Positions 1-35,659 of a stretch of 35,659 nucleotides of DNA are shown here, one piece after another. A model generated the notes under the pieces. That model searched no databases, was not told the origin of the DNA, and was given only the letters and a program-made list of their open reading frames with translations. Both the position numbers and the translations under genes were made by a program. Numbering within the stretch: the first letter of the stretch is position 1; the number at the start of each line of letters is the position of its first letter. Origin of the DNA: a virus; IMG/VR virus record IMGVR_UViG_3300044949_001184, positions 1-35,659 of that record; one strand, 5' to 3'.

Positions 1-94
1 GCCTTCGCCCTCGATGCGGGCCGAGCCGACGATCCACGGGACGTCCGCGCCTCGCTTGCGCCACCGCCAAGCGACAGGCTCCCCTTCATCCGGG
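1..94. repeat. Left copy of 94-bp terminal direct repeat
   Basis: The first 94 bases are identical to the last 94 bases of the window. The repeat lies inside a coding sequence that is restored exactly in frame when one copy is removed and the ends joined. That fits a circularly permuted or headful-packaged genome opened arbitrarily by an assembler better than a biological terminal repeat. It indicates that the genome is complete. Confidence 0.95.
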
Positions 95-249
95 CGGGTG
101 TTCCATGCGGTGAGGGCTTCGCGTAGATCGCGGATAAAGTCGGCGGTGTGCCGATGGTCCGACCAGTCGGGAGTGTCCCAGCGGTCGCAAACGGCCAACG
201 CGGCCTTCGCCAGCTTCTCTGTCTCTGTCATGGTGTGTTCCTTGCTCAT
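1..249 (-). CDS. Conserved-looking phage protein of unknown function, N-terminal part (gene crosses the window ends)
   Basis: This is the first 83 codons of a 171-residue protein whose remaining 88 codons are read leftward from 35565 to the stop at 35299. The start ATG overlaps the stop of the upstream gene (ATGA), as in nearly every junction of this operon. The predicted protein is soluble and mixed alpha/beta, with a Trp/Arg-rich stretch around residues 58-75 (AWRWRKRGADVPWIVG). No signal peptide, membrane segment or recognised catalytic motif is visible. It is the last gene of the leftward operon, after the recombination genes and two small unknown genes. I do not recognise the family. Confidence 0.8.
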   Translation of the reverse strand, partial: MSKEHTMTETEKLAKAALAVCDRWDTPDWSDHRHTADFIRDLREALTAWNTRPDEGEPVAWRWRKRGADVPWIVGSARIEGEG

Positions 250-431
250 GCGAACAACTCCCCCTGCTGGCCTCTCTCGGCCTCTGTGGCGCGGTGTTCG
301 GCGTCGTTGGCCCATTGGTCCAGAACCTCGGCAAACTCCCGCTGGTGAGCGTATTCAGACGCCCGGCGAACCTCCGCCTCACGACGATGGACAGCGGCTG
401 TGAACCTGGCTCTCTCTGACGGGCTGGCCAT
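246..431 (-). CDS. Small hypothetical protein, 61 residues
   Basis: A short, highly charged, probably all-helical protein rich in Glu, Arg and Ala that ends in GELFA. Its ATG shares one base with the stop of the preceding gene (TAATG), and its stop overlaps the next start, so it is probably translated by re-initiation within the leftward operon. Codon use matches its neighbours, with third positions mostly G or C. No family is recognised. Its position behind the recombination genes suggests an accessory early function, which is inference only. Confidence 0.7.
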   Translation of the reverse strand: MASPSERARFTAAVHRREAEVRRASEYAHQREFAEVLDQWANDAEHRATEAERGQQGELFA

Positions 432-763
432 TAAGCTGCCTTCCCATCACATACCGGCCCGCTCGGGAATGTGTCGGGACAAGCCTCAATTGCAGCGTGA
501 CCGGCCTCCGTGACCTGCCAAGCCATCATCGGCCCGCTCGACCTAAACGGCATCGCCTCGCCGGGCTCGCAGACGGGGACGGCCTCAATCCAACCAGCGA
601 CTCGCAAGCTCTCCATGGTTGGCCCGGTGGCGGCAATCGTACGTCCCCTGCGCCCTCCGGCGTAGATCAACTCCCGCGCCAAAAACGGGCGGCGGCGCAA
701 GGCGATAGAGGCTTTCAGCGCCTTCAGTGCGGCCCAGCGCGTAAGGGTTAGGGTGGGCTTCAT
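431..763 (-). CDS. Hypothetical protein, 110 residues, possibly winged-helix-like
   Basis: The N-terminal third is basic (RWAALKALKASIALRRRPF), followed by ARELIYAGGRRGRTI. The middle, TMESLRVAGWIEAVPV, ends in a turn and then WQVTEAGHAAIEA. That order resembles a small winged helix-turn-helix of the kind found in phage accessory regulators, where the recognition helix is followed by 'GW.....' and 'T.AG..A'. The start overlaps the stop of the HNH endonuclease gene (ATGA). The winged-helix reading is a by-eye resemblance, and neither function nor target is known. Confidence 0.7.
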   Translation of the reverse strand: MKPTLTLTRWAALKALKASIALRRRPFLARELIYAGGRRGRTIAATGPTMESLRVAGWIEAVPVCEPGEAMPFRSSGPMMAWQVTEAGHAAIEACPDTFPSGPVCDGKAA

Positions 764-1491
764 GCTGCCTCTGTCTGGTTTAGGGAGACACCTTCACGGG
801 CGGCGAAGGCGCCGCCTGTAATCCCGCGCGCGGCCATCGAAATCGCGCCGTGCGTCACGCCAAAGCGTTTCGCCAGCGGGTGCGCCCCGTACTCAGGATG
901 GCGAGGCTGATAAACGCTGCGAATGTAGGCGACTGCCTCGGCGGTCAGCTTGCGACCAGACCGCAATTCAGCGAGAGCGGCGCTGGCGGTGTCGTGGCGC
1001 GCTTGCTCATCGGGGGACATTTGCCCGATCACGCGCCGCCACGTCTTGCCGGTCTTTATGTTGTCGATGGCGTTGCGGTAGAGCCCGAAATAGCGCGCAA
1101 TCTTCCGGCTGCTGTGATCCTGGAGAAGCGCGCGGATGACCCGCACGTCGCCATCGCTCAGCTTCGACAGCCGATGAGCCTCACCAAACAGCCTGACGCC
1201 CTCACGTCGCCGCCCCTTGGCGATCATGTCGTCAACGTTGTCCTGCGGCGTTCCTGCGAACAGATGATCGGGGTTCACGCAGGCTGGCGTGTCGCACTTG
1301 TGACAGGCGAACATGCCGGGCGGGATTGGTCCCTTGTAGGCTTCCAAAGACAAACGAGATGCGAGAACCTGGCGGCGCTCGTGCATCAACGTCCCGCGCA
1401 TATTCCTGCCCATCGGCCCGGTCCAAAGCCAACATCCGGTGTTGGCCTCAAACTCGACGCTATCCAGAATGCGCTGTTGAAGGTGGGTCAT
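760..1491 (-). CDS. HNH homing-type endonuclease with C-terminal DNA-binding repeats
   Basis: A free-standing HNH endonuclease of 243 residues. It opens with CWLWTG (residues 20-25), continues with the core HKCDTPACVNPDHLF (64-78) and ends the catalytic part with GTPQDNVDDMIAKGR. This is the classic HNH_3-type signature with His, Asn and His in place and paired Cys for structural zinc. Two helix-turn-helix-like segments follow, near residues 104-150 (KLSDGDVRVIRALL, then SSRKIARYFGLYRNAIDNIKTG) and 180-225 (LTAEAVAYIRSVY, then PLAKRFGVTHGAISMAARG); they probably grip the target DNA. Start and stop both overlap the neighbouring genes by ATGA, so the gene has become part of the operon, not interrupted a host gene. 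The role is probably self-spread or cutting of competitor phage DNA. Confidence 0.92.
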   Translation of the reverse strand: MTHLQQRILDSVEFEANTGCWLWTGPMGRNMRGTLMHERRQVLASRLSLEAYKGPIPPGMFACHKCDTPACVNPDHLFAGTPQDNVDDMIAKGRRREGVRLFGEAHRLSKLSDGDVRVIRALLQDHSSRKIARYFGLYRNAIDNIKTGKTWRRVIGQMSPDEQARHDTASAALAELRSGRKLTAEAVAYIRSVYQPRHPEYGAHPLAKRFGVTHGAISMAARGITGGAFAAREGVSLNQTEAA

Positions 1492-1886
1492 GCTGCCTCG
1501 TCAAAATGCCTGACGAACACTCCCTCGCGGGCGCACCACGCGAGAATGAACGTGATCAAATCGGCGCACTCTGCCTTGTTTAGTTCGGAGGTTTTCAGGC
1601 CCATCGGAAACATACCGTCTCCGTCGAGCGTGGGAACGAATGTAATCTCGGCTCCCCACGCCTGCATAAAAACCGCCTTCCAGAGTGCGACGCTCATTTT
1701 AACACCGTTGTGGACGCGGCGCTGCTTTAAGATTTGAGAAATTAGCCCGTGAACCGCTTTGTTTTGCTTGTCAGTCCTCTTGCGCTTCCGAAACTCAACA
1801 ACCGTGTCATCCTCGGCGTTCATGCACCAGTTGGCTGCGGTCTGCCGGTTGGCCTTGGTGTTTAGGATCACGAGGGGGCGGCTCAC
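1488..1886 (-). CDS. ninB: NinB-like recombination protein
   Basis: The family pattern is clear: VILNTKANRQTAANWCMNA at the N-terminus, a basic strand FRKRKRTDKQNKAVHGLI, then KAVFMQAW, FVPTLDGDGMFPMGLKTSELNKA and a C-terminal helix ending near GVF. Lambda NinB (Orf) binds ssDNA and SSB and helps RecA-type or Red recombination load or mediate strands. A longer open frame extends upstream, but homology starts at a GTG with GGAG about 10 bases ahead, giving 132 residues, close to the usual NinB size; I chose that start. The gene sits directly behind the exonuclease and annealase genes, which fits a recombination role. Confidence 0.88.
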   Translation of the reverse strand: MSRPLVILNTKANRQTAANWCMNAEDDTVVEFRKRKRTDKQNKAVHGLISQILKQRRVHNGVKMSVALWKAVFMQAWGAEITFVPTLDGDGMFPMGLKTSELNKAECADLITFILAWCAREGVFVRHFDEAA

Positions 1887-1977
1887 GGACGGTGATCTCC
1901 GTACCGGGGAAGGCGTCCAGCACCGCACGGCAGAACGCGCGCATGGCGATGACGTGGGGCGTATCGGGTGGACGCAC
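1807..1977 (-). CDS. Possible small overlapping gene, 56 residues
   Basis: Immediately after the YqaJ stop, a GTG opens a frame that runs to a TGA inside ninB. From the GTG to the ninB start this frame has the strong G/C third-position bias of the genome, and it reads RPPDTPHVIAMRAFCRAV and then LDAFPGTEITVRE, which looks like real protein. After ninB begins, the bias weakens. This suggests that a short protein is encoded in what would otherwise be a 91-base gap. The start might be the inner ATG (MRAFC). No family is recognised. The alternative is that the region is leader for ninB only. Confidence 0.4.
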   Translation of the reverse strand: MRPPDTPHVIAMRAFCRAVLDAFPGTEITVREPPPRDPKHQGQPADRSQLVHERRG

Positions 1978-2601
1978 TCACGCCGCCCTCGCATAGCGTT
2001 CGGTCAACGCCGCGACCTTGGCGTCAATCTCGGCGAGGAAGGCCGAAACCTCCGTCTCCAGGTCGAGGATCAAACTCGCGTCGCGGTCCACCCGCTTGAC
2101 GAAAAGCTGCATCGACGGGGGAAGGCGAGGATCGAAGCTGGCGAAGTCGCACCACGCCCGGCCCGTGCAGGCCATTTGCCATTGCATCTGCGTTATGTAC
2201 TTGCCGGGGACGGTCTCGCTCAGGAGCGTGTCGAGGTGCGTCGCGGTGTTCGGACACTTGAACTCGACCAGCCCGTCCAGCCCGACCAGCCCGTCCGGTG
2301 ACGCGCCGCTCATGGCGATCTCGGGATGGTCAACGAAGGCGATCTCGGCCACCTCGACGCCCATCAGATCCGCATAGGCTCGGCGAGCGTGCGGCTCCTG
2401 TTCCACGCCGTGCTGCATGGCCGCGTTCGTGAAGCTGGGCGCCGTGGATTGCGTCAGACGCTCGGCGATCAGCTCGGCGGCATAGTTGGCCCGGCTCGCG
2501 CCATAGCCGGTCTTGGTCTTGGCGATGACGTCAGCGACGCGGGAAGCCGTGACCTTGCCGCAGCGCACGGCGAACCATTCCGCACTACCTTGGGCGATCA
2601 T
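1978..2601 (-). CDS. YqaJ-type viral recombinase, lambda-exonuclease fold
   Basis: Probably a 5'-3' dsDNA exonuclease that resects ends to make ssDNA for the partner annealing protein. The 207-residue protein has the family order: QGSAEWFAVRCGKVTAS at residues 4-20, a HGVEQEPHARRAY helix at 64-76, ASPDGLV at 100-106 carrying the metal-binding Asp, VEFKCP at 112-117 carrying the Glu-x-Lys catalytic pair, and KYITQMQWQMACTG at 134-147. All expected active-site residues are present. The start overlaps the stop of the Erf gene (ATGA), so nuclease and annealase are translationally coupled, as in Red/RecET-like two-component systems. It should act on linear phage DNA ends and replication intermediates. 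Confidence 0.93.
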   Translation of the reverse strand: MIAQGSAEWFAVRCGKVTASRVADVIAKTKTGYGASRANYAAELIAERLTQSTAPSFTNAAMQHGVEQEPHARRAYADLMGVEVAEIAFVDHPEIAMSGASPDGLVGLDGLVEFKCPNTATHLDTLLSETVPGKYITQMQWQMACTGRAWCDFASFDPRLPPSMQLFVKRVDRDASLILDLETEVSAFLAEIDAKVAALTERYARAA

Positions 2602-3215
2602 GCCGCCACCTGTTCGGCTTGCAGCTCGTCGTAAAACCTGTTGATTTCGACAAGGCGCTCCGGGTCGCTCGCGTCCAGATCGGCGAGGAGCTTGGACGCC
2701 AGCTTATAGGCGCGCTCGCGCTCGGCAGGGGTCGGCAGGCCGCGCAGGGTGGTAACGAAGCGGTCGGCCCGTTCGGACAGCGTGGGGGGCTTCGGGGCCT
2801 CCTGCGGCGCGGTCTGTTGACGTGGCCCGCTGGCGCTGTTGCCGTCATCATCAACAGCCGGGATGCCGAGAATAGCCATCAGAGCGCCGCGCCGGGCATA
2901 GGTCAGCGTTGCGAGCGTGGCCTGCGGATCGGACTTGGCGAGGGGCATATGAAACTCGCCCTCGATCCATTCGCCCGACTTGTGGATGATCCGGGTGAAC
3001 AGTTGCAGGCGGCCTTCGATCACGAGGCCCGGCGACTGCATCACGGCGAGGTCGCTCTCTGCGAGGATTGACCGGCTGGCATCCACGACTGACGCAAGGT
3101 CGGCGTAAGTGTTCTTGAAGTGCGGGTTCTTGGCGTTCTTGGCCGCGCCTTCCAGCTTGCCAAGGGCCAAGGTCAGAGCGGGCGCCAGGGCCTTTATGGA
3201 TTCAGACGTTCGCAT
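2598..3215 (-). CDS. erf: Erf-family single-strand annealing protein
   Basis: Binds and anneals ssDNA during phage recombination and genome circularisation. The ERF signature covers residues 1-125: alternating helix and strand with KNAKNPHFKNTYADLASVVDA, then LQLFTRIIHKSGEWIEGEF, then DPQATLATLTYARRGALMAILGI. The C-terminal part (130-205) is a Pro/Gln-rich linker and a Glu/Arg-rich helix, as in P22 Erf. The length is typical. A GAGG motif lies about 8 bases before the ATG, so this gene has its own ribosome site after a 45-base gap, the only clear gap in the operon. It is coupled to the YqaJ nuclease downstream. Assignment of the ERF family is firm; partner specificity is inferred. Confidence 0.92.
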   Translation of the reverse strand: MRTSESIKALAPALTLALGKLEGAAKNAKNPHFKNTYADLASVVDASRSILAESDLAVMQSPGLVIEGRLQLFTRIIHKSGEWIEGEFHMPLAKSDPQATLATLTYARRGALMAILGIPAVDDDGNSASGPRQQTAPQEAPKPPTLSERADRFVTTLRGLPTPAERERAYKLASKLLADLDASDPERLVEINRFYDELQAEQVAA

Positions 3216-3260
3216 GGGATGCCTCGTTGACGGTGTTTGTGCTGTTCATTGCTCGAGCGG

Positions 3261-3470
3261 TCACGCGCTCGCTCCCTGCGGCCAAACCTTCCTCGCCCTG
3301 CCATCAGGCCCGACACGCTGGACGATGACTTGAGCCGGGTACGTCGGATGATCGAGGCGGACGCGATGCCATTCGGCGCGGGCTTTGGCGCGGGCGAACA
3401 CGTCCAGCGCCTCAATGACGTGGCCGGTGTTGGGGATGACGATGCGGTAGCAGGGGGCGGGCGCGCTCAT
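3261..3470 (-). CDS. Hypothetical protein, 69 residues
   Basis: A small basic protein with CYRIVIPNTGHVIEALDVF near the start, a helix rich in Arg/Ala/Glu, and a beta-like C-terminus AQVIVQRVGPDGRARKVW. It looks like a compact alpha/beta domain. The ATG overlaps the previous stop (ATGA). No catalytic motif, signal or membrane segment is visible and I do not recognise a family. It is probably co-expressed with the Erf/YqaJ recombination genes that follow. Confidence 0.75.
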   Translation of the reverse strand: MSAPAPCYRIVIPNTGHVIEALDVFARAKARAEWHRVRLDHPTYPAQVIVQRVGPDGRARKVWPQGASA

Positions 3471-3817
3471 TGGTCAGACCCCGTGGCCTTGGCGATTGCG
3501 GCCCGTGCGGCTTGCTCTGCGTTGAGGGCGTGCGTGTAGGCGTCGAGGGTCGTTGTCGCCTCAATGGCGAACGGCGAGACGATCATCGCCAGAGCCGTTT
3601 GCGCGGCCTTCAGGGCGTCCAGAAGATCGGGAGCGGAGGCTATCAGGCGGGCGTTGGCGAGGCACTTCGGGCCGACCTTCGCGGGGTCGTCGAGCCAATC
3701 GACATCTACGATGTGGGCCACCACGTCGCCGTTAGCGTCAGGCGCGAGGATCGTCAGCATGGGGTCCGTTTCGTCCTCGACGACCCAGCTTCCCGCCGTA
3801 TGCTTCACCTCTCCCAT
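3467..3817 (-). CDS. Conserved phage hypothetical protein with NARLIASAPDLL motif
   Basis: A 116-residue protein of a type very common in phage early regions. The N-terminal HTAGSWVVEDE resembles the 'HTPGPW.V' opening of that group. The middle has VAHIVDVDWLDDP, and then comes the hallmark ANARLIASAPDLLDALKA. A C-terminal helix, NAEQAARAAIAKA, follows. The function of these proteins is unknown. A longer frame exists, but the Met that begins MGEVKHTAGSW overlaps the upstream stop by one base and matches the family start, so I used it. It lies within the coupled leftward operon. Confidence 0.82.
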   Translation of the reverse strand: MGEVKHTAGSWVVEDETDPMLTILAPDANGDVVAHIVDVDWLDDPAKVGPKCLANARLIASAPDLLDALKAAQTALAMIVSPFAIEATTTLDAYTHALNAEQAARAAIAKATGSDQ

Positions 3818-4116
3818 CAGGCAGTCTCCATCATGTGCTGATAAGTCCCGAGCCGTCGGCGCGACCACGACAGCGGCGGCTCGCCCTCGGGCATCCCGCA
3901 CCGCATCGCTGCGTCTCGCATGGCCTCATAGGCCGGGCGGCCCCACGTCGAGCGGTAGCGGTCCACGGCGTCGGCGAGGGCGTCATAGTCGGCTAGGCTG
4001 CCGGTGAGGGGTCGGGAGGACACGACGGGGGGGCGTGCCGTGTCCTCCCTGCTCGCGCGTCCTTGCTGGGGATCGCGCGGGGTTCTGTTGGGGGCGGTCC
4101 AGTCGAGGAGGCTCAT
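3817..4116 (-). CDS. Hypothetical protein, 99 residues
   Basis: The first 40 residues are Pro/Arg/Ser-rich and probably disordered. The second half looks folded: SLADYDALADAVDRYRSTW, then GRPAYEAMRDAAMRCGM, then SWSRRRLGTYQHMM. The start overlaps the upstream stop (ATGA) and the stop shares a base with the next start. No family is recognised. Codon use is that of the operon. Confidence 0.75.
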   Translation of the reverse strand: MSLLDWTAPNRTPRDPQQGRASREDTARPPVVSSRPLTGSLADYDALADAVDRYRSTWGRPAYEAMRDAAMRCGMPEGEPPLSWSRRRLGTYQHMMETA

Positions 4117-4337
4117 TGCCCGGCCTCCTTGACCGGCAGAATGGCGATGCGGAATTGCGGCTGGCCGTCGCTTTCGACCGTGATTTCGTGGCCGACCTCG
4201 ATCAGGTCTGCGACGGCGCGCAACACGTCGCTGGTCACGTCGTGCCGGGGCTCCTTGAGCCGCTGGCCGTCCTTGGTCGGATACCCGGCCATAATCCGCC
4301 GACCGAGCGACGTGCAGGCAACGCGAAGTCGGCTCAT
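4113..4337 (-). CDS. DUF7446-like small phage protein, 74 residues
   Basis: The pattern SRLRVACTSLGRRIMAGYPTK, then a Lys/His-rich turn, then DVTSDVLRAVADLIEVG and a final strand pair, resembles a family of small phage proteins of unknown function that I recall as DUF7446 (a 'KVG.S.LT..I.AG' opening and 'DVT..VL.AV'). The fold would be a small beta-alpha-beta unit. It is translated by ATGA coupling from the membrane micro-protein upstream. The family label is from memory and should be treated as moderate; the existence of the gene is well supported by codon bias and spacing. Confidence 0.75.
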   Translation of the reverse strand: MSRLRVACTSLGRRIMAGYPTKDGQRLKEPRHDVTSDVLRAVADLIEVGHEITVESDGQPQFRIAILPVKEAGQ

Positions 4338-4420
4338 GACGTGATGATCCAGATGAGCGCCGCCCAGACGAGCAGGACGACGGTGAGGTAATTAGCGGCG
4401 GAGCGGCTGGGGCGGGTCAT
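4334..4420 (-). CDS. Membrane micro-protein, 28 residues
   Basis: The frame reads MTRPSRSAANYLTVVLLV followed by WAALIWIITS. The N-terminus is short and basic, followed by one transmembrane helix of about 18 residues, so a cytoplasmic N-terminus is predicted. Both ends are ATGA overlaps with its neighbours, which is strong support for a translated gene despite its size. No family is recognised. It might modulate a host membrane process or anchor a partner; this is inference. Confidence 0.6.
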   Translation of the reverse strand: MTRPSRSAANYLTVVLLVWAALIWIITS

Positions 4421-4518
4421 TGCGCGGCCCCCATGCTCGTCACGTAGAGCCCGACCAGCGCGGCCCATGACACACAGGCCAGCGCGAGGATGAGGAGGGC
4501 GCGGGTGCGGATGCTCAT
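4417..4518 (-). CDS. Membrane micro-protein, 33 residues
   Basis: The frame reads MSIRTRALLILALACVSW followed by AALVGLYVTSMGAAQ. A basic N-terminus is followed by a hydrophobic segment of about 20 residues, which could be a membrane anchor or an uncleaved signal. It starts on the stop of the first operon gene and ends on the start of the next micro-protein (ATGA at both junctions). Two consecutive single-span micro-proteins suggest a paired membrane function. The function is unknown. Confidence 0.6.
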   Translation of the reverse strand: MSIRTRALLILALACVSWAALVGLYVTSMGAAQ

Positions 4519-4793
4519 CGACCGCTCGCCATTTCCCAGCGGGACTCCGCTGCCTGTTCGGCGTGGTCGGTGTCGGCCTCGGCGAGGGCGTCGAGAGCCT
4601 CGGCGCGGAGGTGATCCAAAATCAGGCGCGACAGCTCGGGCGACACCGGAACCATGCGCGAGGTGTGGTGACGACGGCCAACCGGGCGGCTGGGGTCATA
4701 CAGGACGACGCCGATCTCGGTGATCTCCGGCTCATCGCCCTCCATCGCCTCGACGAATACGTCGACTTCAAAGCTGATCGTTGCGGTCTGCAT
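4515..4793 (-). CDS. First gene of leftward operon, hypothetical, 92 residues
   Basis: An acidic protein that begins with beta-rich MQTATISFEVDVFVEAMEG and EPEITEIGVVLYD, and ends with a long helix, PELSRLILDHLRAEALDALAE. An upstream in-frame Met exists, but GGAGAG lies 8 bases before the ATG used here, and the predicted transcription start lies just upstream. It is the promoter-proximal gene and so probably the most strongly expressed of the early leftward set. No family is recognised. Confidence 0.8.
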   Translation of the reverse strand: MQTATISFEVDVFVEAMEGDEPEITEIGVVLYDPSRPVGRRHHTSRMVPVSPELSRLILDHLRAEALDALAEADTDHAEQAAESRWEMASGR

Positions 4794-4805
4794 CTGCGTC
4801 TCTCC

Positions 4806-4842
4806 GTTTGTCCAAACCATATGACGCCTCGAAAATCTTTCG
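4806..4842. promoter_or_regulatory. Two putative operators in the divergent control region
   Basis: GTTTG-TC-CAAAC (4806-4817) and CGAAA-ATC-TTTCG (4830-4842) are perfect inverted repeats. The first sits at the predicted leftward transcription start and the second fills the -35/-10 spacer of the same promoter. Both lie within 90 bases of the start of the small HTH gene read the other way. A weaker rightward promoter (TTGTCC at 4808, 17 bases, GAAAAT at 4831) would overlap both. This is the layout of a regulated divergent switch, but binding is inferred. Confidence 0.4.
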
Positions 4843-4847
4843 GTCAA
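4819..4847 (-). promoter_or_regulatory. Leftward early promoter
   Basis: Read on the minus strand: TTGACC (4847-4842), 17 bases, then TCATAT (4824-4819). The -35 matches five of six sigma70 consensus positions and the -10 is weak. The predicted start near 4812 gives a leader of about 19 bases carrying GGAGAG before the first operon gene. No other leftward promoter of this quality was seen nearby. Confidence 0.45.
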
Positions 4848-4897
4848 CATATTTTTTCAGGATGACAGCCGCGACGGCCCGTGCAATGGTGTCGGTC

Positions 4898-5098
4898 ATG
4901 GACGCGAAAACACTCATTGACGAACTCGGCCATTATACGGTTGTCGCTCGCAAGATCGGCGTAGCGCCGGGCGTGGTGGCTACCTGGCGCTCCCGGAACG
5001 CAATTCCGAAGGCGAGCTGGCCAGACCTTATGACCGCCTACCCTCGCAAAGCCTCTTTGCCTCGCCTGAAAGCGACGGCACAGGAGCGCGTTGAATGA
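4898..5098 (+). CDS. Small HTH regulator, carph-isopro / YdaS-like
   Basis: A 66-residue protein with the helix-turn-helix pattern LIDELGHYTVVARKIGVAP, then GVVATWRSRNAIPKASWPDL. The 'W..R..IP...W' part is the mark of small Cro-like phage regulators (carph-isopro domain). It would bind DNA as a dimer, most likely at the palindromes just upstream, making it a candidate Cro-like control protein. Alternative in-frame starts exist at 4862 and 4886; none has a convincing Shine-Dalgarno, and I chose the Met that best fits the domain length. It is the first gene of the rightward early operon. Confidence 0.8.
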   Translation: MDAKTLIDELGHYTVVARKIGVAPGVVATWRSRNAIPKASWPDLMTAYPRKASLPRLKATAQERVE

Positions 5099-5328
5099 GG
5101 CGCAACAAACTCCCTCGCGGAGCCTCCCTGAACTTTCCCCCGGCGCAGTCGAGCGCGTCGGGGGAGCTTTTGGGGGCTGATCTGGTCGCACTGGCCAACC
5201 GCCGTGAGCATGACGCGCTCGTTGCCGATGCCCTGCGCCTTCGCCGTGTGCAGGTCGGTAATCCCGCCGCCCGCCGGAAGCTGGCCGTTGCTGTTCGCCG
5301 GATGCTCGAACTGGAGCGCCGGGCATGA
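5095..5328 (+). CDS. Hypothetical protein, 77 residues
   Basis: The first 25 residues look disordered (Pro/Ser/Gly-rich), followed by a helical, Arg/Leu/Ala-rich half: LVALANRREHDALVADALRL, then AARRKLAVAVRRMLELERR. The positive charge suggests nucleic-acid or protein contact. It is coupled to the HTH gene before it (ATGA) and the methyltransferase after it. No family is recognised. Confidence 0.7.
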   Translation: MRRNKLPRGASLNFPPAQSSASGELLGADLVALANRREHDALVADALRLRRVQVGNPAARRKLAVAVRRMLELERRA

Positions 5329-6107
5329 CGGGGCGCGTTGAGACCATAGGCGACTGCACGCTGTATCTGGGTGACTGCCGCGAAATCATCGGCATTCTGC
5401 CGCTGGTTGATGCCGTCATCACCAGCCCGCCCTACAACTGCGGCAAGGACTACGGCGCGTCCAAGGATGACCTGTCGCTCGACGACTACGAGGAGTTTCT
5501 TCGGGCCTGCGTTTTTGAGATTGAGGCCAGCCGCCTTTGCGTCAACGTCGGCAACTACATTGGATCGCGCGAGACCCGCGTTCGGACGGCTGACGTCCTT
5601 GCCCGCGCCTGCGGAGAGTGGCCGGTTCTTGACGAGATAATTTGGGATAAGGGGCCTGCCAACGGCGCGGCGTGGGGTAACTTTCCAACCAGCCCGAGAA
5701 TCCGCGCACAGCACGAGATGATCTACGTTTACGGCGCCTCTGCGATGCGCGCTGACAGCGGGATCACTTGGGCCGAGTGGTCGCAGCTCACCACTTCGAT
5801 CTGGCGGGTTCCTGCTCGCGTAGACCTCAAAGAACACCCCGCACAAATGCCGGTGGAGATCGCCGACCGCTTGGTCCGCCTATACACGCCGACTGACGGC
5901 TTGGTTCTCGACCCGTTTGCTGGCTCGGGAACGACCGGCATTGCCTGCGCGATGAACGGTCGCCGCTTTATCGGCATTGAGCTTGATCAGGGCCATTTTG
6001 AGACCGCCTGCCGCCGGATAGAAGACGCCTACCGCCAGCCCCGCCTGTTCGCCGAGCCTGTCGCAAAGCCTGTTCAAACCGCCTTCGACCTGGAGGGCGC
6101 GCAATGA
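5325..6107 (+). CDS. Site-specific DNA methyltransferase, beta class (N6-adenine or N4-cytosine)
   Basis: Transfers a methyl group from S-adenosylmethionine to an exocyclic amino group in DNA. Motif IV TSPPYN lies at residues 33-38 and the AdoMet motif I DPFAGSGTTG at 196-205, in the order typical of the beta class (catalytic motif first). Between them is a target-recognition region with WDKGPANGAAWGNFPTSP. The last part, RRFIGIELDQGHFETACRRI, is also typical. At 260 residues it is complete. SPPY is common in N4-cytosine enzymes but is also found in N6-adenine enzymes, so the base is undecided. No cognate restriction enzyme is obvious apart from the HNH protein encoded next. The probable role is protection of phage DNA or regulatory methylation. 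Confidence 0.93.
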   Translation: MTGRVETIGDCTLYLGDCREIIGILPLVDAVITSPPYNCGKDYGASKDDLSLDDYEEFLRACVFEIEASRLCVNVGNYIGSRETRVRTADVLARACGEWPVLDEIIWDKGPANGAAWGNFPTSPRIRAQHEMIYVYGASAMRADSGITWAEWSQLTTSIWRVPARVDLKEHPAQMPVEIADRLVRLYTPTDGLVLDPFAGSGTTGIACAMNGRRFIGIELDQGHFETACRRIEDAYRQPRLFAEPVAKPVQTAFDLEGAQ

Positions 6108-6457
6108 CTGTCGAGGCCACGCCCCGCAAGGCCATGACCAAGGCCCGCCGCCTGCGTCTTTACCTTGCCTGCAATGGCCGGTGCGCCTGTGGCGTCAAGG
6201 TTCCGATGGCGGGAACGGTCATTGACCACGAAATCCCGCTGTGGATGGGCGGCGCTGACGAGGACGCGAACCTTCGCTTCCTCTGCCGTGACTGCGACCG
6301 GATCAAGACCGCCGGAGACAGCGGCAAGCGCGCCAAGGTCAAGCGCATCTTGGCCCGCGAGAACGGCACCCGCCGCGAGCGTCAGCCGATCAAGAGCGCC
6401 GGCTTTAACACCCGTCTTCGCAAAAAACTCAACGGAACTGTCGAGGTGCGGTCATGA
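6104..6457 (+). CDS. HNH endonuclease, 117 residues
   Basis: The core reads YLACNGRCACGVKVPM, then TVIDHEIPLWMGGADEDANL, then RFLCRDCDRIKTAGD (residues 20-72). This gives the 'C.C ... DH..PL..GG ... NL..LC..C...KT' pattern of the HNH superfamily, with Asp41-His42 and Asn56 in place and two Cys pairs for zinc. The C-terminus is basic (RERQPIK...RLRKKLN), as expected for a DNA-binding tail. It is coupled by ATGA to the methyltransferase. Possible roles are a packaging-associated nickase, host DNA degradation, or the cutting partner of the methyltransferase. Confidence 0.88.
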   Translation: MTVEATPRKAMTKARRLRLYLACNGRCACGVKVPMAGTVIDHEIPLWMGGADEDANLRFLCRDCDRIKTAGDSGKRAKVKRILARENGTRRERQPIKSAGFNTRLRKKLNGTVEVRS

Positions 6458-6813
6458 GCCTGTCTATGCGAGCGATCCTCCGGAAGGCGGAGAACACCGC
6501 CTATCTGGTTGAACACTACCCGACCGCGACGCCTGAACAGATCGCCGACATGACGCGGCGCTGGAAGGTGACGGGCGACGCCATCCGACAGTACGCAGCG
6601 GTGATTGGCATCAGGCGCGACCGAGAGGCGGCGCGAACTGCTTACGCCGAGGGCGCTAGGGCTGCGGCGGAAAACGCCATCGCGTGGGCGCCACCGGCCC
6701 CGGATCGGGATGACGAGTACGTCGCGGCCTGCATCGCTGAAGGCGGGTTCCCCGTCGTGGTGTGGATCAACGGCCAGCCTCGCACCGTCTATCGGTCGGA
6801 GTGGGCGGCATGA
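6454..6813 (+). CDS. Hypothetical protein with probable N-terminal HTH
   Basis: 119 residues. Residues 10-60 (YLVEHYPTATPEQIADMTRR, then WKVTGDAIRQYAAVIGIRRD) look like a helix-turn-helix of the kind that scans for a pattern of residues in front of a short recognition helix. An Ala-rich helix follows, then a C-terminal strand pair GFPVVVWINGQPRTVYRSEW. ATGA overlaps occur at both ends. The combination is often found in phage early regions without a known function. It is probably DNA binding, by inference. Confidence 0.72.
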   Translation: MSLSMRAILRKAENTAYLVEHYPTATPEQIADMTRRWKVTGDAIRQYAAVIGIRRDREAARTAYAEGARAAAENAIAWAPPAPDRDDEYVAACIAEGGFPVVVWINGQPRTVYRSEWAA

Positions 6814-7124
6814 TTGACGAGAGCTTCATCTACACTTTCGGGGCGGGCTGGCAACCGGCGCCAGTCAAGCGGATGGCCGACATCGCCGCCGAGGTCGCGC
6901 AGGCCAACGGCCTGACCTTGGTCGAACTGAAAAGCCGCAACCGCGCACAGCGTATCGCTCACCCGCGCCAAGAGGCGATGGCCAAGATCCATCAAACTGG
7001 CCGCTACACGCTGACGCAGATCGCCCGGTATTTCGGCTTGGATCACACGACGGTCCTCTATGGCATCCGCCAATACGAAGCGCGTGCTTCTGGCGTGAAG
7101 ATCGTTCGGCAGGTGGCCGCATGA
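6810..7124 (+). CDS. DnaA domain-IV-like DNA-binding protein without AAA+ domain
   Basis: 104 residues. Residues 43-57 RNRAQRIAHPRQEAM and 75-87 FGLDHTTVLYGIR reproduce the DnaA C-terminal signature ('R...A..R..AM' and 'FG..DHTTV...'), the part of the initiator that reads the DnaA box. The ATPase and oligomerisation domains are absent. A longer frame exists, but the Met at the ATGA overlap with the previous gene gives a protein beginning MIDESFIYTF and is preferred. It could bind DnaA-box-like sites in the phage or host origin, either to recruit host replication or to compete with host DnaA. Domain recognition is firm; the role is inferred. Confidence 0.87.
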   Translation: MIDESFIYTFGAGWQPAPVKRMADIAAEVAQANGLTLVELKSRNRAQRIAHPRQEAMAKIHQTGRYTLTQIARYFGLDHTTVLYGIRQYEARASGVKIVRQVAA

Positions 7125-7327
7125 AGATCGTCGGAAACGCCATCGCTGACGCCGTGCTGGCCGCGAACACCGATGAGGACCGCCGCAACGTGGCCTGTGC
7201 CTACGTCGCCTATGGGCTCGGCGTTTTGGCAGCAATCGACGGCGGCAAGGCCGCGGCTGAGGTCGCTTACAGGCTCGCTGACGCGCTGGTCGCGAGGCGC
7301 AACGAAATTGAACCCCATGACCAGTGA
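7121..7327 (+). CDS. Hypothetical helical protein, 68 residues
   Basis: Ala-rich and predicted to be mainly helical: IADAVLAANTDEDRRNVACA, then YVAYGLGVLAAIDGGKAAAE, then VAYRLADALVARRNEIE. A moderately hydrophobic central helix could be buried in a dimer; it is not a convincing membrane span. It overlaps the previous gene by ATGA and the next by 11 bases. No family is recognised. Confidence 0.65.
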   Translation: MKIVGNAIADAVLAANTDEDRRNVACAYVAYGLGVLAAIDGGKAAAEVAYRLADALVARRNEIEPHDQ

Positions 7328-8231
7328 AATCATGACTGACATCATCATAGACCCCGAATTCCGCAAGTATATTCCGGCTCTGTCCGGCGAGGAGCTGGCG
7401 CAGCTAGAGGCGAACCTTCTCGAGGACGGTTGCCGCGATCCGTTGACCCTTTGGGGCCGGGTGATCATCGACGGGCACAATCGGTTCGACATCTGCACGC
7501 GGCTCGGCATTCCGTTCCAGACCGTTCAGAAGCAGTTTCCGACCCGCGAGGCCGCGCTAGACTGGATGGACTGCCACCAGCTTGGCAGGCGCAATCTGAC
7601 CCCTGACGCGCGCAAGCTGCTGTTGGGGCGCCGGTATAACCGGCTGAAGGCCGACCCGACCGCCAATTTGGTCCAGAACGCCCCGAGTGGTCAAAATGAC
7701 CACTCGGGCGAGAAGACCGCCGACACCCTCGCCAAAGAGCATGGCGTATCCGAAGCCACCGTGCGCCGCGCGGCCAAGTTTGCGGAGGAGGTCGAGGCCG
7801 ATCCCGAGCTTCAGGCCGCTATCGAAACCGGGAAGCCTATTGCGGCCGTCAAGCGGGAGCGCGCCCAGGCCGAATTTCCGCCCGCTCCCCCGCCTGAGAT
7901 CGTGGTTTCGCTCGACCCCGAGCGCCGCAAGCTGGCGAAGCTGACGACAGAGGCCCTGATTGACGAGGTGATCGGCCTTCGCGCCGACCTGAACGATCAG
8001 AAGGCCCGCGCCGCCCGCTACAAGTCCGAACGCGACGACATGGCCGTCAAGCTGGCCGAGGCCCTGGTAGGCGACCAAGGCAAGACCATTAGCAACCTTC
8101 AATCCCAGCTTCGCGCCGCCAAGTTCGCCAGAGACGAGGCGATGGCCGCGACCAAGCGGATGGAAAACCGGCTGAAGAAGGCCGAGGCGCGGACAAAAGA
8201 ACTGGAGAACATGGAGGTCAGCTTCGGATGA
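7317..8231 (+). CDS. ParB/Srx-superfamily protein with C-terminal coiled coil
   Basis: 304 residues. The N-terminal domain (10-105) has DPEFRKYIPALSGEELAQLE, GCRDPLTLWGRVIIDGHNR and TRLGIPFQTV, then a long helix ending near LLLGRRYN. This is the ParB N-terminal fold, with IIDGHNR as the nucleotide-binding box equivalent of ParB's 'GERR'. Residues 134-155 form an HTH (TADTLAKEHGVSEATVRRAA). From about 215 to 300 the protein is a charged coiled coil. No ParA partner is seen, so partition is unlikely; phage ParB-like proteins can be CTPases or nucleases acting on DNA organisation. The start at the Met of MTSEIMTDI is chosen over an in-frame Met five codons later and a much longer upstream frame that overlaps the previous gene. 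Confidence 0.82.
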   Translation: MTSEIMTDIIIDPEFRKYIPALSGEELAQLEANLLEDGCRDPLTLWGRVIIDGHNRFDICTRLGIPFQTVQKQFPTREAALDWMDCHQLGRRNLTPDARKLLLGRRYNRLKADPTANLVQNAPSGQNDHSGEKTADTLAKEHGVSEATVRRAAKFAEEVEADPELQAAIETGKPIAAVKRERAQAEFPPAPPPEIVVSLDPERRKLAKLTTEALIDEVIGLRADLNDQKARAARYKSERDDMAVKLAEALVGDQGKTISNLQSQLRAAKFARDEAMAATKRMENRLKKAEARTKELENMEVSFG

Positions 8232-8479
8232 CCATCCTGTCCCGCATTCAAGCCAACGGCGGCGCCATCGTTCGTGATGAGTGGCGCTTTAGCCTCCGTC
8301 GTGGACGGCTGACGAGCGAAGCCCTGACTTGGATACGGGCACGCTGGAACGAAGCCTGCCTCGAAGTATGGCCCTTGCTCGACACGTTCGAAGAGCGCGC
8401 CGCAATCATGGAATACGACGGCGGCATGTCTCGCGAAGATGCCGAGCGCGCCGCTTATGCGGAGGTCGCCGGATGCTGA
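8228..8479 (+). CDS. Small TubC-N-like protein, 83 residues
   Basis: The N-terminal half (ILSRIQANGGAIVRDEWRF, then RLTSEALTWIRARWNE) resembles the TubC-N docking domain, a small fold sometimes found beside phage primases and helicases. The C-terminal half, TFEERAAIMEYDGGMSREDA, then ERAAYAEV, is a motif I recognise from many phage and integrative-element replication proteins. The gene lies between the ParB-like protein and the helicase and is coupled to both. It is probably a replisome accessory or docking subunit; this is inference from the neighbourhood. Confidence 0.75.
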   Translation: MTILSRIQANGGAIVRDEWRFSLRRGRLTSEALTWIRARWNEACLEVWPLLDTFEERAAIMEYDGGMSREDAERAAYAEVAGC

Positions 8480-10047
8480 CGCTCACCGACGCCAAACAGA
8501 TCGTTTTGCGCGACTATCAGGCGAACGCTATCGACGCGCTTCGCCAGAAGATCCGCAGCGGAAGCCGTCGCTTGATCCTTTGCGCCGGGACCGGGGCGGG
8601 CAAGACGCTCACCTCGGCGAGCCTGCTGCGGGAGGCCGACCGCAAGGGCAGCTTCGCCCTTTTCATCGTCGATCGCGTGGCCCTGGTCGAGCAGACCAGC
8701 GAAGTGTTCAGCGAATACGGCATCCGCCACGGGGTCATTCAAGGCATTCACCGCCGCTGGTCGCCGCGCGAGAACATTCAGGTCTGCTCTGCCCAGACGC
8801 TCGCCCGGCGCGGCTTGCTGCGCGACCCGGACCTGATCGTCGTCGATGAGGCCCATTGCCAGTACAAGGCCACGCTCGACCTGATGGCCCGCTTCCCGAA
8901 CGCGGTGAAGATCGGCCTGACTGCGACCCCGTTCACCAAGGGCATGGGGCAGCATTGGGACGACATGGTCAACGTCATCCCGACCCGCCGCCTGATCGAC
9001 GACGGCTATCTGATTGAGCCTAAAATCTACGTCGCGAAAAGCCCCGGCGATGATGAGTTCGGGCGCAACAGCTTCGGCGAGTTTAGCGACGAAAGCGCCG
9101 CTTCAGCCGGGATCAAGATCGTCGGCGATGTCGTCCAGGAGTGGATCGGCAAGACGCACGAACACTTCGGCGGCCCGGCCAAAACCATCGTGTTCAGCCC
9201 GACCGTTGAGCATGGCCGCGAGCTGTGCGCCGCCTTCAATGCCGCCGGCTATAATTTCCAACAGATCAGCTATCTCGACCGCGACGACGATGAGCGGATG
9301 GCCAAGATCGGCGAGTTCCGCAGGCCCGACAGTATCATCCACGGCCTCGTTTCGTGCGGCGTGCTGACTAAGGGCTTCGATGTTCCCGACGTCCTGATCG
9401 GCATCTCCTGCAAGCCCTACCGCAAGAGCCTGTCCAGCCACATGCAGGAAATCGGGCGCGTGATGCGGCCCATCCCCGGCGAGGAAAAGCGCGCCCTTTG
9501 GCTGGATCACTCCGGCAACATCGAACGCTTCGCCCTGGATATGTATGACGTCTGGGAGAACGGCGCCGGGGAACTGGACAAGGCCGAGAAGCGCGACAGC
9601 ATCGCCCGCGAGCGCAATCAGCAGGTCCGGGAAAAGGTCGTGTGTCCCGAGTGTTCGGGAGCCCTTCGCGGCAATACCTGCATGTCTTGCGGATGGGAGC
9701 GCCCGGCGCGGTCCAACATTCACGCGGTCGAGGGCGAGCTTCGGGAGTTCGATCCCAGTGGGCTGGGCATGACGCCGCGAGCCGGGCTGCGCGCTGAGTG
9801 CCTTAAAGACCCTCGGGGCGTCTACAGCGCCTGCGTCTACTACGCGATAGCCAACAGCCGCGAAGGCGACTGCGACAAGGCCCGTAAGAGGGCGTTTGCA
9901 ATGTGGTGCGGCATCTATCCGGGCGAGCGGGCTAAACCCGGCTGGTTCGGGATGCGAACAGGCGCCCCGAGCGCGGACGCGCTGGCCCTGGTCGAGCGCG
10001 AGGTTGCCCGGTTCCGCAAGACAAGTCGGATGCGGAGGGCTGCATGA
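8473..10047 (+). CDS. Superfamily 2 DEAD/DEAH helicase with zinc finger
   Basis: 524 residues. ATP-dependent nucleic-acid unwinding is expected. Motifs: RDYQANAI (Q-like) at 13-20, Walker A AGTGAGKT 38-45, DEAH 125-128, TAT 150-152, helicase-C 'VLTKGFDVPDV' near 297-307 and motif VI QEIGRVMR 325-332. A C4 zinc finger follows at Cys391, Cys394, Cys403 and Cys406. The C-terminal 100 residues (KDPRGVYSACVYYAI, FGMRTGAPSADALALVEREV) are of unknown function. A longer frame opens upstream, but the Met of MLTLTDAK overlaps the previous stop and fits the family. It is probably the replicative or origin-opening helicase that works with the TOPRIM primase encoded next. Confidence 0.95.
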   Translation: MLTLTDAKQIVLRDYQANAIDALRQKIRSGSRRLILCAGTGAGKTLTSASLLREADRKGSFALFIVDRVALVEQTSEVFSEYGIRHGVIQGIHRRWSPRENIQVCSAQTLARRGLLRDPDLIVVDEAHCQYKATLDLMARFPNAVKIGLTATPFTKGMGQHWDDMVNVIPTRRLIDDGYLIEPKIYVAKSPGDDEFGRNSFGEFSDESAASAGIKIVGDVVQEWIGKTHEHFGGPAKTIVFSPTVEHGRELCAAFNAAGYNFQQISYLDRDDDERMAKIGEFRRPDSIIHGLVSCGVLTKGFDVPDVLIGISCKPYRKSLSSHMQEIGRVMRPIPGEEKRALWLDHSGNIERFALDMYDVWENGAGELDKAEKRDSIARERNQQVREKVVCPECSGALRGNTCMSCGWERPARSNIHAVEGELREFDPSGLGMTPRAGLRAECLKDPRGVYSACVYYAIANSREGDCDKARKRAFAMWCGIYPGERAKPGWFGMRTGAPSADALALVEREVARFRKTSRMRRAA

Positions 10048-10967
10048 GTTTTGCCAGCCTCACCGACGCTTTGCGCGAAGCCTGCGGGGCCGTGGGCATT
10101 GATCCGCCCAAGCGCCGCCTCGTGCCCGGCCAGTGGGTTCGCACCGACACCAAGGGCCGCAACGGCAAGGATGACGCCGCCGTCCTGATCTTTGACGACG
10201 AGCGCGGCGGCATGGTCTGGAACCACCAAACCGGCGTGAGTCAGCGGTTCACGATGAACGGGGCAGGCGAGCATCGCGTGGACCCCGAGGCCGAGCGCCG
10301 CCGCAAGCTGCGGGACGCCGAGAACCACGCTCAACAGCAGATGGTCGAGCGGATCTGCGCCGACATCGTGCGCGACTGCGACCAAGGCAAGCACCCGTAC
10401 CTTGAACGCAAGGGCTTCCCTGAACAGATCGGCCTGATCTGCGAAGACCCGACCCGCTACTTCCCCGCCGGTCGCTTCGGCGAGGCGCTGGCGAAGGCGC
10501 TGCCGGGTGAGGGGCCGTTCCTGGTCATCCCCGGTCGTGTCGGCTCGAAGATCACGACCGTCCAATTCATCACCCCGGACGGGGCGAAGAAAAACATCCT
10601 GCGCGGCCACATGACCGGCGCGTCCTACAGGATCGCCACAGGGGCGCAGACGTGGGTCTGTGAGGGCATCGCCACCGCGTTGAGCGTCAGGGCCGCCCTG
10701 CGGCTTCTGGGGGTCTCCGCGACGGTCCTGAGCGCCTTCAGCGCCTCGAATGTCGAGAAGGTCGCCGCCGCTATCCCCGGCGCCCTGATCGCTGCCGACC
10801 ACGACGGCCCGAACGAGCATTTGGAAGGCAAGGGCGCAGGCGAGTTTTACGCCCGCCGGTCGGGTCGCAAGTGGACCCAGCCTCCGGCGCTCGGCGACTT
10901 CAACGACATGCATACGACCGAGGGCCTGCGGGCCGTAGCCCTGCACTTACGGGAGGCGCTGGGATGA
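10044..10967 (+). CDS. TOPRIM-domain primase-like protein
   Basis: 307 residues. The TOPRIM core has the catalytic Glu in WVCEGIATALSVRAA (Glu207) and the DxD in ALIAADHDGPN (Asp252, Asp254). The N-terminal 80 residues have a phage-primase-like module (GMVWNHQTGVSQRF) but no clear CHC2 zinc finger; the middle has RYFPAGRF and a TTVQFITPDG strand pair. This is the arrangement of phage and plasmid DnaG-like/TraC primases that make RNA primers on unwound DNA. It is coupled to the helicase (ATGA), and the pair should form the initiation module. The phage lacks a polymerase, so the host polymerase would extend the primers. Confidence 0.9.
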   Translation: MSFASLTDALREACGAVGIDPPKRRLVPGQWVRTDTKGRNGKDDAAVLIFDDERGGMVWNHQTGVSQRFTMNGAGEHRVDPEAERRRKLRDAENHAQQQMVERICADIVRDCDQGKHPYLERKGFPEQIGLICEDPTRYFPAGRFGEALAKALPGEGPFLVIPGRVGSKITTVQFITPDGAKKNILRGHMTGASYRIATGAQTWVCEGIATALSVRAALRLLGVSATVLSAFSASNVEKVAAAIPGALIAADHDGPNEHLEGKGAGEFYARRSGRKWTQPPALGDFNDMHTTEGLRAVALHLREALG

Positions 10968-11368
10968 ACCAAAGACCCCGCGCTTTCAAGTTACGCGGGG
11001 CCGGTCTGACGGACGGATTCAAGACAGTGGCGTCAGACACAGGAAGCCTACCACGGGGCGGAACCCCAGGCGAAGCGCAGTCCGAAAGAGAGAAGCGCGG
11101 TTCCCGGCACAGTGACGTTGGTGTCGAAAGTAGCTCTCAACGATCCGGGGAAGTCACTCCCACGGCTCGGCCCAAGGCGGCGGCTCGGCTCGGCCAGCAA
11201 GATCGCGAGGGTATGGGACCGGCTCTGGCGCTGAAAAGCGTCGGGGCTGGTCGTCCTATGCCCGGACAACAACTCTCTCAACCAGCAACCACAAGAGCAG
11301 AACAGAGAAGGTTAAGAACAGTGAAGCGACCGAACGTAGAAACGCTAACGATGGAGATCGGCAAATGA
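10964..11368 (+). CDS. Atypical open frame (134 codons), doubtful gene
   Basis: An open frame spans the interval between primase and the next gene, starting and ending with ATGA overlaps exactly as real genes here do. The predicted protein is disordered (Arg, Gly, Ser, Gln, Pro rich) and has no Trp, Tyr or Cys. Codons are unlike the rest of the genome: repeated AGA, TTA, CTA and GGA, which neighbours avoid. The same DNA folds into strong RNA stems. It could be a chance frame over a structured RNA, a recently acquired coding piece, or a dual-function transcript. I favour RNA but cannot exclude protein. Confidence 0.3.
   Translation: MNQRPRAFKLRGAGLTDGFKTVASDTGSLPRGGTPGEAQSEREKRGSRHSDVGVESSSQRSGEVTPTARPKAAARLGQQDREGMGPALALKSVGAGRPMPGQQLSQPATTRAEQRRLRTVKRPNVETLTMEIGK
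10974..11263 (+). ncRNA. Candidate structured RNA, about 290 nt
   Basis: Stems read directly from the sequence: CCCCGCG/CGCGGGG (10976-10982 with 10994-11000); GTCTGACG/CGTCAGAC (11004-11011 with 11031-11038); GCCT plus GGGG with CCCC plus AGGC (11046-11071), with an alternative GGAACC/GGTTCC (11060-11065 with 11099-11104); AGTGAC plus GTTG with CAAC plus GTCACT (11111-11158, bulged); and a hairpin of 24 pairs at 11209-11263 capped by GAAA. Six pairs of the last hairpin are G-U, which favours the plus strand as the functional RNA. Codon use in the interval is foreign to the genome. An A-rich, unstructured stretch follows to the next ATG. No Rfam class is recognised by eye; hallmarks of group I or II introns, RNase P, tmRNA and tRNA were not found. 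Confidence 0.5.
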
Positions 11369-11583
11369 CCCCTCCTACCCCGGCTATCGTTCAACGCATT
11401 TCTGAAGCCCTAGACACAGAGATCATCAACCAGCGCCGGGGCGTAACGACCCGCCCCTTCGACGCCTGCCTTGATCTAGATGCCGAGCGCCTAGCCCTCG
11501 CGGCCATAGACGCCATTGCAGGCCATATGCGTGAGCAGGGCTTTGTCCACCCGTCCAACTGGCTGAGGAGCCTTCTTCGATGA
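11365..11583 (+). CDS. Hypothetical protein, 72 residues
   Basis: A helical small protein: PAIVQRISEALDTEIINQR, then DLDAERLALAAIDAIAGHMR and EQGFVHPSNWLRSLLR. GGAG lies 8 bases before the ATG, so it can initiate independently of the odd block upstream, and its codon use returns to the genome norm. It is coupled by ATGA to the next gene. No family is recognised. Confidence 0.75.
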   Translation: MTPPTPAIVQRISEALDTEIINQRRGVTTRPFDACLDLDAERLALAAIDAIAGHMREQGFVHPSNWLRSLLR

Positions 11584-12188
11584 CCCGCACCCCCCGCCGC
11601 AAGAAGACCGACACCGCCGAGGCCCTGGCCGACCGCGAAGCCCGGAAAGCGCAGATTATCGCCCTAAAAGCCCAAGGCGTCCGCGTGGTGCATGACAACG
11701 AATATCGCATCATAGCCGCTCACCGGCTGGACGTGTTCTCGCTGCTGCACTCCCGCAAGGGGCCGCAGGAAGACGGCAAGCCCGGCAAGGCCGCGCTCAC
11801 CGATCAACAGCTTCAAGCCGCCCGACGGCTGGAGAACCTGATCGCCATCGCCTACGGTCACGAACGGCCCGAGATCAGCATGGACCGGGTAGACAAGGCG
11901 ACCGCCACCGCATCCGAACAGATCACCCAGGCGATGATTGACGCCTCACGGCTGTTGCAGATCGTTCTCGGCAAATGCGGGCGCCGTGACGCCGAGCTGC
12001 TGTGTGCGCTCATGTCGGGGGCCAACGCGCGGCTTGGGTCGGGCTGGCGCGATACCGTGGAGCGGATCACAGACGAAAGCCGCAAGGAAGCGCAAGCGGC
12101 GGCTGTGCGGGCGGCGTGTCAAAACCTCGTATTGGCATGGCAGGCGCTGGACTATGCGGCGCGGGAACGGAAGGCGAGGGCGGCGTGA
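11580..12188 (+). CDS. Hypothetical protein, 202 residues, DUF6456-like in outline
   Basis: A basic N-terminus (RTPRRKKTDTAEALADREAR) is followed by VRVVHDNEYRIIAAHRLDVFSL, then an all-helical part with LTDQQLQAARRLENLIAIAYG, LLQIVLGKCGRRDAELLCAL and QNLVLAWQALDYAARER. The order 'LT..Q..AA.RL ... LL...C' recalls DUF6456-type and late-regulator-like alphaproteobacterial proteins, but the match is loose. It is the last gene before the 12.2-kb promoter, a position where phages often keep an antiterminator or late activator. That role is conjecture. Confidence 0.7.
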   Translation: MTRTPRRKKTDTAEALADREARKAQIIALKAQGVRVVHDNEYRIIAAHRLDVFSLLHSRKGPQEDGKPGKAALTDQQLQAARRLENLIAIAYGHERPEISMDRVDKATATASEQITQAMIDASRLLQIVLGKCGRRDAELLCALMSGANARLGSGWRDTVERITDESRKEAQAAAVRAACQNLVLAWQALDYAARERKARAA

Positions 12189-12234
12189 TACGCATAAAGA
12201 TCGGGATTTTTCGGGGTCTGGTACAGATAACCGC

Positions 12235-12262
12235 TTGCGCCTACCGATAATCCTTGTATAAC
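12235..12262 (+). promoter_or_regulatory. Sigma70-like promoter before the late region
   Basis: TTGCGC (12235-12240), 16 bases, TATAAC (12257-12262). The -10 matches five of six consensus positions. It lies in the 119-base gap after the early genes. The predicted leader begins near 12269 and contains a small hairpin, GGGGC-AGC-GCCCC (12276-12288), then AGGA eight bases before the next ATG. It probably drives the small genes and perhaps the late operon. Confidence 0.5.
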
Positions 12263-12307
12263 TGAACTCACGAACGGGGCAGCGCCCCACCAGCTAGGAC
12301 AAAGCAA

Positions 12308-12454
12308 ATGACCGCCAACCAAGTTTTCAGCCTCAAGGTTCTCGCTCTGGTCGCCCAAGGCCATCGCCCGGTTGAGGCCCTCAAGATCGTCTTCGGCGCC
12401 GACAAGATCGATGCAATGATTTCCGATCTATACGACGAGCTGCGGGGCCAATGA
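12308..12454 (+). CDS. Hypothetical protein, 48 residues
   Basis: Reads MTANQVFSLKVLALVAQGHR, then PVEALKIVFGADKIDAMISD and LYDELRGQ. It is a compact helical protein with an AGGA ribosome site at proper spacing and strong G/C third-position bias. It is the first gene downstream of the 12.25-kb promoter and its stop overlaps the next start (ATGA). 'ALVAQGHRPVEALKIVFG' looks like a small DNA-binding helical bundle, but no family is certain. Confidence 0.7.
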   Translation: MTANQVFSLKVLALVAQGHRPVEALKIVFGADKIDAMISDLYDELRGQ

Positions 12455-12624
12455 GCCCCGCCTTTCTCGCCATGCTGTCGGTCTTGAAGGTCACAGCGTC
12501 CAACGTTCGGAGCCTCGGCCCTGCCGGGGCTCTGGAGCCGTTTGAGCCATACAGGATATGGCTCGCTGAGATTGATCGGGCTATCGGGCTCGCGGAGGCA
12601 GAAATTGACCGGCGACCAGCTTAG
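12451..12624 (+). CDS. Hypothetical protein, 57 residues
   Basis: Reads MSPAFLAMLSVLKVTASNVR, SLGPAGALEPFEPYRIWLAE and IDRAIGLAEAEIDRRPA. It is probably helical with no clear membrane span. The ATGA overlap with the previous gene and a normal codon bias support translation. The mRNA contains a 10-pair hairpin at 12510-12532 that may only reflect GC-rich codons. The next gene starts inside its 3' end. Confidence 0.6.
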   Translation: MSPAFLAMLSVLKVTASNVRSLGPAGALEPFEPYRIWLAEIDRAIGLAEAEIDRRPA

Positions 12625-12844
12625 AGACGCCCGCGCTACCCTTGGCCACATGTGGGGCCTTGGCCGTCCTCTCCGCATGGCTGAGATGGGCCGGGCCTTG
12701 CGCCTTGGCGGTCGCGACCCCGGCGCCAGCATCCGCGACTATGAGCGCGGGACGACGCGGATTAGCGGCCCGATGAGCGTAGCCCTAGACATGATGCTCA
12801 AAGGCGCGTTGCCGCCTGATGGGCTGGACGCTCTGACGCCCTGA
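12605..12844 (+). CDS. HTH protein with TTG start, 79 residues
   Basis: A Cro/XRE-like helix-turn-helix: LTGDQLRDARATLGHMWGLG, then MAEMGRALRLGGRDPGASIR and DYERGTTRISGPMSVALD. The pattern 'L...R..LG......MA..L......I..YE.G...I' is that of phage-type XRE domains. A longer open frame has an ATG 63 bases upstream, but TTG with a perfect GGAGG six bases ahead fits the domain start much better. It may be a late-region regulator acting on the nearby promoter or the 248-bp spacer that follows. Confidence 0.72.
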   Translation: MTGDQLRDARATLGHMWGLGRPLRMAEMGRALRLGGRDPGASIRDYERGTTRISGPMSVALDMMLKGALPPDGLDALTP

Positions 12845-13092
12845 CACTACCCCTTGCGCCGACGCACCGAATCAGCCATACATTTGGTATCCGGGGTCTT
12901 GCGCCTGTAGCGCAGCCCCGTTGAGTTTCGCGCCAACGCGCAACGCCATCGCCCGACCCAGTACCGATCATCCCAATCACGCATCTGCACCTTGGCGGTC
13001 AGCGGCGGGCGACACCCCACACCCCATCTGTGTACTGCGCTGCGGCAACGGCCAGCTTGGGAAACCCTGTCAGCAACCCGAGAGGACTGACC
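12845..13092. other. 248-bp spacer before terminase genes
   Basis: No rightward gene is seen here. The interval includes a possible small leftward frame and a GC-rich dyad GCGC-CAAC-GCGC around 12939-12950, and it ends with AGAGGA, the ribosome site of the small terminase gene. It could carry a packaging signal (pac site), since such sites often lie in or near the small terminase gene, or a late promoter that I could not identify. Confidence 0.5.
12847..12984 (-). CDS. Possible small basic protein, 45 residues, opposite strand
   Basis: A leftward frame reads MRDWDDRYWVGRWRCALARN, STGLRYRRKTPDTKCMADSV, RRRKG. AAGG lies 5 bases before the ATG. The protein is unusually rich in Trp and Arg. The interval would otherwise be empty, and the frame stops just beyond the convergent HTH gene. 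Third-position bias is only moderate, so this may be a chance frame. Confidence 0.25.
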   Translation of the reverse strand: MRDWDDRYWVGRWRCALARNSTGLRYRRKTPDTKCMADSVRRRKG

Positions 13093-13458
13093 ATGCCAGC
13101 CGGAAGGCCGACCAAGTACGATCCGGCCTATTGTGACCAAGCCGTCGCGTTTATGGGCCGGGGATATTCTAAGACCGCGTTTGCCGGTGAGATCGGCGTT
13201 TGTCACGACACGCTCGTTGAATGGGCTAACGTCCACCCGGAATTTTCCGTAGCGGTTAAGCGAGGCCAGGCCGCACGCACGCGCTGCCTCGAAACTACGC
13301 TCCTCGCTGGTGAGACTGGACCCAAGGTCACGGGGCATATCTTCGCCCTTAAGAACGCCGCTCCCGAGGAGTGGAAAGACAAGGTGCAGAACGAACACAG
13401 CGGCCCCCAAGGTGGCCCTATCCCTGTCGAGTGGGTGATAGTTGACCCTAAAGCTTGA
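13093..13458 (+). CDS. terS: Terminase small subunit
   Basis: 121 residues. Recognises the phage packaging site and hands DNA to the large subunit. The N-terminal HTH is GRPTKYDPAYCDQAVAFMGR, then GYSKTAFAGEIGVCHDTLVE, followed by WANVHPEFSVAVKRGQ and a helical oligomerisation region with HIFALKNAAPEEWKDK. This is the common TerS pattern of PBSX/P22-like phages. A longer frame exists, but AGAGGA before this Met sets the start. It overlaps terL by 17 bases. Confidence 0.93.
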   Translation: MPAGRPTKYDPAYCDQAVAFMGRGYSKTAFAGEIGVCHDTLVEWANVHPEFSVAVKRGQAARTRCLETTLLAGETGPKVTGHIFALKNAAPEEWKDKVQNEHSGPQGGPIPVEWVIVDPKA

Positions 13459-14728
13459 GTGCCCAAGGGTCTTTGCTCCGCTGCTGCCCCCGGCGCGTTA
13501 CAAGGGCGCCCACGGCGGGCGGGGCTCTGGCAAGTCGCACTTTTTTGCCGAATTGCTTGTGGCGCGCTGCGCTAGGCAAAAGACCGACGTTGTTTGCATC
13601 CGCGAAATCCAAAAATCGCTGGCGCAATCGGTCAAGAAGCTGGTCGAGAGCAAGATTGCCAAAATGGGCCTGTCGGATCGGTTCACGATCTTGAACACGC
13701 ACATTGAGGCGCCATACGGCGGCGTCATCGTCTTTCAGGGGATGCAGGACCACACCGCCGAAAGCATCAAGTCGCTTGAAGGCTTCGACATAGCGTGGGT
13801 CGAAGAGGCCCAGTCTCTCAGCCAGGCCAGCCTAACGCTTCTCCGTCCGACGATCCGCAAAAGTGGGTCTGAGCTGTGGTTCTCGTGGAACCCGAACCGC
13901 AAGGCCGATCCGGTTGACGCGCTGCTGCGTGGGCCGACACCGCCGACCGGCGCCGTGATCGTTCAAGCCAACTGGTCGGATAACCCGTGGTTTCCCGCTG
14001 AGCTAGAGCAAGAACGCCGGGACGATGAGCGCGACCGGCCCGACAATTACGAGCACGTGTGGGACGGCGGATACAAGAAGGTGACTGAGGGCGCGTATTA
14101 CGCTGCCGATTTGACCAAGGCCAAGAAAGAGGGCCGCATTGGCAAGGTCGCCGCAGACCCCCTTATGACGATCCGGCTGTTCTTCGACATCGGCGGAACG
14201 GGCGCGAGAGCGGACAGCCTCACCATTTGGGCGGCGCAGTTCATTGGTCGCGAGATCAGGTGGCTCGACTATTACGAGGCGCAAGGCCAACCGCTCGCCA
14301 CTCACGTCAACTGGATGCGAGCGCAGGGCTATACGCCCGACCGCGCGCAAATCTGGCTGCCTCACGACGGGGCGAGCAACGACAAGGTTTTCGACGTCTC
14401 TTATGAGAGCGCGCTGCGTTCAGCGGGCTACACGGTCACAGTGGTCCCGAACCAGGGCAAGGGCGCTGCTTCCGCTCGCATTGAGGCCGGGCGGCGCTTG
14501 TTCCCATCGATGTGGTTCAACGCTGACACCTGCCAAGGCGGGCTGGACGCGCTCGGAGCCTATCACGAACAGAAACACGAAAAGACCGGCGTTGGCTTGG
14601 GGCCAAAGCACGATTGGTCGTCGCACGGCGCCGACGCCTTTGGGCTTGGCTGCGTCGCTTATGAAGAACCGATGATCAAGCGGCCTCGCCCTCAATCGCA
14701 GGTCGGCTCTTACGGATGGATGGGCTAG
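13442..14728 (+). CDS. terL: Terminase large subunit, PBSX/P22 type
   Basis: 428 residues. The ATP-driven motor and headful nuclease that fills capsids. Walker A GGRGSGKS lies at 25-32 and Walker B IAWVEEA at 117-123. ATPase coupling is seen in LWFSWNPN (145-152). The RNase-H-like nuclease has FFDIGGTGARADSLTIW (247-263), HDGASNDK (308-315) and a C-terminal SHGADAFG, giving the acidic metal ligands. The start is a TTG inside the terS end; no ATG or GTG in frame gives a full ATPase domain. A PBSX-like enzyme implies headful packaging and circularly permuted DNA, which agrees with the terminal repeat of the window. Confidence 0.96.
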   Translation: MTLKLECPRVFAPLLPPARYKGAHGGRGSGKSHFFAELLVARCARQKTDVVCIREIQKSLAQSVKKLVESKIAKMGLSDRFTILNTHIEAPYGGVIVFQGMQDHTAESIKSLEGFDIAWVEEAQSLSQASLTLLRPTIRKSGSELWFSWNPNRKADPVDALLRGPTPPTGAVIVQANWSDNPWFPAELEQERRDDERDRPDNYEHVWDGGYKKVTEGAYYAADLTKAKKEGRIGKVAADPLMTIRLFFDIGGTGARADSLTIWAAQFIGREIRWLDYYEAQGQPLATHVNWMRAQGYTPDRAQIWLPHDGASNDKVFDVSYESALRSAGYTVTVVPNQGKGAASARIEAGRRLFPSMWFNADTCQGGLDALGAYHEQKHEKTGVGLGPKHDWSSHGADAFGLGCVAYEEPMIKRPRPQSQVGSYGWMG

Positions 14729-16683
14729 TGTCTGACGATATTCTAGACCAGGCCCGCGAGGCGTTTGAACAGGCGCGCGACGCCGAAAACGACAACCGCG
14801 AACTGTGGCTGGATGACGTCAAGTTTGCCCGGCTTGGCGAGCAATGGGACGAGCGCGTAAAGCAACAGCGCGAGCTTGAACAGCGCCCGGTCCTGACCGT
14901 TAACAAGCTGCCCGCGTTTATCCGGCAGGTGGTCAACGATGCCCGGCAGAACAAGCCTAGCATTAAGGTTCACCCGGCGGATAGCGACGCCGATCCGGCT
15001 GTCGCGGACATCTACAGCGATCTTATCCGCAACATTGAGTACACGTCAGACGCTGACGTTGCGTACGATACCGCGATGGAGTGCGCGGTAACGGGTGGGT
15101 ACGGGTTCTTTAGGATCAACACCAAGTACGCGACCGGCGACACGTTCGACCAGGATTTGTGCGTTGAGCGGATCGCTAACCCGCTGGCGGTCTATGGCGA
15201 TCCCTATTCCACGGCGGCTGATAGCAGCGACTGGAATAGCGCCTTTATCATCGACGTCATCAAGAAGTCGGTGTTCGAACGCGAGTACAAGGGCGCCGAG
15301 GCGGTCAACTGGAACGACGAGCCCTATTCCAGTTTGCGCGATCCGTGGATCTCTGACGATAGCGTGCTGATCGCCGAGTGGTGGAAGCGCGACAAGGTAA
15401 AGAAGCAGATCCTCCTCCTCTCCAACGGCGAGGTTATCGACGCCAAGGTCTACGCGACGCACCAGGCGACGTTTGAGGCTGAGGGAATTGCGGTGGTCGG
15501 CTCGCCTCGTGAGATCGAGGGCTATAAGGTCACGCAATACACCATGACCGGGGCGGAGGTTCTGTCTACGGTCGAGTGGCCGGGCAAGTATATCCCCATC
15601 GTCCCGGTTTACGGTGACGAGGTAAACGTTGAGGGCAAGCGGCATTTCCGCTCGCTTATCCGCGACGCCAAAGATGCACAGCGGATGTATAACTATTGGC
15701 GCACGATGGCGACGGAGCTGGTAGCCCTTGCCCCCAAGGCGCCGTTTATCGGGCGTGTCGGTGCGTTTGAGACCGAGCGCGGCAAGTGGGAAACCGCCAA
15801 TAGCGCGACGCACGCCTTCATCGAGTATGACGGGCCGGAGGCTCCGCAGCGTCAAGGCTTCGCTGGCGTTCCGGCTGGCGCGCTGCAAGAGGCGCTGTCT
15901 ACGTCCGACGAGATGAAGGCGATCCTTGGCATCTATGACGCCTCGCTCGGCGCCCGGTCTAACGAGACCAGCGGGCGGGCGATCATGGCTCGCCAGCGGG
16001 AAGGGGACGTGTCCACGTTCCACTTCGTGGACAATTTGAGCCGGGCCATTCGCCACGCCGGGCGCATCCTGATTGACCTGATTCCGCATGTGTACTCGAC
16101 GGAGCGTATCATCCGCGTGATGGGCGTTGACGGCTCGCCCCGCAATGTGCCGGTGAACCAGGAAACGCAGGCGCTGGACGAAAAGGGCCAGCCGGTTGTT
16201 GACGGCGAGGGGCGGCCTATCCCGGCGGTGTACGCGCTGGACGCTGGCAAGTACGACCTGATCGTCGCTGCCGGCCCGTCCTACACGTCACGCCGCGAGG
16301 AAGCCGCCGAACAGATGACGGCGCTGATACAGGCGTTCCCGCAAGCCGCTCCGCTGCTGGGCGACCTGATCGCCAAGTCAATGGACTGGCCGGAACACGA
16401 GGAAGTGGCCAAGCGCCTCGCCGCGCTGAACCCGCAAGGCCAACAGCAAGGCATCCCGCCGGAACTGCAACAGCAGATTCAGCAAGGTCAGGCCATGATC
16501 GGCCAGCTCCAGGCGGAAAACGAGGCCATGAAGTCGGACCAGTCGCTGAAGGCGGCGGAACTTCAGGTGAAACAATTCGAAGCCCAGACCAAGCGTTTTG
16601 AGGCTGAGACCGACCGCGCAAGGGTCGAACAAGAAATGCGGATGACCGCATTGGGCCAAGCCACAGCGCAGCCCCTGATCTAA
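14716..16683 (+). CDS. P22-type portal protein
   Basis: 655 residues. The dodecameric ring at the capsid vertex through which DNA enters and leaves. The body matches P22-like portals: DNRELWLDDVKFARLGEQWD, RPVLTVNKLPAFIRQVVND, then VTGGYGFFRI, IANPLAVYGDP and SNETSGRAIMARQREGDVSTF. The C-terminal 90 residues are Gln/Glu-rich coiled coil (LQAENEAMKSDQSLKAAELQ), like the P22 portal barrel. The ATG lies inside the end of terL; a GTG four codons later, overlapping the terL stop, is an equally good start. Confidence 0.95.
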   Translation: MDGLVSDDILDQAREAFEQARDAENDNRELWLDDVKFARLGEQWDERVKQQRELEQRPVLTVNKLPAFIRQVVNDARQNKPSIKVHPADSDADPAVADIYSDLIRNIEYTSDADVAYDTAMECAVTGGYGFFRINTKYATGDTFDQDLCVERIANPLAVYGDPYSTAADSSDWNSAFIIDVIKKSVFEREYKGAEAVNWNDEPYSSLRDPWISDDSVLIAEWWKRDKVKKQILLLSNGEVIDAKVYATHQATFEAEGIAVVGSPREIEGYKVTQYTMTGAEVLSTVEWPGKYIPIVPVYGDEVNVEGKRHFRSLIRDAKDAQRMYNYWRTMATELVALAPKAPFIGRVGAFETERGKWETANSATHAFIEYDGPEAPQRQGFAGVPAGALQEALSTSDEMKAILGIYDASLGARSNETSGRAIMARQREGDVSTFHFVDNLSRAIRHAGRILIDLIPHVYSTERIIRVMGVDGSPRNVPVNQETQALDEKGQPVVDGEGRPIPAVYALDAGKYDLIVAAGPSYTSRREEAAEQMTALIQAFPQAAPLLGDLIAKSMDWPEHEEVAKRLAALNPQGQQQGIPPELQQQIQQGQAMIGQLQAENEAMKSDQSLKAAELQVKQFEAQTKRFEAETDRARVEQEMRMTALGQATAQPLI

Positions 16684-16699
16684 CCCCCAAAGGGACACC

Positions 16700-17578
16700 A
16701 TGGAAAACGAGACCAATCCGGAAGCGGAAGCCCCGGAAGTCGAGGACGTGCAGGACGATCTGGACGTTGAGTTTGACGGCGACGCCGACGAGGCAGAGCC
16801 TGAGGACGATACCGAAGAGGTTGACCTAGACGGGGTAAAGCACCGCATTCCGAAGGCGCTCAAGGGCGCGTTCCTGATGCAGGCGGACTACACCCGCAAA
16901 ACGCAAGAGATCGCTGAACAGCGCCGGGAATTGGGCGAAAGGCTGGCCCAACAGTCTCAGGTGTCCGAACAGATCGTGCAGGCCAAGGCCCGCGTGGTCA
17001 TGGTCGAGCAGCAACTTGCGGACTATGAGACGATTGATTGGGACGGCTGGGAACAACGGGTCTCCGCTTTTCGTGCTGCCGGGCAGTACGATCAGGCGCA
17101 AGAGGATGCCCTTGCGCTCCAAAGCGCCCTTCGCAAGCATCAAGCCTTGAAGGAAGCCCGCGCCGAGGCTGGGCAGTATGTCCAATCGGCGCAACAGGAA
17201 GCCTCACTGGTCGCGGCACGCGAAAGCGCACGCCAGGCACAGGAAAGCATGGCTTACCTTGAAGCAAACAACATCGCCCTTACCCCTGATCTGGCTGGCA
17301 AGCTGATCCAGTTTGGAACGCAGTTTGGTTACAGCCCGCAAGAGCTGAACCAAGTCACTGACGCGCGTTTCATCGTGGCCATGCACCGGCTCATGGAGCT
17401 GGAAAAGGGCGCGAAGACGAACAAGGCCGTTCAACAGGGCCTCAAGGCTCAATCGGTGCAACCGGCGCAAAAGGTGCGCGGCGCAAATAGCGCCCCGTCC
17501 GGCAGGCTGGATGACCGGGCGAGCGTTGATGCCTGGATGAAGGCCCGACAAGCACAGGCCGCCCGAAAGCGCGGTTAA
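16700..17578 (+). CDS. Scaffolding protein
   Basis: 292 residues, very acidic N-terminus (residues 1-45, almost all Glu/Asp), then DGVKHRIPKALKGAF and a long coiled coil (TRKTQEIAEQRRELGERLAQ onward) and a short basic C-terminus (DAWMKARQAQAARKRG). The basic C-terminal helix is how scaffolds bind coat protein. The gene is between portal and coat, the standard place. AAAGGG precedes the ATG. It is expected to guide procapsid assembly and then leave. Confidence 0.88.
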   Translation: MENETNPEAEAPEVEDVQDDLDVEFDGDADEAEPEDDTEEVDLDGVKHRIPKALKGAFLMQADYTRKTQEIAEQRRELGERLAQQSQVSEQIVQAKARVVMVEQQLADYETIDWDGWEQRVSAFRAAGQYDQAQEDALALQSALRKHQALKEARAEAGQYVQSAQQEASLVAARESARQAQESMAYLEANNIALTPDLAGKLIQFGTQFGYSPQELNQVTDARFIVAMHRLMELEKGAKTNKAVQQGLKAQSVQPAQKVRGANSAPSGRLDDRASVDAWMKARQAQAARKRG

Positions 17579-17604
17579 ACCCCCTCCCATAAAAGGAACT
17601 CGTC

Positions 17605-18798
17605 ATGAGCAATGCGCTTCTGACGCCGACCGCCGTCACTCGCGAAGCCCTCCGCGTGCTGCACCAGAAGCTGACCTTTATCGGCAGCATCAACCGTCAG
17701 TACGACTCCAGCTTCGCCAAGTCCGGCGCCAAGATCGGCGATAGCCTGAAGATCCGCCTGCCGAACCAATACACCGTCCGTACGGGCCGTGTGATGGACG
17801 TGCAGGACACCAACGAAACCAGCGTCACGCTGCAAGTCGCCACCCAAAAGGGTGTTGACCTTGGGTTTACCTCGGCTGACCTGACCCTGTCTCTGGACGA
17901 CTTCTCCAAGCGCATCCTGGAGCCCGCTATGGCGGTTCTCGCGGCTGCGATTGAGAGCGACGCCCTGAACATGCGCAAGGACGTTTACAACCAGGTGGAC
18001 AACACCGCTGCCGCCATCACCTTCGCGAAGGTTCTGGAAGGCCGCAAGAAGCTGGAAGACGGCCTTACCCCGGCTGGTGGCCGCACGGCCCTGCTGAACA
18101 CCCTCGACAACGCCCGCCTGGTGGACGCCCTCAAGGGTCTGTTCCAAGACGGTCGCGAGCTTGGGAAGCAGTACCGCGAAGGCTACATGGGCTACGCTTC
18201 GGGCTTTGAGTTCGCCGAAAGCACCCATCTCTCCACGCAAGAGCGCGGCGCGGGCAATGCCAGCTACGCGGTGACCACTACGGTGTCGGCGCAAGGGGCG
18301 ACTTCGGTTGTCCTGAAGACCGGCACCGGCGCGATCAAGGCGGGCGAGATCATCACCTTCGGGTCGGTGTTCTCTGTTCACCCTGAAACGAAGGTCTCGA
18401 CCGGCATCCTGCAACAGTTCGTGGTTACGTCGGACTACAGCGGCGGCGCTGGCACCATCAGCGTCTCCCCGGCGATGACCACGACCGGCGCCGCGCAAAA
18501 CATCTCGGCCTTCCCGCAAGCTGACGCGGCCGTGACCATCTCCGGCACGGCTTCGACCAACTACGGGCAGTCGATGATGTATCACAAGGATGCGTTCACC
18601 TTCGCGACCGCTGACCTTGTGATGCCCAAGGGCGTCGATTTCGCCGCGCGCGAAGTCTACGACGGCATTTCGATGCGCGTCGTTCGTCAGTACGACATCA
18701 ACAACGACCAGTTCCCGTGTCGTCTCGACGTCCTCTACGGCTACAAGACGCTTCGCGCTCAACTGGCCACCCGTCTCGCCAACTCGGCTTCGGTCTAA
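17605..18798 (+). CDS. Major capsid protein, P22 coat family
   Basis: 397 residues, HK97 fold expected. The N-terminal part SNALLTPTAVTREALRVLHQ, then QYDSSFAKSGAKIGDSLKIR, and VDLGFTSADLTLSLDDFSKR match the P22 gp5-type coat family. A central Ser/Thr/Gly-rich region (about 215-310) fits the extra inserted domain of this family, and the end ISMRVVRQYDINNDQFPCRL, DVLYGYKT is typical. AAAAGGA precedes the start. It is probably the most abundant virion protein. No maturation protease is seen near it, as expected for P22-type coats. Confidence 0.95.
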   Translation: MSNALLTPTAVTREALRVLHQKLTFIGSINRQYDSSFAKSGAKIGDSLKIRLPNQYTVRTGRVMDVQDTNETSVTLQVATQKGVDLGFTSADLTLSLDDFSKRILEPAMAVLAAAIESDALNMRKDVYNQVDNTAAAITFAKVLEGRKKLEDGLTPAGGRTALLNTLDNARLVDALKGLFQDGRELGKQYREGYMGYASGFEFAESTHLSTQERGAGNASYAVTTTVSAQGATSVVLKTGTGAIKAGEIITFGSVFSVHPETKVSTGILQQFVVTSDYSGGAGTISVSPAMTTTGAAQNISAFPQADAAVTISGTASTNYGQSMMYHKDAFTFATADLVMPKGVDFAAREVYDGISMRVVRQYDINNDQFPCRLDVLYGYKTLRAQLATRLANSASV

Positions 18799-18810
18799 GG
18801 AGGTCACACA

Positions 18811-19056
18811 ATGCCTGTTAAGCAACTCTCTGACGGCAACCCGGACGGCACTTCGCTGGGTCAAAGCGCCACGGACCTTATCGGTCTGCACGGCGCCACC
18901 CCCATCGCGCAGATGGCCGCCACCACGGCTCCGGCTGCGACCGCCGCGACCAGCTCGACCCCGTTTGGCTATAGCCAGGCCCAGGCCGACGCTATCGTCA
19001 CCTGGATTCGGGCTGTTGATGCGCACCTGAAGCTCAAGGGCCTCATTGCGCCTTAG
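18811..19056 (+). CDS. Small virion-associated protein, 81 residues
   Basis: Begins PVKQLSDGNPDGTSLGQSAT, followed by an Ala/Thr-rich linker and a helix DAIVTWIRAVDAHLKLKGLI. The 'GDGNPDGT.LG.S..D' opening is common directly after coat genes in phages, where such proteins may be decoration or head-fibre proteins. GGAGGT gives a very strong ribosome site, which suggests high expression. The exact role is unknown. Confidence 0.78.
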   Translation: MPVKQLSDGNPDGTSLGQSATDLIGLHGATPIAQMAATTAPAATAATSSTPFGYSQAQADAIVTWIRAVDAHLKLKGLIAP

Positions 19057-19066
19057 TAAGCGGCAA

Positions 19067-19090
19067 GGGGGGAGGGGCAACCTTCCCCCC
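19067..19090 (+). terminator. Hairpin after the coat genes
   Basis: GGGGGGAGG, loop GGCAA, CC-T-TCCCCCC: nine pairs with one bulged base. No T run follows, so it is not a standard intrinsic terminator. It may be an attenuator or an mRNA-stabilising hairpin that separates the highly expressed coat genes from the adaptor gene downstream. Confidence 0.35.
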
Positions 19091-19107
19091 GTTCGCGGGA
19101 GCCTGAC

Positions 19108-19782
19108 ATGGCGCTGACGACCTACAGCGAGCTTAAGACGTCCATAGCGTCATGGCTGCACCGCACTGACCTGACGGCGGTGGTTCCCGACTTCATCACG
19201 CTCGCCGAAAAGGCGTTTGGGACCGGGCCGGAGGCTATCAAATCCCCCCGCATGATGACGCGGCTCGCGATCACCGTTGATGCGGAATATGAGGCGGTTC
19301 CGTCCGATATGGTCGGCATCGTGTCTCTGACGCTGACCACGAACACGGACATTTATCCGCTCGACAACGTGACGCCGGAAAGCCTCGCGTTCCTGCGTGC
19401 GACGACGGACATTCAGGCGGCGTTCCCGCGCTCGTTTGCGATGGTCGGCGATGACTTCCGTTACTCGCCGGTTCCCGATCAGGCGTACACGGGCGAGCTT
19501 GCCTACTACGCCGCGATTCCGGCCCTGAGCGATAGCAACGCATCCAATTGGGTTTTGGCCAACTATCCCAACGTCTACCTTTACGGCTCGCTCTTGCAGG
19601 CGGCGCCGTACCTGGTGGACGATGAGCGGGTCGGGCTTTGGCAACAGCTTTATCAGACGGCGTTGGCGGGGCTGATCGCCTCTGAGCGGCGGCGTCAGGG
19701 CGTGATGTTCACGCCGCAATTCACCGCAAACGACATCATCCCGACGCGGCGGGGCTACTTCAACATCACGACGGGGCTCTAA
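19108..19782 (+). CDS. Head-tail adaptor protein, P22 gp4-like
   Basis: 224 residues. Residues 1-40 (TTYSELKTSIASWLHRTDL, TAVVPDFITLAEKAF) and the C-terminal helices (YPNVYLYGSLLQAAPYLVDD, ERVGLWQQLYQTALAGLI) are typical of the phage adaptor family that binds under the portal. The middle beta region holds the MVGDDFRYSPVPDQAYTGEL strand pair. The gene position after the coat genes fits. GGGAG precedes the ATG. Confidence 0.87.
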   Translation: MALTTYSELKTSIASWLHRTDLTAVVPDFITLAEKAFGTGPEAIKSPRMMTRLAITVDAEYEAVPSDMVGIVSLTLTTNTDIYPLDNVTPESLAFLRATTDIQAAFPRSFAMVGDDFRYSPVPDQAYTGELAYYAAIPALSDSNASNWVLANYPNVYLYGSLLQAAPYLVDDERVGLWQQLYQTALAGLIASERRRQGVMFTPQFTANDIIPTRRGYFNITTGL

Positions 19783-20301
19783 ATGTCTCACTCTCCTCAA
19801 GGGGTGGCGGTTCTTACCGCTGTTCTCACACGCCCTGCCGATACGACGGCGTACACGGCTAACGATCTGGTGGCGCGTCAGACGGCTGTTGTGGCGGTCA
19901 ACTCGCCTGCGATTGTGAACGCCGTGGCCATGAAGGGCGATGCGTTCCGCATGGATCGGATCCGGCTGCGCAAGTCGTCGATCTCGCTGACCAACGCCAG
20001 TTTCCGGGTGCATTTCTTCGACCGGCTCCCGACGTGGACCGTGGGCGACAACGGCGCGGGCGGGGCTATTGGCGCGCTGGCTGTGACGAACCTCGCCGGG
20101 CATTGCGGGTTCGTTGACGTGACCATGGATCGCGCGTCGGCTACGGCTGGCGCCTACGGCATGGCCAACCCGTCGTCGGGATCGATCACCATCGCCCCGC
20201 AGGACGACACGACCATCTACATCGCGATCCAGGCAACGGCGGCTTACACGCCTGCCTCGGCTGAGGTGTTCACGGTTGATATCGAGGGCATCCGTCCTTG
20301 A
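19783..20301 (+). CDS. Structural protein, unknown, 172 residues
   Basis: An all-beta protein: AVLTRPADTTAYTANDLV, then FRMDRIRLRKSSISLTNASF, RVHFFDRLPTWTV, then a C-terminal VFTVDIEGIRP. This type ('T.YTAND.V...... F ...R..L..S') is common in podophage virions between adaptor and spike genes, where it may be a head-fibre or tail-sheath-like domain. There is no gap before it, and it is coupled to the next gene by TTGA. Confidence 0.75.
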   Translation: MSHSPQGVAVLTAVLTRPADTTAYTANDLVARQTAVVAVNSPAIVNAVAMKGDAFRMDRIRLRKSSISLTNASFRVHFFDRLPTWTVGDNGAGGAIGALAVTNLAGHCGFVDVTMDRASATAGAYGMANPSSGSITIAPQDDTTIYIAIQATAAYTPASAEVFTVDIEGIRP

Positions 20302-22085
20302 CACCCGCGAGCATCATCCCGGTTTTCGGATCGCAGCGGCCTTACGCCGATCTGAACTTCGCGGGCGGATCATTTGGGCTTGCTGGCCAGTCGGTGAGCG
20401 ACATTACGCGACTGCCCGGCTTTACGTTCACGCGTGCGTCCCTCGCTATGGGCTACGATGCGACGGGCAAGCTGGTCTATGGGCCGAATAATCTGTGCTT
20501 GCAGTCGCAGACAGCGACGACGACTTGGACGCAATCGGGCCTGACGGCTACCGCGAACGCGGCGACCGCCCCTGACGGCACGGCGACCGCCAATTTGCTG
20601 ACGGAAGACACGGGGTCAAGCCATCAGCTTAACCAAGGCATTACGCTTGCGCCGGGCTATTATGTCTGGAGCGCGTACCTCAAGGCGGGCGCGCGGACTT
20701 GGGCTGCGCTTGGGTTCGCAGACCCTGCGGCGTCAGTTCGCCTATGCTACTTCAACCTCGCGACGGGCGAGCTGGGGGATGTGGGGACGGGTGCGACTGC
20801 GACGATCACGCCTGTTGGCGACGGCTGGTATCGCTGCTCAATGGCGATGCTGGCTACCCCGGGTAACCGTATCCGCATCTACATGGCAGAGGCTGGGTCA
20901 GTTAGCTACGTCGGCAATGGCACAAGCGGATTGTATATGTGGGGCGCTCAACTCGAAGCCGTCACCTACCAGACGACCCCCAGCACCTACTACCCGACGA
21001 CCACGGCGGCCTACTACGGCCCTCGCCTCGTTTACGACCCGGTAACGCTGGCCTCTCAGGGCATCCTCGTGGAGGAAGCGCGGACTAATAGTCTTGTGCA
21101 GTCGCAGGATTTTGCGACTACGTGGGCGGCCAATCGCGCATCCGTCACCGTCAACGCCACGACCTCACCGGACGGCACGAGCAACGCTGACAAGCTGGTA
21201 GAAGACGCTACGGCGTCCAACACGCACCGCGTATTCGGCGCGGCCACGACAACCGCCGTGCCGTGGACATATTCTGTATTCGCCAAGGCGGACACGCGCT
21301 CATGGCTTTACCTTCGACTTGACCGCAGCACTGGGGGTACGCCGCACGTTTGGTTCAACGTCAGCGCCGGGACAGTGGGCACGGCGGAACCGGGCTGGAC
21401 CGCTTCTATTCAGAACGTGGGCAACGGCTGGTATCGTTGCATCGCTACCATAGACGCGGCCCTAGCAGGCAGCGGTCAGCCCATTATCGGCCTTGCTCCC
21501 AGTGACGGCGTTTCCAGTTATACCGGCAACGGCACGAGCGGCCTATTTATCTGGCAAGCCCAGCTCGAACTCGGCCAAGGCGCATCCTCCCCCATCCCAA
21601 CCACAACAGCGGCGGTAACGCGGGCGGCGGATGTTGCGGCGGTGACGGGGCTGACGCTTGCGGCCCCGCTGACGATGGTAACGGGCTTTGCAATGGCGCT
21701 GGTAAGCACCGCAACTCGATACCTTTCTCTGATCGACGCCGGTTCGGGAAGCCGTGAGCTTCTAAATTATCTGTCAGGCGTATCTATCCGGCGCGCTTAC
21801 GTTAGAGCGGGCGGCGCTGCGGAGGCTGACGTTCCTGCCGGGTCGGCAGTCACGGTCGGTCAACAGTGGTCAATGGCCTCTCGTTTTGAGACGAATAACG
21901 TTAATCTCGCGGCGTCAGGGACGCTGGGAACTGCCGACACTAGCGCGACCATGCCGACCGGGCTTGTGAACCTGCATATCGGTTCGTCTAGCACCGGGAC
22001 CGCTTCGGCAAACGGCACCATCTCCCGCATCCGCATTTACAACCGCGCCCTGCCGGATGCCCAACTGCAAAGCCTCACGACATGA
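20298..22085 (+). CDS. Head-spike/fibre-type protein with duplicated carbohydrate-binding-like domains
   Basis: 595 residues. A phage head spike fibre motif (FTFTRASLAMGYDATGKLVY) begins near residue 42, and YGPRLVYDPVTLASQGILVE repeats the mark near 237. Two similar beta-sandwich domains follow: both have 'N...QSQ...TTW', 'T..PDGT..A..L.ED', 'YSVF/SAYLKA', 'WYRC' and 'SYVGNGTSGLYMWGAQLE' / 'SYTGNGTSGLFIWQAQLE'. A LamG-like C-terminal domain ends with ISRIRIYNRALPDAQL. This looks like a carbohydrate-binding adhesin on the virion. TTG start by overlap with the upstream stop. It is a candidate receptor-binding protein. Confidence 0.85.
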   Translation: MTPASIIPVFGSQRPYADLNFAGGSFGLAGQSVSDITRLPGFTFTRASLAMGYDATGKLVYGPNNLCLQSQTATTTWTQSGLTATANAATAPDGTATANLLTEDTGSSHQLNQGITLAPGYYVWSAYLKAGARTWAALGFADPAASVRLCYFNLATGELGDVGTGATATITPVGDGWYRCSMAMLATPGNRIRIYMAEAGSVSYVGNGTSGLYMWGAQLEAVTYQTTPSTYYPTTTAAYYGPRLVYDPVTLASQGILVEEARTNSLVQSQDFATTWAANRASVTVNATTSPDGTSNADKLVEDATASNTHRVFGAATTTAVPWTYSVFAKADTRSWLYLRLDRSTGGTPHVWFNVSAGTVGTAEPGWTASIQNVGNGWYRCIATIDAALAGSGQPIIGLAPSDGVSSYTGNGTSGLFIWQAQLELGQGASSPIPTTTAAVTRAADVAAVTGLTLAAPLTMVTGFAMALVSTATRYLSLIDAGSGSRELLNYLSGVSIRRAYVRAGGAAEADVPAGSAVTVGQQWSMASRFETNNVNLAASGTLGTADTSATMPTGLVNLHIGSSSTGTASANGTISRIRIYNRALPDAQLQSLTT

Positions 22086-22357
22086 GCTGGAATCCTGCGC
22101 TGATCGATGGGCCGATTACCGTCTACACCTACGGCGAGCCCGACGCTGATGGCGTCCGCCCTGTCACCGGGACCATTGAAGGCTATCACCTGAACGTCGC
22201 CCCCTGGCTCGTGACTGAGGAGCTAGCGTTCTACGCGGTGATCCCTGAAAACCCGGTTCGCATCTTCGCGGGCGGCTCAACCGGGTGGCTGAAGTTCCCC
22301 GACGAGGCCACGGCGCGGGTGCTGTTGGCTGACTACTGGATCGACGACGCGGCCTAG
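22082..22357 (+). CDS. Small hypothetical virion or assembly protein, 91 residues
   Basis: Begins SWNPALIDGPITVYTYGEPD, then GTIEGYHLNVAPWLVTEELA, ending ARVLLADYWIDDAA. A small beta-rich protein with Trp/Tyr. It is coupled to the spike gene (ATGA) and may be a chaperone or side component of it. No family is recognised. Confidence 0.72.
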   Translation: MSWNPALIDGPITVYTYGEPDADGVRPVTGTIEGYHLNVAPWLVTEELAFYAVIPENPVRIFAGGSTGWLKFPDEATARVLLADYWIDDAA

Positions 22358-22422
22358 CCGCTCTCCGCACAACCTGACTGCAACAACGCGCCCTCGCGCG
22401 CGTCACCTCATGGGAGGTAACT

Positions 22423-23223
22423 TTGCCGGATTCGGTCACAACGAACTATAGCTGGACCAAGCCCGAAGTTGGCGCTTCCAGCGATACCTGGGGCACGAAG
22501 ATCAACACCGATCTGGACGGCATCGATACGATCGTCTTCGGCAAGGTGGACAAGGCCGGTTCTACCATGACCGGCGTATTGGTCGGCACAACGCCTGCGG
22601 CTGGCGGTGCGGGCTATGCTTCGTTCCGTTACCCGCATGGCGCGGCTCCGACCACGAACATCACCAACGGCGACGCATGGACCACGACGGCGGGGTTTTT
22701 CGTTCGCCTGAACGGCACGACGCATCAACTGGCCTCGCTGGCCGGTGGCACGTTCACCGGGCCGCTTATCACGGTGGCCTCTGGAACGGGCGCGGCGGGG
22801 TTCAACGTCCCGGCTGGCACGGCTCCGACCAGTCCGAACAATGGTGACGTGTGGGTCACGTCGTCGGCCCTGTCGGCGCGGATCGGCGGGGCTAATGCCG
22901 CGATCAAGCCGGGGGCCTGTATTGCGGGGATGGCGCGCTGCACGGTGTCGGGCGCCGTCCTTACTGTGTCGTGGACGTCAGGCGTTATCACTGGCGTGAC
23001 GCGAACCAATACCGGTCGCTATACGGTGGCGCGGTCTGCGGCGACTGATGCCTATGATTGGACCCTTGACGCGACGACGGGCTCGAACTCAACGATTTTG
23101 CAGGTCGAGGCTACGCCGGGCGCGCAAACCACGACAGCGGGCGAGCTGCGGTTTTACAACTCCTCCAACGCACTAACCGAACCAAGCTGGTTCACCGTCA
23201 TCGTTTACGACCGCGTGCTGTAA
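22423..23223 (+). CDS. Tail-fibre-like protein
   Basis: 266 residues, beginning [20 protein letters not shown], then [20 protein letters not shown], a common phage fibre N-terminus, followed by TMTGVLV and repeated [13 protein letters not shown] / [13 protein letters not shown] turns, and ending in a beta-rich domain. The start is TTG with a strong GGGAGG ahead. It probably forms part of the tail-fibre complex with the spike encoded upstream. Confidence 0.82.
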
Positions 23224-24701
23224 TGCTGGTCAACATTGACTTGCCGCCGGGGCTGATGGCCAACGGCACGGCAAGGCAGGCCAAGAATCGATGGCGGGCC
23301 GGGAACCTTATCCGCTGGCCTGATGGCAACAACCTCCAGCCGGTCGGCGGATGGGCGGCAGCGACCGCAAGCACGGTCACGGGCAAGGCTCGCGCCTGCC
23401 TGCCGTGGGTGGCCACCAATGGCAACCGATGGCTTGGCGTGGGCACGCACTCGGGCCTGTACGTCATGTCTGCCGATGGCACGATCACGGACATCACGCC
23501 AACCGGATTCACGGCGGGCTCTGCGGATGCAGGTTCAACGACGGGCTATGGCGGCGGGGCCTATGGCGCCGGGACCTATGGCACGCCCCGGCCTGATACC
23601 GGCACCTATACGCCCGCTTCGGTCTGGTCTCTCGATACCTGGGGTCAATACCTTGTCGGGTGCATGGACGGCGACGGCAAGCTGTACGAATGGCAACTGA
23701 ACACGGCGTCTGACGCTGCGGTGATCTCCGGCGCTCCGACCGGCTGCACGGGACTGGTGGTCACGGCAGAGCGGTTCATCTTCGCGCTCAAGAACCGGAC
23801 GGTTCATTGGTGTGACCAAGGGGTCAACACCGACTGGACGGCGGGTGCGACCGATCAGGCCGGGGACCAGGAGCTTGATACGGCGGGGCGGCTTGTCTGC
23901 GGCCAGCGGGTCGCGGGCGGAACGCTGCTGTTTAGCAATGTGGACGTCTGGCTGGCGAACTATCAGGGCCTGCCGACCGTCTACGGCTTTACCAAGGTCG
24001 GCGATAACTGCGGCATTGTCGCCAAGGGCGCGGCGGTCGGGCTCGATAGCCGCGCGGTGTGGATGGGGCAGGACAACTTCTACATCTACGACGGCGGGGT
24101 ATCGCAGCTTCCTTGCGAGGTGGCCGACTACGTGTTTTCCGACATTTCGGCGGCGGCTATCTCCAAGGTCTCGGCGTGGCACAACACGCAATTCTCTGAA
24201 GTCTGGTGGTTTTATCCGTCCGGGGCTTCGACTGAGAATGACCGGTACGTCAAATGGAGCTACCGGACCAACGCCTGGGACGTAGGGACGCTCTCACGGA
24301 CCTGCGGCGCACCTGCCGGGGTGTTTACCTATCCCATCTGTGTTGACGGCTCTGGGGCCATCTACACGCACGAGTTCGGCTGGTCATGGTCGGGTGCGAC
24401 GCCGTACGCGCGCACGGGGCCGTTTGAGTGGCCGGGCGAGGGTGGCGGCTCAGATCGGCGCTCGCTCATTCGGGGCTTTGTGCCTGACGAAGCGACCGTC
24501 GGCGATAGTCAGGTGACGTTCTACGCCAAGCCGTGGCCCAACGGGACAACAGAGACGTTTGGTCCTTACACCATCTCGACAAGCCCGGTGGACTGCCTGT
24601 TTTCGGGCCGGGACATTGAGATGCAGATCAGCTTCGTGACGCCAAGCGATGCACGGGCCGGGGTCTATCAATTCGACGTCAAGCCGATGAGCAAGCGATG
24701 A
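23223..24701 (+). CDS. Tail hub / packaged-DNA stabilisation protein, P22 gp10-like
   Basis: 492 residues. Typical features: PPGLMANGTARQAKNRWRAG, NLIRWPDGNNLQPVGGW, then beta-propeller-like repeats with WLGVGTHSGLYVMSADGTI, VWSLDTWGQYLVGCMDGDGK, RFIFALKNRTVHWCDQG and VWMGQDNFYIYDGGVSQLPC. This pattern is the P22 gp10-type tail hub that plugs the portal after packaging. The position after the fibre genes fits. The propeller reading is a by-eye inference. Confidence 0.85.
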   Translation: MLVNIDLPPGLMANGTARQAKNRWRAGNLIRWPDGNNLQPVGGWAAATASTVTGKARACLPWVATNGNRWLGVGTHSGLYVMSADGTITDITPTGFTAGSADAGSTTGYGGGAYGAGTYGTPRPDTGTYTPASVWSLDTWGQYLVGCMDGDGKLYEWQLNTASDAAVISGAPTGCTGLVVTAERFIFALKNRTVHWCDQGVNTDWTAGATDQAGDQELDTAGRLVCGQRVAGGTLLFSNVDVWLANYQGLPTVYGFTKVGDNCGIVAKGAAVGLDSRAVWMGQDNFYIYDGGVSQLPCEVADYVFSDISAAAISKVSAWHNTQFSEVWWFYPSGASTENDRYVKWSYRTNAWDVGTLSRTCGAPAGVFTYPICVDGSGAIYTHEFGWSWSGATPYARTGPFEWPGEGGGSDRRSLIRGFVPDEATVGDSQVTFYAKPWPNGTTETFGPYTISTSPVDCLFSGRDIEMQISFVTPSDARAGVYQFDVKPMSKR

Positions 24702-24907
24702 ACTTTCCGCAGGCGCCGGGGACGTATGACCGGCAGAACGAGGCGCTGTTCCGGTCTCAGCTCGCGCAACAGGATGACGCCAATCACAAGCGCGGGCGGG
24801 ATATCGAGGTTGGCAAGGGCTGCCGTGTGATCTTCGTCGATACGGTCACGGGCACGCGCTACGCGGTCGCGGTGACAAGCGGCGCGCTGGCATTGACCGC
24901 CCTTTGA
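24698..24907 (+). CDS. Small hypothetical protein, 69 residues
   Basis: Begins NFPQAPGTYDRQNEALFRSQ, continues with a charged middle, and ends RVIFVDTVTGTRYAVAVTSG. The N-terminal 'P..PGTYD..NE..FR..L' motif is common in small podophage virion proteins next to the ejection or acetyltransferase-fold genes. It is coupled at both ends. Confidence 0.75.
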   Translation: MNFPQAPGTYDRQNEALFRSQLAQQDDANHKRGRDIEVGKGCRVIFVDTVTGTRYAVAVTSGALALTAL

Positions 24908-25236
24908 GAGAGTGGATTGAGGCCGCCCTACGCGATGGCGGCGACCGCTGGACCTATGAAAGCGTCATTGCCCAGATCGAAGCGGGCGAGGCGCATCTGT
25001 GGCTGTTTGAGCGGTCGGCGCTGGTTACGCAGTTCATCGACGAGGACGCGGGGCGGACGCTGTTTTTCTGGCTGGCCGGTGGCGACCTGACGGAGATCCT
25101 CTCGCACGAGGACGGGATAACAGCCTGGGGCAAGGCTCAAGGCTGCACGCGCAAGGCATTGGTCGGACGTCGGGGCTGGGAAAAGGCTCTCGGCTGGAAA
25201 GTAGTGGGCGTTGCGCTCGCGGAGAATATCGAATGA
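24904..25236 (+). CDS. GNAT-fold phage protein
   Basis: 110 residues, with YESVIAQIEAGEAHLWLFER, FFWLAGGDLTEILSHEDGIT and AWGKAQGCTRKALVGRRGWEKAL. The final 'A...GC......GR.GW...L' is the acetyl-CoA-side part of GNAT-like folds found in many podophages next to internal virion genes. Many such proteins lack proven acetyltransferase activity. TTG start by TTGA overlap. It may act in virion assembly or modify host proteins. Confidence 0.82.
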   Translation: MREWIEAALRDGGDRWTYESVIAQIEAGEAHLWLFERSALVTQFIDEDAGRTLFFWLAGGDLTEILSHEDGITAWGKAQGCTRKALVGRRGWEKALGWKVVGVALAENIE

Positions 25237-27959
25237 GCAATCTGTTCAAGTCGAAGACAAAGACGACATCTTCGACGTCATCGAACCCGCAAACGGCGGC
25301 GCTGTTTAACCCTGCGTTCAACAACATGCAGGGGCTGATCAACAGGCCGTTTACCCCGTATGAGGGGCAGCTTTCGGCGCCGATGAACGCGGACCAACAA
25401 GCGGCGCGGGGCCTGCTGAACGTCAACGCGGGACAGCGTGCGACCAACGCGGCGGCGCGTGGCGCTTACGGGCTGATGGGGTCTCAGGCCCCGGTGGTCA
25501 CGCCTGCGGCCACGCAAGCGCAAGGCTACCGGTTCCGACCGATGCGAGCGGCCAACGCCGGGCAAACCAACAACGTCACGGCGCAAGGCTATCAGCCGAT
25601 CACGGGGCAGTCGGTGCAGGCCGGGCCTGCGGCTATGGCGATGGGCCAAGGCTATCAGGCCACGCAGATGGGGCAGGCGCCGACCGCGCAAACCGCCCTG
25701 ATGAGCGGCGCGCAAGCTGGCCCGGCTGCGATGTTCAACGCGGCGTCGGCTGGCCCGGCAATGCTGGCCAACGCGCAGGGCTATCAGTCGCAAGGCTACC
25801 AGTCGCAGGGCTATGATCCGGCAATGACGGGGGCCGCGTCCGCTGGCCCGGCGGCGCTTGGTACGGCTCCGACCGCTGGCAACGCCTACATGATGCAGGC
25901 GGCGCAGGCTGGCCCGGCGGCGATGATGAACGCGCGGGGTTATGACCCGACCATGATGCAGGCGGCGCAGGCTGGCCCGGCGGAAATGGCGCAGGCCGCA
26001 AGCGTCAACCGTGGCGCTGTGCGTAACGTTGACGCCGATACTATCGCCTCGGGGATGGGGCTGTATCGAAACCCCTTTGAAGATCAGGTCGTTCAAAACT
26101 CGCTGAGCGATCTGAACCTGCAACGTCAGCGGTCGATCAATAACGCCGCTGGCGGCTTTACGCAGGCCGGGGCGTTTGGTGGGTCTCGGCAAGGCGTCGC
26201 CGATAGCCTGACGAACGAGGCGTTTCTGCGCGAAAGCGGCAATCTGTCGGCTGCAATGCGGGCGCAAGGGTTCAACACGGCGGCGGGCCTGTCGGGTCAG
26301 GACGTGGGCAACCGCTTGCAAGCGGGGATGGCGAACCAGGGCGCGGATATGTCCATCGCGGGGCAGAACGCCGGGTTTACGCAACAGGCCAACCTCGCCA
26401 ATCAGGGCGCCCTCAACAGTCAACGCCAGTTTGACGCGGGCCTGATGCAGCAAGCTGGCCTTGCCAATCAGGGCGCCGCAAACGACGCTGGCCAGTTTGG
26501 CGCGGCTGCGCAGAACACAGCGGGCCTCGCCAATCAGTCGGCGCTTAACAGCCAACGTCAGTTTGACGCGGGGCTAATGCAGCAAGCGGGCCTTGCCAAT
26601 CAAGGCGCTGCCAACAGCCGCGAGGAGTTCAACGCCGGGCTTCTCGGGCAGTTCGGGCTCGCCAATCAAGCGGCCCTCAACAACCAAAACCAATTCAACG
26701 CGGGGCTCCTGCAACAGGCCGGGCTCGCCAATCAAGGCGCGGTCAACACGGCGGGGCAGTTCCGCGCGGATGCCGGAAACCGGGCCGCTGAGTTTGGGGC
26801 GGGGGCGTTCAATCAGGCGGCGCAGTTCGGAGCCGGGGCGCAGAACACGGCGGGTCTCGCCAATCAATCGGCGATGAACAATCAAGGCCAGTTCAACGCC
26901 GGTCTTTTGCAACAGGCTGGGCTCGCCAATCAAAACGCGCTCAACAGCCGCGACGAGTTCAACACCGGACTGGCGCAACAGGCTGGCCTTGCCAATCAGG
27001 GCGCGATCAACAGCGGAAACCAGTTCAACGCTGGCTTGCTGCAACAGCTTGGCCTCGCCAACATGGACGCCAGCAATCAGGCGGCGCAATTCGGCGCGGG
27101 CGCTCAAAATACCGCAAGCCTCGCCAATCAATCCGCCCTGAACGCGCGCGATCAGTTCAACGCCGGGCTTGGTCAGGACATGACCATGGCCAACCTGTCG
27201 GCGGGCAACCGTGCGGCTGAGTTCGGGGCCGGAGCGTTCAATCAAGCGGCCGGCCAGAACGCTGCGGCGGCCAATTCCCGGCAAGAGTTCAACGCCGGGC
27301 TGTTGCAGAGCGCCGGGCAGTTCAACGCCGGTCAAATGGCGGACGCGGCCCGGTTCGGGGCGGATGCGCGCAACACGGCGTTCAATACCAACGCCACGCT
27401 TGCACAACAGGCGGCCCTCGCCAACGCGAACAACTTCCTGCAAAACAACTCGCAGAACCTCCAGGCGGCGGGCTTGCTCGGCAACATCGGCCAGCAACAA
27501 CAGGGCATGAACCTGAACGCGGTCAACGCGCTGAACGCCTTCGGCTCGCAGGCTCAACAGCTTGATCAGGCCAGCCTTGACCGGCTGTATCAGCAATACC
27601 TGCTGCAACAGCAGTATGGCCAGAACCAGATCGCGCAGACGCAAGGGCTGCTGGGTACGATCCCGAACCTGTACGCGGGGGCCTCAACCCAAGGGACGCA
27701 GGTCAATTCGCAGGCTCCGGCCCAGCTTATTGGGCAGGCGCTGCAAACCGCTGCGATGGTCGCGGCGTCTGACATTCGGGTCAAAACCGACATCGAACCC
27801 ATCGGCAAGCGCGGCGAACATAACTGGTATCGCTATCGCTACGTCTGGGATGAGCCCGGCACGGTTCGGGAGGGCGTGATGGCGCAAGAGGTCATGCACA
27901 CCGGGGCCGTGAGCGTGCATCCGTCCGGTTATCTCCAGGTCAATTACGGGGCGCTGTGA
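25233..27959 (+). CDS. Long repetitive internal virion/ejection protein with short S74-like tail
   Basis: 908 residues. N-terminal 90 residues are linker-like. From about residue 128 to 250 runs a Gln/Ala/Met/Gly-rich set of repeated 'QAGPAAM' and 'QGYQ/QGYDP' units. Residues 250-385 look like a folded part (MGLYRNPFEDQVVQNSLSDL). From 387 to about 700 comes an 11/22-residue repeat with at least ten 'LANQ' units. The end (about 844-908) has SDIRVKTDIEPIG, YRYRYVWDEPGTV and EGVMAQEV, the start of a peptidase-S74-type tail chaperone, shorter than usual. Hendecad repeats suggest very long amphipathic helices, perhaps a DNA-conducting tube or membrane-active segment at ejection. Confidence 0.82.
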   Translation: MSNLFKSKTKTTSSTSSNPQTAALFNPAFNNMQGLINRPFTPYEGQLSAPMNADQQAARGLLNVNAGQRATNAAARGAYGLMGSQAPVVTPAATQAQGYRFRPMRAANAGQTNNVTAQGYQPITGQSVQAGPAAMAMGQGYQATQMGQAPTAQTALMSGAQAGPAAMFNAASAGPAMLANAQGYQSQGYQSQGYDPAMTGAASAGPAALGTAPTAGNAYMMQAAQAGPAAMMNARGYDPTMMQAAQAGPAEMAQAASVNRGAVRNVDADTIASGMGLYRNPFEDQVVQNSLSDLNLQRQRSINNAAGGFTQAGAFGGSRQGVADSLTNEAFLRESGNLSAAMRAQGFNTAAGLSGQDVGNRLQAGMANQGADMSIAGQNAGFTQQANLANQGALNSQRQFDAGLMQQAGLANQGAANDAGQFGAAAQNTAGLANQSALNSQRQFDAGLMQQAGLANQGAANSREEFNAGLLGQFGLANQAALNNQNQFNAGLLQQAGLANQGAVNTAGQFRADAGNRAAEFGAGAFNQAAQFGAGAQNTAGLANQSAMNNQGQFNAGLLQQAGLANQNALNSRDEFNTGLAQQAGLANQGAINSGNQFNAGLLQQLGLANMDASNQAAQFGAGAQNTASLANQSALNARDQFNAGLGQDMTMANLSAGNRAAEFGAGAFNQAAGQNAAAANSRQEFNAGLLQSAGQFNAGQMADAARFGADARNTAFNTNATLAQQAALANANNFLQNNSQNLQAAGLLGNIGQQQQGMNLNAVNALNAFGSQAQQLDQASLDRLYQQYLLQQQYGQNQIAQTQGLLGTIPNLYAGASTQGTQVNSQAPAQLIGQALQTAAMVAASDIRVKTDIEPIGKRGEHNWYRYRYVWDEPGTVREGVMAQEVMHTGAVSVHPSGYLQVNYGAL
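26391..27340 (+). repeat. Degenerate 66-bp (22-codon) coding repeat
   Basis: The DNA within the ejection protein gene repeats with period near 66 bases, for example 'CTCGCCAATCA' recurring at least ten times. At the protein level each unit is two 11-residue halves of the type 'GLANQGALNSQ' and 'RQFDAGLMQQA'. Such repeats may expand or contract by recombination, so the length can differ between related phages, and short-read assembly may collapse it. Confidence 0.85.
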
Positions 27960-28591
27960 TGAACTTTAGGAACATGCTGTCGGGCTTTATGCCGCAGCAA
28001 AATCAACCGCAGGCCCCCGGCGTCCCGCCGCGTGTGGACCCGTCAGGCGGCAAGCGCGTGCCCAAACGCTCGTGGCAAGACAAGGCGTACATCATCGGCG
28101 CTGGATTGCAGGACATGGGCGGGGGTCAGGGGAACCTTGACGCGGCCCGCAAGATGTTTGCCGAGCGCGGCGAGCAAGAGCGCATTGGCCAGATTCGGGA
28201 CAACCTGCCGCTAGAGCAACGGTCGCTTTTCGACGTGTCGCCGGAAGCGTGGGCGAGAAGTTACGGGATGCCACAAAAGCCGGAAGCCCCCGCCTACATC
28301 GAAGGGCCTGACGGCATTTACGAGCGGGGCGATAGTGGCTGGACCAAGGCCACGTCCTACCCTGGACCGGCCCCGAAGGCGCCCGAGCGCATTGAAGGGC
28401 CTGACGGCATTTACGAGCGGGGCAACGACGGCGAGTGGAAAAAGGTCGCTAACTTTGGCGCCGCCCCCAAGGTCTTCGCCCCCCCGCGTGTCGGCGGTGG
28501 TCGCGGTCGCCCGGCCCCCGCTGCCGCCGGAACTTCTCCCGCTAAGACCGCTATCGAGGCCGAGCTTCGCCGGAGGAAGCTGATCCCATGA
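27956..28591 (+). CDS. Internal virion-type protein with internal duplication, 211 residues
   Basis: Begins MNFRNMLSGFMPQQNQPQAP, then SWQDKAYIIGAGLQDMGGGQ and GNLDAARKMFAERGEQE, a helical part common in phage ejection proteins. Residues 115-165 hold a duplicated 'EGPDGIYERG' unit from a 30-bp exact DNA repeat (28301-28330 and 28394-28423). The C-terminus is Pro/Arg-rich with a final basic helix EAELRRRKLIP. It probably sits between the large ejection proteins in the virion. Start GTG by GTGA overlap; ATG one codon later is equally possible. Confidence 0.78.
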   Translation: MMNFRNMLSGFMPQQNQPQAPGVPPRVDPSGGKRVPKRSWQDKAYIIGAGLQDMGGGQGNLDAARKMFAERGEQERIGQIRDNLPLEQRSLFDVSPEAWARSYGMPQKPEAPAYIEGPDGIYERGDSGWTKATSYPGPAPKAPERIEGPDGIYERGNDGEWKKVANFGAAPKVFAPPRVGGGRGRPAPAAAGTSPAKTAIEAELRRRKLIP

Positions 28592-29202
28592 CCGACCTGT
28601 CACGCATGACGAATGAACAGCTTTTGGCGGCATATCAAGCCGCCAAGGGCGGGGCGGCGCCTGCCAAGCCAAAAACGCTTTCTGCTCAAGAGCAAATTGC
28701 GCTTCGCAAAGCCCGTGAGGCCGCTTCTGGGGCGGATGAAGCGGCGCGGACGGCTGAGCAATTTGTCGACATCAACCGGCGTCAAAACACTGGAGGGCTG
28801 TGGGCCATTCCAGGGATTGGAAAGTTGGCAGGGCCGTTTGATTCTGACATTAGCCAGCTGAATGCGCTTACCGCCCGCATGGCTCCGCAACAGCGCGTGC
28901 CCGGTTCGGGAGAAACATCAAACAAAGACCTTTCTCTGTTTTTGCAAGCGGTGCCGGGGCTGGACAAGCCCGGCCCGGCTAACTCGGCGATTGCGCGGCA
29001 AGCGCGGGCCGACGCGGCGCGGCGCCAAGAGTACGCTGTTTTTCTTGACCGATGGGCGTCTGAGCGCGGCACGCTGGCGGGGGCAGAACAAGCGTGGTTG
29101 CAATCTCAATCGCGTCCCCGGCCCGCCGCTCCGCCTCGCAAGCCCGCTCCCGCTGAGCCTGCCGCGCCGTCCAAACGCTATCGCATCCTGTCGGTGGAAT
29201 AG
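28588..29202 (+). CDS. Ejection-associated protein, 204 residues
   Basis: N-terminal helix LSRMTNEQLLAAYQAAKGG, then a helical part, then WAIPGIGKLAGPFDSDISQL, NALTARMAPQQRVPGSGETS and NKDLSLFLQAVPGLDKPGPA. The latter motif ('D...L......R.P..G..S..D...... .P..' ) is seen in internal virion and injection proteins of many podophages. A Pro-rich tail follows. It should be packaged in the capsid with the two larger proteins. Confidence 0.82.
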   Translation: MTDLSRMTNEQLLAAYQAAKGGAAPAKPKTLSAQEQIALRKAREAASGADEAARTAEQFVDINRRQNTGGLWAIPGIGKLAGPFDSDISQLNALTARMAPQQRVPGSGETSNKDLSLFLQAVPGLDKPGPANSAIARQARADAARRQEYAVFLDRWASERGTLAGAEQAWLQSQSRPRPAAPPRKPAPAEPAAPSKRYRILSVE

Positions 29203-31806
29203 ATGCCCATTTACACGATCCAGACGCCTGAGGGGCGCAAAGTGCGTATCGAGGCGCCTGACGAGGCTACGGCAATCCGTGGCGCTCAGGAGGCGACCGC
29301 TGCGCCCGCAAAGCGTGTCCCGCCTGCTAGGGCCAAGGCTGCACCGCCACGCAAATCCCTCTTGGACGAAGCGGCGGGCTTTGCGGCCAACCTCAATCGC
29401 GGCCTGCTGATCGGCGATGAGTTTACCGCCGGGCTGGGGACGGTTGCGGATCTTGTGACCGGCAAGGTCAAGCCGCGCGTTGGGCCGGGTCAATCGCCCG
29501 TTGGCCTGTCGCCGCTTATCCGGGGCGTCGGCGACGCATTCGATCGCAACATGAGAACTACGCGGCGGGTCGAAGATGACTTCCGCGCGCGACGGCCTTT
29601 GGTGGCTGGCGCGGCTCAAGGGGCGGGGACAGCGGCGACGGCCATTGTTCCAGGCGCCCCGGTTATTCAAGCGGCGGCGGCTGGTCGTGTTGGCGCTGCG
29701 GCCCTTACGGGTGGCGTGAACGCGGCGGCTCAAGGTTATGCGTCTGGCGTGCTTGATCGCGGCACGCTGCGGGAGCGTGGCAATCAAGGCGTGTTTAATG
29801 CGATGGTTGGGGCTTCGCTGGGCACCGGGGCGGGCTATTTGGCGGGCGGTGGTCGCATACCGTTTACGCGCAAGCCTCCCGCGCCGGTTGGCGGGCTTAT
29901 CCCGGACGTGCCGGACGATGTGGCCAAGCGGGCCTTGCAGTACGTTGCCAAGCAAGGCGAGATTCCGCCGGTGTCGCCGATTGGCGGCCCGGTGCTGGCT
30001 GGCGAGGTAATGGGGCGGCGTGGCCAAGTTGCGCTTGGCGCGCTGGCAAGGCGCGAGGGCGCAACAGCGGACGCGCTGAGCGGTCGCCTTTATGCGCGGG
30101 CCATTGACCGTCCAGAGCGGATGCTGAACGCCATTGAAGGGGCCACTGGGGTCGCTCCGGGGTCAGCGCAAGGCCAGATTGACAACCTTGTCAGTCGCGG
30201 CCAAAGGGCGGCCAAGCCGCTCTATGACGAGGCGTTTTCAAACACGACACCGATGGTAAGCCCTGCAATCGACCGCATTTTGCAGCGTCCTGCGGCTCGG
30301 TCGGCAATTCAAACGTCGCGCAACATGATGCGTAACCAGGACCTTGATCCTGACACGCTGGGCATCGTCTTTGCGGACGACGCAGCGGAATGGGCGAGCG
30401 ACCTGACGCCGTTCGATGCGCCCGCGCGTGCCGCGGCGCCTCGTGCCCCGCAAAGGGCGCCGTCGCAAGGGGATGACCTGACCACGTTTGTTTCCAAGCT
30501 GGGCGGCATCCGCGACGACGGCGGCGAGCTGGTGGCCCGTGATGCTGACCGCTGGCATAGGGATTCACCGTTCCGCCGCAAGCTGGTCAACCCGCAAGGC
30601 GTCTCGCTGGAGGAAGCGGCCCAACGCGCCTATGACGCCGGTTACTTCCCGGACGTGGCTCCCCCGTCAATGGAAGGCGGCGGGAACATGCAGGCCGTGA
30701 CGGGTGATGATCTGCTGCGCGCCATTGACGACAACTTGGCGGGCAAGCGTCGCTTTGCGCGACCGCCTGACCAGGGCGCCGTTGACCGGATGCGGATGGC
30801 TGACGATGCCGATTGGCGCAATTCGGTCGGCGATGATTTGGAGGGCGTTTATCAGGGGCGGCCAGAGCCTGTTGGCTCGCCGGTCTATGAACGCCAGCCG
30901 ACGACGCAAAGCCTTGACTATGTTGTGCGCGGGCTGGATCGCCAGATCGAAGCCTTCCGAGATCCGGTGACAAAAACTCTGCCGCGTTCTGGTCCGGTGA
31001 TCGATCTGTTAGACACGCGCCGCGAGCTTCGGCAGGAAATGTTCCGCCTCGCCGAGGAAAACAACCGCAATCCGGCTTACGTTTCGGCGGTACGCGAGGC
31101 AGGCGACTATCTGTCGGCGGAAGCGGCTTTTGGAAACACGCAAAAGCAGCTGTTTTCGTCGCGGGTGACGGCGAATGACTTTGACAAGCTGACCAAGAAA
31201 ATGTCCCCGGCAGAACGTAAGGCGGCGCAAGCGGGGGCGGCGAACGCGTTTTTTAACCTTGAACAGACGGGCCGCCTTAAGCCGGGCGCCCTCAAAGTTC
31301 CGCACGTGCAGCGAAAGCTGGAGGCGTTGTTCGGGCCAAATGGCGCGGAAAAAATGCAACGGCTGGCGGCTGACGAAGACGCAATGAGGGCGTTTGAAAG
31401 CCGCTACGCGCCGGGCACCGGGTCGATTACGTCTGACATTAACCAGGCCATCCGCGAACAGGATGAAAGCGTTTCAGACGCGCTGATGAGTGCAACGGTC
31501 ACGGGCTTCACGCAAGGTTCGCGCGCGGGCATAAATGAGCTTGTCGGGCGAGCGGTCCAAGCTGGCGCGGACAGGATTAAAACGGCAGGGATGCCGGTGC
31601 CGGTGCGCGATGCGGCTGGCCGGGTGCTGATGATGAGCCCGGACGAAGCGCGTTTAGTTATGATGCAGGCGCAGAGCCGTCCGCCGCGTAAGGGTCAGCT
31701 TCGGCTGCCGCCGCCTGAATGGGAAACGGCGCAACGTCGTCTGAGGGAGGCGGCAATGCTAGGTAGGGCTTCCGGCGCCGTAGCAAACCCGCCCCGGAAA
31801 CAATAA
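29203..31806 (+). CDS. Large internal virion/ejection protein, 867 residues
   Basis: Begins PIYTIQTPEGRKVRIEAPDE (a short domain common at the N-terminus of podophage ejection proteins), then GLLIGDEFTAGLGTVADLVTG and a Gly/Ala-rich segment that may insert in membrane (AGAAQGAGTAATAIVPGAP; SLGTGAGYLAGGG). The rest is mostly helical with many Ala, Arg and Gln. Long length, position and composition fit a protein that is ejected with DNA and forms a channel. No lytic transglycosylase motif was recognised, so peptidoglycan cutting may rely on another factor. The 3' end overlaps an oppositely read membrane gene. Confidence 0.85.
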   Translation: MPIYTIQTPEGRKVRIEAPDEATAIRGAQEATAAPAKRVPPARAKAAPPRKSLLDEAAGFAANLNRGLLIGDEFTAGLGTVADLVTGKVKPRVGPGQSPVGLSPLIRGVGDAFDRNMRTTRRVEDDFRARRPLVAGAAQGAGTAATAIVPGAPVIQAAAAGRVGAAALTGGVNAAAQGYASGVLDRGTLRERGNQGVFNAMVGASLGTGAGYLAGGGRIPFTRKPPAPVGGLIPDVPDDVAKRALQYVAKQGEIPPVSPIGGPVLAGEVMGRRGQVALGALARREGATADALSGRLYARAIDRPERMLNAIEGATGVAPGSAQGQIDNLVSRGQRAAKPLYDEAFSNTTPMVSPAIDRILQRPAARSAIQTSRNMMRNQDLDPDTLGIVFADDAAEWASDLTPFDAPARAAAPRAPQRAPSQGDDLTTFVSKLGGIRDDGGELVARDADRWHRDSPFRRKLVNPQGVSLEEAAQRAYDAGYFPDVAPPSMEGGGNMQAVTGDDLLRAIDDNLAGKRRFARPPDQGAVDRMRMADDADWRNSVGDDLEGVYQGRPEPVGSPVYERQPTTQSLDYVVRGLDRQIEAFRDPVTKTLPRSGPVIDLLDTRRELRQEMFRLAEENNRNPAYVSAVREAGDYLSAEAAFGNTQKQLFSSRVTANDFDKLTKKMSPAERKAAQAGAANAFFNLEQTGRLKPGALKVPHVQRKLEALFGPNGAEKMQRLAADEDAMRAFESRYAPGTGSITSDINQAIREQDESVSDALMSATVTGFTQGSRAGINELVGRAVQAGADRIKTAGMPVPVRDAAGRVLMMSPDEARLVMMQAQSRPPRKGQLRLPPPEWETAQRRLREAAMLGRASGAVANPPRKQ

Positions 31807-31921
31807 CTTCGCGCGCCCAAATCAGCGCCAAAGCCACGCCCCAAATCATGAAAAACACGCCCGGCAGCACTTTGCTGTTGGCGTACATGTAGCTGCCGAG
31901 TTCCCAGCGGATGGGCTTCAT
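31658..31921 (-). CDS. Lone leftward membrane protein, 87 residues
   Basis: Begins MKPIRWELGSYMYANSKVLP, then GVFFMIWGVALALIWAREVI, a clear single transmembrane segment, followed by a short basic piece and an acidic, Pro/Ala-rich tail. Codon use fits the genome, and GGTAGG lies 8 bases before the ATG. The last 149 bases are antisense to the end of the large ejection gene, while the start lies in the 173-base gap. In an otherwise rightward late block, an opposite-strand membrane gene is typical of a moron or of a superinfection-exclusion or lysis-timing factor. Function unknown. Confidence 0.7.
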   Translation of the reverse strand: MKPIRWELGSYMYANSKVLPGVFFMIWGVALALIWAREVIVSGAGLLRRRKPYLALPPPSDDVAPFPIQAAAAEADPYAADGSAPAS

Positions 31922-31979
31922 CCGTTAAGCCTACCGCCAAACCCCCCAAATCCCAACCCGCAAAAGCAAGTGAGAGCCG

Positions 31980-32255
31980 ATGCCTGTCTCGGGTGAAATA
32001 ATCACGATTGGTCTGGCTGCGGTCGCGGCCATTGTCTGGCTTATCCGCTTGGAGGGCCGGTTGAACACGACAGAGCGCGATCTGACGGCGACCAATGCCA
32101 GAACCGACGCGGAAGCCAAGGCGCACCGGGCGACGGCGGATGCGCTGATCCGGGTCGAGGAACAGCTTAAGTACGTTCGCGAGCTGCTGGAACGCCACTT
32201 CGTGATTGAGGAGCCTAACACGCGCCGTCGTCGCACTGGTGGCACGGCGCCGTGA
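31980..32255 (+). CDS. Membrane-anchored coiled-coil protein, lysis region
   Basis: 91 residues. An N-terminal transmembrane helix (SGEIITIGLAAVAAIVWLIR) is followed by a charged coiled coil (EGRLNTTERDLTATNARTDA; TADALIRVEEQLKYVRELLE). It resembles small lysis-cassette membrane proteins, either holin-related or antiholin-like. The GTGA overlap links it to the two-span protein that follows. The role among holin, antiholin or structural membrane protein is not decided. Confidence 0.75.
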   Translation: MPVSGEIITIGLAAVAAIVWLIRLEGRLNTTERDLTATNARTDAEAKAHRATADALIRVEEQLKYVRELLERHFVIEEPNTRRRRTGGTAP

Positions 32256-32533
32256 GTGGGGTTGACGACACGCCCGCCGAAGTCAGCTTCAAGTGGCGGC
32301 GGATCTACACATTCGGACTAGGCGCCCTGACCGCTATTGGCGTCGGCGTTATCATCGCCAAGCTGACTGACGCGGATGCGCTTAAGTGGGTGGCGATAGC
32401 CTTGATCGCGCAAAACGTCGTGGTCATGGGCTTCTATATGGCTGGGGCCTCGCTGGTGGATTACGCCAAGCTTGCCGCCGGTTGGCGCGGAAGCCCGACA
32501 CCGCCCCCGTCGCCTGAGCAAGCCACTCCCTAA
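32252..32533 (+). CDS. Probable holin, two membrane spans
   Basis: 93 residues with two predicted transmembrane helices, IYTFGLGALTAIGVGVIIAKL and VAIALIAQNVVVMGFYMAGA, a charged N-terminus and a short Pro-rich C-terminus. Two-span small proteins next to an endolysin region are typical class II holins that form the inner membrane hole. GTG start, overlapping the preceding stop. The family was not identified further. Confidence 0.72.
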   Translation: MSGVDDTPAEVSFKWRRIYTFGLGALTAIGVGVIIAKLTDADALKWVAIALIAQNVVVMGFYMAGASLVDYAKLAAGWRGSPTPPPSPEQATP

Positions 32534-32597
32534 ACGGCAACCCTGAAACCTTCGGCCACTGGCCCAAGGGCCGGGCTGATCTTCCGACAGGTGATTG

Positions 32598-33764
32598 ATG
32601 GCCGACCCCAATCTCAAACAGTGGGCGACGGAACGGCAATCCGAGATCATCGACGCGGTTATTCAGCACGGGTCAAACCGCAAGGCCGCTGTTGCGATGG
32701 GCGTTCACCCGTCGTGCATTGACCAGGCGATGGGGGCGGTAAAGGCCAAGGCCGCGCGAGCGGGCTACGCGCCGGGGCACGACATGACCCGCACCGTTCC
32801 CGATGGGTTCAAGGTTCGGGGCGTCTCGACATACTACGACAAAGAGGGGGAGGTTCGGGGACAGTGGGTCAAGTCTGCCGCTGACGAGGAGCGCCGGGCG
32901 GAACTGCTGCTAGCGGCTGTTGAGGCGGCTTGCGCGACCATCCCCCGCCTCGCGCCAATCGCGCCGCCGCTGCACACCGTTGACGGCCTGCTGACCCAAT
33001 ACACCTTCACGGACTATCACCTTGGGATGAGGGCTTGGGCGGAGGAGGGCGGGGCGGATTGGGATCTCGCTATAGCCGAGGACCTTCTGACCCGATGCTT
33101 TGAGTACCTGGCGACCGCCGCGCCCCGGTCCAAGGTCGGGCTCATCTGTCAACTTGGCGACTTCATGCACTTTGACAGCCTGACGCCGGTTACGCCGACA
33201 AGCCGACACGTCGTGGACGCGGCGGGCCACTATCAGGAGATTGTCCGCGTCGCCATCCGCTGCCTTCGCAGGCTGGTAGACTTCGCCCTGACCCAACATG
33301 CCCGCGTGGTCATCCTTGCCGCTGAGGGAAACCACGACATCGCGTCGTCAGTCTGGATGCGGGAGCTTCTGAAGACGCTCTACGAAAACGAGCCCCGCGT
33401 TGAGGTGATGGACTCGCCCAACCCCTACTATGCGTTCCAGTGGGGTCACACGATGCTGGCGTTCAGCCACGGGCACCTCCGCAAGAAGGAAAGCCTGTCG
33501 CAGTATTTCGCGGCGGCCTTTGCCAAGATGTGGGGCGAGACCCGATACCGCTACGGCAGCTCTGGACACTATCACCACGAGGTGACGGTGAAGGAGGAGC
33601 CGGGGATGAAGTGGCGGCAATTCCCGACCCTGGCGCCCAACGACAGCCACTCCGCGCGCGGCGCCTACTGCTCGCAGCGGCTAGCCCTTGCCACGACCTA
33701 CAGCGACCGTACCGGCTTTGCGGGAGAGATCGGCGTCGGCCCTGACATGCTGGAGGCCGCATGA
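32598..33764 (+). CDS. Metallophosphoesterase with N-terminal HTH
   Basis: 388 residues. N-terminal HTH (ATERQSEIIDAVIQHGSNRK, AAVAMGVHPSCIDQAM), then a calcineurin-like phosphoesterase: FTDYHLG (137-143), CQLGDFMHFD (184-193), AEGNHD (242-247), FSHGH (289-293) and GHYHHE (323-328). These give the metal-binding Asp, His and Asn set. Such HTH-phosphoesterases occur in many phages as accessory enzymes. Substrate could be a nucleic acid end or a phosphoprotein. The ATG has AGGTGA just before it; a TTG one codon earlier is possible. Its place among lysis genes is unusual. Confidence 0.88.
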   Translation: MADPNLKQWATERQSEIIDAVIQHGSNRKAAVAMGVHPSCIDQAMGAVKAKAARAGYAPGHDMTRTVPDGFKVRGVSTYYDKEGEVRGQWVKSAADEERRAELLLAAVEAACATIPRLAPIAPPLHTVDGLLTQYTFTDYHLGMRAWAEEGGADWDLAIAEDLLTRCFEYLATAAPRSKVGLICQLGDFMHFDSLTPVTPTSRHVVDAAGHYQEIVRVAIRCLRRLVDFALTQHARVVILAAEGNHDIASSVWMRELLKTLYENEPRVEVMDSPNPYYAFQWGHTMLAFSHGHLRKKESLSQYFAAAFAKMWGETRYRYGSSGHYHHEVTVKEEPGMKWRQFPTLAPNDSHSARGAYCSQRLALATTYSDRTGFAGEIGVGPDMLEAA

Positions 33765-33934
33765 TGTCCATGACCCCTGAAGAAGCCAAGCGCCGTCACG
33801 ACGAATGGTACGCCAAGCGCGCCGAATGGGTGCAGGCGATGGTCGATGCAGGGTTCCGCGTGAAGCCCAAGCGTCTCGGCAAGGGCAAGCATCCCGCACC
33901 CGCTGCGCTGCCGGTCGATCCTGAACCGGGCTGA
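33761..33934 (+). CDS. Small basic protein, 57 residues
   Basis: Reads MMSMTPEEAKRRHDEWYAKR, AEWVQAMVDAGFRVKPKRLG and KGKHPAPAALPVDPEPG. A helical N-terminal half with alternating charge and a Lys-rich end. Coupled by ATGA to the phosphoesterase and by TGATG to the next small gene. No family is recognised. Confidence 0.65.
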   Translation: MMSMTPEEAKRRHDEWYAKRAEWVQAMVDAGFRVKPKRLGKGKHPAPAALPVDPEPG

Positions 33935-34074
33935 TGTGGCCGCTTGTCCACGTCGTTGAGGGCGTCCTGATCGGGGTGGGGGTGTCATGGTTCTGCTGGC
34001 GTTCGCGTTCGGCTACGCGCTGGGCGTCGGCTCTGTTGTCGCGGCTGCGTGGTTCGCGGCGCGGTGGGCGATGA
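33934..34074 (+). CDS. Membrane micro-protein, 46 residues, overlapping the next frame
   Basis: Reads MWPLVHVVEGVLIGVGVSWF, then CWRSRSATRWASALLSRLRG. The first 22 residues are a good membrane span; the rest is Arg/Ser-rich and probably shaped by the overlapping frame of the next gene. It starts inside the previous stop. Since the later half reads less like protein than the alternative frame, the real product could be short. It may be a holin-like regulator. Confidence 0.45.
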   Translation: MWPLVHVVEGVLIGVGVSWFCWRSRSATRWASALLSRLRGSRRGGR

Positions 34075-34103
34075 GGCGGGCGGTCGATCCGTCGCGCCGG
34101 TAA
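33987..34103 (+). CDS. Membrane micro-protein, 38 residues, nested in another frame
   Basis: Reads MVLLAFAFGYALGVGSVVAA, then AWFAARWAMRRAVDPSRR. One clear membrane span with positive C-terminus. G-rich sequence (GGGGTGGGGGT) precedes the ATG and can serve as a ribosome site. It overlaps the preceding micro-gene out of frame by 88 bases. The paired small spans resemble a holin/antiholin set, by inference. Confidence 0.5.
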   Translation: MVLLAFAFGYALGVGSVVAAAWFAARWAMRRAVDPSRR

Positions 34104-34123
34104 TCTCAAGACAGGAACAAGCA

Positions 34124-34510
34124 ATGCCATTCGCACTCGGCGCCCGTAGTCTCGCCCGCCTTGAAGGCGTGCATCCCGATCTGGTCAAGGTCGTCCAGCT
34201 CGCTATCCGCAAGTCCGACCTCGACTTCGCCGTTCTGGAAGGCCGGCGCACCGTTGACCGGCAACGCCAACTGTTCGGGCAGGGCGCGACCAAGACCATG
34301 AACAGTCGCCACCTGACGGGCCACGCGGTCGATCTGGCGCCGGTCATCAACGGGGACGTTTCGTGGGACTGGCCGCTGTATCACCGGCTCGCAAAGCACG
34401 TGAAGGCGGCGGCGGCGGAACTTGGCGTTCCGATCACCTGGGGCGGTGATTGGCGCACGTTCAAGGACGGGCCGCATTGGGAACTGAGCTGGAAGGCGTA
34501 TCCCAAATGA
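34124..34510 (+). CDS. M15-family peptidase endolysin
   Basis: 128 residues. A zinc peptidase of the VanY/M15 type, expected to cut the peptide cross-bridges of peptidoglycan. Motifs: SRHLTGHAVDLAP at 61-73, with His63 and Asp70 as zinc ligands, and FKDGPHWEL at 113-121, with His118 as the third ligand. The remaining part is VHPDLVKVVQLAIRKSD and FAVLEGRRTVDRQRQLFGQG. The size is typical. No signal peptide is seen, so a holin is needed for release. AGGAAC precedes the ATG; longer upstream frames lack this. Confidence 0.93.
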   Translation: MPFALGARSLARLEGVHPDLVKVVQLAIRKSDLDFAVLEGRRTVDRQRQLFGQGATKTMNSRHLTGHAVDLAPVINGDVSWDWPLYHRLAKHVKAAAAELGVPITWGGDWRTFKDGPHWELSWKAYPK

Positions 34511-34869
34511 CCCAAGCCCGCGCCATTATCGCTGCCCTTGCCGCCGTTGCGCTGGCCCTGCTGCTGGCCATCGGCTGGTTCCAATGGCGAGCGGCCAAGG
34601 ATGCCAAGGCCCGCGCCGTCGTGGCCGAACAGGGTCAGGCCCTCGCCGAACAGACCACGGGCATCATTGAGCGGACGGTTCGCACGGAAGTTGTCGTCAG
34701 GCAGGAAGCAGAAAGGCAAGTCGATGTCGTCCAGTCAGCACCGGGGGCCGATGCGCGCCTCGATCCCGCTTTCCGTGATACTCTGCGCGGGTCTATTGGC
34801 GTCATGCGCGGGGAGCCCCAAGCCCCTAACGATCAACGTCCCGCCGATCCTGCGGGAAGCCTGCCCTAG
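34507..34869 (+). CDS. Rz: i-spanin (Rz-like)
   Basis: 120 residues. Begins with a single inner-membrane anchor (IIAALAAVALALLLAIGWF), then a charged periplasmic coiled coil (WRAAKDAKARAVVAEQGQAL; TEVVVRQEAERQVDV) and a short tail. This is the inner-membrane spanin pattern. The next frame encodes a lipoprotein that overlaps its 3' half, the classic Rz/Rz1 arrangement. ATGA overlap with the endolysin sets the start. Confidence 0.87.
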   Translation: MTQARAIIAALAAVALALLLAIGWFQWRAAKDAKARAVVAEQGQALAEQTTGIIERTVRTEVVVRQEAERQVDVVQSAPGADARLDPAFRDTLRGSIGVMRGEPQAPNDQRPADPAGSLP

Positions 34870-35035
34870 GGCCGACGTCGGGCCGCTGGAGACCGTTGGC
34901 GACCTTGGGGCGCTGGCACTACGCCAAGAGGCCGCGCTGACCGTGTGCGATGGCCGTAGAGCCGCAGCCGTGGCTATCGTGGACGCTCACCGGGAAACGG
35001 TGACGCCTCGCCTCTGGTGGAAGCTGTGGAAGTGA
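34724..35035 (+). CDS. Rz1: o-spanin lipoprotein (Rz1-like), nested out of frame
   Basis: 103 residues. Basic start, hydrophobic helix IPLSVILCAGLLASC, in which LAS-C is a lipobox, so the mature protein would be an outer-membrane lipoprotein beginning at Cys. The remainder is Pro-containing and ends in WWKLWK. It overlaps the i-spanin gene by 146 bases in the +1 frame. Start ATG at 34724 has AAAGG seven bases ahead; an ATG at 34751 (MRASIPL) is also possible. Expected to fuse the membranes with Rz. Confidence 0.85.
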   Translation: MSSSQHRGPMRASIPLSVILCAGLLASCAGSPKPLTINVPPILREACPRADVGPLETVGDLGALALRQEAALTVCDGRRAAAVAIVDAHRETVTPRLWWKLWK

Positions 35036-35074
35036 CGGCGGCTTGAAATCACTAAATGTGATCTCAACAGCAAT

Positions 35075-35106
35075 GGCCCCTGCGCTTCGGCGTGGGGGCC
35101 TTTTCT
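35075..35106 (+). terminator. Rho-independent terminator of the late operon
   Basis: GGCCCCTGCGC, TTCG tetraloop, GCGTGGGGGCC: eleven pairs counting two G-U, followed by TTTTCT. It lies 40 bases after the last rightward gene and should end the late transcript. The minus strand lacks a T run, so it is not a good terminator for the leftward operon. Confidence 0.88.
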
Positions 35107-35116
35107 GCGTTTGAAG

Positions 35117-35289
35117 GGTGAGACACTATCGCCGCAACGCCAAGCCCCGCTTTAGGGCGCCGGGGACGGTGAGACAGTGCAACCGATTGATCCGGCACAC
35201 TTGCGACATTCCCTCCGGGCCTACCATCCCCATTCTCAACCGCCTTTCCTATAAGGCGTCGGGATCGGGTGAGACAGTCAGGTGAGACA
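35117..35289. repeat. Four direct copies of GGTGAGACA in the convergent spacer
   Basis: Copies at 35117-35125, 35168-35176, 35268-35276 and 35281-35289, all in one orientation; three continue with G and two with GT. Spacings are 51, 100 and 13 bases. The repeats lie in the 263-base gap where the rightward and leftward operons meet, together with a small hairpin CGCCTT/AAGGCG (35241-35258). They could be protein-binding sites, for example origin iterons, a packaging signal or silencer sites. No function is known. Confidence 0.7.
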
Positions 35290-35298
35290 GCGAACCGT

Positions 35299-35659
35299 TC
35301 ACGCTTCGGGCCATCGCTGACCTAGCGAGCTTTCCCTGACTGGCGGCCCTTCAGGAAGCTCGGGTGTCAGTGCGTCGGCGAGCAGGCCGACTATTTCGTC
35401 TGTGATGCCGGGAAGGCTTCCGAAATCGTAGACGTGGCCCGCGTACTGAGTGATGCGAACGGACTTCGGCATAACCGTCTCGCGCAGCGCCCTCGCCACC
35501 CCCTCGCGATCCAGAGCCGGGGCCGGGCGGGAGTAGAGGGGCTGGATTTCGTAAAATCCGTCCACGCCTTCGCCCTCGATGCGGGCCGAGCCGACGATCC
35601 ACGGGACGTCCGCGCCTCGCTTGCGCCACCGCCAAGCGACAGGCTCCCCTTCATCCGGG
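35299..35659 (-). CDS. Unknown phage protein, C-terminal part plus right-hand copy of the N-terminal overlap
   Basis: This is the continuation of the gene that begins at 249 and runs leftward past base 1. The unique portion (35299-35565) reads VDGFYEIQPLYSRPAPALDR, SVRITQYAGHVYDFGSLPGI and TDEIVGLLADALTPELPEGP; the last 94 bases duplicate the left end. The full protein is 171 residues. The C-terminal half contains no obvious motif. It is the last gene of the leftward operon and faces the late terminator. Confidence 0.8.
   Translation of the reverse strand, partial: PDEGEPVAWRWRKRGADVPWIVGSARIEGEGVDGFYEIQPLYSRPAPALDREGVARALRETVMPKSVRITQYAGHVYDFGSLPGITDEIVGLLADALTPELPEGPPVRESSLGQRWPEA
35566..35659. 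repeat. Right copy of 94-bp terminal direct repeat
   Basis: Identical to bases 1-94. Its presence at both ends shows that the sequence closes on itself and that the unique genome length is 35,565 bases. Confidence 0.95.

What the first reader, a model, noticed from the sequence alone, without database searches (positions are those of the whole stretch)
10964..11364. Structured RNA-like block between primase and the next gene
About 400 bases behave unlike any other part of the genome: foreign codon use (AGA, TTA, CTA, GGA), no Trp/Tyr/Cys in the only open frame, and at least five local stems of 7 to 24 pairs, then an A-rich tail before the next ATG. It looks like a phage-encoded structured RNA of no class I recognise. 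The caveat is that the open frame begins and ends with ATGA overlaps just as real genes do, so a dual RNA/protein role is possible.
Basis: partly seen in the sequence, partly recalled or inferred. Interest (0 to 1): 0.75.

Follow-up and report, generated by a model that had tools for sequence, protein, structure and literature searches.

The report
New phage RNA carrying its own copy
Between two phage genes lies not a protein gene but a large folded RNA that belongs to a previously undescribed, widespread family of phages and mobile elements, and each member carries inside it a copy of the short sequence at its own end, as if it were a guide that recognises its own gene.

Summary
The 134-codon frame is not conserved: 95-99% identical relatives carry an in-frame stop, others frameshifts or no frame. 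The RNA is conserved. I collected 42 members (41 distinct) from phages, prophages and integrative elements, in 6 of 385 sampled genomes of the host class and 12 of 398 of the host order. On them a five-helix core with two pseudoknots pairs in 97.6% of cells; 23 of 24 pairs show two-sided compensatory change (0/500 shuffles; slid controls 33-42%). No Rfam family matches.

Unexpectedly, each typical RNA holds a direct repeat of about 19 nt: one copy in a hairpin loop, one at its 3' end beyond a long hairpin. Its sequence differs between elements, but the two copies agree. Differences run almost only one way (internal G, 3' A: 47 against 2), as if the loop pairs, with wobble, to the complement of the 3' copy. 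No complement was found in the RNA, so its template DNA strand is the likely partner. A second RNA type at the same phage position shows the same arrangement. Inferred mechanism: a self-directed R-loop; its purpose is open.

The parts
10976..11288 (+). whole structured RNA (approximate ends; from the first hairpin to the end of the 3' copy of the repeat)
   Evidence: DNA conserved 71-81% with frameshifts in the more distant loci; 42 members in alignment A4
10964..11368 (+). 134-codon open frame, judged not to be a gene
   Evidence: in-frame stops and frameshifts in relatives; substitutions even over codon positions; no Pfam or PHROG match
10976..11000 (+). hairpin H1, CCCCGCG (10976-10982) with CGCGGGG (10994-11000)
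   Evidence: pair 67-85 changes CG to UA in 4 of 11 sequences; the helix is absent in L013
11005..11037 (+). helix H2, UCUGACG (11005-11011) with CGUCAGA (11031-11037)
   Evidence: top-scoring covarying helix of the scan
11027..11054 (+). helix GUGG (11027-11030) with CCAC (11051-11054)
   Evidence: covarying: GUGG/CCAC, GCGG/CCGU, GCAG/CUGU, CCAG/CUGG
11046..11071 (+). helix P-a, GCCU (11046-11049) with AGGC (11068-11071)
   Evidence: 4 of 4 pairs with two-sided change; not part of the model that made the alignment
11060..11104 (+). helix P-b, GGAACC (11060-11065) with GGUUCC (11099-11104); forms a pseudoknot with P-a
   Evidence: 5 of 6 pairs with two-sided change, 97.6% of cells paired
11075..11098 (+). 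hairpin P-c, GCGC (11075-11078) with GCGC (11095-11098), loop AGUCCGAAAGAGAGAA
   Evidence: 4 of 4 pairs with two-sided change, 100% paired
11088..11138 (+). pseudoknot P-e: loop GAGAG (11088-11092) with CUCUC (11134-11138)
   Evidence: 4 of 4 counted pairs with two-sided change, many pair types (GUGG/CCAC, GUUG/CAAC, ACCG/CGGU); not part of the model that made the alignment
11105..11126 (+). hairpin P-d, CGGCAC (11105-11110) with GUGUCG (11121-11126)
   Evidence: 6 of 6 pairs with two-sided change
11113..11156 (+). kissing contact of the P-d loop, UGAC (11113-11116), with GUCA (11153-11156)
   Evidence: covarying but weaker: UGAC/GUCA, UUGU/GCAA, GCAC/AGUG
11141..11169 (+). hairpin P-f, CGAUCCG (11141-11147) with CGGCUCG (11163-11169)
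   Evidence: covarying helix in the scan
11177..11206 (+). hairpin whose loop holds the internal (guide) copy; stem GCGG (11177-11180) with UCGC (11203-11206)
   Evidence: read from the alignment: GCGA/UCGC, ACGA/UCGU in L073 and L076, UCGA/UCGA in L053; inferred, not counted formally
11182..11200 (+). internal copy of the direct repeat, GGCUC-GGCUCGG-CCAGCAA
   Evidence: agrees with the 3' copy of the same element, 0 of 401 permutations; G>A asymmetry 47 to 2
11209..11263 (+). long hairpin GGGUAUGGGACC.../...GGUCGUCCUAUGCCC between the two copies
   Evidence: pairs 314-370 to 339-344 with compensations
11271..11288 (+). 3' copy of the direct repeat, AACUC-UCUCAA-CCAGCAA, at the end of the RNA
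   Evidence: the corresponding 19-nt site of relatives has only 0-2 further sites, at 3 mismatches, per host genome
10044..10967 (+). neighbouring gene: Toprim DNA primase
   Evidence: PF13362 E 1.3e-6; PHROG 510 E 6.9e-28
11365..11583 (+). next open frame, 72 aa, no family match

Best explanation
Shown: the block encodes a large (about 310 nt), multiply pseudoknotted RNA on the plus strand. It is shared by phages, prophages and integrative elements of Alphaproteobacteria, and the open frame over it is incidental. Shown: almost every RNA carries a direct repeat of about 19 nt, one copy in a hairpin loop and one at the RNA's own 3' end, separated by a long hairpin, and the two copies change together between elements. 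Inferred: the loop copy is a guide. Being of the same sense as the 3' end, it cannot pair with it; it can pair only with the complement of the 3' copy, which in the sequences searched was found only as the template DNA strand at the RNA's own 3' end. The one-way G-to-A difference fits G.T or G.U wobble in such a hybrid. Inferred further: the RNA folds as it is transcribed, and its guide loop then captures the template strand at the 3' copy, making a short anchored R-loop at the border between the early module (helicase and primase, or integrase and AlpA) and the following genes. Most likely this controls passage into the downstream genes (pausing or antitermination) or starts DNA replication there.
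For: RNA rather than protein: in-frame stops and frameshifts in near relatives, no third-position excess. Structure: 98.5% cells paired and 11 pairs with two-sided change on 17 close members; 97.6% and 23 of 24 pairs on 42 members, 0/500 shuffles, slid controls 33-42%. Two of the helices (P-a and P-e) were not in the model that produced the alignment, so their covariation is independent of it. G-U 56 against A-C 8 in the helices marks the plus strand as the functional one. Further covarying helices in a scan of 34 non-redundant members. Repeat: longest common stretch 6.8 nt within an RNA against 4.4 between RNAs, 0/401 permutations; G(int)>A(3') 47, A>G 2, U>C 2, C>U 1, 335 identical. No consistent cis complement, no second convincing site in the window, and 0-2 other sites, at 3 mismatches, in three host genomes. 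A second RNA type in the same slot has the same repeat-hairpin-repeat arrangement.
Against: No transcript has been seen; everything is comparative. The members of one clade share CCAGCAA, so not all G>A counts are independent events. The guide-to-template pairing is inferred from identity of the two copies and the wobble pattern, not observed. No common protein partner was found next to the RNA, although a guide RNA usually has one. Two of 42 members (L066, L070) lack a recognisable pair of copies. The contexts differ too much to settle whether transcription, replication or packaging is served.
Confidence: 0.45

Rival explanations
1. The RNA is real, but both copies of the repeat are binding sites for a trans-acting antisense RNA or crRNA-like molecule that silences or terminates the transcript, as the P4 satellite's CI RNA does with its seqA and seqC sites (from memory).
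For: Two same-sense copies in one transcript and a position upstream of cargo or late genes. Partner U explains G/A differences equally well.
Against: No consistent complement of the repeat within -500 to +700 of the RNA, none convincing in the window, and only chance-level sites in three host genomes. A partner made of short separate pieces could have been missed.
Confidence: 0.15
2. The RNA is real and works as a structural or ligand-binding leader of the downstream gene, or as a free large RNA like GOLLD and ROOL; the repeat is a paired protein-binding site in RNA or DNA.
For: The 3' end lies just upstream of a start codon in many members; GOLLD and ROOL are examples of large ornate bacterial RNAs (PMC12286853, abstract).
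Against: The repeat sequence differs freely between elements while staying matched within each, and its differences are one-directional, which a fixed protein site does not predict. The downstream gene differs from element to element.
Confidence: 0.25
3. The RNA guides a recombination, packaging (cos or pac) or nicking event at the site next to its gene, with a protein encoded elsewhere in the element or by the host.
For: [quoted passage not shown] The RNA lies upstream of terminase, portal or capsid genes in L064, L069, L070 and L077 and in integrase/AlpA elements.
Against: No recombinase, nuclease or terminase gene is shared by all contexts. The site is inside the element, not at a mapped boundary.
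Confidence: 0.12
4. The block is a fast-evolving disordered protein gene.
For: Open for 134 codons in the window with ATGA overlaps at both ends.
Against: Stops and frameshifts in close relatives, even spread of substitutions over codon positions, strong RNA covariation.
Confidence: 0.02

Closest known systems
Bridge RNA of IS110-family elements (IS621; PMC11208160)
   Same: An RNA whose hairpin loops carry guide segments that match a DNA site on the element that encodes it; guide sequence varies with the site.
   Different: Bridge RNA has two loops (target and donor) and acts with the IS110 recombinase encoded beside it. Here there is one guide loop, the matching site is the RNA's own 3' end, and no shared recombinase was found.
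HK022 putRNA, antitermination by a nascent RNA (PMC9378689)
   Same: Phage RNA element in cis, same strand as the genes that follow, at the head of an operon.
   Different: put acts by binding RNA polymerase and, as far as I know, has no self-copy guide; this RNA is about 310 nt with several pseudoknots, and its effect on transcription is untested.
R-loop replication origins of phage T4 (PMC3016281) and ColE1 RNA II (from memory)
   Same: A transcript hybridised to its own template starts replication; here the RNA often sits beside helicase, primase, SSB or a DnaA-domain gene.
   Different: No evidence of priming here; many members lie in elements without replication genes nearby; the internal guide copy has no counterpart known to me in these systems.
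GOLLD and ROOL large ornate RNAs (PMC12286853)
   Same: Large, complex non-coding RNAs of bacteria and (from memory) their phages.
   Different: No Rfam match to any of 4,227 families; different conserved sequences; self-copy repeat.
P4 satellite CI RNA immunity (seqA, seqB, seqC; from memory)
   Same: Direct repeats in a transcript of a satellite that are read by a complementary RNA.
   Different: There the complement is encoded in the same operon; none was found here.
TIGR guide RNAs (PMC12045711, abstract only)
   Same: RNA-guided DNA recognition in phages with guide segments.
   Different: Array of short guides with a Tas protein; here a single large RNA, no array and no shared protein.

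Membership tests
Any Rfam 15 family | covariance-model match at or near the curated score | tested here: not met
   no match in the window at gathering scores, none with E up to 5 on 10900-11450, none over the RNA in six loci
GOLLD / ROOL | match to the family model | tested here: not met
   (assumes both families are in the Rfam copy)
Bridge RNA (IS110) | two internal guide loops, one for target and one for donor | tested here: not met
   only one loop with a matching DNA site was found in the covariation-supported structure; loops without a recognisable site cannot be judged
Bridge RNA (IS110) | IS110 recombinase encoded beside the RNA | tested here: inconclusive
   no IS110 domain among the neighbouring proteins scanned; not every neighbour of every member was scanned
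tmRNA / tRNA | ARAGORN detection | tested here: not met
   no gene in seven member loci
HK022 put-type antiterminator | suppression of pausing and termination in cis | not testable with these tools
   needs a transcription assay
R-loop origin | hybrid of transcript and template at the site, used as primer | not testable with these tools
   only the sequence prerequisite (same-sense copy) was seen
P4-type CI RNA immunity | complement of the repeats encoded in the same operon | tested here: not met
   no consistent complement from -500 to +700 in 27 members, only scattered hits
Protein-coding gene | frame conserved with synonymous excess | tested here: not met

The most novel reading that the evidence does not exclude
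A new class of large RNA in phages and their satellites that programmes itself: a loop inside the RNA is a guide for the DNA at the RNA's own 3' end, so that each element marks its own genome (and no other) for transcription, replication or packaging through an RNA-DNA hybrid, with guide and site free to drift together into new specificities.
Probability: 0.35. Interest if true: 0.92.

Novelty: categorically new. Interest (0 to 1): 0.82.

Why it matters
A structured RNA family this strongly supported, absent from Rfam, and spread over phages, prophages and integrative elements, is a discovery whatever it does. The self-copy arrangement, seen in two RNA types that replace one another at the same place in related phages, has no counterpart I could find. 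It makes a clear, cheap experiment possible: exchange the loop copy and the 3' copy separately and together. If it guides a hybrid to its own gene, it would be a new way for a mobile element to tell its own DNA from that of the host or of competing elements. It also means that annotated small 'hypothetical' genes in this slot, such as gp47 of Paracoccus phage Shpa, are probably not genes.

Tried and rejected
Single-sequence folding energy as proof: not significant. Rfam in both modes: nothing (a weak symR match in L044 lies elsewhere and is far below its cut-off). tRNA or tmRNA: none. Plasmid records: no match. Protein families for the 134-aa frame: none. A pattern scan with wrong spacing found nothing because of my error in the gap length. 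L048 and L049 from a pattern scan are chance matches and were dropped; L057 (26 then 23 bits) was treated as doubtful and left out. Search for a cis complement of the repeat: no consistent one. Search for further copies of the site in the window and in three host genomes: chance level only. GCUC/GAGC pairing as the reason why the repeat copies agree: rejected because the copies agree also where that pairing is impossible (L077, L073, L067). Common protein partner: not found. Looking for the second RNA type in host-order genomes by nucleotide similarity: only two short chance-like matches. Literature for a prior description: none found; most subscription journals are not in that library.

Full report
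What was claimed.

Check of the observation. The features are there. The frame 10964-11368 has 134 codons and no Trp, Tyr or Cys, and both overlaps exist. The minimum-energy fold contains a 24-pair hairpin and several smaller ones, but the energy is ordinary for this composition (z = -0.75; reverse strand 0.03). Nothing in Rfam matches, even with permissive settings. A single sequence therefore decides nothing, and I turned to relatives.

Protein or RNA. Translated searches found 13 viral loci, one Brevundimonas diminuta prophage and Paracoccus phage Shpa. The closest relatives (95-99% identical DNA, L005-L007) have a TAG in the frame; others are shifted or closed. Substitutions are spread evenly over codon positions in the block (L015: 25/27/25) but not in the primase next to it (74/60/114). 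The DNA itself is conserved in blocks such as GAAGCGCAGTCCGAAAGAGAGAAGCGCGG. The frame is not a gene.

The RNA family. Scans of viral contigs with patterns from these blocks and of bacterial genomes with covariance models (R1 from 17 sequences; R2 from 20) gave 42 members, 41 of them distinct. Matches occurred in 6 of 385 genomes of the host class (one of the six, L057, is doubtful), 5 of 398 of the phylum and 12 of 398 of the order. The core structure has helices P-a to P-e, of which P-a with P-b, and the P-c loop with a downstream strand (P-e), form pseudoknots. On 17 close members 98.5% of cells pair. On the 42 members 97.6% pair, 23 of 24 pairs have changes on both sides, and the covariation score is 0.663 against 0.203 in shuffles and at most 0.12 when partners are slid. 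P-a and P-e were not in the model that aligned the sequences. The P-e pseudoknot is the most telling: GAGAG/CUCUC here, GAGUG/CACUC in L028, GGUGG/CCACC in L055, GGUGA/UCACC in L054, GGAGU/ACUCC in L056. G-U pairs outnumber A-C mismatches 56 to 8, which points to the plus strand as the working strand. A helix scan on 34 non-redundant members adds H2, a GUGG/CCAC helix, a kissing contact, hairpin P-f and the long hairpin.

Context. About half of the members follow a DEAD/DEAH helicase and Toprim primase, as in the window. Others follow an AAA_25 protein and precede a portal gene (L070), follow an integrase and an AlpA regulator (L071), precede a DnaA C-terminal domain gene (L041), or precede terminase genes (L064, L069). 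L038 precedes a gene that I read as SSB from its sequence. The RNA lies on the same strand as the genes around it in most loci and often just upstream of a start codon. No protein is common to all places.

The self-copy. Beyond the core every typical member has a loop with the pattern [5 nt]-GGCUCCG-[about 8 nt], then a long hairpin, then [same 5 nt]-UCACCA or UCUCCA-[same 8 nt]. The variable parts differ between elements: CCAGCAA, TTGAGCA, TTGTGAG, ACAGTCAT, CCGAACAGA, AAGAGTAT and others. Within one RNA they agree: mean longest common stretch 6.8 nt against 4.4 between RNAs, with none of 401 permutations reaching the observed sum. In the window each linker can be read as one base shorter than usual, again together. 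Of the differences, 47 are internal G with 3' A, against 2 of the reverse, 2 U>C and 1 C>U. This is what is expected if the loop copy pairs with the complement of the 3' copy and tolerates wobble. Related members share some of these changes, so the count is not a count of events; in the 8-nt part alone it is 17 to 1. No consistent complement lies in the RNA or nearby, the window has no other convincing site, and three host genomes contain the site at the RNA and otherwise only 0-2 sites each with 3 mismatches. The natural complementary partner is the template strand of the RNA's own gene.

A second RNA type. In phages with primases 55-77% identical (L023, L024, L030) the same slot holds a different RNA, found in seven distinct forms. 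It too has a copy of 7-11 nt before and after a long hairpin (AGTTCAGAAAC, CCGATGAC, TCGGCAGGAT, TCGGCAGGAC, AGTTGAA; the L030 copies differ by a G to A). In L112 even the linkers GGCUCGG and UCUCAA recur. Either the 3' module is shared by descent or it has been acquired twice; both make the arrangement more likely to be functional. The set is small, and I made no significance test on it.

Mechanism. Shown: an RNA family, its core structure, and the co-evolving self-copy. Inferred: guide function of the loop copy and an R-loop on its own template. Open: the purpose. I weigh transcription control at the border of gene modules slightly above replication start; packaging or recombination is possible. 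Known precedents for parts of this are nascent RNA that modifies RNA polymerase (PMC9378689), R-loop origins of T4 (PMC3016281) and guide loops of bridge RNAs (PMC11208160). Rivals and tests are listed in the other fields.

Verdict. A new class of structured RNA in phages and mobile elements, not a gene, with an unusual self-guide arrangement. I am nearly certain of the RNA (about 0.97) and moderately confident of the guide reading (0.45).

Noticed in passing
L023:3420-3900 (also L024, L030, L108, L109, L110, L112, L115): A second, different conserved RNA occupies the same place after the primase and also has a short direct repeat on both sides of a long hairpin.
   Followed up: partly
L015 (KR072689.1 33048-33227): Gene gp47 of Paracoccus phage Shpa lies inside the RNA and in another frame than the matching stretch, so it is probably a spurious annotation.
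   Followed up: partly
L076/L091: The helicase match upstream of the RNA is split by about 1 kb, perhaps an intron, intein or insertion.
   Followed up: no
L078/L093: The RNA stands between a likely tRNA-overlapping frame and a regulator-like gene without integrase or phage genes seen near it, perhaps a remnant of an element.
   Followed up: no
L066:1417-1700 and L070:3617-3900: Two members keep the core but have no recognisable pair of repeat copies; L070 instead has a short hairpin GAACCGCCCTTAGGCGGTTC in that place.
   Followed up: no
L044:7029-7100 (-): Weak Rfam match to symR (30 bits, cut-off 61), probably chance.
   Followed up: no
window:25233-27959: A 908-aa frame with many degenerate repeats of the type GLANQGA/QFNAGL, probably a virion or internal protein.
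   Followed up: no
L071/L086 downstream of the RNA: A gene resembling a type I restriction specificity subunit follows the RNA in an integrase/AlpA element, so this may be a defence cargo slot.
   Followed up: no
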